Part shown: positions 1-64,000 of the stretch, one piece after another
How the letters are laid out: each line of letters starts with the position of its first letter
Position numbering within the stretch: position 1 is the first letter of the stretch
Origin: Oscillospiraceae bacterium
GTDB taxonomy: Bacteria; Bacillota; Clostridia; Oscillospirales; Oscillospiraceae
DNA length: 64,000 bases
NCBI GenBank assembly: GCA_902778665.1
Contig: CACYYN010000005.1
Location: 62,001 to 126,000, forward strand
Direction of reading: 5' to 3'
Program-made: the position numbers and the translations under genes
Notes under the pieces: generated by a model
What the model was told of the DNA's origin: nothing
Database searches by the model: none
What the model saw: only the letters and a program-made list of their open reading frames with translations

Positions 1-1
1 C

Positions 2-349
2 AGCGGTACCTCCGTCATCACCGAGGGCATTTACGACAACCGCTTTAAATATGCCCAGGAGCTGCGCAAAATGGGTGCCAACATCCAGGTGAACGGCCGT
101 GTGTGCATTATTGAAGGGGTGCAGAGAATGACGGGGGCTCCCGTCATGGCCTGTGACCTGCGAGCCGGTGCCGCCATGGTGATTGCCGGCCTCGCCTCGG
201 AAGGGGAGACCGTGATTGAGGATGTGCACTATATTGAGCGTGGTTATGAAGACCTGATCGGTAAGCTCAAAAATCTCGGTGCGGATATCGAAGCGGTCTG
301 GTTTCCCGATTCAACGGACGGGCCGTCCCGGATTACCATCGCCGGATAA
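2..349 (+). CDS. murA: UDP-N-acetylglucosamine 1-carboxyvinyltransferase, C-terminal part
   Basis: This is the 3' end of a gene entering from the left edge; the open frame runs from base 2 to a TAA at 347-349. MurA transfers enolpyruvate from PEP to UDP-GlcNAc, the first committed step of peptidoglycan synthesis in the cytoplasm. The visible fragment carries family hallmarks: NRFKYAQELRKMGA, then DLRAGAA (the Asp and Arg of the DLR motif contact substrate in E. coli MurA), then IERGYEDLIGKLKNLGA, whose Arg matches the catalytic Arg397 region. The N-terminal half with the PEP-binding Cys lies outside the window. A strong terminator follows directly, so the gene ends its transcript here. The internal ATG at 71 is not a start. 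Confidence 0.95.
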   Translation, partial: SGTSVITEGIYDNRFKYAQELRKMGANIQVNGRVCIIEGVQRMTGAPVMACDLRAGAAMVIAGLASEGETVIEDVHYIERGYEDLIGKLKNLGADIEAVWFPDSTDGPSRITIAG

Positions 350-361
350 CAGAAAAAGCTG

Positions 362-389
362 AAAAAGGGTGCTGAAGGCACCCTTTTTT
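362..389 (+). terminator. Rho-independent terminator after murA
   Basis: A nine-base-pair stem AAAGGGTGC / GCACCCTTT with a five-base loop is followed by a run of T, thirteen bases after the murA stop. It separates murA from rlmH. Confidence 0.9.
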
Positions 390-416
390 CTTTCATCAGA
401 CAGGGAGGAAATGAAC

Positions 417-899
417 ATGATGTCGGTCAGAATGATCTGTGTGGGCAAGCTCCGGGAGCCTTTCTACCGGGATGCTTTTGCGGAATATGCCAAGCGCCTG
501 GGCGGCTACTGCCGCTTTGAATGCACCGAACTGCAGGAAGTGCGCCTGCCGGACCAGCCTTCCGAGAGGGAGATTGCCGCGGCACTTGACAAAGAGGCAG
601 ATCTTGTGGTAAAAAGTATGTTGCAGGGCTCTTATATTGTGGCTCTGTGTGTGGAGGGCAGAAAGCTCTCCAGTGAAGATCTGGCGTCCGTTCTGCGTGC
701 ACGGGAATCCTCGGGCAAGCCGAAGATCTGTTTTGTCATCGGCTCCTCCTACGGCCTTTCCGATAAGATCAAACGCAGTGCGGATCTTTGCCTTTCCATG
801 TCGGATATGACATTTCCTCATCACCTTGCCCGGGTGATGCTGGCAGAGCAGATTTACAGGGGTTTTAAAATCAACGAAGGCTCCTCTTATCACAAATAG
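417..899 (+). CDS. rlmH: 23S rRNA pseudouridine1915 N3-methyltransferase RlmH (SPOUT family)
   Basis: RlmH uses S-adenosylmethionine to methylate pseudouridine 1915 in helix 69 of 23S rRNA. The product is about 160 residues, the usual length, with the family C-terminus (MTFPHHLARVMLAEQIYR ... YHK). The start was placed at 417 because GGGAGGAA ends six bases upstream; ATG 411 is too close to that site and ATG 420 is equally possible. The SAM-loop motif, usually IGGSxGL, reads IGSSYGLS here, so the second glycine is a serine. An in-frame extension upstream would run back into the murA terminator and was rejected. A phosphohexomutase gene follows after 31 bases. Confidence 0.93.
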   Translation: MMSVRMICVGKLREPFYRDAFAEYAKRLGGYCRFECTELQEVRLPDQPSEREIAAALDKEADLVVKSMLQGSYIVALCVEGRKLSSEDLASVLRARESSGKPKICFVIGSSYGLSDKIKRSADLCLSMSDMTFPHHLARVMLAEQIYRGFKINEGSSYHK

Positions 900-930
900 A
901 CATTTTACCGCAAGGAGGATCACGGGCAAA

Positions 931-2667
931 ATGAGCAACTACAAAGAAGAATATCAGAGATGGCTGGACAGCCCCACCCTCACCGAGCGTGAGTGGGAAG
1001 AGCTCAATGCCATTTCTGAGGACGAAAAGGAAATTGAAAACCGTTTCTATGCCCCGCTGGAGTTCGGCACCGCCGGCCTTCGCGGCACCATGAAAATCGG
1101 TCTTCACAACATGAATGTCCATGTCATCCGCCATGCTACCCAGGCATTTGCCGATGTCATCAGGGCGGAGGGCCCCGAGGCCATGAAGAAGGGCATTGCC
1201 ATTGCCCATGACTGCCGCCTCAACAGCCGGGAATTTGCCGAGGAGGCTGCCTGCGTTATGGCTGCCAACGGCATTTTCGTGCGTATTTTTGATGCGCTGC
1301 GTCCGACACCCGAGCTCAGCTTTGCCGTTATTCATTACGGCATGGCGGCTGGGCTTAATATCACCGCAAGCCACAATCCCAAGGAGTATAACGGCTACAA
1401 GGTCTACTGGTCTGACGGTGCCCAGCTCCCGCCCCAGAAGGCGGAGGACATTGCCAGACGCATGGCGGAGACCAACGCCAATATCTTCACCTGCTATAAG
1501 ACCTGTGATTTTGACGAGGCGGTCAAATCCGGCAAAATCTCCGTTATGGGGGAGGAGACGGATGAGGCATTTCTCGCCTGTGTTCTCGGCCAGGCCATTG
1601 ACAGGGAGACCGTAAAGGAAGTGGCGGACGATTTCAAAATCGTCTACACACCCTTCCACGGCTGCGGCTACCGCATGGTGCCGGAGGCGCTCCGTCGTCT
1701 GGGCATTAAACACATCTATCCCGTGGAGGAGCAGATGGTCCTCGACGGCAGCTTCCCCACGGTGGTAAGCCCCAACCCAGAAAACCCGGAGGGGTTCTAT
1801 CTGGCAGTGGATCTGGCCAAGAAGGTGGGCAGCGACCTCATCATCGGCACCGACCCTGACTCTGACCGCGTCGGTACCATGGCCCGCAACGCTCAGGGCG
1901 ATTACGTCACCATCACGGGCAACCAGATGGGCGTGCTGCTGCTGGACTATATTATTCAGGCCCGTAAAAAGACCGGCACGCTGCCGGCCAATGCAGGCGC
2001 CGTGGCCAGCATCGTCACCACCGGTATGGCACGGGTTGTCTGCGAGACCAATGACGTCCATTTTGAGGACACCTTCACGGGCTTCAAATTCATGGCGGAG
2101 CGTGTGGGCGAGTGGGAAGCCGCCGGCACGTGGAAGTATATCTTCGCCTATGAAGAGAGCTATGGCTACATGTGCGGAGATTACGTCCGCGATAAGGACG
2201 CCGTCACTGCCTCCATGCTGATTGCCGAGATGGCCGCCTTCTACTATAAGCAGGGCATGACCCTTCTCGACGCCATGGACGCCCTCTATGAAAAATACGG
2301 CTGGTTCCAGGAGGAGACGCTGAATCTGGTTATGCCGGGTCTTGACGGGCTGGAGAAGATGCGCACCATCATGACCAACCTGCGTGACCGCCTGCCGGAG
2401 AAGATCGCCGGGGAAACGGTTGTTCGCACCCGCGATTATCAGGACGGCAGCATCTATGTTGCCGGTCTCGGCAAGGTGGACCATACCCCGATGAAGGGCT
2501 CCAACGTGCTCTACTTTGAGCTGGCGGACGGCTGCACCTTTATCATCCGTCCCTCCGGCACCGAGCCCAAAATCAAAATCTACATTCTTGCCCGTGGCAG
2601 GGACAGGGCCGCCTGCCTTGACAAGGTTGCCCTTTACAGAGCCTATGCGGAGTCATTGAGACAATGA
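931..2667 (+). CDS. Phosphoglucomutase/phosphomannomutase family (alpha-D-phosphohexomutase)
   Basis: A 578-residue cytoplasmic phosphohexomutase that interconverts hexose 1- and 6-phosphates through a phosphoserine enzyme, feeding sugar-nucleotide synthesis. All four domain signatures are visible: TASHNPKEYNGYK with the phosphoserine at about residue 147, the metal loop GTDPDSDRVG near residue 306, the sugar-binding EESYGY near 410, and RPSGTEPKIK in the C-terminal domain. The length and the FGTAGLRG opening fit the PgcA-like Firmicutes group rather than bacterial GlmM (about 450 residues). AAGGAGG lies 12 bases before the ATG, slightly long spacing. Its stop overlaps the start of the next gene (ATGA), suggesting one transcript with the two transporter genes. 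Glucose or mannose specificity cannot be read from sequence alone. Confidence 0.93.
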   Translation: MSNYKEEYQRWLDSPTLTEREWEELNAISEDEKEIENRFYAPLEFGTAGLRGTMKIGLHNMNVHVIRHATQAFADVIRAEGPEAMKKGIAIAHDCRLNSREFAEEAACVMAANGIFVRIFDALRPTPELSFAVIHYGMAAGLNITASHNPKEYNGYKVYWSDGAQLPPQKAEDIARRMAETNANIFTCYKTCDFDEAVKSGKISVMGEETDEAFLACVLGQAIDRETVKEVADDFKIVYTPFHGCGYRMVPEALRRLGIKHIYPVEEQMVLDGSFPTVVSPNPENPEGFYLAVDLAKKVGSDLIIGTDPDSDRVGTMARNAQGDYVTITGNQMGVLLLDYIIQARKKTGTLPANAGAVASIVTTGMARVVCETNDVHFEDTFTGFKFMAERVGEWEAAGTWKYIFAYEESYGYMCGDYVRDKDAVTASMLIAEMAAFYYKQGMTLLDAMDALYEKYGWFQEETLNLVMPGLDGLEKMRTIMTNLRDRLPEKIAGETVVRTRDYQDGSIYVAGLGKVDHTPMKGSNVLYFELADGCTFIIRPSGTEPKIKIYILARGRDRAACLDKVALYRAYAESLRQ

Positions 2668-3221
2668 GTGAAGCTGTCAAACCTACACTGCCCGGTGTCT
2701 TCCTTGCCTTTGCCAAGGTTGGTGCCATGACCTTCGGCGGCGGTTATGCCATGATCCCCATTCTGGAAAGGGAACTGATCGATAAACGGGGTTGGGCAAC
2801 CAACGAAGAGCTGATGGACTATTATGCCGTCGGCCAGTGCACGCCGGGAGTCATCGCCGTCAACACGGCCACCTTTATCGGCAACAAGCTGCTGGGAACC
2901 ATCGGCGGCATCATTGCAACGCTGGGCATGGTCTTCCCCTCACTGGTGATTATCACCGTCATCGCCGGCATCCTGACGAATTTTGCAGACATCCCCGCGG
3001 TGCAGAGTGCCTTTGCCGGCATCCGTGTGTGCGTCTGTGTGCTGATTTTCAACTCGGTGGTCAAACTCTTCAAAAGCGCAGTCATCGATAAGGCCACTTT
3101 TGCGATCTTCCTCGCGGTGCTGGTGTGCTCCTTCTTCTTCAAGGTTTCCCCGGTGATTCTGGTGCTCTGCAGTGCCGCAGCGGGTATTATCCTGACGAAT
3201 CTGGGGGTGCGTGGAAAATGA
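2664..3221 (+). CDS. Half-size chromate (CHR) family transporter, first subunit
   Basis: A 185-residue membrane protein equal to one CHR domain. Near residues 18-35 it carries the family motif (AKVGAMTFGGGYAMIP) followed by a second conserved block with GQCTPGV. Hydrophobic segments follow to the C-terminus. CHR proteins export chromate by anion antiport, but in many anaerobes lacking chromate exposure the true substrate is unknown. Short forms occur as adjacent gene pairs acting as heteromers, which is the arrangement seen here: ATGA overlaps both with the mutase upstream and with the second half-transporter downstream. Confidence 0.9.
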   Translation: MSEAVKPTLPGVFLAFAKVGAMTFGGGYAMIPILERELIDKRGWATNEELMDYYAVGQCTPGVIAVNTATFIGNKLLGTIGGIIATLGMVFPSLVIITVIAGILTNFADIPAVQSAFAGIRVCVCVLIFNSVVKLFKSAVIDKATFAIFLAVLVCSFFFKVSPVILVLCSAAAGIILTNLGVRGK

Positions 3222-3793
3222 TTTTACTCACCCTTTTCTGGGAGTTTTTCAAAACAGGGCTTTTCTCCGTGGGCGGCGGCATGGCAACCCTGCCTTTTCT
3301 CTACCGCATGTCGGAGACACAGGGATGGTTCAACTCTGCCCAGCTTGCTGACATGGTGGCAGTGTCCGAGTCCACCCCCGGGCCCATCGGTGTGAATATG
3401 GCCACCTATGTGGGCTTCACGGTGGCTGGCATCCCCGGGGCGGTGATCGCCACCATCGGGCTTGTGGCGCCCAGCATCATTGTCATTCTTCTCATCGCCC
3501 GGGTGCTGCAGAAGTTCCGGCAGAACCGCTATGTGGATGCCGCCTTCTATGCCCTTCGGCCCTGCTCCGTCGGCCTGATTGCCGCTGCGGGCCTTCTGGT
3601 GGTGAAGATAGCCCTCTTCTTTTTTGACCGCTATGCCGAAACCGGTGCCTTTGCCGACCTGCTGAATGGTAAGGCCATTCTCCTCACCGTGCTTCTCCTG
3701 GTGCTGACACGGTGCGTCAAGCAGGTGAAGAAGCTGCACCCCATCTTTCTGATCCTCGGCTCAGCCGCCATCGGCGCCCTCTTCCGCTTCTGA
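3218..3793 (+). CDS. Half-size chromate (CHR) family transporter, second subunit
   Basis: A 191-residue partner of the preceding gene with the matching motif FSVGGGMATLPFLY and a second block containing STPGPIGVNMATY. The start was placed at the ATG at 3218 (MILLTLFWEFF), which overlaps the upstream TGA; the open frame extends further upstream but inside the first subunit. Two half-CHR genes in tandem, different in sequence, are expected to insert in opposite topology and form one transporter. A bidirectional terminator lies just past the stop. Confidence 0.9.
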   Translation: MILLTLFWEFFKTGLFSVGGGMATLPFLYRMSETQGWFNSAQLADMVAVSESTPGPIGVNMATYVGFTVAGIPGAVIATIGLVAPSIIVILLIARVLQKFRQNRYVDAAFYALRPCSVGLIAAAGLLVVKIALFFFDRYAETGAFADLLNGKAILLTVLLLVLTRCVKQVKKLHPIFLILGSAAIGALFRF

Positions 3794-3811
3794 AAAACAG
3801 AATCTCCTATG

Positions 3812-3845
3812 AAAAAAGCAGCCTGATTTCTCAGGCTGCTTTTTG
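3812..3845. terminator. Bidirectional terminator between converging genes
   Basis: AAAAGCAGCCTGA / TCAGGCTGCTTTT stem with a TTTC loop and T runs readable on both strands, between the plus-strand CHR operon and the minus-strand peptidoglycan-binding gene that ends at 3951. Confidence 0.9.
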
Positions 3846-3950
3846 TACACGCAAGGGGCATTTTCGTCAGTTTATAGCGCGTGACGGAGCATGCAAATCG
3901 TGGAAATGAGCTGTCTCACGCGCAACCAGCTGTGTACCGATCGCGACGAA

Positions 3951-4871
3951 TCAATGTTCGTCCTTAAAAAGTGCGTTCCACACACCCGGCCAGCACACAC
4001 CGTCGGGCTGAAAACCCTGATCTGTCTGGTAGCTTCTGACGGCCCGCCTGGTGGAGTCCCCGTAGGATCCGTCCGGCGTGCCGGCAGCATATCCCAGCTC
4101 CAGCAGCCGCATCTGCAGCTGTTTCACCTCGTCGCCGTACATGCCCTGCCGCAGGGTGGTGCCGTAGGCTTGCGTCTCCGTAAAGCCGCAGCGCGAGCAG
4201 GTTCTGCTCCGGATGCCGGGCTCGTAGTAGGTGGGCTCCATCGTCACCGTCCACTCGCCGAATGTATGGCGCAGCAGGTCAATGGTCTGGGGCCAGGCGA
4301 TGCCGTCCGCCGTCAGGTGAATGGTGCTCTGGAAGTTCTCCACGGCTTCCTTGGTGTGGGTTCCGAACTGGCCGTCCACATAGGCGCTGGAGAGAAAGCC
4401 CTGCTCATGCAGCTTCTTCTGCAGTTCGGTCACCGCCTCGCCGAAGTCATACAGCTTCAGCGTGCCCTGGGGGTAAAAGGTTTCGGTCTCCGATGTGCCG
4501 CATACCCTGCAGGTGTGCACCCGTTGACCGGCTGAGTGGTCGGTGGTTTCCACCGTCACCGTCCATCCGCCCCAGCTGTGGGGCAGGCGGGGGATATCCT
4601 CCCAGTAAGTCTTGCGGCAGATCAGGCAGGTGTGATACTGCTGCCCGGTCATGGTGCAGGTGGGCATGCGTGTCACAACCCAGTTGCCGAATTTGTGGAT
4701 GTGGCCGTAAAGGTAGGTTATTTCATATTCTCCGGTCTCATAGTCATAATCCACCAGATAATAGGCACCGTCCTTTTCCACAATGGTGGGGAAAAGTGCC
4801 GCACCTGCCGGCAGTGAAAGCGCAGCGCACATCACAATTGCCAGCAGCAGAGCAAGTATTCTTCTTCGCAT
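3951..4871 (-). CDS. Secreted protein with two PG_binding_1 domains and three Cys-pair repeats
   Basis: A 306-residue exported protein. Residues 1-24 form a signal peptide (MRRRILALLLAIVMCAALSL, cut near AGA). Two peptidoglycan-binding domains are visible: one with the core ELQKKLHEQGF and DGQFGTHTKEAV, one near the C-terminus with QLQMRLLELGYAAG and DGSYGDSTRRAV. Between and before them lie three copies of a short module of the type W-x-V-T...PT...G...R/H-T-C-x-x-CG-x-x-ET, giving three C-x-x-C pairs. Such modules occur in clostridial surface proteins; a metal-binding or disulfide role is a guess. No catalytic domain is present, so this is more a cell-wall-bound adaptor than a hydrolase. AAGGA lies upstream of the ATG and the gene has its own promoter. 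Confidence 0.8.
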   Translation of the reverse strand: MRRRILALLLAIVMCAALSLPAGAALFPTIVEKDGAYYLVDYDYETGEYEITYLYGHIHKFGNWVVTRMPTCTMTGQQYHTCLICRKTYWEDIPRLPHSWGGWTVTVETTDHSAGQRVHTCRVCGTSETETFYPQGTLKLYDFGEAVTELQKKLHEQGFLSSAYVDGQFGTHTKEAVENFQSTIHLTADGIAWPQTIDLLRHTFGEWTVTMEPTYYEPGIRSRTCSRCGFTETQAYGTTLRQGMYGDEVKQLQMRLLELGYAAGTPDGSYGDSTRRAVRSYQTDQGFQPDGVCWPGVWNALFKDEH

Positions 4872-4943
4872 AGCCCGTCCTTTCTTATAACCTGTGCCCC
4901 ATAAGGGGGCGAAACCCTGTCGGTTTTGTGTCCTTCTACCGCT

Positions 4944-4971
4944 ATCATACCATGATTTCAGCTTCAGTCAA
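4944..4971 (-). promoter_or_regulatory. Sigma-A type promoter of the peptidoglycan-binding gene
   Basis: On the minus strand TTGACT, a 16-base spacer and TATGAT lie about 70 bases before the ATG. The leader then contains a small GCCCC/GGGGC hairpin. Confidence 0.7.
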
Positions 4972-4973
4972 GC

Positions 4974-5011
4974 AAAAAAGCAGTCTGAACTTTCGCCCGG
5001 ACTGCTTTTTT
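4974..5011 (-). terminator. Terminator after the M20 peptidase operon
   Basis: AAAAAAGCAGTC / GACTGCTTTTTT inverted repeat with a 14-base loop. On the minus strand it lies 70 bases beyond the stop at 5081 and ends in a T run. Confidence 0.8.
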
Positions 5012-5080
5012 GCCATATTCTTTTTTTCGTACTCCGTAGCCGCAGCTCCTGCCGCAGAAATGTCCCGCTGCCTGTCAGTG

Positions 5081-6475
5081 TCAGAGGTTGGCAATCTCCA
5101 TCAGGCGGATTAGCACCCGGATGCCCTGCACATAGGACCGGACGGAGATTCTCTCATCCGTCCCGTGCACGCTCCGCCGGATGTCCTCACTCTCTGCCAC
5201 AAAGGGGGAGCACCGCAGGCAGGTGTCGCAGATGCATTCATAGCGCCGTGCGTCCGTTGCGCCGGCCGTCATCGCCGGCACAAAGGTGACCTCGGGGAAG
5301 AACTCACCCAGTGCCTCCGTCAGCGCCCGATAGCCGAAGCCGTCGCTTCTCGCCGTTGCGGACGGGTCATTTGCCTGCAGAAATCGGAGTTCCACCTGCT
5401 CATCGCCGATTACCCTGCGGCAGTGCGCCATCAGGCTGTCCGCCGTTTCTCCTTCACTGAGTCGGAAGTTGATTGCCGCCTGCATATTCTGAGGCAGCAC
5501 GTTGCAAGCAGCGCTCCCGCCTTCGATCATGGTGGGGGCAATCGTTGTGGTGACGTATGCAAAGGTCTCCGCTCTGCCTGCGCACCATGCGGCTATTTTC
5601 TCCGCGTTTCCCTGCACATCCTGTACAAGCGTGCGCAGAGGCTCCTCCGTGATCAGCGGAGCGAGCACTTCAAACATGGCCGCCATGGCCTTCGGCAGCC
5701 GGACAGGGAAGGGGTGGTCCGCCACCGCGGCAATGGCCTTTGCCAGCCGCCCGAGGGAGGTGCCGCCCCAGGGTCTGCTGGAATGCCCGCCAGCGCTCTT
5801 CACCGAAAGCTGAAGATCGGCATAGCCCTTTTCCATCATGTCAATGAGAGAGATGCATCTGCCCGGCGCGCCGAAAATTGCGCCGTCCTCCAGCTTTCCG
5901 CCGCCCTCGTCCAGCACAAACTCCAGCTGCACACCCCGGCGCTGCAGCTCCTGCGCTATGCCGAGAGCACCCAGATTCAGCGTTTCCTCATCATCGCCGA
6001 AGGCGAGATAGGCCGTTCTGCGAAAAGCCCTTCCGCTTCTCAGCAGGTATTCCGCCGCCTCCAGAATCCCGAATACCATCTCCTTGATGTCCAGCGTGCC
6101 CCGGCCCCAGATATATCCGTCTTCGATTGCGCCGGAGAATGCGTCATAGGTCCAGTCCTGTTCCGTCCCGGCCACCACCGGCACCACGTCCTGGTGCGAC
6201 ATGTAAAGGCAGGGGAGCAGGCTCTCATCTGTGCCGGGGATGGTGATCAGCACCGAGTGGCCGAGTGTTTCAAAGCTCCCGGCTTTCATCACCGCGGGGA
6301 AGCTATTTTTCATCAGCTCCTGCAGTTTGTCAAATTCCCGAAAGTCCGTCAGGCTGTGGTCGGCAAAATTTACCGTTCTGCACTGAATTGCCCGGGAGAG
6401 GTGCTCTGCTGCAGCCTCTGCGCTGAGATCTGCATACCGGTCCTCTCCGGCAAAAAACGCTGTTACCGGTCTCAT
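5081..6475 (-). CDS. M20 family metallopeptidase (carboxypeptidase S / PM20D1-like)
   Basis: A 464-residue zinc amidohydrolase. The M20 metal and catalytic motifs are present: SHQDVV (His94, Asp96), [10 protein letters not shown] (bridging Asp129) and GDDEET (the catalytic Glu pair at 163-164), with a central dimerisation domain (SAGGHSSRP). No signal peptide is seen, so it acts in the cytoplasm. This branch hydrolyses N-acyl amino acids or small peptides. It is the last gene of a four-gene operon controlled by a lysine riboswitch and overlaps the ATPase gene (ATGA). I infer a lysine-containing dipeptide or N-acyl-lysine as substrate, taken up by the upstream ABC system and cleaved here. That substrate is not readable from sequence. 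Confidence 0.88.
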
Positions 6476-7221
6476 GCTTCCTTGTCCTCCAGATAACGGG
6501 TGAGAAATTCTCTTGTGCGGTCATTCTTCGGCCGGGTGAAGATCTCCTCCGGGGAGCCCTGCTCCAGAATAATCCCCTGGTCCATAAACACCACCCGGTC
6601 GCTGACCTCTTTGGCAAAGGCCATTTCATGGGTCACCACCACCATGGTCATGCCCTCTCTTGCCAGCTCCTTCATTACATCCAGCACCTCGCCCACAATC
6701 TCGGGGTCCAGGGCGGAGGTGGGCTCGTCAAAGAGCATAATCTCCGGCTCCATGCACAAAGCTCTCGCAATGGCCACACGCTGCTTCTGTCCGCCGGAGA
6801 GACGGGTGGAATCGGCATAAATAAAGTCCTCCAGCCCCACCTGCTTCAGGTGCCGCACGGCGGTTTCCTCCGCCTGTGCTTTGCCGATCTTTCGCACGGT
6901 CATGGGAGCGAGGGTGCAGTTGTCCAGCACGTTTTTGTTGTTGAAGAGATTGAAGCTCTGAAACACCATGCCGATCTTCTGCCGCAGCGCATTGAGGTTG
7001 ACCGACAGGTCCATCAGATTCTGCCCGTCAAACCAGATGTTCCCCGCATCCGCCTCCTCCAGCAGGTTGAGGCAGCGCAGAAGTGTGGATTTCCCCGATC
7101 CCGATGCTCCGATAATGCACACCACTTCACCTTTACGAATCTCCAGGTCAATCCCCTTGAGCACCTGCAGATCCCCGAAGGATTTTTCCAGCTTTTCTAT
7201 TTTCAGGATGCATTCGTCCAT
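6472..7221 (-). CDS. Polar amino-acid ABC transporter ATP-binding protein
   Basis: A 249-residue ABC ATPase of the GlnQ/ArtP group (PAAT family). Walker A is GASGSGKST near residue 38, the signature is LSGGQKQR and Walker B is [14 protein letters not shown]. It energises the permease encoded just upstream (11-base gap). The downstream M20 gene overlaps its stop. Substrate specificity comes from the solute-binding protein and the riboswitch, both pointing to lysine or a related cationic amino acid. Confidence 0.95.
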
Positions 7222-7232
7222 GTTCTTCTCCT

Positions 7233-8372
7233 TCAGTTCGAGCTCGGGATGCCTTTAACCGGCGTATCCAGCTTCTTGCCCAGATACTGCAGCAGGCGGG
7301 AGGAAAGCCAGGTTAAGATCAGATAGAGAATCGCCGCCACGCAGTAGATTTCCAGTGAGCGGAAGTAGATTCCGCTGATTGACTTGGTTGCATACATCAG
7401 ATCCATCACACCGATGACCGACAGTACCGAAGAGTCTTTGATGTTGATGATAAACTCATTGCCGATGGCCGGGATGGAGTTCTTTACCGCCTGGGGAAAT
7501 ACCACCTTCAGCATGGTCTGCCAGTTGGTCATGCCCAGGGAGCGTGCAGCCTCGGTCTGGCCCCTGTCCACGGCCAGAATGCCGCCTCGCAGCACCTCAG
7601 TCAGGTATGCGGTGGAGTTGAGGGAAACCGTGCACAACCCGGAGATGAAAAAGCTCCATACATGGTTGATCTCGGTCACGGTCATGTTGGTTTTCTTAAA
7701 GAGATTGAAGCCAAAGTAATAGAAAATCAGGGCCTGCACCATCATGGGGGTTCCGCGTATGACGAACACGTAGAAGCTGGCAAAATGGCTTGCAAGCCAT
7801 TTCAGGGCCTTCACGGCGTCGTTGTCACGTTTGTCGGGGGTCTGAATGCGAAGAAAGACCATGAAAATTGCCAGCACAAAGGCAATGCCCGTGCCCAGCA
7901 GTGCAATGCGCACCGTGGTCCAAATGCCGGTGAAGAGCATGTCCTTTCCCTTCAGGCTCATATAGATCATGGAGGAGCCGAAGGTCTTGGGGTTGCTCTC
8001 CAGCTGTGCACAGAGGCGTATGGTGTAAATGAGCCGCAGCAAACCCCGGTCAATCAGGGTCAGCACGCAGCCGCAGGCCACCGGAAGGAAGGCTGTGCAG
8101 CTTGCCTTCACCACGCCGGGCTGCTTCCAGAATGTCCGGGAGTAGTCCTTCCAGTGCATCAGCTTAAAAATCAGTGCGACGGCGCTCACCGCAAGGAATG
8201 CGTCAAAGATCACTCTGCACACAATCCCCGGCAGATTCGTCAGCGTCAGAAAGCTGTATGGATGCGCCTCACCGTACAGCAGGCTCAGCCCCAGCAGAGC
8301 CAGCACACTGCCGCAGAGAAAGACATAACGGCTTCCCCATGTGCGGATATTCCCTCCGGACGGTTGTTTCAT
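7233..8372 (-). CDS. Polar amino-acid ABC transporter permease with long N-terminal membrane extension
   Basis: The C-terminal 230 residues are a normal His/Glu/Gln/Arg-type permease with the EAA loop [20 protein letters not shown]. The first 150 residues are an added hydrophobic region with about three or four predicted membrane segments, making 379 residues against about 220 for a typical permease. The start was set at the ATG at 8372 because GAAAGGAA lies eight bases upstream; an in-frame extension upstream would cross a strong hairpin. A single permease gene implies a homodimer. Confidence 0.88.
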
Positions 8373-8391
8373 GGTCTGGTTTCCTTTCTTT

Positions 8392-8418
8392 TGCCCCGGA
8401 GAAAATCTCTCCGGGGCA
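8392..8418 (-). promoter_or_regulatory. Intercistronic hairpin between binding-protein and permease genes
   Basis: A perfect 11-bp stem TGCCCCGGAGA / TCTCCGGGGCA with a five-base loop lies between the binding-protein stop (8480) and the permease ribosome-binding site, with no T run on the minus strand. This is the usual place for an RNA-stabilising or partly attenuating hairpin that raises binding-protein level over membrane components. Confidence 0.75.
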
Positions 8419-8479
8419 TTGGTCATTGTTTTCTGTCAGGATGTTTTTCCTGGATTCCCCGCCAGATCCGTAAAGGATG

Positions 8480-9319
8480 TCAGTTGGGCTGTGTGTTTAC
8501 GGCGGTGTCCCACATGGCGTCGCGGGTTTCCTGGTCAACGGTGGCGAGTGCTTCGTTTACAAGAGCGAGCAGAGCGTCGTCACTCTTGCGGAGACCGACG
8601 CAGGAACCGGTGAAGCCGAGCTCGAATCCCTGTCCCTCTTCAAAACTGATGGCAACGAAATCAGGGTTCGCAGCCAGATAAACCGGAACGCTTTCCATGT
8701 TTACGGTGATCGCGTCACAGGCGCCCTGATTCAGGCGGGCGATCATGTCCGGCACACTTGCCACTGCTGTCAGATGGTTTACGCCTTCAATCTGATCGAT
8801 AACCGTGTCAAGCATGGTGTCTCTCTGGCCGAGAACGCTTGCTCCGCTGAAGTCCTGAATGCTGGTGGCGTTTTCAAAGGGGGAGCCTGCATTCACCATC
8901 ATGCCGTAAACCGTGGAGTGGTACGGGTCGGAGAAATTGATGGCCTCACGGCGTGCAGCCGTGTCTGCCATGCCTGCGATGATCGCATCAATCTGACCCT
9001 GGTTCAGAGCCTCGATCAGGCCGTCCCAGTCCATCTTGACGATAACCAGCTCCAGGCCGAGGTAATCGGCAATAATACGGGCGATCTGTACATCATAGCC
9101 TTCTGCATAGGCTCCGGGAACATTCTCAACCGGCACATTGGTGTCACTTGCTGCAGACTCCTGCCAGTTGCTGGGGGCGTAGGCGCATTCCATGCCGACG
9201 CGAAGCTGTCCGTTGAGGTAGGCGAGCTCTTCTGCGGGCTCAGCGGTTGCGATTGCTGCAAAGGAAAATACAGTGGCCAGTGCCAGGAACAGTGCGAAAA
9301 ATCTTCTCAGGTTGCTCAT
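8480..9319 (-). CDS. Polar amino-acid ABC transporter substrate-binding protein (family 3), probable lysine binder
   Basis: A 279-residue extracellular solute-binding protein. Residues 1-26 form a signal peptide ending ATA-E; no lipobox Cys is present, which is unusual for a Gram-positive binding protein. The mature domain has the family 3 core: LRVGMECAYAPSNW, GYDVQIARIIADYLG, MDWDGLIEALNQGQIDAIIAGM, then R-REAINFSDPYH. AAGGAG lies ahead of the ATG. It is the first gene of the operon and directly follows the lysine riboswitch and its terminator, the best evidence for a lysine ligand. Confidence 0.93.
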   Translation of the reverse strand: MSNLRRFFALFLALATVFSFAAIATAEPAEELAYLNGQLRVGMECAYAPSNWQESAASDTNVPVENVPGAYAEGYDVQIARIIADYLGLELVIVKMDWDGLIEALNQGQIDAIIAGMADTAARREAINFSDPYHSTVYGMMVNAGSPFENATSIQDFSGASVLGQRDTMLDTVIDQIEGVNHLTAVASVPDMIARLNQGACDAITVNMESVPVYLAANPDFVAISFEEGQGFELGFTGSCVGLRKSDDALLALVNEALATVDQETRDAMWDTAVNTQPN

Positions 9320-9359
9320 TGTTTTGTCTCCTTATAAATAATTATTCAGACAGAAGCGC

Positions 9360-9397
9360 AAAACAAAAGCCGTAAACGCTCACGGAGCATTTACAGC
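9360..9397 (-). terminator. Expression-platform terminator of the lysine riboswitch
   Basis: On the minus strand a 13-bp stem (GCTGTAAATGCTC / GAGCGTTTACGGC, loop CGT) is followed by TTTTGTTTT, 40 bases before the binding-protein ATG. A competing antiterminator is visible: GTGCAAAAG just past the aptamer (plus positions 9450-9458) can pair with CTTTTTGTGC at 9396-9405, which abuts and overlaps the 5' arm of the terminator. Confidence 0.85.
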
Positions 9398-9456
9398 ACA
9401 AAAAGCTTTCTTATTCCCGGATACGGGTTTTTCTCCAACCCACACCGGCCTTTTGC

Positions 9457-9622
9457 ACACGATAGCGCTCCACTTGCGTGACAGTCTGCCGGATGTTCTC
9501 CGTCAGCCCAGCGAAAAGCAGCGCAGCAACTTTCCTTTCGCTTCGGCGATGTTCCCTTTCAGCCCCCGGATTTGCTGCATCCGTGCTGGGAGCCTACTCA
9601 TGAACCCCGCGCCTCTATCTTG
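9457..9622 (-). promoter_or_regulatory. Lysine riboswitch aptamer (L box)
   Basis: Read on the minus strand the leader contains the conserved lysine-aptamer landmarks in order: GATAGAGGCGCG at the 5' end, ATGAGTAG, GGGGCTGAAAGGGAA, GCCGAAGCGAAAGG, CGCTGGGCTGA, ACTGTCACGCAAGTGGAG and GCGCTATC closing helix P1 with the 5' GATAG. Length (about 166 nt) and order match the known class. Lysine binding is expected to favour the terminator just downstream and switch the transporter operon off. The aptamer begins at the predicted transcription start. Confidence 0.95.
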
Positions 9623-9628
9623 TGCGGC

Positions 9629-9657
9629 ATAATAATTGAATTTTATGCAATTGTCAA
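9629..9657 (-). promoter_or_regulatory. Promoter of the riboswitch-controlled operon
   Basis: Minus-strand TTGACA, 17-base spacer, TATTAT. The expected start at about 9622 coincides with the first base of the aptamer. Confidence 0.85.
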
Positions 9658-9749
9658 GAGATAAATTTATTTTCTTGCATTCCAGACGAATATGTCATCT
9701 GCTTCACACTCTTTTTTGTGCTAATGTGCTAAAGTTTTCCCTGACTTAT

Positions 9750-10406
9750 TCAGCCTTCATTCTGCTCAGTACGCTGCCTGATCCACGGCTCAATCTCCCT
9801 GAGATCATGCACAATCACCGTCTCAAGTCCCGACGGCACCACCGGGCTACCCTCTTCCAGCAGCAAAATGCCGCCCACTTTTGCGTTGGCTGCGGCCTCC
9901 ATGTCCAGGTTCCGGTCACCCACATAGAAGGTTCTCTCCGGCCTCAGGCCGTACTTTTCCATCAGGTAGAGGATGGCATCCGGCTCCGGCTTCCGGGCAA
10001 ATCCGCTCTGCGCGGTCAGCACCTCGGTGAAATAACCCTCCATGCCGTTATTTTTCAGAATCTCCCCGCAGGATTCCCCCCTGTGGGTGTAGATGAAGTT
10101 CATGTGTCCTGCTTCCTGCAGTGCCTCCAGCGCTTCCTTCGCATGTCGGATGGGCCGTATGGCGCTGACTCTGCTGTCGTTGAGCCGGTTAAAACGCGCC
10201 TTCAGCGCCTGCAGATCTGCTCCCTGCTCCTTCGCCGTCTGCTCCAGCAGGTTTGCCACCGAGGTTTGAATTACAAACTCCCGGATATATTCCTCGCTGT
10301 ACTGCGCCCCGATCTGTGCACAGACCTCCTGCGCCGCCGGCACGATTGCGGGGTAGGAATCCACCAGTGTCCCGTCCATATCCCATATCAAAGCAGCCTT
10401 CTTCAT
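9750..10406 (-). CDS. HAD-superfamily hydrolase (phosphoglycolate phosphatase-like)
   Basis: A 218-residue haloacid-dehalogenase-type phosphatase. Motif I is WDMDGTLVDS (nucleophile and acid/base Asp), motif II is the Thr in YTHRGE, motif III the Lys in RKPEPDA, and motif IV GDRNLDMEAA. The helical cap between residues 15 and 85 places it in subclass IA with Gph/PgmB/YsbA-type enzymes. Substrate is unknown. GGGAGG precedes the ATG; it lies 31 bases downstream of the EamA gene. Confidence 0.88.
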   Translation of the reverse strand: MKKAALIWDMDGTLVDSYPAIVPAAQEVCAQIGAQYSEEYIREFVIQTSVANLLEQTAKEQGADLQALKARFNRLNDSRVSAIRPIRHAKEALEALQEAGHMNFIYTHRGESCGEILKNNGMEGYFTEVLTAQSGFARKPEPDAILYLMEKYGLRPERTFYVGDRNLDMEAAANAKVGGILLLEEGSPVVPSGLETVIVHDLREIEPWIRQRTEQNEG

Positions 10407-10437
10407 CTAAGCCTCCCGTATTCAGAAAAATACATCC

Positions 10438-10851
10438 TTAGAGAGCCATCATCAGTGTTCCGGCACCGATCAGGATACAGCCGATTGCTGACTTTGCGGT
10501 AAACTTTTCGTGGAGAAAAAGGAATGCCATCACCAATGTAATTACCACAGACAGTTTATCGATCGGTACTACCTTTACAGCTTCTCCGATTTGCAGTGCC
10601 TTATAATAGCATAGCCAGGAAGCTCCGGTAGCAAGGCCGGACAGAACCAGAAAGATCCAGCTTTTCTGACTGATTGCATTTAATCCATCCTGCTGGTGTG
10701 TAATAAAAACCATTCCCCACGCCATAACAACAACGACCATCGTTCGAATTGCCGTAGCAAGGTTGGAGCCCACTCCTTCAATGCCTATTTTTGCCAATAT
10801 CGATGTTAACGCAGCAAAAACTGCTGATCCCAGTGCTAACCAAAACCACAT
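10438..10851 (-). CDS. Single-domain EamA/DMT-type membrane protein
   Basis: A 137-residue membrane protein that equals one EamA domain, with four or five hydrophobic segments and the conserved end PIDKLSVVITLVMAFLFLHE. Full DMT transporters have two such repeats, so this probably works as a dimer. The start was put at 10851 (MWFWLALG) because AGGAGGAAAG sits just upstream; the longer open frame lacks a site. Substrate unknown. Confidence 0.85.
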   Translation of the reverse strand: MWFWLALGSAVFAALTSILAKIGIEGVGSNLATAIRTMVVVVMAWGMVFITHQQDGLNAISQKSWIFLVLSGLATGASWLCYYKALQIGEAVKVVPIDKLSVVITLVMAFLFLHEKFTAKSAIGCILIGAGTLMMAL

Positions 10852-10961
10852 TTTTCTTTCCTCCTGATCCCGGGTTGCAGAGATGATTATAGCGCGAAAG
10901 AGGAAATCAGGCAACGGAGAAATAGTAAGGGAAAGGAGGAGAAACAGGGGAGAGCAGATTT

Positions 10962-11606
10962 TTATTTTCCAGACAGAAACGGTTCGGCGATTTTCCTGTT
11001 GAAAAACGAGATCAGCGGCCCCATGAAGAAGGCCGTGATGATTGTGCCGATGCCTACCACTTCAAAAATCTGCCCGATGGAAAAGCCTGCCGTCAGGCAG
11101 AGAATGATCCCAAGAAGCACGCATGTCAGATCGCCGATGATCCTGCAGACGGAAAAGGGTATTTTCTTTTGCCGCTCCGACCAGATCAGTGTAACTGCAT
11201 CATAGGTTGAAACGCCCAGATCAGCCGTAAAATAAAAAGAAGACGCAATGCACATGATCACCACGGCTGCCAGGAGCAGAATAAAACGCAGCAGGAGGGA
11301 CGGTTCCGGAAACAGGTGTTCAAACAGCTTCTGGGAGTATTCTGCAATATAGCCGAGAAACAGCAGATTGATCACCGTCGCGAGCCCTATTTTGCTCCTG
11401 TCCAGCAGAAGGGAAAACCCAAGTAAAATCACATTTACAATGACGTACAGGGTGCCGAAGTGAATCGGGATTACGGCATCCAGACCGCTCATCAGACTCT
11501 GGAAGGGGTCAACCCCCAAAGCCGCATGCTTGAAAAGCCCCACCGATATCCCGCATACTGCAACGCCTGCAGCGCTCATGATGATACGTTTTTCTTTGTT
11601 GCTCAA
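10962..11606 (-). CDS. YczE/YyaS/YitT-type integral membrane protein
   Basis: A 214-residue protein with about five or six membrane segments and the family N-terminal signature KHAALGVDPFQSLMSGL. The start is TTG, with AAAGG nine bases upstream. Members such as B. subtilis YczE have only indirect functional assignments, so no transport substrate is proposed. It follows the SdpI-like gene after 40 bases on the same strand. Confidence 0.8.
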   Translation of the reverse strand: MSNKEKRIIMSAAGVAVCGISVGLFKHAALGVDPFQSLMSGLDAVIPIHFGTLYVIVNVILLGFSLLLDRSKIGLATVINLLFLGYIAEYSQKLFEHLFPEPSLLLRFILLLAAVVIMCIASSFYFTADLGVSTYDAVTLIWSERQKKIPFSVCRIIGDLTCVLLGIILCLTAGFSIGQIFEVVGIGTIITAFFMGPLISFFNRKIAEPFLSGK

Positions 11607-11646
11607 GATTGTACACCTTTCTTAAACGATTTTTCAGACGCGAACT

Positions 11647-12288
11647 TCACAGGCCTTTCTTTGCGTGCAGCCAATAGGAATATATGCAGGGTACGAGCAC
11701 CGTTATCAGAAGAATGCCAACCAGCCACTGAAGCGAAGCCGACCGCGTCAGACAGATGATAATCATCAGAATCCCGCAGATGATCCACAGAGTTCCGGCA
11801 ACACGATGTGTCCGATTCCAGTTTTCCTCGTTTGCAAGCGTCCAGGGAACCCTTATCCCGATCGTATAGTTCTGTCTTGCCTTTGGGAGATAGGTTCCGA
11901 TTATGATGAACATCACACCGGAAAGCAGCTCGACAAAAAAGGTGATGTCCAGCGCATAGCCCAGATTGACAGGATATAGTATTGCCGCAACGACAAGAGA
12001 AGTGACCGGAGCAATCCAAACCACAAGCGAGAACATCTTTGGACTGATGTTCTGCCTTTTCGGATCATTTGAAGTGACAAATGCTCCAAACCAGAGAACA
12101 GCCAGAAGAATCAAGGGTATTCCAAACACAGCAAACGCCTTGCTGCTGAACCCGTTTGCCTCATTATTCATTCCGAAATGGGTCGCCATCACATCCGGCA
12201 GACGATTCCAGCAGATGATGCCGATCAGCACGGGAAGAATCGTCACGATACTTGTGATGATCAACGATTTTTTATTTGCTTTCAACAT
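11647..12288 (-). CDS. SdpI/YfhL family membrane protein (DUF1648)
   Basis: A 213-residue protein with six hydrophobic segments. The DUF1648 N-terminus (ICWNRLPDVMATHFGMNNEANG) and the SdpI-domain core (YTIGIRVPWTLANEENWNRTHR) are clear. B. subtilis SdpI protects against the SdpC toxin and senses it, but most homologues, like this one, have no toxin gene nearby and an unknown role. GGGAGG lies nine bases before the ATG. Confidence 0.85.
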   Translation of the reverse strand: MLKANKKSLIITSIVTILPVLIGIICWNRLPDVMATHFGMNNEANGFSSKAFAVFGIPLILLAVLWFGAFVTSNDPKRQNISPKMFSLVVWIAPVTSLVVAAILYPVNLGYALDITFFVELLSGVMFIIIGTYLPKARQNYTIGIRVPWTLANEENWNRTHRVAGTLWIICGILMIIICLTRSASLQWLVGILLITVLVPCIYSYWLHAKKGL

Positions 12289-12335
12289 CAGATTTGCCTC
12301 CCTTCCGTTCCGAGATCCACAGATTATTTCTGAAT

Positions 12336-12375
12336 AAAAAGAAAAGCTCTGAAATGCGTGATTTCAAAGCTTTTT
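12336..12375 (-). terminator. Terminator after tRNA-Ala
   Basis: On the minus strand AAGCTTTGAAAT / ATTTCAGAGCTT with a short loop, then TTTTCTTTTT, beginning just after the tRNA 3' end. Confidence 0.85.
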
Positions 12376-12381
12376 CCGAAG

Positions 12382-12455
12382 TGGACTTGAAGGGGATCGA
12401 ACCCTCGAACCTCACGGATGCGAACCGTGCGCTCTCCCAGCTGAGCTACAAGCCC
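12382..12455 (-). tRNA. tRNA-Ala (anticodon CGC)
   Basis: A 74-base cloverleaf on the minus strand. The acceptor GGGCTTG pairs with CAAGTCC, including the G3-U70 wobble that identifies alanine tRNAs. The anticodon arm is CACGG-TTCGCAT-CCGTG, giving anticodon CGC for codon GCG. The T loop is TTCGATC. The discriminator is A and the CCA end is not encoded. It has its own promoter and terminator. Confidence 0.95.
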
Positions 12456-12472
12456 TTATCTGCAGCCTGTAT

Positions 12473-12500
12473 ATTATAGCATAAAATAAAAGAAAGTAAA
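12473..12500 (-). promoter_or_regulatory. tRNA-Ala promoter
   Basis: Minus-strand TTTACT, 16-base spacer, TATAAT ending 18 bases before the mature tRNA. Confidence 0.7.
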
Positions 12501-12529
12501 GAAAAATTTTCCCATCGGAAAAATTTTCA

Positions 12530-12558
12530 TTGCCATTCTCGCCGGAATGGTGTAGAAT
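12530..12558 (+). promoter_or_regulatory. SRP RNA promoter
   Basis: TTGCCA, 17-base spacer, TAGAAT, with the expected start about eight bases before the first paired base of the SRP RNA. It diverges from the tRNA promoter. Confidence 0.75.
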
Positions 12559-12566
12559 AGGCGCAA

Positions 12567-12863
12567 GGCTTTTGACAAGGCTGCACTAGTCGGGGAGCCA
12601 GCGGTGCCCTGTAACCTGCAATCCGCTACAGCAGGGATGAATCCCCCGTATGAGGATATGTTATGTGCTGTCAGCTGCCGGAGAGCAGTATTGACGTTTC
12701 GGTCTCGCGCAACGGAAACCCGTGAACCATGTCAGGCGGGGAACCGAGCAGCATTAAGCGGTGCTTTTCCGTGTGCCGTGAGGTCACCGGGACTGAGCCA
12801 GCTGCCGGATAGGCGGGCATACAGCATCATTCGAGCCGGGGTGTGCAGTCTTGTCAAGAGCCT
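12567..12863 (+). ncRNA. ffs: Signal recognition particle RNA, large (Bacillus/Clostridia) form
   Basis: About 297 nt. The 5' strand GGCTTTTGACAAGGCTGCAC pairs with GTGCAGTCTTGTCAAGAGCC at the 3' end. The Alu domain AGCGGTGCCCTGTAACCTGC resembles B. subtilis scRNA. The SRP54-binding domain IV is unmistakable: CCATGTCAGG on one side and GGAACCGAGCAGCA on the other of the apical hairpin. It is transcribed just ahead of dnaX, the typical firmicute order. It scaffolds Ffh for co-translational targeting to the membrane. Confidence 0.96.
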
Positions 12864-12891
12864 TTGTGATTTTCCCGGGAGGTGCAGAGGC

Positions 12892-14598
12892 ATGTATCAG
12901 GCGCTCTATCGCAAATGGCGTCCGCAGACCTTTGATGATGTGATCGGTCAGCAGCATATTACTGATTCTCTGCGCAACCAGATTATCTCCGGTCATCTGT
13001 CCCATGCCTACCTGTTCACAGGCATTCGCGGCACTGGCAAAACCTCCTGCGCCCGCATCCTTGCCAAAGCAGTCAACTGCGAGCATCCCGTCAACGGCAA
13101 CCCCTGCTGTGAGTGCCCTTCCTGCCGGGCCATTGCAGAGGGCGGCGTGATGGACATTGTGGAGCTGGACGCGGCCTCCAATAACGGCGTGGACAATGTC
13201 CGTGCCCTGCGGGAGGAGGCTGTTTTTTCTCCTGCAATGGTGAAAAAACGTGTCTATATTATAGACGAAGTGCATATGCTCTCCACCAGTGCTTTCAACG
13301 CGCTGCTGAAGATCCTGGAGGAACCCCCGGAGCACCTGCTTTTTATCCTCGCCACGACGGAACTGCAAAAGGTTCCCGCCACCATACTCTCCCGCTGTCA
13401 GCGGCATACCTTCCGCCGCATCAGCACGGAGGATCTGTCCGCTTATCTCCTGAAGATCGCGGAGCGGGAAAACCTGAGCCTGTCACCGGATGCGGCATCG
13501 CTTCTCGCAGGGCTTGCGGAAGGCGGCGTGCGTGACGCGCTCAGCATGCTGGATCAATGCTCCTCCTTTGGCAAGATCGGGGTGGATGAAATCTATTCCT
13601 CGGTCGGCCTTGCGGGCAACAGACGCACGCTGGAGCTTTTTGACTGTATCAGTGAGCACCGCACGTCGGATGCTGTGGCTCTTTTCCACCGCCTCTGGAT
13701 GGAAGGAAAAGATCCCTCTTCACTCCTCAAGGAGCTCAGCCGTCTGGTCCGGGATATTTTGATGATGAAGCTTGCACCGAACCACGCCTCCGAGCTGGTT
13801 TACGGCGGATATGAAAAGCGTATGCTGGAAGCCTATGCTTCCCGTTTTTCCGCCCGGCAGCTGGCCGGCACCATGGAGACGATTCAGGCCTCTCTCGGCA
13901 GAATGAAGGACGCTCTGGATCCCAAAATGTCTGCGGAGCTGTGCATCATCTCCCTCTGCGACGAAATAGCGGGAGATACGCTGGAGGGGCTGCGCCTCAA
14001 GGTTGCCTCTCTCGAGGAAGCACTGCGCAGCGGCAGCTTTTCTCCGGCTCCGGCTTCAGCCGCTGCGTCTGCAGAATCTGAGCATCAGACTCCTGCAGAG
14101 CCTGAAACTGTTGCGGTTCGGGAGCTGCCGGATGCCGGTATGCCTGCAGAGCCAGAAGTACCTGCCGCTGCAGAGCCAGAACCGGATGCTTCTCCGGAGC
14201 CTTCAGTTCATGAGGAGAGAGCGGAGCATTCTGAAGCTGAGGCACCTTCACAGCCTGACAGCCGGACAGACGCGGCGCCGGACAGCCCGGCATCTGCCGG
14301 GAAGGATTTCTGGCCCGATATTTCCCAGCAGGCGAGATCGGTCCTTCCGAGAGACATGGCAGCCCTTCTCCCTATGGCTGTCGGCCATGTTGAGGGCAGC
14401 ACGCTGGTGGTGGAGGTGGAGCCCGGGTTCTATTTCACCCGCTTCAACCGGCCTGAGATAATGGATTCTCTCTCGCAGGTGGCCTCCGAAATTCTGGGGT
14501 TTTCCGTGAATGCAAAGGTTCGGGAAAAGAAAAAAGAGGTCAAAGAGCCCCGCAGCCTGGATGAGCTGCGCCAGTACAAGGAAGTACGTTTTGTCTGA
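12892..14598 (+). CDS. dnaX: DNA polymerase III subunits gamma/tau
   Basis: A 568-residue clamp-loader ATPase starting MYQALYRKWRPQTFDDVIGQ. Walker A GIRGTGKTS is at 44-52, the zinc knuckle uses Cys63, Cys72/73, Cys75 and Cys78, the DExx motif is IIDEVHMLS, and sensor 1 is FILATTE. Residues about 380-480 form an acidic Pro/Ala/Glu-rich linker, followed by a small C-terminal domain that in tau binds the polymerase and helicase. The start follows GGGAGGTG; an in-frame extension upstream overlaps the SRP RNA and is not coding. The A-rich run near 14525 is close to the 3' end and unlikely to be a programmed frameshift. Confidence 0.96.
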   Translation: MYQALYRKWRPQTFDDVIGQQHITDSLRNQIISGHLSHAYLFTGIRGTGKTSCARILAKAVNCEHPVNGNPCCECPSCRAIAEGGVMDIVELDAASNNGVDNVRALREEAVFSPAMVKKRVYIIDEVHMLSTSAFNALLKILEEPPEHLLFILATTELQKVPATILSRCQRHTFRRISTEDLSAYLLKIAERENLSLSPDAASLLAGLAEGGVRDALSMLDQCSSFGKIGVDEIYSSVGLAGNRRTLELFDCISEHRTSDAVALFHRLWMEGKDPSSLLKELSRLVRDILMMKLAPNHASELVYGGYEKRMLEAYASRFSARQLAGTMETIQASLGRMKDALDPKMSAELCIISLCDEIAGDTLEGLRLKVASLEEALRSGSFSPAPASAAASAESEHQTPAEPETVAVRELPDAGMPAEPEVPAAAEPEPDASPEPSVHEERAEHSEAEAPSQPDSRTDAAPDSPASAGKDFWPDISQQARSVLPRDMAALLPMAVGHVEGSTLVVEVEPGFYFTRFNRPEIMDSLSQVASEILGFSVNAKVREKKKEVKEPRSLDELRQYKEVRFV

Positions 14599-14662
14599 TC
14601 TTCTGCCAAGGCAGAGATCCTGTGTGATACAAATCAGATTATAAGAAAAGAGGATATGTTTT

Positions 14663-15007
14663 ATGGGTAAAGGCGGTTATCGCGGCGGCTTCTCGGGAGG
14701 CAGCCAGGCCAATATGATGCGTCAGGCACAGAAGATGCAGCAGGAAATTCTGAAAATGCAGCAGGAACTGGAGGAATCCGAGTTCGAGTTTACCGCAGGC
14801 GGCGGAGTTGTGAAGGCCGTTGTGATGGGCTCCCGTCAGGTGAAGTCCATTGAGATTGACCCTGAGGCAGTGGACCCCGATGATGTGGAGATGCTGCAGG
14901 ATATGATCGTTGCAGCGGTCAACGGCGCATTGAAACTCTGTGAGGAGAAGAGCAATGCCTCTATGGCAAAGCTCCAGTCCGGCATCAGCCTGCCCGGCCT
15001 GTTCTGA
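14663..15007 (+). CDS. ybaB: YbaB/EbfC family nucleoid-associated protein
   Basis: A 114-residue DNA-binding protein. After a Gly-rich start come MMRQAQKMQQEILKMQQELE (the helical dimer tweezer), then the beta core GGGVVKAVVMGSRQVKSIEIDPEAVDP and the C-terminal helix. It follows dnaX as in most bacteria. AAGAGGA precedes the ATG. recR, the usual third gene, is absent here; a small exported protein follows with a one-base gap. Confidence 0.94.
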   Translation: MGKGGYRGGFSGGSQANMMRQAQKMQQEILKMQQELEESEFEFTAGGGVVKAVVMGSRQVKSIEIDPEAVDPDDVEMLQDMIVAAVNGALKLCEEKSNASMAKLQSGISLPGLF

Positions 15008-15008
15008 G

Positions 15009-15536
15009 TTGAAGCGGCTTTTATGTGTCCTGCTGGCTTTGCTGTTTCTGTCGGCGGCTTTTTTGCCGGAAGAAGCAGTGGCGCAGGAGGGGGCACCTGT
15101 CGCAACTTCCCGTCCTGTCACGGTGACGGAGCAGAAAATAGCGGCGGTGCTGCAGATTCTGGGGATTCGCGGAAAAGACGGGGAAGTGCTGGATCAGGAC
15201 GATGTCCGAAGAATAGCGGATAGCCTTATTCCGGTGCTGGAGATGGCAAAGTCTCTCCCGGATGAGACGATTCTTCCGATGCTCCGCACGGCAGCAGAGC
15301 GGTGCGGCATTGTGCTGAAGGATGACCAGTTGTCCGGTCTCCTGGGCCTGTTCCGCTCCGGCTCGGAGGATGGCGGGGGAGAGTTTTCCCTTCCCGAGAC
15401 CATTCAGGATGTGCAGGGAGCGGTCAGCAAAATATCGGAGATGGCCTCCGGGGCGGTTCGCTTTTTCCGGACCATCCGGAGAACCTTTCACGCGATGATG
15501 GATTATTTCTCCCGCCTGGGCGATCTTTTCCACTGA
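15009..15536 (+). CDS. Small secreted protein of unknown function in the recR position
   Basis: A 175-residue protein not recognised. The best start is TTG at 15009, one base after the ybaB stop, giving KRLLCVLLALLFLSAAFL as a signal peptide with cleavage near AVAQ-EG. No clear ribosome-binding site is seen, so translation may be coupled to ybaB. The frame stays open upstream to 14940 but inside ybaB. The mature part is mostly helical by eye, with paired acidic and hydrophobic segments and no repeats or catalytic motif. A terminator follows. Coding status rests on the signal peptide, the tight spacing and the undisturbed frame. Confidence 0.65.
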   Translation: MKRLLCVLLALLFLSAAFLPEEAVAQEGAPVATSRPVTVTEQKIAAVLQILGIRGKDGEVLDQDDVRRIADSLIPVLEMAKSLPDETILPMLRTAAERCGIVLKDDQLSGLLGLFRSGSEDGGGEFSLPETIQDVQGAVSKISEMASGAVRFFRTIRRTFHAMMDYFSRLGDLFH

Positions 15537-15548
15537 AAACGAAATAAC

Positions 15549-15590
15549 AAAACCGGAAGCGTCAGATGAGATGACACTTCCGGTTTTCTT
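15549..15590. terminator. Bidirectional terminator
   Basis: AAAACCGGAAG-C-GTCA / TGAC-A-CTTCCGGTTTT hairpin with one mismatch, between the converging secreted-protein gene and cdsA. Confidence 0.85.
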
Positions 15591-15604
15591 TATAGCGTCT
15601 GCAT

Positions 15605-16402
15605 TCAGAGCCCGAAGAGATAAAGGCAGAGATATGCCGTCGGGATGGAAAACATCAGGCTGTCCGTTCTGTCCATAAATCCGCCGTGGCCGGGGATAAT
15701 GTTGGAAAAATCCTTCACACCGATATACCGTTTGATCAGAGATTCTGCCAGATCCCCGATCTGTCCGGCGGTGGAGCAGCAGAATGCCGTCACCACGCAG
15801 GGCAGGAAGGGAATGGGCGTATACAGCCTTGAGACATAGTAGATGATGACGCCTGCCAGCACCGAGAATACGGCACCGCAGATGCAGCCCTCCACCGTCT
15901 TCTTCGGGGAGACCTCGGGAGCAATTTTGTGCTTCCCGAAAAGCTTTCCGCCGAAAAGAGCAAAGGTGTCGCAGGTCCAGCAGGAGAGGCACCCCAGCAG
16001 AAAGGTGGTGAGCCACCGTGCCCGGATGGAGATGATCATCATCAGCGCATAGGGGAAGCAAGGGTAGGAAAGGCCTGCCACGGTATACAGTGCCCCCTTG
16101 CCGGACACCTCCCGGTGCAGAACACCGGAGAACAGTGCGAGATAAACAGCGGCCGAAAACCAAGCGATGTAGGCCATCAGCCCGCAGTGAGTCAGCGTCA
16201 GAAAGATCTGCACTGCCAGATATCCGTACAGCACCCATTCGGTGCAGCGGATGTCCATCTTTTTCATGTTGTTCAGGTATTCGTAGGCACAGAATATGCC
16301 CACAATGCCTACCAGCAGCACCCGGGATATTTCAAACGGGAAGCATGCCAGGCAGATGGCCACCAGAACAACCGCAGAAATGACACGCTGTTTCAATTGC
16401 AA
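15605..16402 (-). CDS. cdsA: Phosphatidate cytidylyltransferase
   Basis: A 265-residue membrane enzyme making CDP-diacylglycerol from phosphatidate and CTP, the branch point of phospholipid synthesis. About seven membrane segments and the CDS signature SLIKRYIGVKDFSNIIPGHG, continuing GFMDRTDS, are present at the C-terminus. The start was set at TTG 16402 because AAGGAG lies five bases before it; the longer frame begins at another TTG inside an inverted repeat. It normally follows uppS and precedes dxr; neither is adjacent here. Confidence 0.92.
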   Translation of the reverse strand: MQLKQRVISAVVLVAICLACFPFEISRVLLVGIVGIFCAYEYLNNMKKMDIRCTEWVLYGYLAVQIFLTLTHCGLMAYIAWFSAAVYLALFSGVLHREVSGKGALYTVAGLSYPCFPYALMMIISIRARWLTTFLLGCLSCWTCDTFALFGGKLFGKHKIAPEVSPKKTVEGCICGAVFSVLAGVIIYYVSRLYTPIPFLPCVVTAFCCSTAGQIGDLAESLIKRYIGVKDFSNIIPGHGGFMDRTDSLMFSIPTAYLCLYLFGL

Positions 16403-16426
16403 TCTCACTCCTTGTTGGTGAAAGTT

Positions 16427-16461
16427 CAATTGCTTCGGCGGAGCAGAAGCCGAAGCAATTG
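16427..16461 (-). repeat. Perfect 13-bp inverted repeat between hydrolase and cdsA
   Basis: CAATTGCTTCGGC / GCCGAAGCAATTG with a nine-base loop, 16 bases past the hydrolase stop and without a T run on the minus strand. Likely an RNA hairpin that ends or stabilises the hydrolase message, or an intercistronic processing site. Confidence 0.6.
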
Positions 16462-16476
16462 TCGATTGAAGGTCTG

Positions 16477-17409
16477 TCAGCTCAGATGGCTCTCAATCCA
16501 GTGGAGAATGTCGTGATAGACATCTTCCCGGTTTAGCTCGTTGAGCATTTCATGCCGCCCGTGAGGATAGAGACGGATGGTGACATCGGTGCATCCCGCA
16601 TCGCAGAATGCCTTGTAGGCTCGATTGACGCCTGCACCGTATTCGCCCACCGGATCCTCTTCACCGGACATGAAATAGACGGGCTTTGACTTATCCATCC
16701 TGGCCAGATTATTCCTGTTTGAAATGAAGCGGATACCCTGCATCATGTCGCGGTACATGCCGTTTTTGCACACAAAGCCGCAGTTTTCATCCGCCTCATA
16801 GGCATTGACCACAGCCTCATCCCTTGTGAGCCAGTCACTGGGGGTACGCGGGTTTTCAATTTTCTTCAGATAGGAGCCGAAGGCCGCCTTGCTCAGCGTA
16901 TCGCCGATTGCACCCACACCCTGGGTGAGGCAGAGCACATTTGCCAGGACATAGCCCCCGTTCACCAGCAGCGGGCTCTGCTGCCCGGTGCCGCTGAGAA
17001 TTACAAGATCGTATTTGTCAGGATAACGGATGATATAGGTTCTGGTCAGGAAGGAACCCATGGAGTGCCCGAAGAGAATATAGGGCACATCCGGGTTTTC
17101 CTTTTTCATCATGTCGTGCAGCTTTGCCATGTCATCAACCGCATAGGTCCAGCCGCTTTCCTTGGCAAAAAGCCCCTTTTCCGTCGCATCGCGGGCAGAT
17201 CTGCCGTGGCCGAGATGGTCATTGGCGACGGCGACAAAGCCGTTCTCTGCCAGAAAAGACATGAATGCCTCATATCTCCCGATGTGCTCGGCTATCCCAT
17301 GGGCAATCTGCACAACACCGCGCACCTCTCCCTCGGGCACACATTTTCTCGCATAGATGATGTTATGCCCGGTGGAGGATTCAAATGTAAAATCTGTAAA
17401 CACAGCCAT
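16477..17409 (-). CDS. Alpha/beta hydrolase, monoacylglycerol lipase / lysophospholipase-like (Hydrolase_4)
   Basis: A 310-residue cytoplasmic serine hydrolase. The oxyanion region is HGIAEHIGRYEAFM, NDHLGHGRS follows, the nucleophile elbow is FGHSMGS, the acid is the Asp in SGEEDPVG and the catalytic His is in YPHGRHEMLNE. This pattern matches monoglyceride lipase/lysophospholipase (PldB-like) enzymes. No strong ribosome-binding site precedes the ATG. It lies between ackA and cdsA on the same strand, so a lipid role is plausible but not proven. Confidence 0.88.
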   Translation of the reverse strand: MAVFTDFTFESSTGHNIIYARKCVPEGEVRGVVQIAHGIAEHIGRYEAFMSFLAENGFVAVANDHLGHGRSARDATEKGLFAKESGWTYAVDDMAKLHDMMKKENPDVPYILFGHSMGSFLTRTYIIRYPDKYDLVILSGTGQQSPLLVNGGYVLANVLCLTQGVGAIGDTLSKAAFGSYLKKIENPRTPSDWLTRDEAVVNAYEADENCGFVCKNGMYRDMMQGIRFISNRNNLARMDKSKPVYFMSGEEDPVGEYGAGVNRAYKAFCDAGCTDVTIRLYPHGRHEMLNELNREDVYHDILHWIESHLS

Positions 17410-17446
17410 ACTGATTTAAACCGGTAAGCCGCAGCACCTGCTGCCC

Positions 17447-18652
17447 TTACTTGCCGCAGACGATGTCGCGGGTGTCGCGGGCGATCACCAGCTCTTCATT
17501 GGTCGGAATGACATAAACCTTTACCTTGGAATCGGGGGTAGAGATCATCACGTCCTCGCCGCGTTTTTTGTTGGCTTCGTCGTCAATGGTCACGCCCAGA
17601 TAGCCGAAGTAGTCACAGATGGCTTTTCTGGTAGCGCCGCTGTTTTCGCCTACGCCTGCCGTGAAGATGATGGCGTCTGCGCCGTTCATGGCTGTCACAT
17701 AGGAGCCGGCTGTCTTTGCCACCCAGTAGGCAAACATATCCAGTGCCAGCTGTGCCCTGTCATTGCCGTTTTCGGCTGCATTGTCCAGATCGCGGAAGTC
17801 GGAGGAGACGCCGGAGACGCCGTCCACACCGGACTTTTTGTTGAGTACGTTGAGCATCTCATCAATGCCCAGATGATGCTTGTTCATGATAAACTGCATG
17901 GCACCCGGATCCAGGTCACCGCTGCGGGTGCCCATGGGCAGGCCGGCCAGCGGGGTGAAGCCCATGGAGGTGTCAACGCTCTTGCCGTTTGCCACGGCGC
18001 AGATTGAGGAGCCGTTGCCCAGGTGGCAGGAGACCAGCTTCAGCTCTTCAATGGGCTTGCCCATAATCTCGGCGCACCGGGAGGTGACATACTTGTGGCT
18101 GGTGCCGTGGAAGCCATAGCGGCGGATGCCGTCTGCTTTGTAGTAGTCATAGGGCAGAGCATACATATAGGCCTTTTTCGGCATGGTCTGGTGGAAGGCG
18201 GTGTCAAACACGGCTACCATGGGCACATCATTGCCCATCACTTCGCGGCATGCCATGATGCCGGTGATGTTGGCAGGGTTGTGCAGAGGAGCAAAAGGCG
18301 TGCACTGCTGAATGGCTTCCATCACAGCACTGTCAATCCGTACGGAAGAGGCGAACTTCTCTCCACCGTGAACCACACGGTGGCCGACAGCGTCAATCTC
18401 CTTCATGGAGCCGACCACGCCGTATTCCTTGCTGGTGAGCTTGTCGATAACGGCTGCAATGGCTTCCGCATGGGTGGGCAGGCTGATGTCTTCATTATAA
18501 ACCGGCTTGTCTCCTACCAGCGGGGTGTGCTTCAGGTGTCCGTCGATACCGATTCTCTCGCAAAGGCCTTTCGCCATGACGGATTCGGTCTCCATATCGA
18601 TCAGCTGGTACTTGAGGGAGGAGCTGCCTGCGTTGATAACAAGAATTTTCAT
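17447..18652 (-). CDS. ackA: Acetate kinase
   Basis: A 401-residue enzyme of the ASKHA fold interconverting acetate plus ATP and acetyl phosphate, giving ATP in fermentation. Visible motifs: NAGSSSLKY at 7-15, GHRVVHGGE, FDTAFHQTMP, HLGNGSS and GLPMGTRSGDLDPG, plus GVGENSG near the C-terminus. The start at 18652 follows AAAGGAAA; the frame runs further upstream through the promoter and was not used. pta is not adjacent. The gene diverges from tmcAL, whose product consumes acetate, across one symmetric promoter region. Confidence 0.97.
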   Translation of the reverse strand: MKILVINAGSSSLKYQLIDMETESVMAKGLCERIGIDGHLKHTPLVGDKPVYNEDISLPTHAEAIAAVIDKLTSKEYGVVGSMKEIDAVGHRVVHGGEKFASSVRIDSAVMEAIQQCTPFAPLHNPANITGIMACREVMGNDVPMVAVFDTAFHQTMPKKAYMYALPYDYYKADGIRRYGFHGTSHKYVTSRCAEIMGKPIEELKLVSCHLGNGSSICAVANGKSVDTSMGFTPLAGLPMGTRSGDLDPGAMQFIMNKHHLGIDEMLNVLNKKSGVDGVSGVSSDFRDLDNAAENGNDRAQLALDMFAYWVAKTAGSYVTAMNGADAIIFTAGVGENSGATRKAICDYFGYLGVTIDDEANKKRGEDVMISTPDSKVKVYVIPTNEELVIARDTRDIVCGK

Positions 18653-18671
18653 AGATGGGTTTCCTTTCGTA

Positions 18672-18731
18672 TTGTCAATAAAATTAATTTGCGATACAAT
18701 ATATTGTAATACATTTGAGGTTAATGTGCAA
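18672..18731. promoter_or_regulatory. Symmetric divergent promoter for ackA and tmcAL
   Basis: The palindrome TACAATATATTGTA (18695-18708) supplies a -10 TACAAT on each strand. On the plus strand TTGTCA lies exactly 17 bases upstream (18672-18677); on the minus strand TTGCAC lies exactly 17 bases upstream (18731-18726). The two polymerase footprints overlap, so the genes can only be fired alternately. No other operator was seen. Confidence 0.7.
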
Positions 18732-19858
18732 TGGGAAATTTGATCGGAATTGTGGCAGAATACAATCCTTTTCATGCCGGGCATGCCTACCAGATCCGCC
18801 GGGCACGCGAGATCGCAGGGGAGGAGAGCACCGTTATCGCCGTCATGTCCGGCGACTTTGTGCAGCGCGGTTCCTGGGCTATTCAGCCCAAGGCGGTTCG
18901 TGCCCGGGCAGCCTGTGAAGGCGGTGCTGACGCCGTGTTTGAGCTTCCCTTGCCCTGGTGCATGGCATCCGCACAGCGTTTTGCCCGGGCAGGGGTCGGC
19001 ATGCTTGTGTCCTTAGGCATCACACACCTCTCCTTCGGCAGTGAATCGGGGGACCTTTCCCGTCTTTCCTCTACGGCGGAGCGCATCTCTGCGCCGGGGT
19101 TCGAGGAGGAGGTTTCCGCCCTGATGCGCATGAAGCCCAATCTCACCTATCCCCGGGCCAGGGCAGCGGTACTGGGTGATCTGGCCGTCTCAGCACCCAA
19201 TGATATGCTGGCAGTGGAATATCTCGCTGCCCTGAAAGGGACGAACGTTGTGCCGCTGCCTGTGGTGCGTGTCGGCTCCGGGCATGACGAGGCGGGAGAG
19301 AGCCTCTATCCCAGTGCCTCTGAACTTCGGCAGCGGATTCTCTCCGGCATACTGCCTGTGCCTCATCCGGATGCAGAGAAGATGGAGGTTGCCTGCCTCT
19401 CCCGTCTGCGTATGCTCCGGAGGGAGGACTTTCTCACGCTGCCCGACTGTGCCGACGGTCTGGGAGAGCGCATTTATGATGCCGTGCGCTCCTGTTCTTC
19501 TCTTGAAGCCATTTATGACGCTGCCAAAACCCGCCGCTATACCCATTCAAGGGTCAGAAGGGCTGTCCTGAGCGCCGTCCTCGGCATTCAGGCAGGGCAG
19601 TTTGATATAGCGGTGCCCTATGCCCGCCTTCTCGCCATGAATGATGCCGGCCGCCGATTTCTCTCAGGTGCCCGTGATCAGGCTTTCCTTCCGGTTCTCA
19701 CGTTGCCAAAGCAGGCGGAAAAACTTGGGGAGGCAGCGGAAAATGTGTTCTCCCTCGGCGCATCCGCACATGACTTCTATCTCCTTTCCTACCCGGATAA
19801 GGGGGACATGCGCTGCGGGCAGGACTATCGGCAGGGTCCGATCCTTGTGCAAAACTGA
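18731..19858 (+). CDS. tmcAL: tRNA(Met) cytidine acetate ligase (TmcAL, YlbM family)
   Basis: A 375-residue nucleotidyltransferase-fold enzyme. It uses acetate and ATP to form acetyl-AMP and N4-acetylcytidine at the wobble base of elongator tRNA-Met. The HIGH-like signature is AEYNPFHAGH at 9-18, followed by MSGDFVQRGSWAIQPKAVRA and LPLPWCMASAQRFARAG, then SFGSESGD. The C-terminal helical domain is present. GAGGT precedes the ATG. Divergent from acetate kinase. Confidence 0.93.
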   Translation: MGNLIGIVAEYNPFHAGHAYQIRRAREIAGEESTVIAVMSGDFVQRGSWAIQPKAVRARAACEGGADAVFELPLPWCMASAQRFARAGVGMLVSLGITHLSFGSESGDLSRLSSTAERISAPGFEEEVSALMRMKPNLTYPRARAAVLGDLAVSAPNDMLAVEYLAALKGTNVVPLPVVRVGSGHDEAGESLYPSASELRQRILSGILPVPHPDAEKMEVACLSRLRMLRREDFLTLPDCADGLGERIYDAVRSCSSLEAIYDAAKTRRYTHSRVRRAVLSAVLGIQAGQFDIAVPYARLLAMNDAGRRFLSGARDQAFLPVLTLPKQAEKLGEAAENVFSLGASAHDFYLLSYPDKGDMRCGQDYRQGPILVQN

Positions 19859-19903
19859 CAAATTTCATCTGTTTTTTTCTCGCTTTTTTAACCATCCGGA
19901 CTA

Positions 19904-19932
19904 TTGCACGTTATTTTTGTTTCGATTATAAT
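19904..19932 (+). promoter_or_regulatory. Promoter of the livKHMGF operon
   Basis: TTGCAC, 17-base spacer, perfect TATAAT. The leader to the livK ATG is about 65 bases; no T-box or riboswitch was recognised in it. Confidence 0.8.
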
Positions 19933-20003
19933 ACAAATATCGCAAGGTAAGCACAAGTGTCTTTGCCTCGCGGACATTAAAAAATCAAACGGAGGAAAGA
20001 ATC

Positions 20004-21155
20004 ATGAAAAAGTTTCTCGCAATGATGCTCGCTCTCTGCATGGTGTTTGCGCTGTGTGCAGCCGGCTATGCGGATAACGTGGTAAAAATCGGCGTTTTCG
20101 AGCCAATGTCCGGTGATAACGGCGCCGGCGGCAAGCAGGAAGTTCTCGGCATGCAGTATGCAAACGCTGTCTGCCCCGAAGTGGAGATTGACGGCGAAGT
20201 TTATCAGGTAGAGCTTGTCTATGCCGACAATGCCTCTTCCAACGATAAGGCTCCTTCCGCAGCCCAGTCCCTGGTTTCCAGCGGCGTCTCTGTGGTTCTC
20301 GGATCCTACGGCTCCGGCGTTTCCATCGCAGCAGGCGATACCTTTGCCAATGCAATGGTTCCTGCCATTGGCGTAACCTGCACCAACCCGCAGGTCACCT
20401 CTGAGTGCGATGTCTACTTCCGCATCTGCTTCCTGGATCCGTTCCAGGGCACGGTTCTGGCCGGCTTTGCGAAGGATTCCCTCGGCGCCTCCAAGGCATA
20501 CTGCCTGGCAAAGCAGGGCGATGACTACTCCGGCGGTCTCTGCAACTACTTTATTGATGCATTCGGCAAAGAGAATTGTGTCTATGAGCAGTTCCCCGAA
20601 GGCACGCAGGACTTCTCCACCTACATCACCAATGCTCAGAATCAGGGCTGCGATGTGTTCTTCAGCCCGGTTTCCACCGAAGCTGCTGCCCAGATTATTG
20701 CAAAGGCCAACACCCAGGCTCTGGGTATGCCGATTCTCGCCGGTGACACCTGGGATTCCAACGTTATCCTGCAGGCTGCCAAGGGCACGGATCTGAACAT
20801 CAACGTCACCACCTTCTATCAGGAAGGCGCAGATGCCGAATTTGATGCCGGCATCAAGGAATGGATTGCCGGCGACTCTGTCAACCTCGCCAACAACGGC
20901 GGCAACGATGAGCTGGCAGCCGTCACCGTCATGGGCTATGACGCATACTTCTTCGCTCTGGAAGCTCTGAAGGCAGCAGGCTCCGTCGATCCGGAAGCTG
21001 TTCTCGAGGCGATCCCCTCTGTCACCTATGAAGGTGTCACCGGCTCTATCGCACTTGACTCCATCGGCGATGCTGTACGTGACAGTGCATTCGTCAAGAG
21101 CTGCAACACCGAGACCGGTGTGTGGGATTTCGTTACGGTTGCCAAGGCGGCCTGA
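20004..21155 (+). CDS. livK: Branched-chain amino-acid ABC transporter substrate-binding protein
   Basis: A 383-residue family-1-fold (Peripla_BP_6) binding protein. Residues 1-23 are a signal peptide (MKKFLAMMLALCMVFALCAA); Cys residues are present but no standard lipobox. The mature start VVKIGVFEPMSGDNGAGGKQ and the ligand-loop SSGVSVVLGSYGSGVS are typical of LivK/AmiC proteins. A GGAGG site precedes the ATG. First gene of a complete five-gene operon; a 150-base gap with a GC-rich hairpin separates it from livH. Confidence 0.93.
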   Translation: MKKFLAMMLALCMVFALCAAGYADNVVKIGVFEPMSGDNGAGGKQEVLGMQYANAVCPEVEIDGEVYQVELVYADNASSNDKAPSAAQSLVSSGVSVVLGSYGSGVSIAAGDTFANAMVPAIGVTCTNPQVTSECDVYFRICFLDPFQGTVLAGFAKDSLGASKAYCLAKQGDDYSGGLCNYFIDAFGKENCVYEQFPEGTQDFSTYITNAQNQGCDVFFSPVSTEAAAQIIAKANTQALGMPILAGDTWDSNVILQAAKGTDLNINVTTFYQEGADAEFDAGIKEWIAGDSVNLANNGGNDELAAVTVMGYDAYFFALEALKAAGSVDPEAVLEAIPSVTYEGVTGSIALDSIGDAVRDSAFVKSCNTETGVWDFVTVAKAA

Positions 21156-21209
21156 GTTCCTTCCCCGCAGCAGTTGTTTCAGGGCTGAATTACCTGATAT
21201 TTCCGGTAT

Positions 21210-21230
21210 GGGAGGGCCTCGCGCCCTCCC
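21210..21230 (+). promoter_or_regulatory. Intercistronic hairpin after livK
   Basis: GGGAGGGC / GCCCTCCC stem with a five-base loop between livK and livH, not followed by a clean T run. As in the lysine operon, it probably protects the binding-protein message or attenuates the permease genes. Confidence 0.7.
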
Positions 21231-21305
21231 AATTTGCTTTTGCTGTTTTGTTTTTCCCTTTCTATCTCACGGTTTTCTACTTTACCCGAAAAGAGGATTT
21301 CTTTT

Positions 21306-22232
21306 ATGAACTTCTTTAAAACCGCTCTGCCGTATATCATCTCCGGGATATCGGTCGGCGGGCAGTATGCGCTTATTGCCATCGGCTACACCATGGTATA
21401 CGGCATTCTGCGGCTGATCAACTTCGCCCACGGTGATGTTTTTATGGTGGCAGGCCTTCTCATGGTTTATATTGCGGCATCTTTCCCGCTATATGTGGCC
21501 ATTCCGGCCGTCATTATTCTGACGGTGCTTCTCGGCTTTACCATTGAGCGCGTGGCATATCGTCCGCTTCGCAGTGCACCGCGTATGTCCGTTATGATCT
21601 CGGCTATCGGTGTCAGCTATCTTCTGCAGAATCTCGCCCTTTATATCACCGGCGGTCTGAATAAAAACTATCCGGCCATTCCCTGGATCTCCGATCGTAT
21701 CACGGTCTTTGGGCTGGACACCACCCGCGTCACGGTTATTACGCCGTTTCTCACCATCCTTCTGGTGGTGGCTCTTGTTCTGCTCATCAACTATACCAAA
21801 CTGGGTATGGCCATGCGGGCTGTCTCGAAAGACTTTGAAACCAGCCAGCTCATGGGCATTAAAATCAACTCCGTCATCTCCGCCACCTTCATCATCGGCA
21901 CGTTTCTTGCCGCAGTGGGATCTATGCTCTATTTTACCAACTATCCCGGCGTTGTCCCCACCTCCGGCGGTATGCCGGGGCTGAAGGCCTTCGTGGCGGC
22001 TGTTTTCGGAGGCATCGGTTCCATTCCGGGTGCGGTGATCGGGGCATTCATCATCGGTATTGCCGAAAGCCTGATCAAGGGGCTTGACACGATCCTCATT
22101 GTCAACGGTGCCATCTCCGAGCAGATCGGCCTCGCCACATTCTCCGACGCATTCACTTTTGTTCTGCTCATCATTATTCTGGTCTTCAAGCCGACGGGGC
22201 TCTTCGGCGAGAAGCAGACGGATAAGGTCTGA
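21306..22232 (+). CDS. livH: Branched-chain amino-acid ABC transporter permease LivH
   Basis: A 308-residue permease with about eight membrane segments. The N-terminal signature GGQYALIAIGYTMVYGILRLINFAHGD and the C-terminal GMPGLKAFVAAVFGGIGSIPGA are diagnostic. The start at 21306 follows AGAGGA; the longer in-frame reading begins inside the hairpin region. Pairs with LivM. Confidence 0.95.
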   Translation: MNFFKTALPYIISGISVGGQYALIAIGYTMVYGILRLINFAHGDVFMVAGLLMVYIAASFPLYVAIPAVIILTVLLGFTIERVAYRPLRSAPRMSVMISAIGVSYLLQNLALYITGGLNKNYPAIPWISDRITVFGLDTTRVTVITPFLTILLVVALVLLINYTKLGMAMRAVSKDFETSQLMGIKINSVISATFIIGTFLAAVGSMLYFTNYPGVVPTSGGMPGLKAFVAAVFGGIGSIPGAVIGAFIIGIAESLIKGLDTILIVNGAISEQIGLATFSDAFTFVLLIIILVFKPTGLFGEKQTDKV

Positions 22233-22246
22233 GGAGGGATATGGCT

Positions 22247-23401
22247 ATGCAAAAGAAAAACCATAAGAACAACTGGCTTGCTTTCCTCTGCGTGCTGGCG
22301 TTTCTTGCTCTTGTCCTCTTCCTCGATCAGAAAATCAAGCCCACCAACTCCATGTATATGCTGATGACGGTTCTGCAAAAGGGCTCGGTATACGCCCTTG
22401 CGGCCGTCTCCATGAACCTCCTGAACGGCTACACCGGCCTCTTCTCCCTCGGCCATGCGGGCTTCATGCTGATCGGCGCCTATACCTATGCGATTTTCAC
22501 CATTCCCGCGGCTTCGAGAGACACGGTCTACCAGTATTATGATGCCCTTGTCCGCTTCTCCATTCCGGAGGTTCTGGGCGGATCTCTCGGCGCATTCGGC
22601 ACGGTCCTGGGCATCGCCCTTGCTGTGCTGCTGGCCGGGCTTGTGGCAGCTCTCTTCGCCTACCTCATCGGCCTGCCCGTTCTCAAACTCAAGAGCGACT
22701 ATCTGGCCATTGCCACACTGGGCTTTGCGGAGATTATCCGTGCGGTCTTCCAGTGGAGTAAGCTTGGCCCCATCACCAACGGCTCCAACATCCTTAAAAG
22801 CTTTCCGCGTACCAGCACCTTCAAATTCAAGCTGGCGGGGGAGACCATCAAGCTCTCTACCTTCGTCCCGGTGCTGATTGCGACTATCTGCATCGCAGTG
22901 ATCGTGCTTCTGGTCAACTCCACCTACGGCCGCTCCTTCAAGGCCATCCGGGATGACGAGATTGCAGCGGAAGCCATGGGCATCAACCTGGCAAAGCACA
23001 AGATGATCAGCTTTGTGGTCAGCTCCTTCTTCGCCGGCGTTTCCGGTGCCGTGATGGCTATGGTGCTTTCCATCGCCCAGGCCAGCAACTTCAAGAGCGC
23101 CATGACCTATGAGATACTTCTCATGGTGGTTCTCGGGGGTATCGGTTCAATTTCCGGCTCCGTGATCGGGTCACTGCTGTTTGTTGCCGCGTCGGAATGG
23201 TGGCTGAGAGGCCTTGACTCCGGCGTCTTCCTGGGCATTGAGGCTCCGAATATTTTCCGCAACGGCTTCCGGCTGGTGGTGTTCTCGGTTATTATTATGA
23301 TTGTCGTGCTGTTCTTCCGGAAGGGCATCATGGGCGATCGTGAGATTACCGATCTCTTCCGGAAAAAACCGAAATCACCGGAAAAGGAGGCGGCAAAATG
23401 A
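22247..23401 (+). CDS. livM: Branched-chain amino-acid ABC transporter permease LivM
   Basis: A 384-residue permease with eight to ten membrane segments. Family motifs: MNLLNGYTGLFSLGHAGFM, the cytoplasmic loop GRSFKAIRDDEIAAEAMGIN and MVVLGGIGSISGSVIGS. ATG 22247 is preferred over 22241 because AGGAGG is only two bases from the latter and eight from the former. Its stop overlaps livG (ATGA). Confidence 0.95.
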   Translation: MQKKNHKNNWLAFLCVLAFLALVLFLDQKIKPTNSMYMLMTVLQKGSVYALAAVSMNLLNGYTGLFSLGHAGFMLIGAYTYAIFTIPAASRDTVYQYYDALVRFSIPEVLGGSLGAFGTVLGIALAVLLAGLVAALFAYLIGLPVLKLKSDYLAIATLGFAEIIRAVFQWSKLGPITNGSNILKSFPRTSTFKFKLAGETIKLSTFVPVLIATICIAVIVLLVNSTYGRSFKAIRDDEIAAEAMGINLAKHKMISFVVSSFFAGVSGAVMAMVLSIAQASNFKSAMTYEILLMVVLGGIGSISGSVIGSLLFVAASEWWLRGLDSGVFLGIEAPNIFRNGFRLVVFSVIIMIVVLFFRKGIMGDREITDLFRKKPKSPEKEAAK

Positions 23402-24252
23402 GTGACAGAAACAGTGTCCTGCGGCTGGAAAACGTAACCATGCAGTTCGGCGGTGTTGTTGCCGTCAATAACCTTTCGCTGGAGGTCAATCAGGGCGAGA
23501 TTGTGGCGCTGATCGGCCCGAACGGAGCGGGAAAAACCACAGCATTCAACTGCATCACCGGTGTGTATGAACCCACAAACGGTATGATCTATTACGAGGA
23601 CAAGCCGATCGTGGCAAATCACCCCACCGGAAAGATGAAGAAAAATTACCAGGGCTTTCACGGGGATAAGTATCTCTCTGTCAAAACGCTCAATCCGACT
23701 CCCGATCAGATCACAAAGCTCGGTATTGCGAGAACCTTCCAGAATATCCGGCTCTGGAAGTCCATGACGGTGTTTGACAATGTGCTTACCGCCAAGCATA
23801 TGCGCTCGAAACAGAATGTTTTCTCCGCCACCTTCCGGACAGATTCTGCCGACGAAAAAAAGATGCGGGAGGAGACCATGGCATTTCTGGAGGAGCAGGA
23901 TCTGGCCCAGTATCGGGATGATCTTGCGGTTTCTCTGCCCTATGGTCTGCAGCGCCGGCTGGAGATTGCCCGTGCCCTTGCCACCGAGCCGAAGCTGCTG
24001 CTTCTTGACGAGCCCGCAGCCGGCATGAACCCGCAGGAAACGGAGGATCTCGGTCGGTTTATCGTGGAGATCAAGGAAAAGCATCATCTCACGATTCTGA
24101 TGATCGAGCACCATATGCCGCTGGTTATGAAGTTTTCGGATCGGATCTATGTAATTGACTTCGGCAAGCTGATCGCCCAGGGGACACCTGCAGAGATTCA
24201 GGCAAACCCGAAGGTGATTGAGGCGTATCTGGGGGTGAGTGACGATGAGTGA
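23398..24252 (+). CDS. livG: Branched-chain amino-acid ABC transporter ATPase LivG
   Basis: A 284-residue ATPase, about 25 residues longer than E. coli LivG because of an insert (residues about 62-95) between Walker A and the [13 protein letters not shown]-loop. Walker A is GPNGAGKTT, the signature region is [15 protein letters not shown] (LSYGxQ type usual for LivG) and Walker B is [15 protein letters not shown]. Confidence 0.95.
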
Positions 24253-24955
24253 ACCGATTCTTTCCATCCACGACCTGAAGGTAAACTACGGCGGAATAGA
24301 GGCTGTAAAGGGCATCAGCTTTGATGTGCCCGAGAGCAGCATCATCACGCTCATCGGGTCCAACGGAGCGGGGAAAAGCTCAACGCTTCGTACCATTGCG
24401 GGGCTTGTGAAGCCCTCCGGAGGGAAAATCACCTTCCGCGGGGATGACATTACGGGGCTGGACCCAACGAGTATTGTGAAGCGGGGCATTACTCTGGTGC
24501 CGGAGGGGAGAAAGATCTTCCCGGATCTCACGGTGCTGGAGAACCTGAAGATGGGCGCCTATCTCCGCAACGATGATATTTCCGGCGATATCCAGTGGGT
24601 TTATGATCTGTTTCCAAGGCTGAAGGAACGTTCCTGGCAGGCCGGCGGCACCCTCTCCGGCGGAGAACAGCAGATGCTGGCCGTTGGGAGGGCCCTGATG
24701 AGCAGGCCGAAGATGATTATGATGGATGAGCCCTCCTTGGGGCTTGCTCCGCTGATTGTCAAAGGAATTTTTGAAATCATCCGCGAAATCAATAATCAGG
24801 GGGTTACGGTGCTGCTTATCGAGCAGAACGCCAACATGGCCCTGAAAACAGCGGACTTTGCCTATGTCCTTGAAACCGGCAAGATTACCCTTTCCGGCCC
24901 CGGCAGCGAACTGCTGGTGAACGAGGATGTGAAAAAAGCATACCTTGGCACGTGA
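24245..24955 (+). CDS. livF: Branched-chain amino-acid ABC transporter ATPase LivF
   Basis: A 236-residue ATPase. Walker A is GSNGAGKSS, the LivF-specific block VPEGRKIFPDLTVLENL is present, the signature is LSGGEQQML and Walker B is MIMMDEPSLGLAP. ATG 24245 was chosen with GGGGGTGA six bases upstream; it overlaps the livG stop by eight bases. A terminator follows. Confidence 0.95.
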   Translation: MSEPILSIHDLKVNYGGIEAVKGISFDVPESSIITLIGSNGAGKSSTLRTIAGLVKPSGGKITFRGDDITGLDPTSIVKRGITLVPEGRKIFPDLTVLENLKMGAYLRNDDISGDIQWVYDLFPRLKERSWQAGGTLSGGEQQMLAVGRALMSRPKMIMMDEPSLGLAPLIVKGIFEIIREINNQGVTVLLIEQNANMALKTADFAYVLETGKITLSGPGSELLVNEDVKKAYLGT

Positions 24956-24960
24956 AATTG

Positions 24961-24996
24961 CTCCGGAACCGTATGGTTCCGGAGTTTTCGATTTTT
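24961..24996 (+). terminator. Terminator of the liv operon
   Basis: CTCCGGAACC / GGTTCCGGAG stem, GTAT loop, then TTTTCGATTTTT, six bases past the livF stop. Confidence 0.92.
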
Positions 24997-24997
24997 C

Positions 24998-25026
24998 TTT
25001 ACAGTTACCATAACCTGTGGTAAACT
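24998..25026 (+). promoter_or_regulatory. Promoter of prfA
   Basis: TTTACA, 17-base spacer, TAAACT. The spacer contains the inverted repeat TTACCA-N7-TGGTAA, a possible operator. Confidence 0.6.
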
Positions 25027-25055
25027 GATATGAAAATCTGTTTTCGGAGAGAACC

Positions 25056-26126
25056 ATGTTTGAAAATCTCGAAGCCGTCAGAAAACAATATGAGGAACTG
25101 CAGCAGCGGCTGGAACAGCCGGAGGTCTACTCGGATGCCTCTGCCTATTCCAGATACCAGAAGGAGCTGAAGGATATTGCCCCTGTGGCGGAGGCCTACG
25201 GGGAATATCTCGCTGCGGGAGAGAGCATGGTGCAGGCGATGGAGCTGATGGAGGATCCGGAGCTGGCAGAGCTGGCAAAGGAGGAATATGCCTCGGCGCG
25301 GGCAAAACGCGGTGAGCTGGAGAAAACCATTCAGATGCTTCTGCTGCCGAAGGACCCCAATGATGAGAAAAACGTGATTGTGGAGATCCGGAGCGGTGTA
25401 GGAGGGGAGGAGAGTGCCCTTTTCGCCTCAGACTTGTACCGGATGTATGCCATGTACGCCGAGATGCACGGCTGGAAGACGGAAATTGCCAGTCTCAGTG
25501 AAACGGAACTGGGCGGCATCAAGGAAATCGATTTTATCATCGAGGGCAGCGGTGCCTATTCCCGGCTCAAGTACGAAGCCGGCGGACATCGGGTACAGCG
25601 TGTACCGGTGACGGAGTCCGGCGGAAGAATCCACACATCTGCCGCCACGGTGGCCGTGATGCCGGAGATTGACGAGGTGGATTTCAAGCTGGACCTGAAT
25701 GATGTGCGTATCGACGTGTTCCGCTCCTCCGGCGCAGGCGGGCAGAAGGTCAACAAGACCTCCAGCGCCATTCGCGTGACGTATCTCCCCACGGGGCTTG
25801 TGGTGGAGTGCCAGGATGAGCGCTCCCAATATAAAAACAAGGACAGGGCCCTGCAGATCCTTCGCTCCAAGCTCTATGAGCAGGAGCAGGCAAAGCAGGA
25901 CGCCACCATTGCCGTCGAGCGGAAAAGCCAGGTGGGCTCCGGGGACCGGAGCGACCGAATCCGAACCTATAACTTTCCCCAGAACCGTGTGACGGACCAC
26001 CGCCTCACGGGAGAAATCAGGAACTTCAACCTGCAGCAGGTGATGAACGGCAATCTGGATGAGATTATCGATGCACTGATCGCCCAGGATCAGGCAGAAA
26101 AGCTGCGGGAGCAGACGGAGGCATAA
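25056..26126 (+). CDS. prfA: Peptide chain release factor 1
   Basis: A 356-residue class I release factor reading UAA and UAG. The peptidyl-hydrolysis loop SSGAGGQKVNKT is near residue 223, preceded by the superdomain VEIRSGVGGEESALFA. The stop-codon recognition region and the C-terminal DRSDRIRTYNFPQNRVTDHR are intact. Normally prmC (the GGQ methyltransferase) comes next; here a TsaC-CoaE fusion follows after three bases. Confidence 0.97.
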   Translation: MFENLEAVRKQYEELQQRLEQPEVYSDASAYSRYQKELKDIAPVAEAYGEYLAAGESMVQAMELMEDPELAELAKEEYASARAKRGELEKTIQMLLLPKDPNDEKNVIVEIRSGVGGEESALFASDLYRMYAMYAEMHGWKTEIASLSETELGGIKEIDFIIEGSGAYSRLKYEAGGHRVQRVPVTESGGRIHTSAATVAVMPEIDEVDFKLDLNDVRIDVFRSSGAGGQKVNKTSSAIRVTYLPTGLVVECQDERSQYKNKDRALQILRSKLYEQEQAKQDATIAVERKSQVGSGDRSDRIRTYNFPQNRVTDHRLTGEIRNFNLQQVMNGNLDEIIDALIAQDQAEKLREQTEA

Positions 26127-26129
26127 ATT

Positions 26130-27329
26130 TTGGAGACCCTTATTTTTGATCACGGCACAGGCAGTGCAGCCGAGATCATCTGTGCAGGCGGACTTGTGGC
26201 AGTGCCCACCGAGACGGTTTACGGCCTCGCGGGCAACGGCATGGATGAAAAGGCAGTGGAGAAGATTTACGAGGTGAAGGGCAGGCCTGCGATAAAGCCC
26301 CTCTCCCTGATGGTAGCTTCGCCGGAGGAGATCGGCAGATTTGCCGTTGAAGTACCGGATGCTGCGAAAATGCTGGCTGAGAAGTTCTGGCCCGGCCCCC
26401 TGACCATTGTGCTGAAGGCGAACCCCGACATCCCGGAGATTGTGCGGGCAGGGGGAGACACCATCGGCCTGCGCTGCCCAGACCATGCGCTGACGCTGCA
26501 GGCTTTGCGGGAGGCGGGCGTGCCCTTTGCTGCACCCTCCGCCAACCTCTCCGGTGCGCCCAGCCCGAAAACGGCCGGGGATGTGCTGAAGGTATTTGAC
26601 GGTGTGATCGACGCGGTGATCGACGGCGGTGTGTGTACCCTCGGCAGAGAGTCCACCATTCTGGATATGAGTAAGAAGCCTTACCGGGTGCTGCGGCAGG
26701 GTGCCCTGCCGGAGGAGAGCATCTCGGATGCGCTTGTGGAAAACATGCACATCTTCGGCATCACGGGTACTACGGGCAGCGGAAAGACCAGCGTGCTCGA
26801 GGCTTTCCGGAGAAAGGGAGCACTTCTTCTGGATTGCGACAGGCTTTATCACGACCTGCTGGAGAACTCAGAGGGTATGCTGCGGGAGCTGGAAAATCGT
26901 TTCCCCGATGCCTTTGAAAAAGGACGGCTGATGCGAAAGAAGCTGGCGTCCATCGTTTTTCATGATGAGGCTACGCTGGCGGATCTCAACGCCATTACCC
27001 ACCGTTATGTCTGTGAAGATGTGAAACGGCAGCTGAGGGCGCATGCCATGTCCGGCGGGCAGATTGCCGTGATTGACGCGGTGGAGCTGATCTCTTCCGG
27101 TCTCGGAGCGCTATGCGACTGCACGATCGCAGTGCTGGCACCGGAGGCTGAGCGGATGAAGCGCATTATGGTGCGGGACGGCCTCACCGAAGAACAGGCC
27201 CTGGAGAGAATCCGGGCGCAGAAAAACGACGCCTATTACCGGGAAAACTGCACTTATACGGTCCTGAATGACGGGACTGTCGAGCAGCTTTCCGAAAAAA
27301 TAAATCAGATTATGAAAGAGGTACTTTAA
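26130..27329 (+). CDS. Fusion: threonylcarbamoyl-AMP synthase (TsaC/Sua5) + dephospho-CoA kinase (CoaE)
   Basis: One uninterrupted 399-residue frame. Residues 1 to about 205 are a YrdC domain: PTETVYGLAGNG, the K-x-R motif in KGRP, FWPGPLTIVL and APSANLSG. It makes the threonylcarbamoyl-AMP used for t6A37 of tRNAs. Residues from about 208 are a dephospho-CoA kinase: IFGITGTTGSGKTS (P-loop), LLDCDRLYHDLL, then AVIDAVELISSGL and an R-x-x-R-D lid (RMKRIMVRDGLTEEQALERI). It catalyses the last step of CoA synthesis. The start is TTG with GGAGG eight bases upstream. No frame break or internal ribosome site was seen at the junction. It lies between prfA and an M18 peptidase, four bases from the latter. 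Confidence 0.9.
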   Translation: METLIFDHGTGSAAEIICAGGLVAVPTETVYGLAGNGMDEKAVEKIYEVKGRPAIKPLSLMVASPEEIGRFAVEVPDAAKMLAEKFWPGPLTIVLKANPDIPEIVRAGGDTIGLRCPDHALTLQALREAGVPFAAPSANLSGAPSPKTAGDVLKVFDGVIDAVIDGGVCTLGRESTILDMSKKPYRVLRQGALPEESISDALVENMHIFGITGTTGSGKTSVLEAFRRKGALLLDCDRLYHDLLENSEGMLRELENRFPDAFEKGRLMRKKLASIVFHDEATLADLNAITHRYVCEDVKRQLRAHAMSGGQIAVIDAVELISSGLGALCDCTIAVLAPEAERMKRIMVRDGLTEEQALERIRAQKNDAYYRENCTYTVLNDGTVEQLSEKINQIMKEVL

Positions 27330-27332
27330 GAA

Positions 27333-28712
27333 ATGGAAGACATGAGAGCAAAGCTTTTTTATGAACAGAAGAACGGATACGATCTGATCTCCCCTCAGGA
27401 ACACGGACAGGTGGAGGAGTATGCCGCAGACTATATGCGTTTTCTTGATACATCCCGCACGGAGCGGGAGGCCGTTGCCAATGCCATTGACGAGGCAGAG
27501 GAGTGTGGCTTTGTGCCCTATGAGCCGGGGATGGAACTTCACAGCGGCATGAAGATCTATTGCAGCAACCGTGGCAAGGCCCTGATGCTGGCGGTGATCG
27601 GGCGGGAGAGCCTGGCAAACGGTGCAGTGATCGCCGGTGCCCATGTGGACTGTCCCCGGCTGGATCTGAAGCAGAACCCCCTCTATGAGAGTGATGAGCT
27701 GGCTTTCTTCAAAACCCACTATTACGGCGGTATCAAAAAGTATCAGTGGGTGGCCATCCCTCTGGAGCTGCACGGTGTGGTCGCTCTGAAGAGCGGTGAG
27801 ACGGTGGAAGTGACCGTCGGCCGCAGAGCGGGTGAACCCCGGTTTGTCATCACAGACCTGCTGCCCCATTTGGCTGCAGACCAGATGAAGAAGACCATGG
27901 CCGAAGGCATCACCGGCGAAGGGCTGAACATCATCATCGGCAGTGTGCCTTACGCCGACGAGGAGAAGGACCGGGTGAAGCTGGCAGTGCTGAGCATCCT
28001 CAATGACTGCTACGGCATCACCGAGGAGGACTTCCTCTCTGCCGAACTGTGTGCAGTTCCGGCCTTCGACGTGTCGGAGATCGGGTTTGACCGTTCCCTC
28101 ATCGGTGGTTACGGCCATGATGATCGCTCCTGTGCGTATGCCGAGCTGAAGGCTATCTTTTCCGTGGAGAATCCCCGCCGCACCTGTGTATGCATCCTGG
28201 CGGATAAGGAGGAGATCGGCTCCGAGGGCGTGACGGGCATGCAGAGTGCAGCCTTTGACACCTTTATGGAGGATTTGTGCGCATCCCAGGGTGTAGACCT
28301 GAGAAGATGCTATGAGAAGAGCTTCTGCCTGTCTGCAGACGTGTGCAACGCCTTTGATCCCAACTTCCCCGACGTATCCGAAAAGCGCAATGACAGTAAA
28401 ATCAACTACGGTATGGGCATCTGCAAATTTACCGGCGCAAGGGGCAAGTATGATACCAGTGACGCATCCGCAGAGGTTGTGGGCTATATCCGGAAACTGT
28501 TTGCCGAAAACGGCGTAATCTGGCAGATGGCAGAACTGGGCAAGGTTGACCAGGGCGGCGGCGGAACCATCGCCAAGTTCATGGCCAACCGAAATATTGA
28601 CACCATTGATGCCGGCGTGCCTGTGTTGAGCATGCATGCACCCTTTGAGGTTGTGGCAAAATTCGACTGCTATATGACATTTAAGGGCGTTCTCGCGGCC
28701 TATAACGATTAA
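27333..28712 (+). CDS. M18 family aminopeptidase
   Basis: A 459-residue dinuclear zinc aminopeptidase of the aspartyl aminopeptidase clan. Metal motifs: GAHVDCPRLDLK, the bridging and catalytic acids in ADKEEIGSEG, GGYGHDDRSCAY, and the C-terminal VLSMHAPFEV with its metal His. It removes N-terminal acidic or hydrophobic residues from peptides in the cytoplasm. GAAAGAGG lies eleven bases before the ATG. It follows the TsaC-CoaE gene by three bases, so is probably co-transcribed. Confidence 0.93.
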   Translation: MEDMRAKLFYEQKNGYDLISPQEHGQVEEYAADYMRFLDTSRTEREAVANAIDEAEECGFVPYEPGMELHSGMKIYCSNRGKALMLAVIGRESLANGAVIAGAHVDCPRLDLKQNPLYESDELAFFKTHYYGGIKKYQWVAIPLELHGVVALKSGETVEVTVGRRAGEPRFVITDLLPHLAADQMKKTMAEGITGEGLNIIIGSVPYADEEKDRVKLAVLSILNDCYGITEEDFLSAELCAVPAFDVSEIGFDRSLIGGYGHDDRSCAYAELKAIFSVENPRRTCVCILADKEEIGSEGVTGMQSAAFDTFMEDLCASQGVDLRRCYEKSFCLSADVCNAFDPNFPDVSEKRNDSKINYGMGICKFTGARGKYDTSDASAEVVGYIRKLFAENGVIWQMAELGKVDQGGGGTIAKFMANRNIDTIDAGVPVLSMHAPFEVVAKFDCYMTFKGVLAAYND

Positions 28713-28790
28713 TCTTACGCATCGGGCAGCAGACACCGTTCGGTCTGTATATTGCTCGATGAGAAAGGCAAAGAACCGGAGGGAAAGAAT

Positions 28791-29627
28791 TTGAATATCT
28801 CAGATGCATTGTTTTACGGGCTGATACAGGGAGTGACGGAGTTTATCCCTGTGTCCAGTGCTGCACACCTGAGCATTCTTTTCAATCTCTTCGGCGTGCC
28901 GGCCACGGGCTTTAATGTGAAGGCCTTCAGCGTCTTTCTTCACTTCGGCACCATCATCGCTGCCCTGATTAGCTACCTGCAGGATTTCGGAGAGGTGTTC
29001 TTCCAGACGCTGGAATTTGCCGCCTCGGGTCCGGGCAGCGGAGGCCCGAGAAGGAAAAACTTTCCCTCGGCCAGGCTGCTGTTCATGATGGTTTTCTCCT
29101 CTCTGCCGCTGCTGATGATAATGCCGCTCAATACGTATATCAACCGCCTTTTCGACCATTCAGCGCTCGCGGGGATTATGCTGATTCTCACGGGAGTGAT
29201 GCTGTTTGTCTCCGATCGGATGATGGACGGGACGAAAAATGAGAGGAACATGTCTCTCTCTGACGCCATCATCATCGGGCTGTGCCAGATGGTGTCCTCG
29301 ATCCCCGGCATCTCCAGAACCGGCACGGTGTATACTGCCGGCATTGCTGTGGGGCTGAAACGGGAGTTTGCGGCGAAATACGCTGTCATGCTCTCGGTTC
29401 CGGTGATGTTTCTGGCAAACATCGTGCGTCTTGTAGATGCGGCGGGAGACGGGTTCGCCTGGGCGGATCTTCCGCCCTGCCTTGTGGGTATGGCAGCCGC
29501 CGTTGGTGCAGGGATGCTCTCCATTCGTGTTCTCAAGGCACTGGCTTCGAGCGGGAGATTTCGTACCGTGGGATATTACTGCTGTGTGGCAGGTGTCCTC
29601 TCGGTGATACTAACCATGATTTTTTAA
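28791..29627 (+). CDS. uppP: Undecaprenyl-diphosphatase UppP/BacA
   Basis: A 278-residue membrane phosphatase that recycles the C55 lipid carrier for wall and glycan synthesis. The active-site motifs are the (E/Q)xxxE type QGVTEFIPVSSAAH and PGISRTGT. Against the common SSTGH and SRSG forms, two positions differ (Gly to Ala before His, Ser to Thr after Arg). TTG 28791 is the start because GGAGGG sits seven bases ahead; the longer frame starts at another TTG with no site. Confidence 0.92.
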   Translation: MNISDALFYGLIQGVTEFIPVSSAAHLSILFNLFGVPATGFNVKAFSVFLHFGTIIAALISYLQDFGEVFFQTLEFAASGPGSGGPRRKNFPSARLLFMMVFSSLPLLMIMPLNTYINRLFDHSALAGIMLILTGVMLFVSDRMMDGTKNERNMSLSDAIIIGLCQMVSSIPGISRTGTVYTAGIAVGLKREFAAKYAVMLSVPVMFLANIVRLVDAAGDGFAWADLPPCLVGMAAAVGAGMLSIRVLKALASSGRFRTVGYYCCVAGVLSVILTMIF

Positions 29628-29639
29628 AGGAGCGATTGC

Positions 29640-32480
29640 ATGGCTTCAGCCAAAAATACAGCCAAAACTGCAAAAACCGCAAAAACTGCCAAGAAAACTA
29701 CCCGTACGGCGGCTTCTGTGCGGCGTGAGCCTTACCAGAAGGCCGCTATGACGGAAAACTACATGGGGCGGGTTTCGGCAGCGTTTGTTTTTCTGTTTCT
29801 TGCCTGCTTCACTGCAGTGAGCTACTTTGTGCAGGAGGGCAAGGTGATCCTCGGCATTCGGGAGTTCATGAGCGGTGTGCTGGGCTACGGGTACTACGCA
29901 TGCGCCATCTGTTTCTTGTGGGTGGCGATGATCCTCTTTAAGGGATCCGGCAGAGCGGGTATCCGGGTGGCCAGCGTGCTGCTGATCCCGGTGTTGTTTT
30001 CCGCTATGGTAGATGTGGTGTTTTTCTCCGGCCCGAACGGAATTGACTTTGGGGATCTGTCCAATGAGGTGAACATTCTGTTCGAGGAAGGGCAGGAGTT
30101 TAAAAGCGGCGGTGTGATCTCCGGGCTGCTGGTGGGTGGCATGGTGGCCTTGCTCAGCAGGCTTGGTACCGGGATTGTGATTTTCATTCTGCTGATTGTA
30201 TGCGTGGCGCTGGCGGTGAGCGAGCCTGACTCCTGGTTTGCACCCCAGCCGAAACAGCAGAAAAAGCAGGAAGCGGCACGCCCTGCCGCCCGTTTTAATC
30301 CGAAGGACCTTTTCGTCATGAATGACGATAACCCGGATGAAATTCTCTTCCCGGAGGGGAATGAAAAGAGTGCATCTGACGGCACACCGAAGACACCGGC
30401 AGGGAGGAAGACCGCTGCTGCATCTGCTGCAGGACCGAAGACAGCTTCTTCTGCCGAGCGTTCTGCCGGAGCCGGAGCGAAAGCTGAGAAACCTGCCCGG
30501 GCGGCAACTGCTGCACCGGCACGACGCAGCGGCAGAACAGCCATGGCTGACATCCCGCTTGCGGAGACGGAAGAGGAGTTTGAAAATCTCGGTCTGCGTA
30601 AACCGGAGCCCTCTTCTGCACGACAGAGAGCGGTTAAGCAGGGGAAGGAGCCGGCTCCTTCCCGAAATGACAGCCTGCTGCCCTTTGAGGAGGAGCCGCC
30701 TCTGCCTCTGAAGCCCCAGCCTCTGCCGAAGGCGGAGCCTGTGCCGGAGGAGCCGGAGGAAGACGAGGATCCGGGTATGACCATGGCGGAATCTTCCGCA
30801 CCCGTATCTACCCGCAAGGCTGCTTCCACCGCAAAAGACATGAAGCAGCCGGAGAAGATTACAAAGGAGGATGTGGAGAAGGAAGCCAAGAAGATGGCGC
30901 GCTCCATCAACGCCTCGACGGACGTGGTGAAGTATACCTATCCCCAGACCTCCCTTCTCAAGCGCAGCAAGCCTGCAGGGGCGGATTCTCGGGATGAGGT
31001 GTATGCCACCAGAGAACGGCTGGAGAATGCGCTTCACAGCTTCGGCATCTTCTCCTCCGTGGTGAATATTACCCAGGGACCCACCGTGACCCGCTATGAC
31101 ATTGAGCTGGAGCAGGGTGTGAAGCTCACAAAGGTGACCAACCTCTCCAACGATATCGCCCTGTCACTCGGTGTGGCTAACGTTCGTATTGCACCGATCC
31201 CGGATGAGATTTCCACCGTGGGCATTGAAGTGCCGAACAAAATTGTCAATACCGTTGGGCTCCGGGACATTATTGAATCGGATGCCTTTATCAACGCCAA
31301 ATCCAAACTTACTTTTGCCATCGGCAAGGATATTGCGGGTAACGCCATCTGCGGTAATATCTCCAAGCTGCCGCACCTGCTCATAGCGGGTACCACCGGC
31401 TCGGGTAAATCGGTCTGCATGAACTCACTGATCATTTCGCTGCTGTACAAATCCCGACCGGATGAAGTGAAGTTCATCATGGTTGACCCCAAAATGGTCG
31501 AATTGGGGATATACAACAGCATTCCGCATCTCTATGTGCCGGTTGTGACAGATCCGAAGAAGGCCGCCGGTGCCCTGCAGTGGGCCGTGGTGGAGATGCT
31601 CAAGCGCTACCGCCTCTTTTCCGAGGCGGGGGTTCGTGATCTGGAGACCTACAACAACTACTGCCGCAATAACGGCGAGGAGCCGCTGCCGCAGATGGTC
31701 ATCGTCATCGATGAGCTGGCAGATCTGATGATGGCAGCGTCGAAAGAGGTGGAGGAGAGCATCTGCCGTATCGCCCAGATGGGCAGAGCCTCGGGACAGC
31801 ACCTGGTCATCGCCACGCAGCGGCCTTCAGCCGACGTCATCACAGGCCTGATGAAAGCCAACATACCCTCCCGCATTGCATTTGCGGTGTCCTCCACGCT
31901 GGAGAGCCGCATTATTCTCGACCAGGCCGGCGCCGATAAACTGATCGGCCACGGTGACATGCTCTACGCACCCATCGGCTGCGGAAAGCCGCTGAGAGTG
32001 CAGGGCGCCTTCGTTTCAGATGAGGAACGGGAGAAGATTGTCAACTTCATCAGCAAAAACTCTGACCCGGCAGACAGCGACAATGAAGACTTGCGGCAGT
32101 TTATGGACAATGCTGCCGAGGGCAAGGATAAAAAAGACAGCAGCGGTGACACCGGCAGACAGGACAACAGCATTGCGGGCGAATATGACGAAATGCTGCC
32201 CCAGGCTGCCGAGGTGGTGCTTGAGATGAAGCAGTGCTCCGTCTCCATGCTGCAGAGAAGGCTGAAGCTGGGTTACTCCCGGGCTGCACGCATCGTAGAC
32301 CAGATGGAGGAGCTGGGTATCGTCGGCCCCTATGAGGGTGCAAAGCCCCGTTCTGTGCCCATTGACCGGGAAGGCTGGCAGGAGCTGCAGGTAAAACTGG
32401 GCATCGCCTCTGAGGACGATTTCGCCCTGGCTGCCGGCATGAACGAGGACTACGGCGAGGAGGACAGCACGGATGAATGA
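29640..32480 (+). CDS. ftsK: DNA translocase FtsK/SpoIIIE
   Basis: A 946-residue chromosome pump. The N-terminus is a short Ala-Lys-Thr repeat (residues 3-22), then four membrane segments (about 48-200). A 230-residue low-complexity linker rich in Ala, Pro, Glu and Lys follows. The motor domain starts near residue 425 and has Walker A AGTTGSGKSVCMN near 583 and IVIDELADLMM (Walker B). The C-terminal gamma winged-helix (QCSVSMLQRRLKLGYSRAARIVDQME) recognises KOPS-like DNA. It sits between uppP and mrnC and overlaps mrnC by eight bases. Confidence 0.96.
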   Translation: MASAKNTAKTAKTAKTAKKTTRTAASVRREPYQKAAMTENYMGRVSAAFVFLFLACFTAVSYFVQEGKVILGIREFMSGVLGYGYYACAICFLWVAMILFKGSGRAGIRVASVLLIPVLFSAMVDVVFFSGPNGIDFGDLSNEVNILFEEGQEFKSGGVISGLLVGGMVALLSRLGTGIVIFILLIVCVALAVSEPDSWFAPQPKQQKKQEAARPAARFNPKDLFVMNDDNPDEILFPEGNEKSASDGTPKTPAGRKTAAASAAGPKTASSAERSAGAGAKAEKPARAATAAPARRSGRTAMADIPLAETEEEFENLGLRKPEPSSARQRAVKQGKEPAPSRNDSLLPFEEEPPLPLKPQPLPKAEPVPEEPEEDEDPGMTMAESSAPVSTRKAASTAKDMKQPEKITKEDVEKEAKKMARSINASTDVVKYTYPQTSLLKRSKPAGADSRDEVYATRERLENALHSFGIFSSVVNITQGPTVTRYDIELEQGVKLTKVTNLSNDIALSLGVANVRIAPIPDEISTVGIEVPNKIVNTVGLRDIIESDAFINAKSKLTFAIGKDIAGNAICGNISKLPHLLIAGTTGSGKSVCMNSLIISLLYKSRPDEVKFIMVDPKMVELGIYNSIPHLYVPVVTDPKKAAGALQWAVVEMLKRYRLFSEAGVRDLETYNNYCRNNGEEPLPQMVIVIDELADLMMAASKEVEESICRIAQMGRASGQHLVIATQRPSADVITGLMKANIPSRIAFAVSSTLESRIILDQAGADKLIGHGDMLYAPIGCGKPLRVQGAFVSDEEREKIVNFISKNSDPADSDNEDLRQFMDNAAEGKDKKDSSGDTGRQDNSIAGEYDEMLPQAAEVVLEMKQCSVSMLQRRLKLGYSRAARIVDQMEELGIVGPYEGAKPRSVPIDREGWQELQVKLGIASEDDFALAAGMNEDYGEEDSTDE

Positions 32481-32883
32481 GCTGGCCCCCTCCCTGACGC
32501 CGTCGGAGATCGGGAAGATCAGCACACTGGGCCTTGCCTATGTGGGGGACGGCGTGTATGAGCTGCTGGTTCGCACATGGCTCCTGCGCCACGATCACAC
32601 CGCCTCTCTGGACCTGCACCGCACGGCAGTTTCCTATGTGAATGCCGCCGCTCAGGCCAGAGCCTATGGACGCATTGCACCTCTCCTCACAGATGAGGAG
32701 ACAGGCATTTACAAACGGGGAAGAAACGCCAAGGTGAACCAGATTCCCCATCATGCCACCGCTGCAGAGTATCATACGGCTACGGGCCTTGAGGCATTGT
32801 TCGGCTTTCTTTATCTGGAGGGGCGGCAGGAGCGCATCTCTGAGCTGTTTGAAACGATTATGGAGGAGGGAGAAAAGGCATGA
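32473..32883 (+). CDS. mrnC: Mini-ribonuclease III
   Basis: A 136-residue RNase III-fold dimeric nuclease without a dsRNA-binding domain, which matures 23S rRNA ends in Firmicutes. The catalytic helix is LAYVGDGVYELLVR (Asp26). The family block KRGRNAKVNQIPHHA and TGLEALFGFLYLE with its catalytic Glu are intact. It overlaps ftsK by eight bases and rqcH by four. In many genomes it lies by cysS; the present position is a local rearrangement. Confidence 0.94.
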   Translation: MNELAPSLTPSEIGKISTLGLAYVGDGVYELLVRTWLLRHDHTASLDLHRTAVSYVNAAAQARAYGRIAPLLTDEETGIYKRGRNAKVNQIPHHATAAEYHTATGLEALFGFLYLEGRQERISELFETIMEEGEKA

Positions 32884-34337
32884 TCAGTGCATCCTTTGTC
32901 TCCTGTCTCTGCGAAGAACTGAACCGGGAACTTACCGGCGGGAGGATTGATAAAATTCAGCAACCCGCGAAGGACGTGGTGCTTCTGACGGTTCGCTCAA
33001 CCGGCATGAATCGCCGTCTGCTGATTTCGGCTTCGCCCGGCAAGGCGAGAATCCACCTGACACAAACGGCCTATGAAAACCCTGCCGAGCCACCGCTTTT
33101 CTGCATCCTTCTGCGCAAGCATCTGACAGGGGCCCTGATCGAGGGATTTGAGCAGCCGGGTCAGGACAGGCTGCTCGTCATGAACCTGGTGTGCTTTGAT
33201 GATCTTGGCCGTGAGACAAAAGAGAGACTCATCACTGAGATGATCCCCGGGCGGACCAATATTGTCCTCGTGGGGGAGGATGGGCTGATTGTTGACTGTG
33301 CCTACCGGCGAGACTATGAGGCGGATATGTACAGGCGGCTTTCGCCGGGCATGGTGTACCGCCTGCCGCCGAAGCCGGATGGCTATACGCCGCCCGCAAC
33401 TGACGAGGGTTTCTCCTCCCCGGATTTTGATACGCTCTCCGCTTTTTTAGACGCATATTATTCTGCCAAGGAGAAGGAGGAGGTTTATCATCGCCGCAGC
33501 AAAGAGCTGCGTACCTCCTTAAGCTCAGCCGAGAAGCGCATCCGCAAGAAGCTGGGAGCCCAGAAAATTGAGCTGGAAAAAACCGCTTCAAGAGATACGC
33601 TGAGGCGGCAGGCAGATCTGATCACTGCCAATATCTGGCGGCTGAAGCGGGGTGAGGGGCAGTTTACCTGCGAGGACTATTTTGAACCTGATTGCCCTGA
33701 AGTGACCATCGAGTTGGACCCGCTGCTTTCGCCTCAGTCCAATGCAGCAAAGCTCTACAAACAGTACAACAAGCTGAAAACCGCGGAAGGCTATCTGACG
33801 GAGCTGATCAAAAAGGCGGAGGAACAGCTGGATTATATAGCAAGCGTACAGGAAGAGCTCAATCGCGCTGCCTCTGACAGGGACATATCCGATATCCGAG
33901 CGGAGCTGACTTCTGCGGGCGTCCTGAAAAACCGAGGGAAAAAGACCGGTAAAAAAGAAAAGCCGCAGGCTCCGCTCACCATGCGCACAAAAGACGGGCT
34001 TGATGTTCTGGCCGGACGCAGCAACATGCAGAATGATGAGCTGACCTTCAAACTGGCCCATAAGAACGACCTGTGGTTTCACGTCAAAAATATTCACGGC
34101 AGCCATGTGATTCTGCACTGCGGCAATGAGGTGCCCTCAGCGAAATCCATCGAGGAGGCGGCGGCCTTTGCGGTGAAAAACTCCCAGGGCAGGGAGGGGG
34201 AGAACATCCCTGTGGACTTCACAAAGGTCCGCTTTGTCAAAAAGCCATCCGGCTCCCTCCCCGGAAAGGTGATCTATACCGATTATCAGACCGTCATCAT
34301 CCATCACTGGAAGGATATACTCACTGCATCAGACTAA
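32880..34337 (+). CDS. rqcH: Rqc2/RqcH family ribosome quality-control protein (NFACT)
   Basis: A 485-residue protein, shorter than B. subtilis RqcH (about 570). The NFACT-N domain keeps the Asp96-Arg97 pair (GQDRLL) that in RqcH is needed for tRNA-Ala binding and C-terminal alanine tailing of stalled chains. A coiled coil spans about 185-330, and the NFACT-R domain (LDVLAGRSNMQNDELTF, NDLWFHVKNIHGSHVIL) ends the protein. The missing length appears to be in the middle helical part. Overlaps mrnC (ATGA). Confidence 0.93.
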   Translation: MISASFVSCLCEELNRELTGGRIDKIQQPAKDVVLLTVRSTGMNRRLLISASPGKARIHLTQTAYENPAEPPLFCILLRKHLTGALIEGFEQPGQDRLLVMNLVCFDDLGRETKERLITEMIPGRTNIVLVGEDGLIVDCAYRRDYEADMYRRLSPGMVYRLPPKPDGYTPPATDEGFSSPDFDTLSAFLDAYYSAKEKEEVYHRRSKELRTSLSSAEKRIRKKLGAQKIELEKTASRDTLRRQADLITANIWRLKRGEGQFTCEDYFEPDCPEVTIELDPLLSPQSNAAKLYKQYNKLKTAEGYLTELIKKAEEQLDYIASVQEELNRAASDRDISDIRAELTSAGVLKNRGKKTGKKEKPQAPLTMRTKDGLDVLAGRSNMQNDELTFKLAHKNDLWFHVKNIHGSHVILHCGNEVPSAKSIEEAAAFAVKNSQGREGENIPVDFTKVRFVKKPSGSLPGKVIYTDYQTVIIHHWKDILTASD

Positions 34338-34380
34338 ACATGTATCAAATAAAATATGAATGGAATAGGGGGATTATACC

Positions 34381-35367
34381 ATGGAAAAAATCAGACGGAT
34401 CGGCGTACTTACCAGCGGCGGTGACTCTCCCGGCATGAACGCAGCAGTCCGTGCCGTGGTGCGCACAGCTGTCAACAGCGGCATTGAATGCATCGGCATT
34501 CGCAGAGGTTGGCAAGGGCTGATTCTGAGCGACTTTGTGAAGCTCAGCAGCGAGAGTGTGGGCCACACCCTCTCAAGAGGAGGCACCATCCTCTTCACGG
34601 CCCGAAGCGAGGATTTTATGACCGAAAAAGGCAGGGAAAAGGCCGTAGCCACCTGCAAAATGCTGGGTCTCCAGGGCATTGTAGCCATCGGCGGAGACGG
34701 CACATTCCGTGGGGCGCTGGCCCTGAGCAAGATGGGCATCCCCGTGGTCGGCGTGCCTGCCACAATCGACAATGACATCGGCTGCACCAACTACACCATC
34801 GGTTTTGACACCGCCTGCAACACCGCCATCGAGTGTATTGATAAGCTGCGGGACACCATGCAGAGCCACGAGCGGTGCTCGGTGGTGGAGGTGATGGGAC
34901 GAAACGCGGGCTTTCTTGCCCTGTACGTGGGGATTTCCGTCGGCGCTACTGCGGTGCTTGTGCCGGAGAAGCCGGTGGACTTCCAGAAGGATGTGGTGGA
35001 GCGCATCCAGGATTCACGCCTTGCGGGCAATACCCACTTCATGATTGTGGTGGCCGAGGGTGCCGGCAGCGCCGTGGACATCGGGAGAAAGATCAACGAA
35101 TCTCTCGGCATGGAGCCACGGGTAACGGTGCTGGGTCATATCCAGCGAGGCGGCTCTCCCAACGCCCGTGACCGGGAAACTGCCACCCGTATGGGCTATT
35201 ATGCTGTGCGAGCCTTCGCCGAGGGCAGAGGAAACTGCATCATCGGTACGAAAGAGGGCAGCATTGTGGAGATCCCCATTGAGGAGGCCCTCGCCATGAA
35301 GAAGAGCCTGCAGATGGACCGTTACAAAATCATGGAGGCCATGCAGGTAGGCAGGGCCGATCTGTAA
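34381..35367 (+). CDS. pfkA: ATP-dependent 6-phosphofructokinase
   Basis: A 328-residue glycolytic enzyme. The ATP loop is TSGGDSPGMN; IGGDGTFRGA has Gly at the position that is Asp in pyrophosphate-dependent enzymes, so ATP is the donor. The catalytic base is in PATIDNDI, and fructose-6-phosphate contacts include MGRNAG and HIQRGGSPNARDR. GGGGGAT precedes the ATG. Not beside pyruvate kinase, its common partner. Confidence 0.96.
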   Translation: MEKIRRIGVLTSGGDSPGMNAAVRAVVRTAVNSGIECIGIRRGWQGLILSDFVKLSSESVGHTLSRGGTILFTARSEDFMTEKGREKAVATCKMLGLQGIVAIGGDGTFRGALALSKMGIPVVGVPATIDNDIGCTNYTIGFDTACNTAIECIDKLRDTMQSHERCSVVEVMGRNAGFLALYVGISVGATAVLVPEKPVDFQKDVVERIQDSRLAGNTHFMIVVAEGAGSAVDIGRKINESLGMEPRVTVLGHIQRGGSPNARDRETATRMGYYAVRAFAEGRGNCIIGTKEGSIVEIPIEEALAMKKSLQMDRYKIMEAMQVGRADL

Positions 35368-35385
35368 AATCAGATGAATTCAATC

Positions 35386-35414
35386 TTGAAATCACATGCA
35401 TGATATGATATTAT
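35386..35414 (+). promoter_or_regulatory. Promoter of yhbY-yqeK-rsfS
   Basis: TTGAAA, 17-base spacer, TATTAT, about 31 bases ahead of the yhbY ribosome-binding site. Confidence 0.65.
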
Positions 35415-35451
35415 TCATTGAAATGTTTATTTATCCGGAGGTTCCTGCCTG

Positions 35452-35757
35452 ATGGCAATTACCAGTAAACAGCGTTCCCAGCTGCGAGGCCTGGCGGCTT
35501 CACTTGACACCGTGCTTCAGATCGGAAAGGGCGGTATCACGGAAAACGTGATCGCTTCCGCCAATGATTCTCTCCGTGCCCATGAGCTCATCAAGGGCAG
35601 AGTGCTGGAAAACTCCATGCTGACGGCGCGAGAGGCCTGTGATGCGCTGAGTGAAGCGTGCGGGGCAGAGCAGGTGCAGGTGATCGGTTCCAAGTTTGTG
35701 CTCTTCAAGCGCAACCCGAAAGAGCCGAAGATCGAGCTGGTGAAGGCGAAGAAGTAA
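35452..35757 (+). CDS. yhbY: Ribosome assembly RNA-binding protein YhbY (CRM domain)
   Basis: A 101-residue single CRM domain: ITSKQRSQLRGLAASLD, the GxxG loop GKGGITENVI, and VIGSKFVLFKRNPKEPKI at the end. Binds 50S precursors. Its TAA overlaps the yqeK ATG by one base. In the usual firmicute order nadD lies between yhbY and yqeK; here it is missing. Confidence 0.94.
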   Translation: MAITSKQRSQLRGLAASLDTVLQIGKGGITENVIASANDSLRAHELIKGRVLENSMLTAREACDALSEACGAEQVQVIGSKFVLFKRNPKEPKIELVKAKK

Positions 35758-36359
35758 TGGATCCCAATCGGATTTCGTATACCGAGCTGGAGTTGGCTTC
35801 CCTGCGGCACAGGGCCTATGCCATGCTGGATGCAAGGCGCGTCCCCCATGTGGCAGGGTGTGAGGAAGAGGCAGTGTGCCTGGCCGGACGCTGGGGAGCT
35901 GAGCCTTCGGCAGCGGCCGCTGCTGCCATTCTTCACGATGTGACCAAAAACCTGACCGTAGAGGGGCATATGGCTCTAATGCTCCGCTATGGTGCGACGT
36001 GCAGTGACGAGCTGCTTGCCTGCCCGAAGATTCTTCATGCCGTTACAGGTGCCTTGGTGGCGGAGCACGAATTTGGTATGCCGGAGGAGATCTGCAGTGC
36101 CATCCGTTGGCACACCACCGGTCGGCCGGATATGACGCTGCTGGAAAAGATAATCTATCTTGCAGACTATATTGAGCCCACAAGAGCCTTCGATGGCTTG
36201 GATTCACTGAGAAAGGCCTCCTATGAGGATCTGGATGCAGCGCTGGCGCTTGGCATGCGCATGAGCCTTGCCGAGGTGCGGCGAAGCGGGGCAGAGCCCT
36301 ACTTTGAAACCGAAAAAGCATACACATTTTATCAGCACGCTGCCAATATAAGTGAATGA
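35757..36359 (+). CDS. yqeK: HD-domain hydrolase YqeK (Ap4A symmetrical hydrolase)
   Basis: A 200-residue HD phosphohydrolase. Metal residues: His-Asp in ILHDVTK, HAVTGA, RWHTTGRPDM, and LEKIIYLADYIEP. YqeK proteins split diadenosine tetraphosphate to two ADP. Start at 35757 by one-base overlap with yhbY; the frame continues upstream but only inside yhbY. Followed by rsfS after 50 bases. Confidence 0.93.
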   Translation: MDPNRISYTELELASLRHRAYAMLDARRVPHVAGCEEEAVCLAGRWGAEPSAAAAAAILHDVTKNLTVEGHMALMLRYGATCSDELLACPKILHAVTGALVAEHEFGMPEEICSAIRWHTTGRPDMTLLEKIIYLADYIEPTRAFDGLDSLRKASYEDLDAALALGMRMSLAEVRRSGAEPYFETEKAYTFYQHAANISE

Positions 36360-36409
36360 CGCGCATTTTCTGCGCATAAAAATACTATCAAGAACAGAAA
36401 GGAAATCCT

Positions 36410-36787
36410 ATGCTTTCTCCCGAACAAATTGCCGGCGTTGCCGCAAAAGCGCTGGACGACAAAAAAGCCCAGCACATCAAAGTCCTGAAGACTGCCGAGC
36501 AGACCGTCCTGGCAGATTATTTTGTGATCTGCAACGGCACCAGCTCTGCCCACATCAAGGCACTGGTGGGCGAGGTGGACAAGCAGCTTTCGGAAGCAGG
36601 GGAGCCCCCTATCCGGCGGGAAGGTCTGCGCTCCGATATCTGGGTTCTGATGGATTTCGGATCTGTCATTGTGCATGTCTTCACCGAAGAGGCGAGAAAG
36701 TTCTATAATCTGGAGCGCCTCTGGAGTGATTCCACCGAGGTTAACCCTGCGGCTCTCCCCATTCCTGAAAAGCAGGCGGAGGCCTGA
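36410..36787 (+). CDS. rsfS: Ribosomal silencing factor RsfS
   Basis: A 125-residue nucleotidyltransferase-fold protein that binds L14 and blocks subunit joining. Core: DIKVL-type strand (HIKVLKTAEQTVLADYFVI), NGTSSAHIKAL, and DFGSVIVHVFTEEARKFYNLERLW. AGAAAGGA precedes the ATG. Confidence 0.95.
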   Translation: MLSPEQIAGVAAKALDDKKAQHIKVLKTAEQTVLADYFVICNGTSSAHIKALVGEVDKQLSEAGEPPIRREGLRSDIWVLMDFGSVIVHVFTEEARKFYNLERLWSDSTEVNPAALPIPEKQAEA

Positions 36788-36849
36788 TGCCTGCCTGTCG
36801 GATTTCCGGCGAGAAGCTACCTTTATTTATTATTCTGTGAGGTTCGAAG

Positions 36850-39357
36850 ATGAAGTACGATTTTGCTGCAATTGAGAAGAAGTGGCAGGCAAAATGGGAG
36901 GAGACGAAACCCTATGCTGCCGTCACCGGACTGGACAAGCCCAAGTTCTATGGCCTGATTGAGTTTCCCTATCCCTCCGGGGCAGGGCTGCACGTGGGGC
37001 ATCCGCGTCCTTTCACGGCCATGGATATCATCACCCGTAAAAAGCGGATGAACGGTTACAACGTGATATTCCCCATCGGGTATGACGCATTCGGCCTGCC
37101 CACGGAGAACTACGCGATCAAAAACCACATCCATCCGGCCAAGGTGACCCACGATAATATCGCCAACTTCACCCGCCAGCTGAAGATGCTGGGCTACGGG
37201 TTTGACTGGGATCGCTGTGTCAACACCAGTGACCCGAACTACTACAAGTGGACCCAGTGGATCTTCCTGCAGATGTATAAGAAGGGCCTCGCCTATAAGG
37301 CCACCATGTCCGTCAACTGGTGCACCAGCTGCAAGGTTGTGCTGGCAAACGAAGAAGTGGTGGAGGGAGTCTGTGAACGCTGCGGCGCACCGGTTATCCG
37401 CAAGGAGAAAAGCCAGTGGATGCTGGCCATCACCAAGTATGCCCAGCGCCTGATCGACGATCTGGACGATGTGGACTATATTGAGCGTGTAAAGATTCAG
37501 CAGCGCAACTGGATCGGCCGTTCCACCGGTGCTCAGGTGACCTTCAACACCACGCTGGGAGATGATCTTGTGGTGTTCACCACAAGGCCGGATACGCTCT
37601 TCGGTGCCACCTATATGGTGCTTGCTCCCGAGCATCCCTATGTAAAAAAATGGAAGGATAATATCCGCAACTGGGATGAGGTTGCTGCCTATGTAGAGGC
37701 CGCCGGCAGAAAGTCAGACTTTGAGCGCGGCGAGCTCAACAAGGAAAAGTCCGGTGTGCGTCTGGACGGTGTGATGGCCGTCAACCCCGTAAACGGAAAA
37801 GAAATCCCCATCTTTATTGCAGACTATGTTCTCATCACCTACGGCACCGGTGCCATCATGGCAGTGCCTGCTCACGATGAGCGTGACTGGGACTTTGCCA
37901 AGATGTTCCATCTGCCCATCATCGAGGTGGTCAAGGGCGGCAACGTGGAGGAGGAAGCCTTCACTCTGAAGGATGACACCGGCATCATGGTCAACTCCGG
38001 CTTCCTGGACGGCATGACCGTCAAGCAGGCCATTCCCGCTATGATCAACTGGCTTGCCGACCATAAGATCGGCGAGCAGAAGGTCAACTACAAGCTGCGT
38101 GACTGGGTTTTCTCCCGCCAGCGCTACTGGGGTGAACCTATCCCCATGATTAACTGCGAAAAGTGCGGCTGGGTGCCCGTGCCGGAGGATCAGCTGCCGC
38201 TGGTTCTGCCCAACGTGGAGAGCTACGAGCCCACAGACGACGGTGAATCGCCCCTGGCCAAGATGACTGACTGGGTCAACACAACCTGCCCCCAGTGCGG
38301 CGGACCGGCCAAACGCGAGACCGACACCATGCCCAACTGGGCAGGTTCCAGCTGGTACTGGCTGCGGTATATGGATCCGCATAACGACGAGGCTTTCTGT
38401 TCCCCCGAGGCCGAGCAGTACTGGGGCCCGGTGGACTGGTATAACGGCGGCATGGAGCACACCACCCTGCACCTGCTCTACTCCCGCTTCTGGCACAAGT
38501 TTCTCTATGATATCGGTGTGGTTCACACCAAGGAGCCTTACGCCAAGCGCACCTCCCACGGTATGATTCTCGGCCAGAACCCCTACTATGTGGGCAACTG
38601 TGCCACCGAAGAGGAAAAGCAGGAAATGATCGCCAAGCACGGCAGCCTTGCGCAGCGGGCATCGGTGAAGATGTCCAAATCACTGGGCAATGTGGTGAAT
38701 CCTGACGATGTCATCAAGGCCTACGGTGCCGACACCATGCGTGTTTACATCATGTTCATCGGCGACTTTGAGAAGACTGCTACCTGGTCTGATGATGCCG
38801 TGAAGGGCTCCAAGCGTTTTCTGGACCGTGTCTGGAACCTGATGGATCGTGTTGAGGCAGGAGATGAAGTCTCTGCAAAGAACGAGGTCACCGTCAATAA
38901 GACCATTAAAAAAGTGGGCACCGATATTGACAGCCTGAAGATGAACACGGCTATCGCTGCCCTCATGACCATGGTTAATGAGTTTTACGACAAGGGTCTC
39001 ACCAAGGGTGACTTTGAAGTGCTGCTGAAGCTGCTCAGCCCCTTTGCACCCCATATCACCGAAGAGATGTGGGAGCTGCAGGGCTTTGCGGCAAAGTACA
39101 GCAAGATGGCCATGCAGATGCCCTGGCCGGAATATGATGAGTCCAAGACTGTAGACGCTGTGCGGGAGATCGCTGTGCAGATCAACGGTAAGCTTCGCTC
39201 CTCCGTCACGGTGAGTGCTGACGCCGATGATGAGGCAATGAAGGCTGCAGCCTGCGCTGATGACAAGATTAAGCGTTACCTCGAAGGGATGGAGATAGTC
39301 AAGACCATCGTGGTCAAGGGAAGACTTGTAAATTTAATCCTGAAACCGCAAAAGTGA
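36850..39357 (+). CDS. leuS: Leucyl-tRNA synthetase
   Basis: An 835-residue class Ia synthetase. The HIGH box is HVGH at 48-51, the zinc/Cys motif is [14 protein letters not shown] with a second Cys pair, the editing domain has [20 protein letters not shown] and [19 protein letters not shown], and KMSKS begins near residue 607. The 62-base leader is too short for a T-box and none was seen, unusual for a clostridial leuS. Confidence 0.97.
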
Positions 39358-39360
39358 TTC

Positions 39361-39389
39361 TTGACAATACCCTCTAATCCCGCTATAAT
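39361..39389 (+). promoter_or_regulatory. Consensus promoter of rpsU
   Basis: A perfect TTGACA, 17-base spacer and perfect TATAAT, four bases after the leuS stop. Confidence 0.92.
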
Positions 39390-39457
39390 AAGCAATGCTA
39401 TAAAACCAATACATTGGCCCTTAAACCACGTATGGTGATTTGGAGGGAGGGAAATAG

Positions 39458-39643
39458 ATGTCTGAGATTTACGTTAAGGAAAATGAATCCTTGGATAGCG
39501 CTCTGAAGCGTTTCAAACGCAGCTGCGCGAAGTCCGGTGTTCTGGCCGATCTCCGTAAAAAAGAGTATTATCAGAGCCCCAGCGTCAAGCGCCGCAAAAA
39601 ATCTGAAGCTGCACGCAAGAATAAGAATAAGCGCTACTACTGA
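39458..39643 (+). CDS. rpsU: 30S ribosomal protein S21
   Basis: A 61-residue basic protein starting [21 protein letters not shown] and ending in a Lys/Arg/Asn tail. GGAGGGAGG precedes the ATG. Transcribed from a consensus promoter and closed by a terminator, so mostly monocistronic. Confidence 0.96.
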
Positions 39644-39651
39644 TGCAAAAC

Positions 39652-39683
39652 AAAACCCCGGCTTCCAAGCCGGGGTATTTTTT
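39652..39683 (+). terminator. Terminator of rpsU
   Basis: ACCCCGGCTT / AAGCCGGGGT stem followed by ATTTTTT, nine bases after the stop. It overlaps the in-frame upstream extension of the next gene, which argues for that gene's later start. Confidence 0.9.
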
Positions 39684-39702
39684 CAAGATTTCGGTGATTT
39701 CT

Positions 39703-41538
39703 ATGGATAAACGACTGGAACGAATTCTCCCCAAAGTCCAGAAGCCCGCACGCTATACGGGTGGGGAATACAATCAGATCCTGAAAGATAAATCGGCTGT
39801 AGACCTGCGAGTGGCCTTCTGCTTTCCGGATACCTATGAGATCGGCATGTCCAACCTCGGGATGAAGATCCTCTATCACACCATGAACAGTCTGCCCTAT
39901 GTCTGGTGTGAGCGTGTTTTCGCCCCGTGGAGCGATATGTATGAGCAGATGAAGACCAACGATATCCCGCTTTACGCCCTGGAAAGCGGCGACAGTCTGG
40001 ATGCCTTTGATGTAATCGCTTTTTCTGTGGGTTACGAGATGGCTTATACCACCGTGCTGGACATGCTGGATATGGCGTCTTTGCCGGTTCGTTCCCGTGA
40101 CAGGGAATCCCTCCTGCCGCTGGTGTTTGCAGGCGGCTCTGCCGGCGTGAACCCGGAGCCTATGGCGCCTTTTATGGATCTCTTCGTCATCGGGGAGGGG
40201 GAGGAGATGAACAACGAGCTCCTCGCTCTGCTGCGAAAGGCCAAGCTGGAGGGGTGGAGCAAACAGCGCTTTCTGGAGCAGGCCGCCGGGATCGGCGGGG
40301 TTTACGTTCCGTCTCTTTACGATATCTCCTATCATGATGACGGCACCGTCTCCGAAATCCGTGCATGCAGCGGCGCGCCGGAGAGAGTCACCAAACGGAT
40401 TGTGAAGGATCTGGACTCTGTGCCTTTCCCCGTTAACCCCATCGTTCCATCCACTGAGGTGGTGCAGGATAGGGTGAATCTGGAGATCTTTCGGGGCTGC
40501 GTTCGCGGCTGCCGTTTCTGCCAGGCTGGATATATCTATCGGCCGATCCGTGCAAAAAAACCGGAGACGCTGATTCGGCAGGGCATCGAGACGCTGAAAA
40601 ACACGGGCTATGAGGACCTTACACTCCTCTCCCTCTCCTCCAGCGACTATCGGCATCTGGGTCAGGTATGCGACGGGCTGCTGGAATTCTGCGAGCCCCG
40701 GAGCATCGGCGTGTCTCTCCCGTCTCTGCGAGCAGATAACTTCTCCATGGAGCTGATGGAAAAGCTGCAGCGGGTTCGCAAAAGCGGCCTGACCTTCGCT
40801 GTGGAGGGCGGCAGCCAGCGCCTTCGGGACGCTATTAACAAAAATGTCACCGAGGAGGACCTGCTCAACACCTGCCGCATCGCCTTTGAGGGTGGATGGA
40901 ACACCGTGAAGCTCTATTACATGCTGGGTCTCCCCACCGAGACGGATGAGGACATTGTGGGCATCGCCTCCATGGCCGACCAGGTGCTCCACTGCTGGCG
41001 CCAGTACGCAAAGTATAAAAACAGGGGTGTGCGTATCACCATCTCTACCTCCTGTTTCATCCCCAAGCCCCACAGCCCCTTCCAGTGGGAAGGTCAGATC
41101 TCGCCTGAGGAATATCTGCGGCGGGTCAATCTCCTGCGTTCCTCCATCACTGCCCGCAACGTGGTCTATAACTGGCACGATGCCGAGACCAGCCTTATCG
41201 AGGCCGTCCTCTCCCGTGGTGACCGCAAGGTAGCTGATGTGATCGAAGCCGTCTGGCGCAAGGGCGGCAGGCTCGAGGCATGGAGTGACTTTTTCTCCTA
41301 TGACCGCTGGATGTCCTCCTTTGCGGAGTTCGGCCTGGATCCTGCTTTCTATGCCCGGCGAACCCGCCCCTCTGATGAGATCCTGCCCTGGGATATGATC
41401 AACGTGGGTGTCAGAAAGCAGCATCTGGTGCATGAACGGGAAATGGCCTATCGTGCCGCCCTCTCACCGGACTGCCGCCATGCCTGTTCTGCTTGCGGTG
41501 CCGCCTCGCTGCTGGAAGGCGGAAAATGCGATGAATGA
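39703..41538 (+). CDS. Radical SAM protein with B12-binding-like N-terminus (TIGR03960 type)
   Basis: A 611-residue protein. Residues 1-190 resemble the cobalamin-binding-like domain of this family (VAFCFPDTYEIGMSNLGMKIL ... GDSLDAFDVIAFSV). The radical SAM cluster motif is CVRGCRFCQAG (C-x3-C-x2-C), with GGSQRLRDAINKN and YMLGLPTETDED downstream. The C-terminus has CSACGA. In other Clostridia this gene is followed on the same strand by, or fused to, a DUF2344 gene; here that partner lies 1.2 kb away on the other strand. The start is ATG 39703 after GGTGA. Substrate unknown. Confidence 0.9.
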   Translation: MDKRLERILPKVQKPARYTGGEYNQILKDKSAVDLRVAFCFPDTYEIGMSNLGMKILYHTMNSLPYVWCERVFAPWSDMYEQMKTNDIPLYALESGDSLDAFDVIAFSVGYEMAYTTVLDMLDMASLPVRSRDRESLLPLVFAGGSAGVNPEPMAPFMDLFVIGEGEEMNNELLALLRKAKLEGWSKQRFLEQAAGIGGVYVPSLYDISYHDDGTVSEIRACSGAPERVTKRIVKDLDSVPFPVNPIVPSTEVVQDRVNLEIFRGCVRGCRFCQAGYIYRPIRAKKPETLIRQGIETLKNTGYEDLTLLSLSSSDYRHLGQVCDGLLEFCEPRSIGVSLPSLRADNFSMELMEKLQRVRKSGLTFAVEGGSQRLRDAINKNVTEEDLLNTCRIAFEGGWNTVKLYYMLGLPTETDEDIVGIASMADQVLHCWRQYAKYKNRGVRITISTSCFIPKPHSPFQWEGQISPEEYLRRVNLLRSSITARNVVYNWHDAETSLIEAVLSRGDRKVADVIEAVWRKGGRLEAWSDFFSYDRWMSSFAEFGLDPAFYARRTRPSDEILPWDMINVGVRKQHLVHEREMAYRAALSPDCRHACSACGAASLLEGGKCDE

Positions 41539-41569
41539 CATCTGACCTCTAGTCTCAGATAAAAGCTTT

Positions 41570-41601
41570 GCCCTGCAGCCTCTCTTAGAAGACTGCAGGG
41601 C
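41570..41601. terminator. Hairpin between converging genes
   Basis: GCCCTGCAG / CTGCAGGGC with a 14-base loop between the radical SAM gene and the glycosyltransferase gene that end toward each other. No T run on either side, so its efficiency is uncertain. Confidence 0.5.
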
Positions 41602-41629
41602 AATTCTACATGGTGTTCAGTTAATTCCG

Positions 41630-42691
41630 TCAGGGGATCAGCGCGTAAATCCTTTCCAGAATCTCCCGGTTATAGTCTGTCAGATCATCCGGGTGCTTGG
41701 GCTGCTTCTTCGCTGCGACAATGGCGTGTAGCAGCTCTTCTCTTTCAAATCCCGTCAGATCTTCGGAATACTGCTCCAGATTCTTTGTGCAGTACAGGGG
41801 CAGACCGATCGCTCTGGCTTCTTCCAGATTCAGCGGCTGACCCTCATAGCGGGAGGTGGAGAGGAATGCATCCATCCTGGCAAGAATGGCGTAGGGATTG
41901 CTCCTGTCGCCGAGGAAGATGATTTTCCCCGGGGCCTGCTGCTGTGCCTGCTGGCCCAGCTTCCGGCGTTCCATGCCGCCGCCGATGATATAAAGCCGCA
42001 GATCATCCCGTTGTCGGCAGGCCTCGGCAAAGAGTTCTATCATGATGTCATAGCCCTTCTGGTGGGCAAGCCTGCCCAGGGCAACGAAATTCATGTTGTG
42101 CTCATTTAGCTCCGGCACATCAACCGGCTCACTCTCTTTGGCACGGATTTCAGGCACATCAATATAGTTTTGAATGACAATATGGTCATGTCCCTCCATG
42201 CCGGACACATTGCAGAAGGGCTTCCACAGTGCCCGGGAACAGGGAATAAAGCAGTCGTAATACTTCAGCTTCCCCTCAAAGAAATGCCATAACACCCGGT
42301 ACTTCCACTCATTATGACGTTTGATTTCCACATTGTTGTGGATCCACATTACCCGTCTCTTTGCACGGACCCCCAAAGCTCCGCAGGCACAGGAAAACTG
42401 ATAGCTGTTAAAGTCTGCTGCCAGGTCAAACTCCCCGTACTGCTCCCAGTCATGATGCCAGAATTTTCTCGCAGTGTCAAAGGGCATAAAGCTGCAGATT
42501 CTCGGGGGAGGGGTGAGCTGATGCACGGTCAGCTCTTCCGGCAGGCTGCCCGTGAAAAAACAGCCCTCCTGAAAGAGAAACAGTGTCACGTCCACCCTGT
42601 CATAGTCCAGATTCCGCAGGAGGTTGAACAGGCTCTTCTGGATGCCGCCTGCCGACAGGTTATCCTGGAAAAAGGCAATCCTCTTTTTCAT
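41630..42691 (-). CDS. Glycosyltransferase family 4
   Basis: A 353-residue GT-B enzyme. The N-terminal nucleotide-fold opening is AFFQDNLSAGGIQKSLFNLL. The C-terminal domain has FVALGRLAHQKGYDIMI, and the donor-binding E-x7-E block is YEGQPLNLEEARAIGLP. It probably adds a hexose to a surface glycan at the cytoplasmic face. It lies nine bases after the DUF2344 gene on the same strand. Confidence 0.88.
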   Translation of the reverse strand: MKKRIAFFQDNLSAGGIQKSLFNLLRNLDYDRVDVTLFLFQEGCFFTGSLPEELTVHQLTPPPRICSFMPFDTARKFWHHDWEQYGEFDLAADFNSYQFSCACGALGVRAKRRVMWIHNNVEIKRHNEWKYRVLWHFFEGKLKYYDCFIPCSRALWKPFCNVSGMEGHDHIVIQNYIDVPEIRAKESEPVDVPELNEHNMNFVALGRLAHQKGYDIMIELFAEACRQRDDLRLYIIGGGMERRKLGQQAQQQAPGKIIFLGDRSNPYAILARMDAFLSTSRYEGQPLNLEEARAIGLPLYCTKNLEQYSEDLTGFEREELLHAIVAAKKQPKHPDDLTDYNREILERIYALIP

Positions 42692-42699
42692 GCTTCTCC

Positions 42700-43353
42700 T
42701 TAACGGTAAATCTGCCCCTCGGCGTCATAGGTTTCCAGCCGGGTGAATTTTGCAAAGTCCGGCGCCAGCTCCGGCTTCAGCTGTCGCAGCGCGGCGATCA
42801 GATTTTCCGGGTTCAGCGTCGGCTCCTGAGCTGAAATCCGTGCGCGGAGAGAAATGCCACCCTCCGCTTTTGTGCACGCCGCCTGAGCGATGCCCGGCCG
42901 GATGTCTGCCTGGCCGAGCCCACGCTTGGTTTTCTTCTCGATGATCAGCTCCGGCCGGAGGAAAAAATCCTCCAGTGCTTTCTCGTCCGGGATCGTGCTG
43001 TCATACTCCAGCAGTCCTTCCACATCCAGCCATTTCAGCTGGGCACTTTTCCGCTGCGCTTCATAGGCTTCCAGAGCTGTGATGCCTTCCGGCAGCACCT
43101 TGTTCAGCCTTTCCGGCAGGGTGCTGAGTTCCGGCTCTGTCAGCAGGCGAAAGTCCATCAGTTCACAGACGCTGGCTGTGCCTACAGACAGCGGCAGCAG
43201 AATGGAAATCTGCGGGTGGGGGTTGAAGCCCTCGGAAAATTTCAGCGGCAGCTCTGCTCTTGCAAAAGCTCGTTGCATTGCCGCCATCAGATCCAGATGG
43301 GAGATATAGATTGCTCTGCCGGTCTTTGAAAACCGCAGCCTCAGTTTATCCAT
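42700..43353 (-). CDS. TIGR03936/DUF2344 family protein, partner of the radical SAM protein
   Basis: A 217-residue protein starting MDKLRLRFSKTGRAIYISHLDLM, with SEGFNPHPQISILLPLSVGTAS, the diagnostic start of the family. Elsewhere it sits directly after or is fused to the TIGR03960 radical SAM protein. Here it is split from it and inverted, grouped with glycosyltransferases. AAGGAAGG precedes the ATG. Function unknown. Confidence 0.88.
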   Translation of the reverse strand: MDKLRLRFSKTGRAIYISHLDLMAAMQRAFARAELPLKFSEGFNPHPQISILLPLSVGTASVCELMDFRLLTEPELSTLPERLNKVLPEGITALEAYEAQRKSAQLKWLDVEGLLEYDSTIPDEKALEDFFLRPELIIEKKTKRGLGQADIRPGIAQAACTKAEGGISLRARISAQEPTLNPENLIAALRQLKPELAPDFAKFTRLETYDAEGQIYR

Positions 43354-43424
43354 TGTGTGTTACCTTCCTTTTTGCTCTCGGGCGCATTCTGCAGCCGTAT
43401 TCCTTTTTATGTCCGGCCGCTGAT

Positions 43425-44984
43425 TCAGCCCAGGCGTACAAAGAAAATGCTGCTCCCGTCCGACTCGCCCATTTTCTGCACGCATCCGTAAGCCGGGTAT
43501 GAGGGCATGTCGATCACCGCGTCCCAGTCAATCACGTCATCCCATCCCTCCGGGATGGTGGATTCCGTCAGAATATTGGTGTTCAGCCTCAGCCCCAGAT
43601 AATAGCGGATAAAATATTCCTGCCCGTAGGTCTGCAGGATGCCTTCCCGGATTCCCGCCTGGTTTTCTGTGCTGATGACAGGGAAGTCATTTAGAACATC
43701 ATTCTCACCAAAGAAGATCACCCAGGAATTCTCGTCAAAGTCCGGCTGTGCATTCAGTGCCGAGATTACCGTCTGGTAAAAAGCTTTGGCCTGCTCTTCC
43801 TGCATATACATCCTGAGATATACTGCGTTGGCGAAGTACACATTGGTGATCATCACCACACAGAGAGAAAGGGCCGTGATGTCCGTGCATATCCATCCGG
43901 TACGCGGCTTTGTTCCTGATTCCTTCCCGCAAGTTTCCAGCACCACAGCGGCCAGCACATAGAAGGACACAAAGCTGAATGTCATCAGATTGTGGAACAG
44001 GGAGGAGATCACATGGATGCAGTTCACTGCCAGCGGCAGCAGGCACAGGCATAGCAGGGCTGTGCCGAGCCGTCCGTTTTTGCGTGCTTCACTCCTGCCA
44101 AAGTGCCTGATAAGCAGAATGCAGCTTACAAGCAGCACCGCAAAATGAGCAATTCTCGGTGCACCGGGGCGAACAATGTCGTAATAGCCCTTGATGAAGT
44201 ATCCTGCATAGGATGTGTAGGAGATCACAATTCCCTTCAGAATGTCGCTGAAGGAGTTCAGGCTTCCCTCTGCATAGGTATTAAAGGGCATATCCGAGAG
44301 GGATTTAAAAATTGCCAGAATTCCGTAATAAACCGCCATGGAGATGACGATTACCGCAACGTACTTCAGACCCCGGATGATAATCTCTTTCCCGGTGTGA
44401 TCTTCCGACAGCGTAAGTGCAAAGCACCGCACCACCAGCAGGCTTGCCGCAACTGCAATATAGGGCTGGTAGATGCTGAGGGAGAGCACCAGCAGCACCC
44501 CGCCTGCCGTGAGACCGATCCGGTCATCCCGCCTGCTCAGCACATATGCCGCCCACACGGAAAGCAGCATCCCGCAGGCATACTGAATAGTGGTGAACAT
44601 ATAGGAGTAGGTTGTCATCTGAGATGGGAATGACACCAGCACTGCCGCCAGAAGCGTCTGCAGCAGGGGAGAGCGAATCTCAAACATCCGTATGATGATG
44701 CAGATGGATACGGAGAAGAGAAACAGGCTGACAAGCCCGTTCAGCCAGGGGATGGACGCCGTGGGGAAGATCTTCTCAATAATCTCCAGCCCCCATCTGC
44801 CGGAAGACACCGGATAGCCCTGAGAGAACATATTCCCCAGGTCATCGTGTATCTCCAGCTTGTTGGCAAAACAGAAAAGATAGGTGACAAGCCCGGTGAT
44901 CAACGCTGTCAGCAGAGGAAGGGCGTTTTCCGCTGCCTTCCTCTTCACAGCGCCATATAATTTTTCAGCATAAGACGTCTGCAT
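43425..44984 (-). CDS. Multi-pass membrane glucosyltransferase, GtrII-like
   Basis: A 519-residue protein with about ten or eleven membrane segments. Residues near 40-60 (FANKLEIHDDLGNMFSQGYP, then SSGRWG) match the Glucos_trans_II (GtrII) family: acidic residues in the first loop, then the GRW motif. GtrII enzymes add glucose from undecaprenyl-phosphate-glucose to a glycan outside the membrane. The C-terminal 100 residues form an extracellular domain. It has its own promoter and may read through to the DUF2344 and GT4 genes 71 bases downstream. Confidence 0.82.
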   Translation of the reverse strand: MQTSYAEKLYGAVKRKAAENALPLLTALITGLVTYLFCFANKLEIHDDLGNMFSQGYPVSSGRWGLEIIEKIFPTASIPWLNGLVSLFLFSVSICIIIRMFEIRSPLLQTLLAAVLVSFPSQMTTYSYMFTTIQYACGMLLSVWAAYVLSRRDDRIGLTAGGVLLVLSLSIYQPYIAVAASLLVVRCFALTLSEDHTGKEIIIRGLKYVAVIVISMAVYYGILAIFKSLSDMPFNTYAEGSLNSFSDILKGIVISYTSYAGYFIKGYYDIVRPGAPRIAHFAVLLVSCILLIRHFGRSEARKNGRLGTALLCLCLLPLAVNCIHVISSLFHNLMTFSFVSFYVLAAVVLETCGKESGTKPRTGWICTDITALSLCVVMITNVYFANAVYLRMYMQEEQAKAFYQTVISALNAQPDFDENSWVIFFGENDVLNDFPVISTENQAGIREGILQTYGQEYFIRYYLGLRLNTNILTESTIPEGWDDVIDWDAVIDMPSYPAYGCVQKMGESDGSSIFFVRLG

Positions 44985-45019
44985 GATCGATATGCGCTTT
45001 CCTTCATAATAATCAATGT

Positions 45020-45048
45020 ATTATAACAAGAAAACCTCTGAAGTACAA
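45020..45048 (-). promoter_or_regulatory. Promoter of the gtrII-like gene
   Basis: Minus-strand TTGTAC, 17-base spacer, perfect TATAAT, 36 bases ahead of the ATG. Confidence 0.75.
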
Positions 45049-45071
45049 GACAATCTGCCGGAAAAAAGTTC

Positions 45072-45100
45072 TTGCTTTTTCCGATAATCTATGATATTCT
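45072..45100 (+). promoter_or_regulatory. Promoter of rplS
   Basis: TTGCTT, 17-base spacer, TATTCT, giving a leader of about 98 bases before the L19 start. Confidence 0.6.
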
Positions 45101-45106
45101 ACCCAA

Positions 45107-45204
45107 GCATGCAGTTTATGCTGTGTGACACGAGAAAGGCGGTCCTCTGACGAGGTGAAGGCACCCAACGTTACCGAACGTCTATAGTATAGAAAGGGAT
45201 CATT
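45107..45204 (+). promoter_or_regulatory. Structured rplS leader, probable L19 autoregulatory element
   Basis: The leader contains a TCCTC-TGAC-GAGG hairpin and a second ACGTT-ACCG-AACGT hairpin ending 20 bases before the ATG, with an AAAGGGA ribosome-binding site. Ribosomal protein L19 leaders are known in Firmicutes and occupy this place. I could not check the family consensus, so this is position plus structure only. Confidence 0.5.
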
Positions 45205-45546
45205 ATGGATCTTGTAAAAGCTCTCAGCGAAAAGTATCTGAAGCCCGAACTGCCCGAGATGAACGTTGGTGACACTGTCCGCGTTCTCGTCAAGGTAAAA
45301 GAAGGCAACCGTGAGCGTACCCAGGCTTATGAAGGCACCATCATTGCCAGAAAGCATGGCGGCATCAGTGAGACCATCACCGTCCGTCGTATTTCCTATG
45401 GTGTGGGATGCGAAAAGGTTTTCCCTGTCCATTCTCCTTCCATCGTCTCCGTAACGACGATCCGCAAGGGCAAAGTCCGCAGAGCAAAGCTCTACTATCT
45501 GCGTGACCGCGTGGGCAGAAAGGCAAAAGTTAAAGAGCGCCTCTAA
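45205..45546 (+). CDS. rplS: 50S ribosomal protein L19
   Basis: A 113-residue protein with the L19 core [20 protein letters not shown], the [16 protein letters not shown] block and the basic end [20 protein letters not shown]. Usual firmicute neighbours downstream are lepB, rbgA and rnhB; here they lie 6 kb further on, beyond a glycan gene block. Confidence 0.97.
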
Positions 45547-45560
45547 TGCCGGAAAGATCG

Positions 45561-45597
45561 GGCACCTCCTTCACAGGGGGTGCCGTTTTCTTTTCTC
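45561..45597 (+). terminator. Terminator of rplS
   Basis: GGCACCTCC / GGGGGTGCC stem followed by GTTTTCTTTTC. Confidence 0.9.
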
Positions 45598-45626
45598 TTT
45601 ACTTTTTTTCCGGCAGATGATATGAT
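45598..45626 (+). promoter_or_regulatory. Promoter of the glycan block after rplS
   Basis: TTTACT, 17-base spacer, TATGAT, about 40 bases ahead of the GT4 start at 45667. Confidence 0.65.
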
Positions 45627-45666
45627 ATCTTAAAATACTATTGATGAGGTGTCCCCGGAGTATCTT

Positions 45667-46812
45667 ATGAAATCACTTCATATTTTTGCGCTTCATCTTG
45701 CATACGGCGGAGTAGAAAAGGCTGTGTCGGAGTTTTCCAACATTATGGCGGAAAAGTACGATGTCACCATCCACTCCGTCTATAAAATGCCGGATTCGCC
45801 TGCCTACCCGATTGACAGCCGTGTTCATATCCGTTACCTGCTGGATGACATCCCCAACCGGAAGGAGTTTAAGGCAGCCGTTGCGGAGAAGAATCTGCCC
45901 GGTGTGATAAAAGAGGGCTTCCGTGCAGTCAGAATTCTGTACGGAAAAAGAAGCGTCCTGATCCGTGCCATTCGTGAGATTGACGACGGTATCATTGTCA
46001 CCACCCGTGACGAGCATTCCATTCTCCTCTCCCGTTACGGCAGGCCGGGGGTAAAGAAAATAGCACAGTTCCATGAGGACCATGCTTATCGGAAAACCAT
46101 TGTCCGTCACTTTAAAAATAATTACGGGAATATCGATCTCCTTGTCCTTCTGAGTCCTAAAATGGTCCGCGAAGTGCGTGAGATCATGAAAAACAATACC
46201 CATACCCATGTGGCCTATGTGCCGAATTTCCTGGTTTCCGTCCCTCCTGAGACAGATCCTGCCCATCGCGAGAAAACGGTGATAGCGGTGGGGCGCCTGG
46301 CCTGGGTCAAGGGGTTTGATCGGCTCATCGACCTTTTTGCCCGTATCCATCCCGCCTTTCCCGACTGGAAGCTCAAAATTGTCGGCGGGGGAGATGAGTA
46401 TGATGCTCTTCGCAGCAGAATTGATGCCTGCAATGCCGCATCCTATATCACCCTTACGGGCAAGCTTGCCCCCTCCCGGGTGATTGCCGAAATGCAGAGG
46501 GCTGCTGTCTATGCCCTCTCGTCCTATACCGAGAGCTTCCCCTTTGTCCTGCTGGAGGCCATGAGCTGCAGCCTGCCGATCGCGGCTTTTAATACCCGTG
46601 GCGGACTTGAAATGATCGTCAACGACGCTGAAAACGGTTTTCTTGCCGAAAGCGACGATGCTTTTCTCAGCGCTCTCTCCCGTCTTATGGGAGATGAGGA
46701 GCTCCGTACGGCCATGGGGAAAAAATCCAGGGAGCTCTCCTCCCGTTACACATCGAAAGCTGTTGCCGAAACCTGGTATCGGCTTATAGAGGACCTCTAT
46801 GAAGAAAAATAA
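45667..46812 (+). CDS. Glycosyltransferase family 4
   Basis: A 381-residue GT-B enzyme. FALHLAYGGVEKAVSEFSNI opens the acceptor domain; VIAVGRLAWVKGFDRLI and KIVGGGDEYDAL mark the donor domain, with the E-x7-E motif in ESFPFVLLEAMSCSLP. Start at 45667, where GGAG lies six bases ahead; a GTG at 45649 is possible. It overlaps the next gene by 14 bases. It is the first gene of the insert that separates rplS from lepB. Confidence 0.88.
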   Translation: MKSLHIFALHLAYGGVEKAVSEFSNIMAEKYDVTIHSVYKMPDSPAYPIDSRVHIRYLLDDIPNRKEFKAAVAEKNLPGVIKEGFRAVRILYGKRSVLIRAIREIDDGIIVTTRDEHSILLSRYGRPGVKKIAQFHEDHAYRKTIVRHFKNNYGNIDLLVLLSPKMVREVREIMKNNTHTHVAYVPNFLVSVPPETDPAHREKTVIAVGRLAWVKGFDRLIDLFARIHPAFPDWKLKIVGGGDEYDALRSRIDACNAASYITLTGKLAPSRVIAEMQRAAVYALSSYTESFPFVLLEAMSCSLPIAAFNTRGGLEMIVNDAENGFLAESDDAFLSALSRLMGDEELRTAMGKKSRELSSRYTSKAVAETWYRLIEDLYEEK

Positions 46813-48256
46813 TCTCCTGAATACCCTCAGAGAGTACTGGATACTCCTGTTTATTGTTTTGCAGCCCCTGCTGGATGTTCTCGCCTACTGGACGCAGAAC
46901 GATGCCGGCACGGCTTCCGGTTATATCCGCCTTGTGCTGATGGTGGTTTTATATGTTTACGCCTTTTGCAAAAAACGCTCTCCGGCCTTTCTTGCGGCGT
47001 CGGCTCTCATAGCCCTGACTTTCGGCCTGCATATCCTCAACGGCCTTCGCCTCGGGTCCATCAGCCTGTCGGCAGATCTGAAGGCGGTTGCCCGTGTAGC
47101 CTATATGCCGGTTATGGCGGTCTCTTTTGCAGCTCTTGCTGATGATGAAAGCAAGCAGAAGCAGATTTTGTACGGCATTTTTCTCAGTGCTGCCGTCACG
47201 GGTGTCGTTATCATTCTCTCTGTTATCACAGACACCTATATGCCCACCTACATTCTGGAAAATCTCGGGATTTCCGGATGGGTGACTGACAGCAATCGCT
47301 GCTGTCACAGCGATATCATGGCCTGCTTCGCCATCTTTGCGGCATACGGCGCATTTCTCACGAAAAAAACCTGGCTGAAGTTTCTCCTCCCGCCTATCAT
47401 CATGGTGGCGATGATCACCAATGCTACCTCTACCTGCTATCTCACGCTTCTTGCCGTTATGGCCGGCTTCCCGGTCTTCTGTCTCTTCCGCTCCCTCCTC
47501 CTGAAAAAGAAAATCGACAGGCTCACCCGCATCCTCATGGCGGAGTTCGCCCTTCTTTTCGCTTTTTCAATTGCAATCTATCCCTATACACCGCGGCATA
47601 AGATGGAGGAACTGAAGCACGCCTTCTACAGTGATAATGAACAGCAGTTCGTTCAGGAGATGTCCGACCTGGGATATGATATCTATGCCATGTCGCTGGA
47701 AGAAAAAATGTCGGATCCTGTGGTGCATGAAAAACTGACCGTCTATTATAACCGTTTCATCTGCAACACCGTCATGAGCATGCGGGACCGCTTTGGAATT
47801 GACCGTGTGATCACCGCCTTGGACGGAACCGTCAGTGCTGCCATCCTGGACGACGGGCGCATCATGAAGCGTCTGAATGCCCACTTCATTATGGAGGACA
47901 GCGACTTTCTTACACACCTTACAGGCTATGAATTCGGCAATATCCGTAATGCCTACGAAGATCTGGAGAATGACTGGCATGCCATGTATTACTATTACGG
48001 CTATATCGGCATAGGCTCCTATATCCTCGTCATCGCCTATCTTGCCTGGCGTATTCTTAAGCTTCTCATCAGATCCTTCGGAGAGAGTCTCACCCTTTTG
48101 AATTTCACGCTGCTTCTCAGCTTTGTCATTCTTCTGGGCCTTGCAGGCTTCTCCGGAGCCCTCTTCCGCCGCCCCAATGCATCCATCTATCTGTCCCTTG
48201 TCATTGCCATGATCTGGCACGCAACCCGTCTTCCCGACAGACTTTCACACAGCTGA
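46799..48256 (+). CDS. O-antigen ligase/polymerase-like membrane protein
   Basis: A 485-residue protein with about ten membrane segments and a 120-residue extracellular loop (about 260-385) before the last four. This layout, with the large late loop and NATSTCYLTLLAVMAGF before it, fits the Wzy/WaaL/TuaE group that polymerises or attaches lipid-linked glycan units outside the membrane. Overlap with the GT4 gene shows co-translation. Exact activity cannot be assigned. Confidence 0.78.
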   Translation: MKKNNLLNTLREYWILLFIVLQPLLDVLAYWTQNDAGTASGYIRLVLMVVLYVYAFCKKRSPAFLAASALIALTFGLHILNGLRLGSISLSADLKAVARVAYMPVMAVSFAALADDESKQKQILYGIFLSAAVTGVVIILSVITDTYMPTYILENLGISGWVTDSNRCCHSDIMACFAIFAAYGAFLTKKTWLKFLLPPIIMVAMITNATSTCYLTLLAVMAGFPVFCLFRSLLLKKKIDRLTRILMAEFALLFAFSIAIYPYTPRHKMEELKHAFYSDNEQQFVQEMSDLGYDIYAMSLEEKMSDPVVHEKLTVYYNRFICNTVMSMRDRFGIDRVITALDGTVSAAILDDGRIMKRLNAHFIMEDSDFLTHLTGYEFGNIRNAYEDLENDWHAMYYYYGYIGIGSYILVIAYLAWRILKLLIRSFGESLTLLNFTLLLSFVILLGLAGFSGALFRRPNASIYLSLVIAMIWHATRLPDRLSHS

Positions 48257-48271
48257 TTTTATCCCGGTCAT

Positions 48272-48306
48272 CTACTCCCTATACCCTACTCCCTAATCCC
48301 TATTCC
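48272..48306 (+). repeat. Heptamer array A, CCCTAnT type
   Basis: Five 7-bp units CTACTCC, CTATACC, CTACTCC, CTAATCC, CTATTCC fill the gap between the polymerase stop and the GT2 ribosome-binding site. Confidence 0.85.
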
Positions 48307-48320
48307 CTAAAAGGTGTCTT

Positions 48321-49250
48321 ATGAAACTCTCCATCATCGTCCCGGTCTACAATACAGCCGGCTATATTGACAAATGTGTTCAGTCTCTTCTCTCTCAGCC
48401 GATTCCCGATTATGAAATCATCCTCGTGAATGACGGTTCAGTTGACAGCTCTCTTTCCATCCTTCAGCGATATCTGGATCGTTATCCGGAAAAAATCGAA
48501 ATTATCGATACGGAGAACGGGGGACAGGGCCGTGCCCGCAATCTTGCTTTGGAGTCAGCCCAGGGGGAATATATCGGCTTTGCCGATAGTGATGACTGGG
48601 TGGCTCCTGACATGTTTGCCCGTCTTCTGGCGGCTGCAGAGGCGGAGAATGCCGATATAGCGGTCTGTGATTCCTGGTGTGTCACCGGAGAGGAGCAAAC
48701 CGTACAGCCGGGCCGCCCATATGATAATGATCTTTCTGCTGCCGGCCCTGTGTGGAACAAAATTTTTCGCCGCAGCCTCATAGGGAATATCCGTTTCCCG
48801 GAGGGTGTCTGGTATGAAGATTTTGCCTTCTCTGCCAAGCTGCTCTTCCTCTCGAAGAAGACGGTCTTTCTCTCTGAGCCTCTTTACTATTATCGGGCAT
48901 CTCATCCATCCACCATGCGCAACCAGAATGCCCTGAAAAATCTGGACATTCTCACCGTGATGGATGATGTTGCCGCTTTTGCCGGCGAAGAGAGAAAAGC
49001 GGATATGGAGTTTTATATCATCAATCACATTCTTCTCGATGCCATTCGCCGGGTCAGCATGCAGGACAGCCTGGATAAGAAAAAGGTGATTCAGGCCCTC
49101 CGTTCCTATGTTCAGGAACACATCCCCGACCTGAATTCCTGCAAGGCCTACAGGGGCGAATCCCGAAACCGCCGCATCATCATGAGCCTGAATTATCACG
49201 GCAAAGAAAACATCTCCCGCCTTATCCTCAAAGCCAAAAACTCTCTTTGA
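48321..49250 (+). CDS. Glycosyltransferase family 2
   Basis: A 309-residue GT-A enzyme. The start is LSIIVPVYNTAGYIDKCVQS, the nucleotide site is ILVNDGSVDSS, the metal DxD is FADSDDW and the catalytic base region is VWYEDFAF. Related to, but clearly distinct from, the two GT2 paralogues on the minus strand downstream. AAAGGTG precedes the ATG, directly after a heptamer array. Confidence 0.9.
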   Translation: MKLSIIVPVYNTAGYIDKCVQSLLSQPIPDYEIILVNDGSVDSSLSILQRYLDRYPEKIEIIDTENGGQGRARNLALESAQGEYIGFADSDDWVAPDMFARLLAAAEAENADIAVCDSWCVTGEEQTVQPGRPYDNDLSAAGPVWNKIFRRSLIGNIRFPEGVWYEDFAFSAKLLFLSKKTVFLSEPLYYYRASHPSTMRNQNALKNLDILTVMDDVAAFAGEERKADMEFYIINHILLDAIRRVSMQDSLDKKKVIQALRSYVQEHIPDLNSCKAYRGESRNRRIIMSLNYHGKENISRLILKAKNSL

Positions 49251-49375
49251 CGATCCATTTCCCACTTCTCACTATGGCAAAACACTCAGAAGCGCGGGAT
49301 AGAGATATAGAATCGTGGTATCGTTTTGTCGCCCCGCGCAACCTGCTTTTATCGAATTGCGAAGCACATGATAAT

Positions 49376-49403
49376 AAAAAATAGCCCTTCAGGGCTATTT
49401 TTT
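49376..49403. terminator. Bidirectional terminator between converging GT2 genes
   Basis: AAAAAATAGCCC / GGGCTATTTTTT with a TTCA loop. It overlaps the stop codon of the minus-strand GT2 gene ending at 49395. Confidence 0.9.
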
Positions 49404-50387
49404 TCTTGTCCATTCATTCGCTTTCAGCACTGCGTGCAGCAGAGTATATCTTTTCCCCTTTATGAGGCTGTGCAGCAGCTGATATTTCCTGCCGATCTCC
49501 TGTACATATCTGTTCTTCTCATATTCCGGGAATCTTCTCTTCGTATATTCCAGCAGCTTGATCTGTACGTCGCTTTTCGGGTCAATCAGATTCACACGGT
49601 CCGTCGAGGTCAGCAGCACGTTATAAAAAACCGAATACTCCAGTTCATCCCGATACTGCTCAAAAAGCCCCTCCTTCTCATAGAAGGAGACTACGGACTC
49701 GGCGGCATCAATGATATCCAGGTTTTTCTTCACATTCCTGTTGTGCGTGATGGATGCCGGCTGCTGCCTGTAGTTATACCAGGTTTTCCTCACATACCGT
49801 ATGGATTTGCACTTCGGATAGAGCTTGGGGTTGGTCCAGTAATCCTCAAACCATACACGCCCGGGATACCACACATCCGCCTCTTCAAAGAGCGTTCTGC
49901 GATACAGTTTATTCCAGCGGTTGGCACGTTCAAAAAGCAGCTGCGGGTATTCTTCCAGTGTGAAAACACCTTCCTCTCTTCCGCTGCAGCCCCGTTTTTC
50001 ACAGATCATCTGCCCGTCTTCCGTCACATCGGCGAAATCAAAGATGATCATATCGTCGCCATACCCGCATGCTTCAACCATTTCTTCCACGGCATGTTCT
50101 CTGAATGTGTCATCACTGTCCAGAAACGCGATGTATGCGCCCTTTGCCGCCTCGATTCCGTTGTTGCTTGCCGCACCGAGTCCGCCGTTTTCCGTGTGCA
50201 CCACTCTAACGGTTTCGGGATATTTCTCCCTGTATTCTTCCAGAATCGCTGGCGATGAATCCGTTGATCCGTCATTCACACACACAATCTCATATTCATC
50301 TGTCTTTGCCCCGATTACCGAATCCAGACATTGCCGCAGATATTTTTCCACATTATAAACCGGCACTACAATACTTAATACTGTCAT
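49395..50387 (-). CDS. Glycosyltransferase family 2, tandem paralogue 1
   Basis: A 330-residue GT-A enzyme: LSIVVPVYNVEKYLRQCLDS, CVNDGSTDSS, FLDSDD, and VWFEDYWTNPKLYP. By eye it is about two-thirds identical to the next gene over its full length, including the C-terminal 100 residues outside the GT2 core, so the two are a recent duplication. AAGGAA precedes the ATG. A heptamer array fills the space to its paralogue. Confidence 0.9.
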   Translation of the reverse strand: MTVLSIVVPVYNVEKYLRQCLDSVIGAKTDEYEIVCVNDGSTDSSPAILEEYREKYPETVRVVHTENGGLGAASNNGIEAAKGAYIAFLDSDDTFREHAVEEMVEACGYGDDMIIFDFADVTEDGQMICEKRGCSGREEGVFTLEEYPQLLFERANRWNKLYRRTLFEEADVWYPGRVWFEDYWTNPKLYPKCKSIRYVRKTWYNYRQQPASITHNRNVKKNLDIIDAAESVVSFYEKEGLFEQYRDELEYSVFYNVLLTSTDRVNLIDPKSDVQIKLLEYTKRRFPEYEKNRYVQEIGRKYQLLHSLIKGKRYTLLHAVLKANEWTRKK

Positions 50388-50435
50388 ATTCAGTGTTCCT
50401 TCAAATTAATAATTCTTGTATGAAATACAAACGAT

Positions 50436-50518
50436 GAACCACGAACAACCAACCATCATCTACCAAAAACCTACTACCAACTACTAACTAACAACCACCA
50501 ACTACCAACTACCAACTC
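50436..50518 (+). repeat. Heptamer array B, CTACCAA type
   Basis: A degenerate 7-bp-period array (ACCAACT, ACTACCA, ACTAACA, ACCACCA and similar) spans the intergenic region and touches the stop codon of the second GT2 paralogue at 50517. Confidence 0.8.
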
Positions 50519-51503
50519 ATCTCTTCCTTCTCCCGTTCGCCGTCAGCACCGTATGCAGCAAACCGTACCACCTGTTTTTAATCAGCAGGTGCAGCAGGCG
50601 ATATTTCATTCCCATCTCCCGCACATAGCGGTTCTTCTCATAATCGGGGAATCTGTTCCTCATATACGCCAGCAGCTTTCCCTGCACATCACTCTTCGCG
50701 TTGATCAGGTTCACACGATCGGTAGAAGTCAGCAGCACGTTATAGAAAACCGAGTATTCCAGCTCTTCCCGATATTTCTCAAACAGCCCCTCCTGCTCAT
50801 AATATTGCAACAGTTCTTCTGCTGCATCAATGATCTCCAGGTTTCTTTCCGTGTTCTTTCCGTGTGTGATGGAGTTTTCCTGCTGCCTGTAGTTATACCA
50901 GGTTTTTCCCTCATATCTTATCGATCGGCACAGAGGATAGAGCTTCGGGTTGGTGCGGTAATCCTCAAACCAGACACGGCTTGGATATCGTATATCATGC
51001 TCTTCAAACAGTGCTCTTTTAAAAAGCTTATTCGCTCTGGAAGGGTATTCAAACAGCAGCTGGGGGTAGCTTTCCAGCGTGAAAACACCCTCTTCACGGC
51101 TGCACCCTTTTTTCACTGCGATGAGATTGCCCTGATCATTCACTTCGTTAAAATCAAAAATAATCAGGTCTGCGTCGCTTCTGCAGGCATTCAGCATCTC
51201 TTCTACGGCCCCGGGCACGAGATAGTCATCGCTGTCCAGAAACCCGACATATTCGCCCTTTGCCGCCTTAATCCCGTTGTTGCTTGCCGCACCGAGTCCG
51301 CCGTTAACCGTAGTGATAACCCTAACCAGCTCTGGGTATTTTTCGCTATATTCTTCCAAAATCTTAGCTGATCCGTCTGTCGAGCCGTCGTTTACGCATA
51401 CAATCTCGTATTCATCCGTCCCCGGCACAATCACGGAGTCCAGACACTGCCGCAGATACTTCTCCACATTGTAAACCGGTACTACAACACTCAACCTGAT
51501 CAT
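50517..51503 (-). CDS. Glycosyltransferase family 2, tandem paralogue 2
   Basis: A 328-residue GT-A enzyme with VVVPVYNVEKYLRQCLDS, CVNDGSTDGS, FLDSDDY and VWFEDYRTNPKLYP. Paralogue of the neighbouring gene. It is flanked on both sides by CTACCAA-type heptamer arrays in the same orientation. GAGGGA lies before the ATG. Transcribed from the divergent promoter shared with lepB; its leader runs through two heptamer arrays. Confidence 0.9.
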   Translation of the reverse strand: MIRLSVVVPVYNVEKYLRQCLDSVIVPGTDEYEIVCVNDGSTDGSAKILEEYSEKYPELVRVITTVNGGLGAASNNGIKAAKGEYVGFLDSDDYLVPGAVEEMLNACRSDADLIIFDFNEVNDQGNLIAVKKGCSREEGVFTLESYPQLLFEYPSRANKLFKRALFEEHDIRYPSRVWFEDYRTNPKLYPLCRSIRYEGKTWYNYRQQENSITHGKNTERNLEIIDAAEELLQYYEQEGLFEKYREELEYSVFYNVLLTSTDRVNLINAKSDVQGKLLAYMRNRFPDYEKNRYVREMGMKYRLLHLLIKNRWYGLLHTVLTANGRRKR

Positions 51504-51529
51504 ATCTTAAAATCCCTCAATTATTAATT

Positions 51530-51603
51530 AACCAACTACTACCAACTGCCAACCACCAACTACCAACTACCAACCACCAACTAACAACTACCAACTAACA
51601 ACA
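51530..51603 (+). repeat. Heptamer array C1, CTACCAA type
   Basis: About ten units around CAACTAC/CAACCAC/CAACTAA with clear 7-bp phase, upstream of the second GT2 paralogue. Confidence 0.85.
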
Positions 51604-51608
51604 GGCGG

Positions 51609-51638
51609 TAATTTATCATTTAACATTTATAATTTTTT
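51609..51638 (+). repeat. Heptamer array C2, ATTTATM type
   Basis: TAATTTATC-ATTTAAC-ATTTATA-ATTTTTT, directly joined to array C1 with five bases between; two unit families side by side. Confidence 0.75.
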
Positions 51639-51643
51639 AAAGC

Positions 51644-51691
51644 TTTACAAAATTCCGAATTAATTATATAATAACCAATTGTATTGTGCAA
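51644..51691. promoter_or_regulatory. Symmetric divergent promoter for lepB and the GT2 pair
   Basis: The palindrome ATTATATAAT (51663-51672) gives TATAAT on both strands. Plus strand: TTTACA at 51644-51649, spacer 17. Minus strand: TTGCAC at 51691-51686, spacer 17. The lepB leader then has a GTGCA-A-GGA / TCC-TGCAC hairpin. Confidence 0.75.
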
Positions 51692-51737
51692 GGATGACTT
51701 CCTGCACTTCAAGTTTATTATAACATGGTGAAACTGC

Positions 51738-52286
51738 ATGAGCAAAGAAGAATTAATCGCAAAAAATAATAAAAGCACCTACGAGTGGATTCAGTGCCTC
51801 ATCGTCGCCCTGGCAGTCTGCGTCGTCATCTTTCTGTTCTTTTTCCGTGTGATTGACGTTAAGGGCACATCCATGGTTCCCACTCTGCGTGATGCTGACA
51901 AAATGCTGGTCTCCGGCCTGTTCTATAAGCCTAAGCAGGGTGATATCGTCGTTTTCAAAAAGGACGAGTATAATCCGAGCAAGGCTCTTGTCAAGCGTGT
52001 CATTGCCACCGAGGGTCAGGTAATTAATATGGACTTTGAAAACGGCGTCGTCTATGTGGACGGTGAACCGCTGGAAGAAGACTATATTGCCGATCTCACC
52101 CGCACCAAGCTGGACTTTATCGGGCCTCAGACCGTTCCGGAAGGCTGTGTTTTCTGCATGGGCGATAATCGCAACATGTCCACTGACAGCCGCAAAAAGG
52201 AAATCGGCATGATCGACTCCCGTCTTATCCTCGGCAAGGTCTACATGGTGATCTTCCCGGTGGATTCCTTCGGCTCTGTTTACTGA
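51738..52286 (+). CDS. lepB: Signal peptidase I
   Basis: A 182-residue type I signal peptidase with one N-terminal membrane segment (about 18-37). Catalytic Ser45 is in VKGTSMVPTL, the Lys86 general base in ALVKRVIATEG, and box E is MGDNRNMSTDSR. It cleaves exported preproteins outside the membrane. It overlaps rbgA by one base. In firmicutes it normally follows rplS directly. Confidence 0.95.
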   Translation: MSKEELIAKNNKSTYEWIQCLIVALAVCVVIFLFFFRVIDVKGTSMVPTLRDADKMLVSGLFYKPKQGDIVVFKKDEYNPSKALVKRVIATEGQVINMDFENGVVYVDGEPLEEDYIADLTRTKLDFIGPQTVPEGCVFCMGDNRNMSTDSRKKEIGMIDSRLILGKVYMVIFPVDSFGSVY

Positions 52287-53173
52287 TGGCGGAAACTTCT
52301 TACGAAAAACTGAATATCCAGTGGTATCCCGGGCATATGACCAAAGCCCGCCGCATGATCGAGGAGAACATTTCTCTTGTCGATGCGGTGTGCGAGGTTC
52401 TCGATGCCCGGATTCCCTCTGCCAGCGCCAACCCGGATATCCGGCGTCTTTCGGCAGGCAAACCCCATCTGGTCATTTTGAACCGGTGTGATCTTGCCGA
52501 CCCTACCGTCACACCCCTCTGGCGATCGGCCTTTGAATCGGCAGGTGTTTCCGTGCTGGAAACGGACGCCCGTTCCGGCAAAGGGGTCAATACCTTTGTG
52601 CCTGCGGTTCGTCAGCTTCTTGCTGATAAGCTCCGTGCTTATGAGGAGAAGGGGCAGGTCGGCCGCCCGCTTCGTATTATGATTCTCGGCATTCCCAATG
52701 TGGGCAAGTCTACCCTCATCAATAAAATTGCCGGACGCAAGGCAGCCATCGCCTCCGACAGGCCTGGCGTCACCCGCGGCAAGCAATGGATCAGCCTTTC
52801 CACCGGTCTTGATCTGCTGGATACCCCGGGCATCCTATGGCCAAAGTTTGAAAGCCAGGAGGTGGGGGAGCTTCTCGCTGTTACCAACGCCATCAAAACC
52901 GAAGTTTTCGATATCGAGACTCTTGCCGCCAATTTTATGCTCCGTCTTCGTGATCTCTATCCCTCCGCTCTCGAGACCCGCTATAAAATATCCCCATCCC
53001 CAACGCTCACCGGGTTTGACCTTCTCGAACAATCCGCTCTCAAACGCGGCTTTCTCATCTCCCGTGGCGAGGCCGATCTCACCCGTATGGCTACCACCCT
53101 CCTCAAGGAATACCACGAGGGTAAACTCGGCCGCCTGACCCTCGAACGCCCCAACTCCGCTGCAGACGACTAA
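52286..53173 (+). CDS. rbgA: Ribosome biogenesis GTPase RbgA (YlqF)
   Basis: A 295-residue circularly permuted GTPase needed for late 50S assembly. G4 comes first (NRCD at 66-69, where NKxD is usual), then G1 GIPNVGKST near 135, G2 region RPGVTRGKQW and G3 DTPG. The N-terminal IQWYPGHMTKARRMI is diagnostic. Its stop codon lies in a heptamer-repeat region. Confidence 0.95.
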   Translation: MAETSYEKLNIQWYPGHMTKARRMIEENISLVDAVCEVLDARIPSASANPDIRRLSAGKPHLVILNRCDLADPTVTPLWRSAFESAGVSVLETDARSGKGVNTFVPAVRQLLADKLRAYEEKGQVGRPLRIMILGIPNVGKSTLINKIAGRKAAIASDRPGVTRGKQWISLSTGLDLLDTPGILWPKFESQEVGELLAVTNAIKTEVFDIETLAANFMLRLRDLYPSALETRYKISPSPTLTGFDLLEQSALKRGFLISRGEADLTRMATTLLKEYHEGKLGRLTLERPNSAADD

Positions 53174-53224
53174 TTTATATATAATTTACAGCGACTAATT
53201 TATCATTTATAATTTATAATTTTT
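53168..53224 (+). repeat. Heptamer array D, ATTTATM type
   Basis: GACTAATTTAT occurs twice (53168 and 53193); the second copy leads into ATC-ATTTATA-ATTTATA-ATTTTT ending at the rnhB ATG. The first copy contains the rbgA stop codon. Confidence 0.85.
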
Positions 53225-53824
53225 ATGGATTTGTGGCAACTCGAAAACTCAATATACGCCTCCTCCGGTGCTTCCTATATTGCCGGTGTGGATGAGGCCG
53301 GCCGAGGCCCGCTGGCGGGTCCTGTCTGTGCCGCAGCCTGTATCCTGCCCCGAAATCTGGAGATTCCCGGCCTGAACGACTCAAAAAAACTCTCCTCTAA
53401 AGCACGCGATTTGCTCTATGACATAATAATCAATTCTGCGGTCTCCTATGGCATCGCCTTTGCAACCGTCGAGGAGATTGAGTCTCTCAATATCCTCAAC
53501 GCCACCTTCCTCGCCATGAATCGGGCCCTTTCTCAGCTTTCTCCGCAGCCGGCGCTCGCTCTCATTGACGGTAACCGTAATTCGGGCATCAGCATTCCCT
53601 CCCGCTGCGTCGTGAAAGGGGACTCCCTCTGTGCCGATATTGCTGCGGCGTCTGTTCTTGCCAAAGTCACCAGAGACAGGTATATGCTCACCATGGCGGA
53701 GCAGTATCCGGAGTACGGTTTCGAAAAGCACAAGGGCTACGGTACCGCTCAGCACTACGCTGCCCTCAGGGAGTTCGGCCCCAGCCCCATCCATCGTCCG
53801 AGCTTCCTTCGAAAAATGCACTGA
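53225..53824 (+). CDS. rnhB: Ribonuclease HII
   Basis: A 199-residue RNase H-fold nuclease removing ribonucleotides from DNA hybrids. Asp23-Glu24 are in GVDEAGRGPLAGPV, the third acid in LALIDGN and the fourth in ADIAAASVLAKVTRDR. There is no Shine-Dalgarno sequence: the AT-rich heptamer array runs right up to the ATG. Confidence 0.95.
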   Translation: MDLWQLENSIYASSGASYIAGVDEAGRGPLAGPVCAAACILPRNLEIPGLNDSKKLSSKARDLLYDIIINSAVSYGIAFATVEEIESLNILNATFLAMNRALSQLSPQPALALIDGNRNSGISIPSRCVVKGDSLCADIAAASVLAKVTRDRYMLTMAEQYPEYGFEKHKGYGTAQHYAALREFGPSPIHRPSFLRKMH

Positions 53825-53829
53825 ATATC

Positions 53830-54189
53830 ATGGATAAAAATGATCTCGGATCCTTCGGCGAAGACGCCGCTGCAGCCTTTCTCAAGCAGAAAGGCTATCT
53901 TGTTATCGAGCGTAATTTTTCCTGCCGTCAGGGCGAAATTGATATTATTGCTTCGGAAGGGGAGTACCTGGCCTTTGTCGAGGTGAAGCTCCGTAAAGAT
54001 GCTTCCCACGGTGAAGCCCGTGAGTTCGTCACCCGTGCCAAGCAGAAAAGGGTTATCCTCGCCGCCCGCTACTGGCTTTCCCGAAACCCTTCCGATCTTC
54101 AGCCACGTTTTGACGTGGTCGAGATCTATGCCCCCTCCGGCCCTCAGGGCAAACTTTACTTCCGTCTGATCCGTGATGCATTCTATTAG
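53830..54189 (+). CDS. yraN: YraN family (UPF0102) putative endonuclease
   Basis: A 119-residue Holliday-junction-resolvase-fold protein: GEDAAAAFLKQKGYLVIERNF, GEIDIIASEGEYLAFVEVK (the PD-(D/E)xK-like core EID...VEVK) and the C-terminal RFDVVEIY. It follows rnhB by five bases, the usual pairing. Confidence 0.93.
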   Translation: MDKNDLGSFGEDAAAAFLKQKGYLVIERNFSCRQGEIDIIASEGEYLAFVEVKLRKDASHGEAREFVTRAKQKRVILAARYWLSRNPSDLQPRFDVVEIYAPSGPQGKLYFRLIRDAFY

Positions 54190-54206
54190 TCATAAAAGGT
54201 GATCTG

Positions 54207-54578
54207 ATGAACGATAACCAAATAGAAGAAAAAAGCTTCAGTTTTGCAGTCCGTATTGTGAATCTCTATAAATACCTTCTTGAATCTCAGAAAGAATACA
54301 CTCTTTCAAAACAACTCCTGCGTTGCGGAACAAGTATTGGTGCAAATGTTGCAGAAGCTCAGCATGCTCAGAGTCGTCCTGATTTTCTTGCAAAGATGAA
54401 AATAGCATCAAAAGAGGCAAGTGAAACGCAATACTGGTTAAAACTCCTGTATAAAACAGAATTTCTTACTGAGTCACAATATAACAGTCTGCGTACAGAC
54501 ATAGATGAAATAGCCTCAATCCTTGTCTCAATCTGTAAAACACTTCAGACTCAACAACAGAAACAACCACGTAAGTAA
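54207..54578 (+). CDS. S23/four-helix-bundle protein (23S rRNA IVP family)
   Basis: A 123-residue protein with the family core: FAVRIVNLYKYL, LSKQLLRCGTSIGANVAEAQ and FLAKMKIASKEASETQYWL. Members are often encoded in intervening sequences of 23S rRNA or scattered as mobile accessory genes. This copy has AT-richer codon use than rnhB and yraN beside it, suggesting acquisition. AAGGTG precedes the ATG. Function unknown; proposed RNA or protein scaffold. Confidence 0.88.
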   Translation: MNDNQIEEKSFSFAVRIVNLYKYLLESQKEYTLSKQLLRCGTSIGANVAEAQHAQSRPDFLAKMKIASKEASETQYWLKLLYKTEFLTESQYNSLRTDIDEIASILVSICKTLQTQQQKQPRK

Positions 54579-54587
54579 CATTAACCA

Positions 54588-54621
54588 ATTAATCATTTAT
54601 CATTTATAATTTATAATTTTA
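54588..54621 (+). repeat. Heptamer array E, ATTTATM type
   Basis: AATTAATC-ATTTATC-ATTTATA-ATTTATA-ATTTT between the S23-type gene and the phosphoesterase ATG; again no ribosome-binding site follows. Confidence 0.85.
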
Positions 54622-54627
54622 ATTATC

Positions 54628-55329
54628 ATGAGTTTGTTTGCAATCGGCGATCTCCACCTTTCTTTTTCTGTCAATAAACCGATGTCAGTCTTCGGCCCTC
54701 TGTGGCATAATCATCCGGAGAAACTGCAGTCCGGCTTTTCTTCTCTCACTCCCGATGACACCTGCATTCTCTGCGGCGACCTCAGCTGGGGCATGAATCT
54801 GGAGGAGTCTGTTGCGGATTTCGCTTTTATTCACAGCCTGCCGGGAAAGAAAATCATCCTCAAGGGGAACCACGATTACTGGTGGACCACCGCCTCAAAA
54901 CTCAATTCGTTCTTTTCATCCAATAACTTTACATCTCTTTCTCTTCTCCACAATAACTTCATTCCCTATGGGGACTATGCCATCTGCGGCACACGCGGCT
55001 GGTTTTATGAGGAGGAAACCGGCTCTCCCCATGATAAAAAACTTCTGGATCGTGAGGTCCTTCGTCTTCAAACCTCACTCTCCGCTGCCGGTGACAGGAA
55101 AAAACTCGTCTTTCTCCACTATCCTCCTATCACCAAAAACTACCACTGTGAAGAAATCCTCTCTCTCCTCAAATCGTTCAATGTCCGCCTCTGCTGCTAT
55201 GGCCATCTCCATGCAAAAAGCTGCACCTTTGCCTATAACGGCTGGCATGACGGCACCTACTTTCGCCTCGTCTCTGCTGACTATCTCAACTTCACCCCCC
55301 TCAATCTTGACGGTTTTCTCTATTCCTGA
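54628..55329 (+). CDS. Calcineurin-like metallophosphoesterase
   Basis: A 233-residue enzyme with the full dinuclear metal set: GDLHLS (Asp8, His10), CGDLSWG, KGNHDYWW, HYPP and YGHLHA. The cytoplasmic YkuE/Ser-Thr-phosphatase-like fold has broad possible substrates; none is assigned. The start has no Shine-Dalgarno sequence and abuts array E. A long terminator hairpin follows. Confidence 0.9.
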   Translation: MSLFAIGDLHLSFSVNKPMSVFGPLWHNHPEKLQSGFSSLTPDDTCILCGDLSWGMNLEESVADFAFIHSLPGKKIILKGNHDYWWTTASKLNSFFSSNNFTSLSLLHNNFIPYGDYAICGTRGWFYEEETGSPHDKKLLDREVLRLQTSLSAAGDRKKLVFLHYPPITKNYHCEEILSLLKSFNVRLCCYGHLHAKSCTFAYNGWHDGTYFRLVSADYLNFTPLNLDGFLYS

Positions 55330-55403
55330 TATCCACTCCGTCACCGAACCCTTTCTTTAAAACGAGAATGAGTTGTCTCAAAACAACTTTCCTCCAAACA
55401 GTC

Positions 55404-55448
55404 AAAAAATACCGGATGTTCTCTAAATGAGAAAATCCGGTATTTTTT
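55404..55448. terminator. Long bidirectional terminator
   Basis: AAAAAATACCGGAT / ATCCGGTATTTTTT outer stem, TTCTC/GAGAA inner stem and TAAAT loop, between the converging phosphoesterase and Rpn-type nuclease genes. Confidence 0.92.
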
Positions 55449-55500
55449 AAACATTTAGTTGAGTTGGCCTGAGTTTTAGACAGCTTCGCGATTAGCTTTT

Positions 55501-56316
55501 TTAAGTCACTTGTAACGGTTTAACAGTCTTTAAAAACTCTTCGAGAGTCATTCCTGCTTCTTCCGCTGCTTCTGAGGGGGTAATTCTGCCTTTCTCAATT
55601 AAACTTACCAGTGTGTTAAGAACACCTTTTAATTCGCCCTCTTTACGGGTTTCTTCAAATGCTTTACACATAATTTCAACTCCTTTCGGATCTTCTTTAT
55701 AATATTTGGTTGCTTCTTTCAAAAGCGCAAAATTCATATCATCAGCATTGCTGCACGAGAAATCATGCATTAACCTTCCAATATCAGAATCGTCTCTGAA
55801 AGCACCATTTACATAAAGAATATGGCTACCGTCCTCAAAGGTTTCACCGGTGTTCATGATGATTCGTTCTATAGGATAAACAGCAAAACCTTTGCGTAGG
55901 ACATCGTTCTCAGTAATAAAAATCACATATGTGTCCGGAAGTTCATCAAAATCCTGACCGACGTTCAGGTTTTCCACATCCATGGAACTTGAATGATATC
56001 TTGCTCTGTGTCTTCCAGCTCCATAATCGGAGCGTTGAATTTCCAGATCAATTATACGGCCTGAAGAGTCAGTGGCATATGCATCAAGACAGACTGAACG
56101 GGCCCCTCCCAAACGTTTCATATCACGTTGAGTTTCCAATGATGTAATCACAAGATCAGGCTTTCCGGTGACGATCCGCAGTATCAATTGTGAAAGCGGA
56201 ATGTTATCCCGAAGAATACAGCGAAGAAAATCATCATCTATAGGTCGTAGACCTCTTAGTTTAGCAAGATCCGATTGTCGTTCGCGTAGCTTTATCTTTT
56301 CTAGGTTCTCAGTCAT
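55501..56316 (-). CDS. Rpn-type PD-(D/E)XK nuclease / putative transposase
   Basis: A 271-residue protein of the PD-(D/E)xK nuclease-transposase family. The core is CLDAYATDSSGRIIDLEIQR with Asp78 and Glu92-x-Gln94. The preceding FLRCILRDNIPLSQLILRIV and following RARYHSSSMDVENL are typical. The C-terminal 60 residues form the usual helical tail with GMTLEEF. Rpn proteins promote recombination-like DNA changes and are spread as multicopy accessory genes; no terminal inverted repeats or target duplication were seen here, so it is not a complete insertion sequence. Confidence 0.85.
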   Translation of the reverse strand: MTENLEKIKLRERQSDLAKLRGLRPIDDDFLRCILRDNIPLSQLILRIVTGKPDLVITSLETQRDMKRLGGARSVCLDAYATDSSGRIIDLEIQRSDYGAGRHRARYHSSSMDVENLNVGQDFDELPDTYVIFITENDVLRKGFAVYPIERIIMNTGETFEDGSHILYVNGAFRDDSDIGRLMHDFSCSNADDMNFALLKEATKYYKEDPKGVEIMCKAFEETRKEGELKGVLNTLVSLIEKGRITPSEAAEEAGMTLEEFLKTVKPLQVT

Positions 56317-56359
56317 ACAATCACATCCGTAATGCAGAATTTTTGATTTTCTATATCAT

Positions 56360-56388
56360 ATTTTATGATATTTCAAGTTTGAATTCAA
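56360..56388 (-). promoter_or_regulatory. Promoter and possible operator of the Rpn-type gene
   Basis: Minus-strand TTGAAT, 17-base spacer, TAAAAT. The -10 lies in the inverted repeat ATATCATA-TTT-TATGATAT (56353-56371). The rest of the gene-free interval 56389-56538 is AT-rich and shows no recognised element. Confidence 0.55.
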
Positions 56389-56538
56389 GCATAAAATGTT
56401 AAAAAAGAGAAGAATATAGCTATCTGTTTATCATCTCTCTCTCATCGTCTGCTCTGTCCTTGCCATCATTTTGGTTCTCATTTTGCGCAAAATACACAAA
56501 AAATAACGGTGAGGAAACATTGAAATTTCAAAATTATG

Positions 56539-56567
56539 TTGACTTGGTTACAAAACGGTGGTATAAT
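56539..56567 (+). promoter_or_regulatory. Strong promoter of the YD-motif secreted protein gene
   Basis: TTGACT, 17-base spacer, perfect TATAAT. The predicted 155-base leader begins with a GAAAG/CTTTC hairpin and then consists almost wholly of heptamer array F. Confidence 0.8.
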
Positions 56568-56609
56568 ACGCTCGTATAAGCTGAAAGCAGTACTTTCAAT
56601 CCGCTAAAA

Positions 56610-56711
56610 ACCACCAACCACTAACTTAAAAACCACCAACTACCAACTATCAACTACCAACCATCAACTATCAACTACCAACCATCAACTACCAACTACT
56701 AACTACCAACT
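56610..56711 (+). repeat. Heptamer array F, CTACCAA type
   Basis: The longest array: about fourteen units such as CTACCAA, CTATCAA, CCATCAA and CTACTAA in 7-bp phase, inside the predicted 5' untranslated region, ending eight bases before a GGAGCG ribosome-binding site. Confidence 0.9.
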
Positions 56712-56728
56712 TCCTTCGGAGCGAAACT

Positions 56729-57520
56729 ATGAAAACCAAACTTTCTGCCCTTATATTCCTTGTGTTTATCGGGCTTTTTAGTGTCGGTCATCCCGTTTAT
56801 GCCGAAATCACCTATTATAGCGATCCGCTTCAGCCTCCCGTGTCCTCTTATCAGTATGATGAGCTGGGCAGGGTAGAGGCCGTCACCACCGAGTCTGTTT
56901 TTGATGACGGAACACGCATGGTCACCGTTACCATCATGGATCCGGTTCTTCAGCTTCCTCTATCGGAAGATACCGTCATCTCGTCTCTCGACGGCTCCCG
57001 CGAGACCATCAACATCACCTATACGCGTGATATGTTCGGCACTATCCTCTCTCAGTCAACCGTCACGATAGGGCGGGACGGCTCAGAGCTCAAAGATATC
57101 ATCACCAATAACAGCTACGGCAGCAATACCTACCGCAAAACCGAGGCGTATGACCCATTCGGCACCCTTATGATGAGGGAAGAGACCTGTTACGTCTATA
57201 ATGCAGACAACGTTCTTCTAAGTTCCAGGCAGAATTCCTTCCAGCAGAACGGGCATGACATCACCACTGTCATCACCTATGACGCCACCGGTGAAAATCC
57301 CGTTGAGATGACCACCGACTATTCCCTGGCCGACGGCTCCACCGGCACCTCCACACAGGTTTACCCGCTTGATGCAAATGTTGCTGATTCTTCAGAAGAG
57401 AATTCCCAACAGCTTGAATCTACTATCCCAACTCCTCCTGAAGCATCTCCTGCCGAAACTCCATCCGATCTCTCAGCCTCCGTCCTGCCTTCCGAAAGCA
57501 CCACTCCCATTGAAGGCTGA
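56729..57520 (+). CDS. Secreted protein with degenerate YD (RHS-like) motifs
   Basis: A 263-residue exported protein. Signal peptide 1-25 ends VYA-E. The mature part has several short segments of YD type, the clearest being YQYDELGRVEAVTTE, followed by YDPFGTLM, YVYNADNVLLSSR and ITYDATGENPVE. They are spaced about 40-60 residues, wider than in RHS toxins. The last 50 residues are a Ser/Pro/Glu/Thr-rich tail with no sortase motif or membrane anchor. No toxin domain. It could be a wall-associated beta-rich protein; the family is not recognised. Confidence 0.7.
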   Translation: MKTKLSALIFLVFIGLFSVGHPVYAEITYYSDPLQPPVSSYQYDELGRVEAVTTESVFDDGTRMVTVTIMDPVLQLPLSEDTVISSLDGSRETINITYTRDMFGTILSQSTVTIGRDGSELKDIITNNSYGSNTYRKTEAYDPFGTLMMREETCYVYNADNVLLSSRQNSFQQNGHDITTVITYDATGENPVEMTTDYSLADGSTGTSTQVYPLDANVADSSEENSQQLESTIPTPPEASPAETPSDLSASVLPSESTTPIEG

Positions 57521-57548
57521 CACATCCATCCTTTCAAACTCATAAAAC

Positions 57549-57587
57549 GAAAGCACTCATTTTCTTTACGAAAACGAGTGCTTTTTT
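57549..57587 (+). terminator. Terminator after the YD-motif protein
   Basis: AAAGCACTC-A-TTTTC / GAAAA-C-GAGTGCTTT stem with one mismatch and a T run after it. A second hairpin GTGAGGC/GCCTCAC followed by TTTT at 57649-57670 lies within the converging gene's 3' end. Confidence 0.85.
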
Positions 57588-57621
57588 CAGTTGATCATTC
57601 GGTCGGACTTACAATATCTTG

Positions 57622-57651
57622 TTCCCTATGCCCTATTCCCTGATCCCTGTG
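57622..57651 (+). repeat. Heptamer array G, CCCTAnT type, overlapping a gene end
   Basis: TTCCCTA-TGCCCTA-TTCCCTG-ATCCCTG. Read on the minus strand it encodes the last residues (GSGNRA) and the TAG stop of the co-polymerase gene ending at 57626. Confidence 0.8.
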
Positions 57652-59170
57652 AGGCTTTAGCCTCACTTTTCCTGCTCCTGATCAACCCGACCATGCAAAC
57701 CATAAATCCAACTGCGCAAAGCGGTCCGGCACACTTGATCACCTGCTTGATAAACGCACCGGAAAATACCTTCGGCGTATCATATTTGTAGTTAAAGATG
57801 TTGACGGTTATCTCATTCAGCTCCTGCTCATTATATGCCTTGAGCAGGGCGTCAAATTCTTCTGCAATCTTTGTCTGCTTGGCAATCAGGTTTTCAAAGC
57901 TGCTCTCCAGCACGGTCTTCTGCCTTGCGGTCAGCTTTTCGGCTGCTGCTGCGGCTTCGGCAATCTCTTCTTCCGTCAGCTCATCTATGGTCGCTTCTGC
58001 TGCTGTTTCCGCCGCTTCAACCACAGCTGCGTCGGTCTCCGTCTCTTCCGCTTCCTCGGCATCAACAACTGCTGCGGGTGCTGCATTGCTCTGTGTCAAA
58101 GCAATCGCGTTTTCTGCACCCTTCATCAGGTCAGCAAGCTTCAGCTGATAGGTTGTTATTCTGCTGTTGATCTGGGTGATCTCATCCGAAACGTCTTTTC
58201 TGTCTGCCACAAGTGCATCATAAGTCTCGGAGGAGTTCCCGTCAATCTTCGTCAGGGAATCTGCCGTGCTCAGATAAATAATCTCGTTCTTGTCATAAGA
58301 AGCAATCAGCTCGTCCAGTCTCTTCAGCCGTTCCTGCTGTCTGGAAAGCTGGTTGTTCAAATCGCGAATTTCAAACTGATACTGGGTCAGCAGTCTTGCC
58401 GTGTCCCGTGTCAGGGCGTTGATTGTGATGTTGGAGTTTAATCTTGCAACCTCGCCCTCAATCAGGCTGTTCAACTGCACGTAGATGTCGTTAAAGCCCT
58501 TTCCGCCCACCATGAAGAAGGGTTCTTTCGTGTGCATCTCCTGAGCATACCGTGTCTGCTGCGTCATGCTCTGCTGCAGAATCTCCAGCAGCTGGGAATA
58601 GTCATATCCTTCAAAATCAACACCCAGCCCCTGCAGATAGTTCATTGCATAAGAGTACCGGCTTGTAAAATCCTTCCGGAAGCACTCCATAATGTTCCGC
58701 ATCAGTTCCGTCAGCTTCTCAGCCGAAAGGGCAGGGGTGAATCCGTTCTCCAATGTCACACGGAAAAGCGTCGGGTGGAAATTGCTCAGGTTCAGCGTCC
58801 TGTTCCCGGTGAAGTCCAGCAGGCTGTCATAACTTGTCATCTGCTCCACCAGGTCGTCCGGATATACGCCCGACACGGTCAGGTTCGCTCTTACCTGTTC
58901 CGCCGTGCAGCTGCCCTCCAGCCCGGCTTCCGCCAATGCTTCCGTCAACACGTCATCGGAGCTTATTGCGTCCATCGTCAGGGGTATGCCGTTAGGTCCG
59001 TATCCCTCGGCCGCCCCGTCAAACGAGAACTGTACCGAAGCCGCAATCGTGGTTTTTCCCCGTTCCACCTTGAAAAACAGAACAGAGGCCAGTATAACGC
59101 CGATGATTCCGCAAATAATCATCACAATCAGCGTGTTGCGAAACCAGTGTGTCTTCTTTGCTGTATTCAT
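57626..59170 (-). CDS. Wzz-like polysaccharide co-polymerase, second subunit
   Basis: A 514-residue membrane protein: an N-terminal membrane segment (about 12-33), a large extracellular region with a long coiled coil (about 255-465), and a second membrane segment near 478-498. This two-TM layout is that of chain-length determinant proteins (Wzz/PCP). A 50-residue Ala/Glu/Thr-rich insert (about 355-405) interrupts the coil. No kinase domain or tyrosine tail is present. It overlaps the upstream paralogue by four bases if that gene stops at 59167. The C-terminal tail KSEAKASQGSGNRA is encoded by a hairpin plus heptamer array G, so the original end was probably replaced. Confidence 0.8.
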   Translation of the reverse strand: MNTAKKTHWFRNTLIVMIICGIIGVILASVLFFKVERGKTTIAASVQFSFDGAAEGYGPNGIPLTMDAISSDDVLTEALAEAGLEGSCTAEQVRANLTVSGVYPDDLVEQMTSYDSLLDFTGNRTLNLSNFHPTLFRVTLENGFTPALSAEKLTELMRNIMECFRKDFTSRYSYAMNYLQGLGVDFEGYDYSQLLEILQQSMTQQTRYAQEMHTKEPFFMVGGKGFNDIYVQLNSLIEGEVARLNSNITINALTRDTARLLTQYQFEIRDLNNQLSRQQERLKRLDELIASYDKNEIIYLSTADSLTKIDGNSSETYDALVADRKDVSDEITQINSRITTYQLKLADLMKGAENAIALTQSNAAPAAVVDAEEAEETETDAAVVEAAETAAEATIDELTEEEIAEAAAAAEKLTARQKTVLESSFENLIAKQTKIAEEFDALLKAYNEQELNEITVNIFNYKYDTPKVFSGAFIKQVIKCAGPLCAVGFMVCMVGLIRSRKSEAKASQGSGNRA

Positions 59171-60780
59171 GCGTTGGCAGCCTCCTTTCCGTTGCTTTTT
59201 CTCTTTGTGTCTTCTTCACCGATAAACTCCGGTGCCAGTGCACTCAGGAACCACAGTCCTATTGCGACCACCGCTCCGGCCGCCGCTCCGATCGCCATTC
59301 CCTTGGCCGTAGCCGCCAGGAAGCTTCTGCTCTTTCCGTATGCTGCGCTGGCACTGATATAGTTTTTCACCTGCGGGCTCTCCAGCATCTCTTCCATGTG
59401 GGCGTTGATGTTCTGATAGATGTTCTCTACCAGCGTCACCGCCGTCTTCAGCTCTTCCTCCGCCTGTGCCAGGCGGACTTCTTCTTCCTCGCCTGCATCC
59501 GCCTGAGCCGTCAGGCTTGCTATTTTGTCCTGCAGGTCGGCAATCGTGGTTTCCAGCTCGGCTGCATCGGCATAGTAGTCTGCCTGCTGCAGAATCAGCT
59601 CGTTGTAATAGTCCGTCGTGGTTCTTGTGGATTTGGATGTGTCGCTCTCCTGCATCGAGACGAAAATTTCATCATTCTTGTAGTTGTCCAGTATCGACTT
59701 CACGGTTGCAATGTCGTTGTTCAGCACATCCAGCCTTGTCTCGGCGTTTCTCAGCTGATACTGGTAGTTGGTTATCATCGAGGCCTTGTCTCTCACAATG
59801 CTGTTGGTGTATGCGTAGGAGTAGAGATAATCCACGTTCACATCCCGGGCCGTCTGCAGAATCTCCATCCAGTCGTTCAGCGTGCTTCCTGTCTTCCAGG
59901 AGCGGTATGTCTTCACACTGTCTGGCATCTTGTCGCAGTAGTCATACAGGTTGTCCACCGCCGTCCTGATCAGGTCCAGGCTCTCCAGCAGGTCCAGATT
60001 CTCCGTGTCTATGGCGGAAAACTCTTCCGCCGGCAGCTGAATCTGGGTGTATGTCCGGAAGAGATATTCGTTGTAAGCACTGAGCACCCTGTCAAGTATG
60101 GTCCTCAGTTCTGCATCCTTCAAAAAATACTTAACCCGTGATTCCTCTTCGCCGAAGCCGTTTGTCAGTGTCACCACAAACTTGTTTTCATACTTCAGCT
60201 CAATGTTCTGCACTTCGCTGTAGGCTCCGCTGGTTTTCTGGTCCACCATGCTGGATGCCACTTCCTGCTGTCGTCTGCTGTCCTCGGTGAGAATTCTCGT
60301 TATTTTAATGTTGTCTCTCAGGTTCTTCAGCGATACCGGCTTGCTCAGCGTCATACCGCTTACTGCATTCTGCAGCACGTAGGAGGATGTAATCTGGTTT
60401 AAATCCAGCGGCTTTCCGTCCGGCGCCGTCAGATCCGTAACCGGCACCATCTCTTCCACGCCGTTGCTACCTGCGGTTCTGTTCCCGGCAGGGCTGTTTG
60501 AGGTGGTTTCATCCGGATTCGGCACATCATACTGCAGCGTCACAACGGAAGATACCGTCAGCGGGTCCTTCGTGAACTGATACATCAGCAGGGGAGCACA
60601 CAGGCCGATCACCACACATAGCACCAGCACCCAGGCATAAACCCGCTTCTTTTTCTTAAAGTTCCTGAAAACCCTCCCCAGATCAATGGAGTCATCCTCC
60701 CACCCCGGGCTGTTTACAACTACTTCTATCTTTGAGTCCTTATCAATAGCCAACGCAGTGTTATTTTCTTTGTTGTCCAA
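59167..60780 (-). CDS. Wzz-like polysaccharide co-polymerase, first subunit
   Basis: A 537-residue membrane protein with the Wzz-domain start IDLGRVFRNFKKKKRVYAWV, a membrane segment following, an extracellular domain, coiled-coil stretches (about 320-440) and a C-terminal membrane segment near 495-520 (GMAIGAAAGAVVAIGLWFLS). No ATPase domain. TTG at 60780 is preferred because GGGAGGAG lies six bases ahead; the ATG at 60798 lacks a site. It probably pairs with the next gene to set glycan chain length. Confidence 0.82.
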   Translation of the reverse strand: MDNKENNTALAIDKDSKIEVVVNSPGWEDDSIDLGRVFRNFKKKKRVYAWVLVLCVVIGLCAPLLMYQFTKDPLTVSSVVTLQYDVPNPDETTSNSPAGNRTAGSNGVEEMVPVTDLTAPDGKPLDLNQITSSYVLQNAVSGMTLSKPVSLKNLRDNIKITRILTEDSRRQQEVASSMVDQKTSGAYSEVQNIELKYENKFVVTLTNGFGEEESRVKYFLKDAELRTILDRVLSAYNEYLFRTYTQIQLPAEEFSAIDTENLDLLESLDLIRTAVDNLYDYCDKMPDSVKTYRSWKTGSTLNDWMEILQTARDVNVDYLYSYAYTNSIVRDKASMITNYQYQLRNAETRLDVLNNDIATVKSILDNYKNDEIFVSMQESDTSKSTRTTTDYYNELILQQADYYADAAELETTIADLQDKIASLTAQADAGEEEEVRLAQAEEELKTAVTLVENIYQNINAHMEEMLESPQVKNYISASAAYGKSRSFLAATAKGMAIGAAAGAVVAIGLWFLSALAPEFIGEEDTKRKSNGKEAANA

Positions 60781-60820
60781 ATCCTGCTCCTCCCTCATAT
60801 TAAAAGCTCGTCAGAGTGTA

Positions 60821-60854
60821 AACTAACAACTAATAACTAACAACTCATAACTAA
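60821..60854 (+). repeat. Heptamer array H, ACTAACA type
   Basis: ACTAACA-ACTAATA-ACTAACA-ACTCATA-ACTAA in strict 7-bp phase, between the co-polymerase promoter and its start codon, hence in the 5' untranslated region. A variant of the CTACCAA family. Confidence 0.85.
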
Positions 60855-60857
60855 TTT

Positions 60858-60886
60858 AGTATACTTTTTCCGCCTCTCTCTGTCAA
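60858..60886 (-). promoter_or_regulatory. Promoter of the co-polymerase operon
   Basis: Minus-strand perfect TTGACA, 17-base spacer, TATACT. The transcript begins just before array H. Confidence 0.85.
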
Positions 60887-60928
60887 GCAAAATGTACTTT
60901 CAGGCATCCTCCTCCCCATAATCTGAAC

Positions 60929-60962
60929 TAATTTATCATTTATAATTCATAACTTATAATTT
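60929..60962 (+). repeat. Heptamer array I, ATTTATM type
   Basis: CTAATTTATC-ATTTATA-ATTCATA-ACTTATA-ATTT between the two divergent glycan promoters. Confidence 0.8.
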
Positions 60963-60965
60963 GAA

Positions 60966-61004
60966 AGAAAATTTGCTTGCAAATTTTCTTTTATAGGGTA
61001 TAAT
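60966..61004 (+). promoter_or_regulatory. Promoter of the sugar transferase with overlapping palindrome
   Basis: TTGCAA (60977-60982), 16-base spacer, perfect TATAAT (60999-61004). The -35 sits in the perfect inverted repeat AGAAAATTTGC-TT-GCAAATTTTCT (60966-60989), a candidate operator; it could also fold as a hairpin ahead of TTTT. Confidence 0.7.
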
Positions 61005-61051
61005 AACTTAGTCTAATAACAATCAGCAGCAAATTGGGGGAAGTGGTCACC

Positions 61052-62524
61052 ATGTATAAACGGAAAAATCTCGGGTGGGAAAAGCACCTTGATTTTATTC
61101 TCATTGATGCCCTCTCTCTCCAGTATGCTCTTATACTCTGTTACTATTTTTATGTAACCCACGTGTCTTCCGGCATGCCCCTCCGCATGTATGAGAACGA
61201 GCCATACCGTACCATCTGCATCTTCTTCTTCATCCTCAGCTTCACTGTGGCCATCGCCTTCAACACCATGCATAATGTCATCAAGCGGGGCTACTTCATT
61301 GAGTTTTACCAGACGGTCAAGCAGGCGGTGTTGGTTTTTGCCGGCCTGGTTCTCATCCTCTTTGCCATTCACACCAGTGGCACCTACAGCCGGCTGATCC
61401 TCTCCTTCACCGCCCTGGTCTATATCCCGATCAGCTACCTGCTCCGCATTCTTTGGAAGAAGTTTCTTCTCGCCACTGGCGGAAGTAACGCTACCAAACG
61501 CTCCATGATTCTTGTGGCGTCTGAAGCGGACGTTCCCGTCATCCTGAAGCGGACTTCCGGTTCAGAAGATACTAAAATCGTGGGCCTCGTTCTTTCTGAT
61601 CGTGATGCGGAAGGGGAGACCGTCCATAATATCCCTGTGGTGGCCAACCTCAGTGACGCTGCCATGTATATCTGTCGGGAATGGGTGGATGAAGTCTTTA
61701 TCTATCCTGACGCTTCTTCAGACTTTAAGTCCTCCAGCGTCTATCCTCTTTTTCAGCAGTGCCGGGAGATGGCTATCCCCACCCATATCCGTGTTTCTCT
61801 GGGGGATGTGGAGGGAAAAAGCTTTATTGAAAAAATTAATGGCTTCAACGTCATCACAACTACCGCCAACTACGCTTCGCCTTTGCAGCTCTTTGCCAAG
61901 CGGGCTATGGATATTCTCGGGGGGCTTGTGGGCAGCATCTTTGCTCTTCTCATCATTGTCATCGTTGGACCCATCATCAAGCATCAGTCTCCCGGTCCTA
62001 TTCTCTTCAAGCAGGAGCGTATCGGCCAGAACGGCAAGCACTTCAAGATGTATAAGCTCCGCTCTATGTATATGGATGCGGAAGAGCGCAAAAAAGAGCT
62101 TATGTCCCAAAACCGTGTGGCAGATGGCCTCATGTTTAAGCTGGATTTTGATCCCCGCATCATTGGCAACAAAATCCTCCCGGACGGTTCTCACAAGACC
62201 GGCATCGGTGAGTTTATCCGCCATACAAGCCTTGATGAATTCCCTCAATTTTTTAATGTCCTAAAGGGGGACATGTCCCTAGTTGGTACCCGTCCTCCAA
62301 CCCTGGATGAGTGGGAGAAATACCAGTACCACCATCGTGCTCGCCTTTCTACAAGACCCGGAATTACGGGCATGTGGCAGGTGAGTGGACGTAGTAAGAT
62401 CACCGACTTTGAAGAAATCGTCCGCCTCGACACCGAGTATATCAACAACTGGACCATCGGCCTGGATATTAAAATCTTGTACAAGACGGTCTTCTCTGTC
62501 CTCAAACACGATGGAGCTATGTAA
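61052..62524 (+). CDS. Initiating sugar-phosphate transferase (polyprenyl glycosylphosphotransferase, WcaJ-type)
   Basis: A 490-residue membrane protein. Four N-terminal membrane segments, a CoA-binding-like middle domain (about 145-260), a fifth segment near 285, then the catalytic bacterial sugar transferase domain: KRAMDILGG, PILFKQERIGQNGKHFKMYKL-type motif (residues about 315-335), RSMYMDAEERK, RHTSLDEFPQFFNVLKGDMS and VGTRPP, ending RPGITGMWQVSGRS. It loads the first sugar-1-phosphate onto undecaprenyl phosphate. ATG 61052 is used; a TTG 18 bases earlier lacks a site. It starts the second glycan locus, and GC content drops sharply after its stop. Confidence 0.92.
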   Translation: MYKRKNLGWEKHLDFILIDALSLQYALILCYYFYVTHVSSGMPLRMYENEPYRTICIFFFILSFTVAIAFNTMHNVIKRGYFIEFYQTVKQAVLVFAGLVLILFAIHTSGTYSRLILSFTALVYIPISYLLRILWKKFLLATGGSNATKRSMILVASEADVPVILKRTSGSEDTKIVGLVLSDRDAEGETVHNIPVVANLSDAAMYICREWVDEVFIYPDASSDFKSSSVYPLFQQCREMAIPTHIRVSLGDVEGKSFIEKINGFNVITTTANYASPLQLFAKRAMDILGGLVGSIFALLIIVIVGPIIKHQSPGPILFKQERIGQNGKHFKMYKLRSMYMDAEERKKELMSQNRVADGLMFKLDFDPRIIGNKILPDGSHKTGIGEFIRHTSLDEFPQFFNVLKGDMSLVGTRPPTLDEWEKYQYHHRARLSTRPGITGMWQVSGRSKITDFEEIVRLDTEYINNWTIGLDIKILYKTVFSVLKHDGAM

Positions 62525-62742
62525 ACTAAACGTTCGGCCGTCAATTGATTTGATTACTGGAGGAGCGCGTTAGTTTTAGGATAAGGAATTCAGGATGTAT
62601 AATTGTCTTGAGTCCTTGAAAACAACAATTACATTAGATAATTCTTTAATTATACTTTTTCATTAAAGCTATGTGTAGAGATATGTTATGCAGGTTACAG
62701 AGGATAATAATATTGTAAAACCGGAAGAAGGTGAAAACAAAG
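62525..62742 (+). other. AT-rich gap at the composition boundary
   Basis: A gene-free 218 bases. It contains a stranded GGAGGAG with no frame behind it, and AT-rich sequence with possible weak promoters (for example TTACAT-16-TATACT). No repeat array or hairpin terminator was seen. It marks the change from about half GC to about one-third GC. Confidence 0.5.
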
Positions 62743-63333
62743 ATGTATGAAGAGACGATGAGAACAAGCAAATTGACAACTGGGACAAAAAGATTTCTTT
62801 GTTATTTGATAGTTTTCACTGTTTTCTTATTTCTACTTTATACTTGGTTTTTAGCTTCCGGCTATCACATTGCGGATATAGGAAATTTATTAAGAGAGAC
62901 AAATAAAGGAACAAAAAATTTCACGTTATTAGATAGTGGTTACGATGCTACTCTTGAAAAAGAAGGCAAAGGGGTCAAAGTAACTATGAATTCTCATGCT
63001 GATAATGGATGGATAGTATTATTTTATAATGATGGTTATTCAAAAGATGTACTTAAATCCCCACAGGGAGATAAATATGTTTTATCTTTTAATATAAAAT
63101 CAAATATAGAACATACACATATTCGGGTTTCACATAAAGAAAAGAATGCTAAGAATAATCAGATAGATTTTGGTGATGCATATATAGAGAATTCAAATAA
63201 ATGGGTTCATATAACGCTTGAAGGCACACTTACTGGAGAAGACATTACGGCGCAGGGTTTATATATCGATTTACGAGGCAATCCAGCAGGAACTACTATT
63301 TCGATTCGAGATTTAAGACTTGTACATCGCTGA
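62743..63333 (+). CDS. Membrane-anchored extracellular protein with CBM-like domain
   Basis: A 196-residue protein in AT-rich DNA. One membrane segment (about 20-42, RFLCYLIVFTVFLFLLYTWF) is followed by an extracellular domain of about 150 residues beginning NLLRETNKGTKNFTLLDSGY and ending GTTISIRDLRLVH. The DNGW core, GTL and final SIRDL strands look like a beta-sandwich carbohydrate-binding module of the type found in phage tail and glycosidase proteins. That fold call is inference. GAAGGTG precedes the ATG. The next gene is a clear paralogue in lipoprotein form. Confidence 0.65.
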   Translation: MYEETMRTSKLTTGTKRFLCYLIVFTVFLFLLYTWFLASGYHIADIGNLLRETNKGTKNFTLLDSGYDATLEKEGKGVKVTMNSHADNGWIVLFYNDGYSKDVLKSPQGDKYVLSFNIKSNIEHTHIRVSHKEKNAKNNQIDFGDAYIENSNKWVHITLEGTLTGEDITAQGLYIDLRGNPAGTTISIRDLRLVHR

Positions 63334-63375
63334 AAATATAAATAGTATTGACCGATAATCAAGAAAGGTGTAAAG

Positions 63376-63927
63376 ATGAAGAGAAAAAGATTTGTTATTT
63401 TGTTTTGCATAATGGGGTTATTACTTACAGGCTGTTCTTTAATGAAGTATAAAGATTTATCGACATATACAAATTTATTGTTAGGAACAAATAATGGAAC
63501 ACAAAACTTCCGATTTAGTGAAAGCGGGTTTAATGCTTTATTAGAGGCAGAAGGAGATGGCATAATAATCAAAATGCCGAATCATGATGATAATGGTTGG
63601 ATGGTTCTTATCTATGATGATGGGCATTCGCGAGAACTTCTTTCAGGGCCAGCGGGTGAAACTTATACTATTGCGTTTGAAGCGAAAACAAATACAAAAA
63701 ATTCAACAATAAAAATGTCTCATAAGCAAGGTAACGCAAAAGAAATACAAGTTGATTTTGGTACAGCTGTAATAGAGAAAACTAATAGATGGACACAAGT
63801 TATTCTTTCCGGGACCTTAAATGGCACTGCTGCAACCTCTCAAGGTGTATATTTTGATTTACGCGAAAATCCTGCTGGGACAGAGATCAGTATACGGAAT
63901 TTAAAATTAATAAGAGGGACAGTATAA
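63376..63927 (+). CDS. Lipoprotein with the same CBM-like domain
   Basis: A 183-residue lipoprotein: the signal ends in the lipobox LLLTGC (Cys20). The mature domain NLLLGTNNGTQNFRFSESGF ... DNGWMVLIYDDGHSRELL ... GTEISIRNLKLI aligns along its whole length with the upstream protein (roughly 40-45 % identity by eye). Shared blocks include SHK, NAK, VDFG/IDFG, IE, GTL, QG-Y and DLR-NPAGT. AAGAAAGGTG precedes the ATG. Tandem duplication with two different anchors. Confidence 0.68.
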   Translation: MKRKRFVILFCIMGLLLTGCSLMKYKDLSTYTNLLLGTNNGTQNFRFSESGFNALLEAEGDGIIIKMPNHDDNGWMVLIYDDGHSRELLSGPAGETYTIAFEAKTNTKNSTIKMSHKQGNAKEIQVDFGTAVIEKTNRWTQVILSGTLNGTAATSQGVYFDLRENPAGTEISIRNLKLIRGTV

Positions 63928-63955
63928 GCATTACAGGGTAACCGGTAAGAATACT

Positions 63956-64000
63956 ATGGAAAAGTTTTTTGATAAACATAGATCAACAGTCGAAAAGATT
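63956..64000 (+). CDS. Start of a further gene, cut by the window edge
   Basis: ATG followed by 14 open codons (MEKFFDKHRSTVEKI), with GGTAAGA five bases upstream. Spacing from the lipoprotein gene (28 bases) suggests the same operon. Nothing can be said about function. Confidence 0.45.
   Translation, partial: MEKFFDKHRSTVEKI

Follow-up and report, generated by a model that had tools for sequence, protein, structure and literature searches.

Seven-base tandem arrays in an Oscillospiraceae genome are probably part of a family of mobile-element-like units built around S23/IVP genes

Results

Period-7 arrays and an S23/IVP gene at 48-61 kb

The DNA under study is a stretch of 64,000 nucleotides (the window; C5:62001-126000 of assembly GCA_902778665.1, genome G000, 2.73 Mb in 79 contigs and 84% complete), and coordinates without a contig name are in window numbering. 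Between 48 and 61 kb it holds GT2 genes, the genes lepB, ylqF, rnhB and yraN, a metallophosphoesterase-like gene (mpe), ten arrays of tandem 7-bp units, and one gene of the S23/IVP family, which sits between yraN and mpe and also between two ATTTATM arrays (Table 1). All ten arrays, described in an earlier note as strict 7-bp arrays at 48.27-60.96 kb, were present: nine were called by TRF (two of them with paired starts, 51530/51538 and 56609/56631), and the tenth, for which there was no TRF row, was found by an autocorrelation scan (score 10) and by the CCCTANT genome search (at C5:119624).

Table 1. Positions of the period-7 arrays and of the S23/IVP gene within the window
Feature	Position	Strand	Context	Found by	Comparison with congeners G020 and G073
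CCCTANT array	48272..48311	+	precedes GT2 gene 48321-49250	TRF, CCCTANT genome search	
AACTACC array	50444..50517	+	separates two minus-strand GT2 genes	TRF, scan	
AACTACC array	51530..51602	+	upstream of minus-strand GT2 gene 50517-51503	TRF, scan	missing from both
ATTTATM array	51611..51635	+	upstream of lepB	TRF	missing from both
ATTTATM array	53196..53222	+	ylqF-rnhB gap	TRF	ylqF and rnhB nearly abut in both
S23/IVP gene (PF05635)	54207..54578	+	only one found in the assembly	Pfam match	
ATTTATM array	54587..54624	+	starts 9 bp 3' of the S23/IVP gene, ends before the metallophosphoesterase-like gene at 54628	TRF	missing from both
AACTACC array, longest in the window	56609..56711	+		TRF, scan	
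CCCTANT array, weak (score 10)	57624..57649	+		CCCTANT genome search, autocorrelation	
AACTACC-type (AACTAAC) array	60821..60854	+		TRF, scan	
ATTTATM array, degenerate	60929..60962	+		TRF, ATTTATM genome search, autocorrelation scan	

The claim that such arrays are missing from the first 48 kb also held, in that the autocorrelation scan gave no period-7 array at a score of at least 10 in this region; a few TRF period-7 rows of 2-3 copies (9975, 14126, 33885) were taken as chance. The arrays were not confined to glycan genes. They also occur at lepB, in the ylqF/rnhB gap and at the S23/IVP gene, and their neighbours elsewhere are dnaG, rnhB, murB and others (on contig C3 arrays flank a gene read as murB from its translation), and an association with glycan genes was rejected for this reason.

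At a score of at least 13 the window contained seven period-7 segments and none of period 4-6, 8-13 or 15-20; the matches of period 14 and 21 were multiples of 7, apart from a lone segment of period 21 at 14.7 kb. In thirty copies of the window generated by a first-order Markov model, no segment of period 6, 7 or 8 reached this score. Within 464 kb scanned, also at this score, there were nine segments of period 7, one each of periods 5 and 6, none of period 8 and three of period 15, plus multiples of 7, and the expected excess of period 7 over periods 6 and 8 was thus borne out. The density was likewise uneven, as the earlier note had supposed: at a score of at least 12, seven arrays were found in the window, all at 48-61 kb, compared to three in a 400-kb sample drawn from 20 contigs of the same genome, so that the cluster is real. 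Among named genomes, the nearest ylqF homologues came from Clostridiales and Oscillospiraceae assemblies, many of them ruminant-derived; a set of 80 loci surrounding ylqF homologues of named genomes (1.3 Mb) held four period-7 arrays at a score of at least 13, and periods 6, 9, 12 and 15 equalled or exceeded period 7 in frequency, showing that the period-7 excess is not universal.

Pattern searches of the assembly, in which neighbouring matches were merged by hand, gave 11 AACTACC arrays (three in the window), about 19 CCCTANT arrays (two in the window and eight at C3:79-105 kb), and four clear ATTTATM arrays, all of them in the window and at most 7 kb from the S23/IVP gene, with one further match of three mismatches at C5:44879. 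AACTACC arrays (at most two mismatches) were found in none of 39 other genomes searched, 24 of which were congeners.

The S23/IVP gene and its protein

The S23/IVP family is widespread, has no assigned function and is familiar chiefly from insertions in 23S rRNA. The open reading frame at 54207-54578 matched PF05635 with an E-value of 4.7e-30 (104.4 bits against a family cut-off of 33.8); its neighbours yraN and mpe place it outside a 23S rRNA gene. Its one nearby array lies on the 3' side, with none within 400 bp on the 5' side. The Pfam scan of this gene returned PF05635 alone and no RAYT tyrosine transposase, and no reverse transcriptase was matched among the ten window ORFs scanned with Pfam. 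We know of no catalytic site in PF05635.

A single-sequence AlphaFold2 model of the protein was a four-helix bundle (pLDDT 89). Foldseek with this model placed 2rld (a Bacteroides thetaiotaomicron protein; 58% identity) and 2gsc best, both entries of five chains each, followed by the Avd proteins of diversity-generating retroelements (DGRs; 4dwl, 8ub7); the Avd match 4dwl was weak (E 0.08, TM 0.70/0.80). Excerpts of published work describe the S23/IVP protein of X. campestris as a toroidal homopentamer (Warrier 2016, PMC4990558) and Avd as homologous to PF05635 (PMC10053308). The modelled protein is probably a pentameric ring with an Avd-like fold.

Filled and empty insertion sites

We compared the locus with 20 congener stretches, and in all 20 the gene order lepB-ylqF-rnhB-yraN-mpe was kept with no S23/IVP match. 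Upon alignment with G020 and G073, chosen as the closest, the S23/IVP gene together with its array was extra DNA in the window species, as were the ylqF-rnhB array and the block of arrays upstream of lepB. By eye, the window arrays at rnhB and mpe occupy the place of an AGAAGG- or AGGAGG-like stretch in G020. A conserved array place at rnhB with a changed unit was also considered, and was discarded: the 380 kb of the 20 congener stretches contained one array (score of at least 11), away from rnhB.

A second site was examined at the junction of dnaG with a gene whose end was read as dgt, in 30 of 59 genomes with a dnaG match; classes were assigned by eye from 150 bp. The junction carried an S23/IVP gene with inverted arrays in 6/30 genomes and ORF-less inverted arrays around two hairpins in 3/30 (G021, G045, G074); it was short and array-free in 12/30 and held other repeats in 9/30. 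Close species differed in the unit at this site (AACTACG in G006 and G055; CACTAAG/CACTACG in G051). Terminal inverted repeats and ORF-less forms, which are traits of transposable elements and MITEs, were present in congeners and not at the window copy; the yraN-mpe alignment with two congeners and the dgt-dnaG junction showed neither a target-site duplication nor clean ends.

Arrays beside S23/IVP genes in other bacteria

PF05635 was matched in 29/61 genomes of the genus searched, where each species was represented by a single genome. Period-7 arrays (score of at least 11, within 1.5 kb on either side) were found at 22 of the first 30 loci, compared to 1/30 rnhB control loci, this one being the window's own. 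For a set of 50 of the 55 matches (five weaker ones were left out), an array lay within 400 bp at 32 loci and on both sides at 22. The S23/IVP gene fills the interval between the arrays of these 22 loci, and in every one of them (22/22) the paired arrays matched better when one was inverted (6-7 of 7 bases) than in direct orientation (2-6); permuted pairs gave a mean of 4.4 and a maximum of 5.1 of 7 bases.

The association extended beyond the genus. A phylum search found PF05635 in 78/398 genomes, and among the best 30 loci an array lay within 250 bp at 19 and on both sides at 9. All 30 plasmid records found were read, at one place each; 25/30 had an array within 250 bp and 21 had arrays on both sides, of which 14 matched better inverted, six better direct (Anabaena, Treponema, three Planktothrix and one Chlorohelix) and one was a tie. 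The 25 array-bearing plasmid loci belonged to Cyanobacteriota, Bacteroidota, Spirochaetota and Chloroflexota; the sole Bacillota plasmid (Monoglobus) fell below the array score and showed degenerate heptamers by eye. Arrays were denser within 250 bp of the gene than farther out, by 57-fold in the genus, 13-fold in the phylum and 25-fold on plasmids, and periods other than 7 were nearly absent from the phylum and plasmid loci; one period-8 form beside an S23/IVP gene does exist (locus L252). A period-7 array near the PF05635 gene was absent at 18/50 genus, 11/30 phylum and 5/30 plasmid loci. The genes neighbouring PF05635 differed between plasmid loci, several of which had integrases or other transposases nearby. 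PF05635 was also seen in two phage records.

Array length, unit and the hairpin-interrupted form

Arrays beside S23/IVP genes had a preferred length. In the genus 29/57 consisted of five units and 21/57 measured 31-32 nt; on plasmids 17/49 measured 31-33 nt; the phylum arrays gave a broader peak (11/32 of four units, 8/32 of five). Long arrays, of 227 and 385 bp, also occurred. Units varied by species or lineage and tracked the protein clade: array unit and S23/IVP protein similarity were correlated over the 32 array-bearing loci (Mantel r 0.48, p 2e-4; the comparison omitted proteins of less than 95 aa and those containing an internal stop), a set that includes related and same-genome loci and is not fully independent. 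The earlier suggestion that different units with a common period point to one mechanism is supported by these data; its further suggestion, of a mechanism that copies whatever heptamer is present, is not borne out in that form, as the unit follows the S23/IVP clade and the paired arrays of the two-sided genus loci are inverted copies of each other. A rule by which the unit would supply stop codons in three frames was considered separately, as one strand of the window units contains TAG or TAA and, 7 not being divisible by 3, stops fall in all frames; it was ruled out by the stop-free units AATTCGG, GGAGTTT and CAATGCG of other lineages.

One group in the S23/IVP protein tree was without tandem arrays. 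By eye, most tandem-array-free loci had an upstream motif of 6-7 nt, repeated several times and then inverted, with the copies spaced by small hairpins. Scored blind, this hairpin-interrupted inverted motif reached level 2 at 13/18 array-free loci compared to 113/2339 control windows, and level 3 at 5/18 compared to 1/2339. In Nostoc UHCC 0870 (locus L319) the CAATTCG unit of related plasmids is, by eye, broken by hairpin-like sequence, which ties the tandem and hairpin-interrupted forms together.

Dispersed arrays and the unit of the resident gene

Dispersed arrays are often, though not in every case, built from the unit of the resident gene. A unit was called abundant at 10 or more matches per genome, a threshold chosen post hoc, with counts that include gene-adjacent arrays and overlapping matches. 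By this measure MACTANN was abundant in 9/10 genomes with a TAG-type gene compared to 2/51 others (G000 and G062; Fisher p 3e-8), and GGAGTKT in 3/3 genomes with a gene of that unit compared to 1/58 others (G072). The link was weak for AATTCGG, abundant in 2/3 genomes with a gene of that unit and also in 5/58 without a detected one; this could represent incomplete assemblies, gene loss or action in trans. The window genome falls on both sides, with ATTTATM present beside its S23/IVP gene and in dispersed copies, and with AACTACC and CCCTANT arrays though no gene of those units was found in the assembly.

Discussion

S23/IVP genes are associated with period-7 arrays, and gene and arrays were inserted at sites that are empty in congeners. 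Our preferred reading, which we consider probable, makes the arrays part of an S23/IVP-heptamer system. This would be a REP/RAYT-like family of small units that resemble mobile elements, end in inverted heptamer arrays and encode an Avd-like protein that binds the arrays. In its full form such a unit would consist of one S23/IVP gene with an array of 7-nt repeats on either side, the two arrays being inverted relative to each other and mostly of about five repeats (31-33 nt), and its derivatives would be ORF-less inverted pairs and solo arrays, the latter often at gene boundaries. The copy in the window would then be one-sided (the gene at 54207-54578 with the array at 54587) and surrounded by solo arrays, and the cluster at 48-61 kb would represent the surroundings of this gene.

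The repeat number of about five, the probable five-fold ring, the likeness of the fold to a retroelement protein, and the hairpin form suggest that each subunit of a ring reads one single-stranded heptamer. The S23/IVP ring may bind the array as single-stranded nucleic acid, at about one heptamer per subunit, in which case unit length and number would follow the ring and the protein of each lineage would fix its own unit; in the hairpin-interrupted arrays, the hairpins would leave the motif alone unpaired. The bound array could be copied or inserted at new sites, with some local preference, making the units actively mobile; as PF05635 has no catalytic site that we know of, the enzymes for copying must on this model be supplied by the host or by another element. 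The TRAP ring, in which 11 subunits read evenly spaced single-stranded RNA repeats, one per subunit (triplets with 2-3-nt spacers), offers an analogy only, and its protein is unrelated to S23/IVP.

The same data can be read in other ways. S23/IVP might be a post-transcriptional regulator and the arrays its RNA-binding sites, those at its own gene being autoregulatory and the dispersed ones in leaders and operon gaps being targets, with new sites arising by slippage, gene conversion and selection instead of transposition. Arrays that directly precede start codons and, at rnhB and mpe, replace the Shine-Dalgarno stretch fit such a regulon, as do the fold shared with Avd, the protein of an RNA-using retroelement, and the translational role proposed for TAACTGA in excerpts of MacGregor 2015 (PMC4679880). 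We nevertheless regard it as unlikely, since whole gene-plus-array units have been gained at sites empty in congeners, ORF-less inverted forms occupy the same dgt-dnaG junction, and the array-bearing genes seen here have no common function.

Plain microsatellites, formed by a polymerase that favours 7-nt slippage and lengthens whatever heptamer lies in tolerant intergenic DNA, with the S23/IVP link incidental, would fit the long arrays (227 and 385 bp) next to S23/IVP genes, and many bacterial genomes show an excess of heptamers (Mrazek, as cited in excerpts of MacGregor 2015, PMC4679880). Against slippage stand the inverted agreement of the two arrays at all two-sided genus loci, the density near the S23/IVP gene, lengths that prefer about five units with no falling distribution, and the recurrence of one unit at many unlinked sites within a genome, and we consider this explanation very improbable. 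We give even less credence to movement of the arrays by an ordinary transposase with S23/IVP as passenger. A candidate exists in the PD-(D/E)XK family gene at 55501-56316 (PDDEXK_2), about 0.9 kb and about 0.3 kb from two arrays, and the integrases or other transposases near several plasmid loci point the same way; against this, PF05635 is the constant partner across several phyla while its neighbours vary, and it is the S23/IVP gene that takes up the space between the arrays of the two-sided genus loci.

The S23/IVP-heptamer reading has relatives among known systems. REP/REPIN-RAYT systems, as described in excerpts of Bertels and Rainey 2011 (PMC3116915), likewise combine a gene with adjoining repeats, dispersed miniature inverted forms and gene-repeat co-evolution, although for S23/IVP dispersed copies of the gene's own unit were seen with ATTTATM and in most, not all, congener cases; they differ in that RAYT is a tyrosine transposase acting with palindromic REPs, whereas S23/IVP is a four-helix bundle with heptamer arrays. 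Avd shares the four-helix-bundle fold and differs in working with a reverse transcriptase and template/variable repeats. The intervening sequence of Coxiella 23S rRNA is described, in excerpts of Warrier 2016 (PMC4990558), as an S23 ORF between inverted terminal repeats with two to three tandem heptamers and a variant copy just upstream, their number strain-dependent. It resembles the present units in its S23/IVP ORF, in inverted repeats such as 22/50 genus loci have on both sides and the one-sided window copy does not, and in tandem heptamers before the ORF, and differs in lying inside 23S rRNA, from which RNase III excises it, whereas the window gene has yraN and mpe as neighbours; the excerpts hold no generalisation of these heptamers.

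Excerpts of Rehm 2015 (PMC4692102) describe GGGAATC arrays in Xanthomonas campestris, mostly of four units, and GGGGA(C/T)T in Nostoc, and mention three Calothrix heptanucleotides; excerpts of MacGregor 2015 (PMC4679880) describe TAACTGA in Beggiatoaceae, with the guess that a repeat-binding protein may be the mobile element. In so far as these excerpts describe them, such heptamers, like STRRs, share with the window arrays a period of 7, a mostly intergenic position and lineage-fixed units, and the excerpts of both papers name no S23/IVP gene with the heptamers. Our search found no publication linking S23/IVP or four-helix-bundle proteins to heptamers; most subscription journals lay outside it, and the link may be in print elsewhere.

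Heptamer repeats, known from separate bacterial groups, lack an accepted cause and S23/IVP lacks an assigned function, and the link would give each its missing half. More broadly, and with somewhat less than even confidence, we propose S23/IVP proteins as the partner that bacterial heptamer repeats have been lacking. An Avd-like pentameric ring without enzymatic activity would read the single-stranded array at one heptamer per subunit and drive its spread, and repeat length would be set by protein geometry. Hairpin-interrupted arrays would be the same element with its spacers looped out, and the window arrays would form a single kind of selfish element together with Coxiella IVS heptamers, cyanobacterial STRRs, Xanthomonas GGGAATC and TAACTGA. 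A shared cause may thus underlie several puzzling seven-base repeats, and the ring model, if true, would explain why the period is seven. The published heptamers (Coxiella IVS, STRR, GGGAATC, TAACTGA) may belong to the S23/IVP-heptamer family; accompaniment by the gene was checked on plasmids only.

STRRs are heptamers of filamentous cyanobacteria with the unit CCCCRAT and others. The window arrays are likewise intergenic 7-bp tandem units, and differ in that their units are not STRR units and their host is an Oscillospiraceae relative instead of a filamentous cyanobacterium. The comparison, drawn in the earlier note, proved a good lead: on plasmids of Nostoc, Anabaena and Planktothrix, S23/IVP genes carry period-7 arrays, and in three Planktothrix plasmids the unit beside the gene is AATCCCC.

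Period and setting of the arrays

At S23/IVP genes, a period of seven is strongly preferred and not obligatory, because arrays with a period of 8 adjoin such genes at loci L252 (detected by scan), L232 and L333 (both read by eye). A second form of array was seen upstream of the S23/IVP gene at loci L214–L218, L221, L227, L230, L231, L234 and L236–L239, where a 6–7-nt motif occurs in repeated and then inverted copies with a small hairpin between copies; several of these arrays were placed, by eye, a short way downstream of where a tRNA gene ends. Defence operons contained or adjoined S23/IVP genes in cyanobacterial plasmids (L276, L279, L329), Monoglobus (L282) and Planktothrix (L323–L324), with placements in the cas2-cas1 gap or beside cas1, between hsdS and hsdR, or with drmD on one side and a methyltransferase or MmeI-type gene on the other.

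A transposase-family gene sits in the middle of the window's array cluster. Two adjacent GT2 glycosyltransferase genes of the window are alike in sequence and each has an AACTACC array upstream, as if gene and array had been duplicated jointly.

The dgt|dnaG junction held other, hairpin-rich repeats in 9 of the 30 congener loci, and therefore looks like an insertion hot spot. Directly past the window (L173), the GC content fell to 0.32, compared with about 0.53 inside it; this segment is possibly foreign DNA.

Positions of the features and loci described
Feature	Position or loci	Strand
GT2 gene pair	window 49395-51503	minus
PD-(D/E)XK (PDDEXK_2) transposase-family gene	window 55501-56316	
Low-GC segment L173	G000:C5:126001-135063	
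dgt|dnaG loci with hairpin-rich repeats	L287, L289, L295, L296, L300, L301, L306, L308, L312
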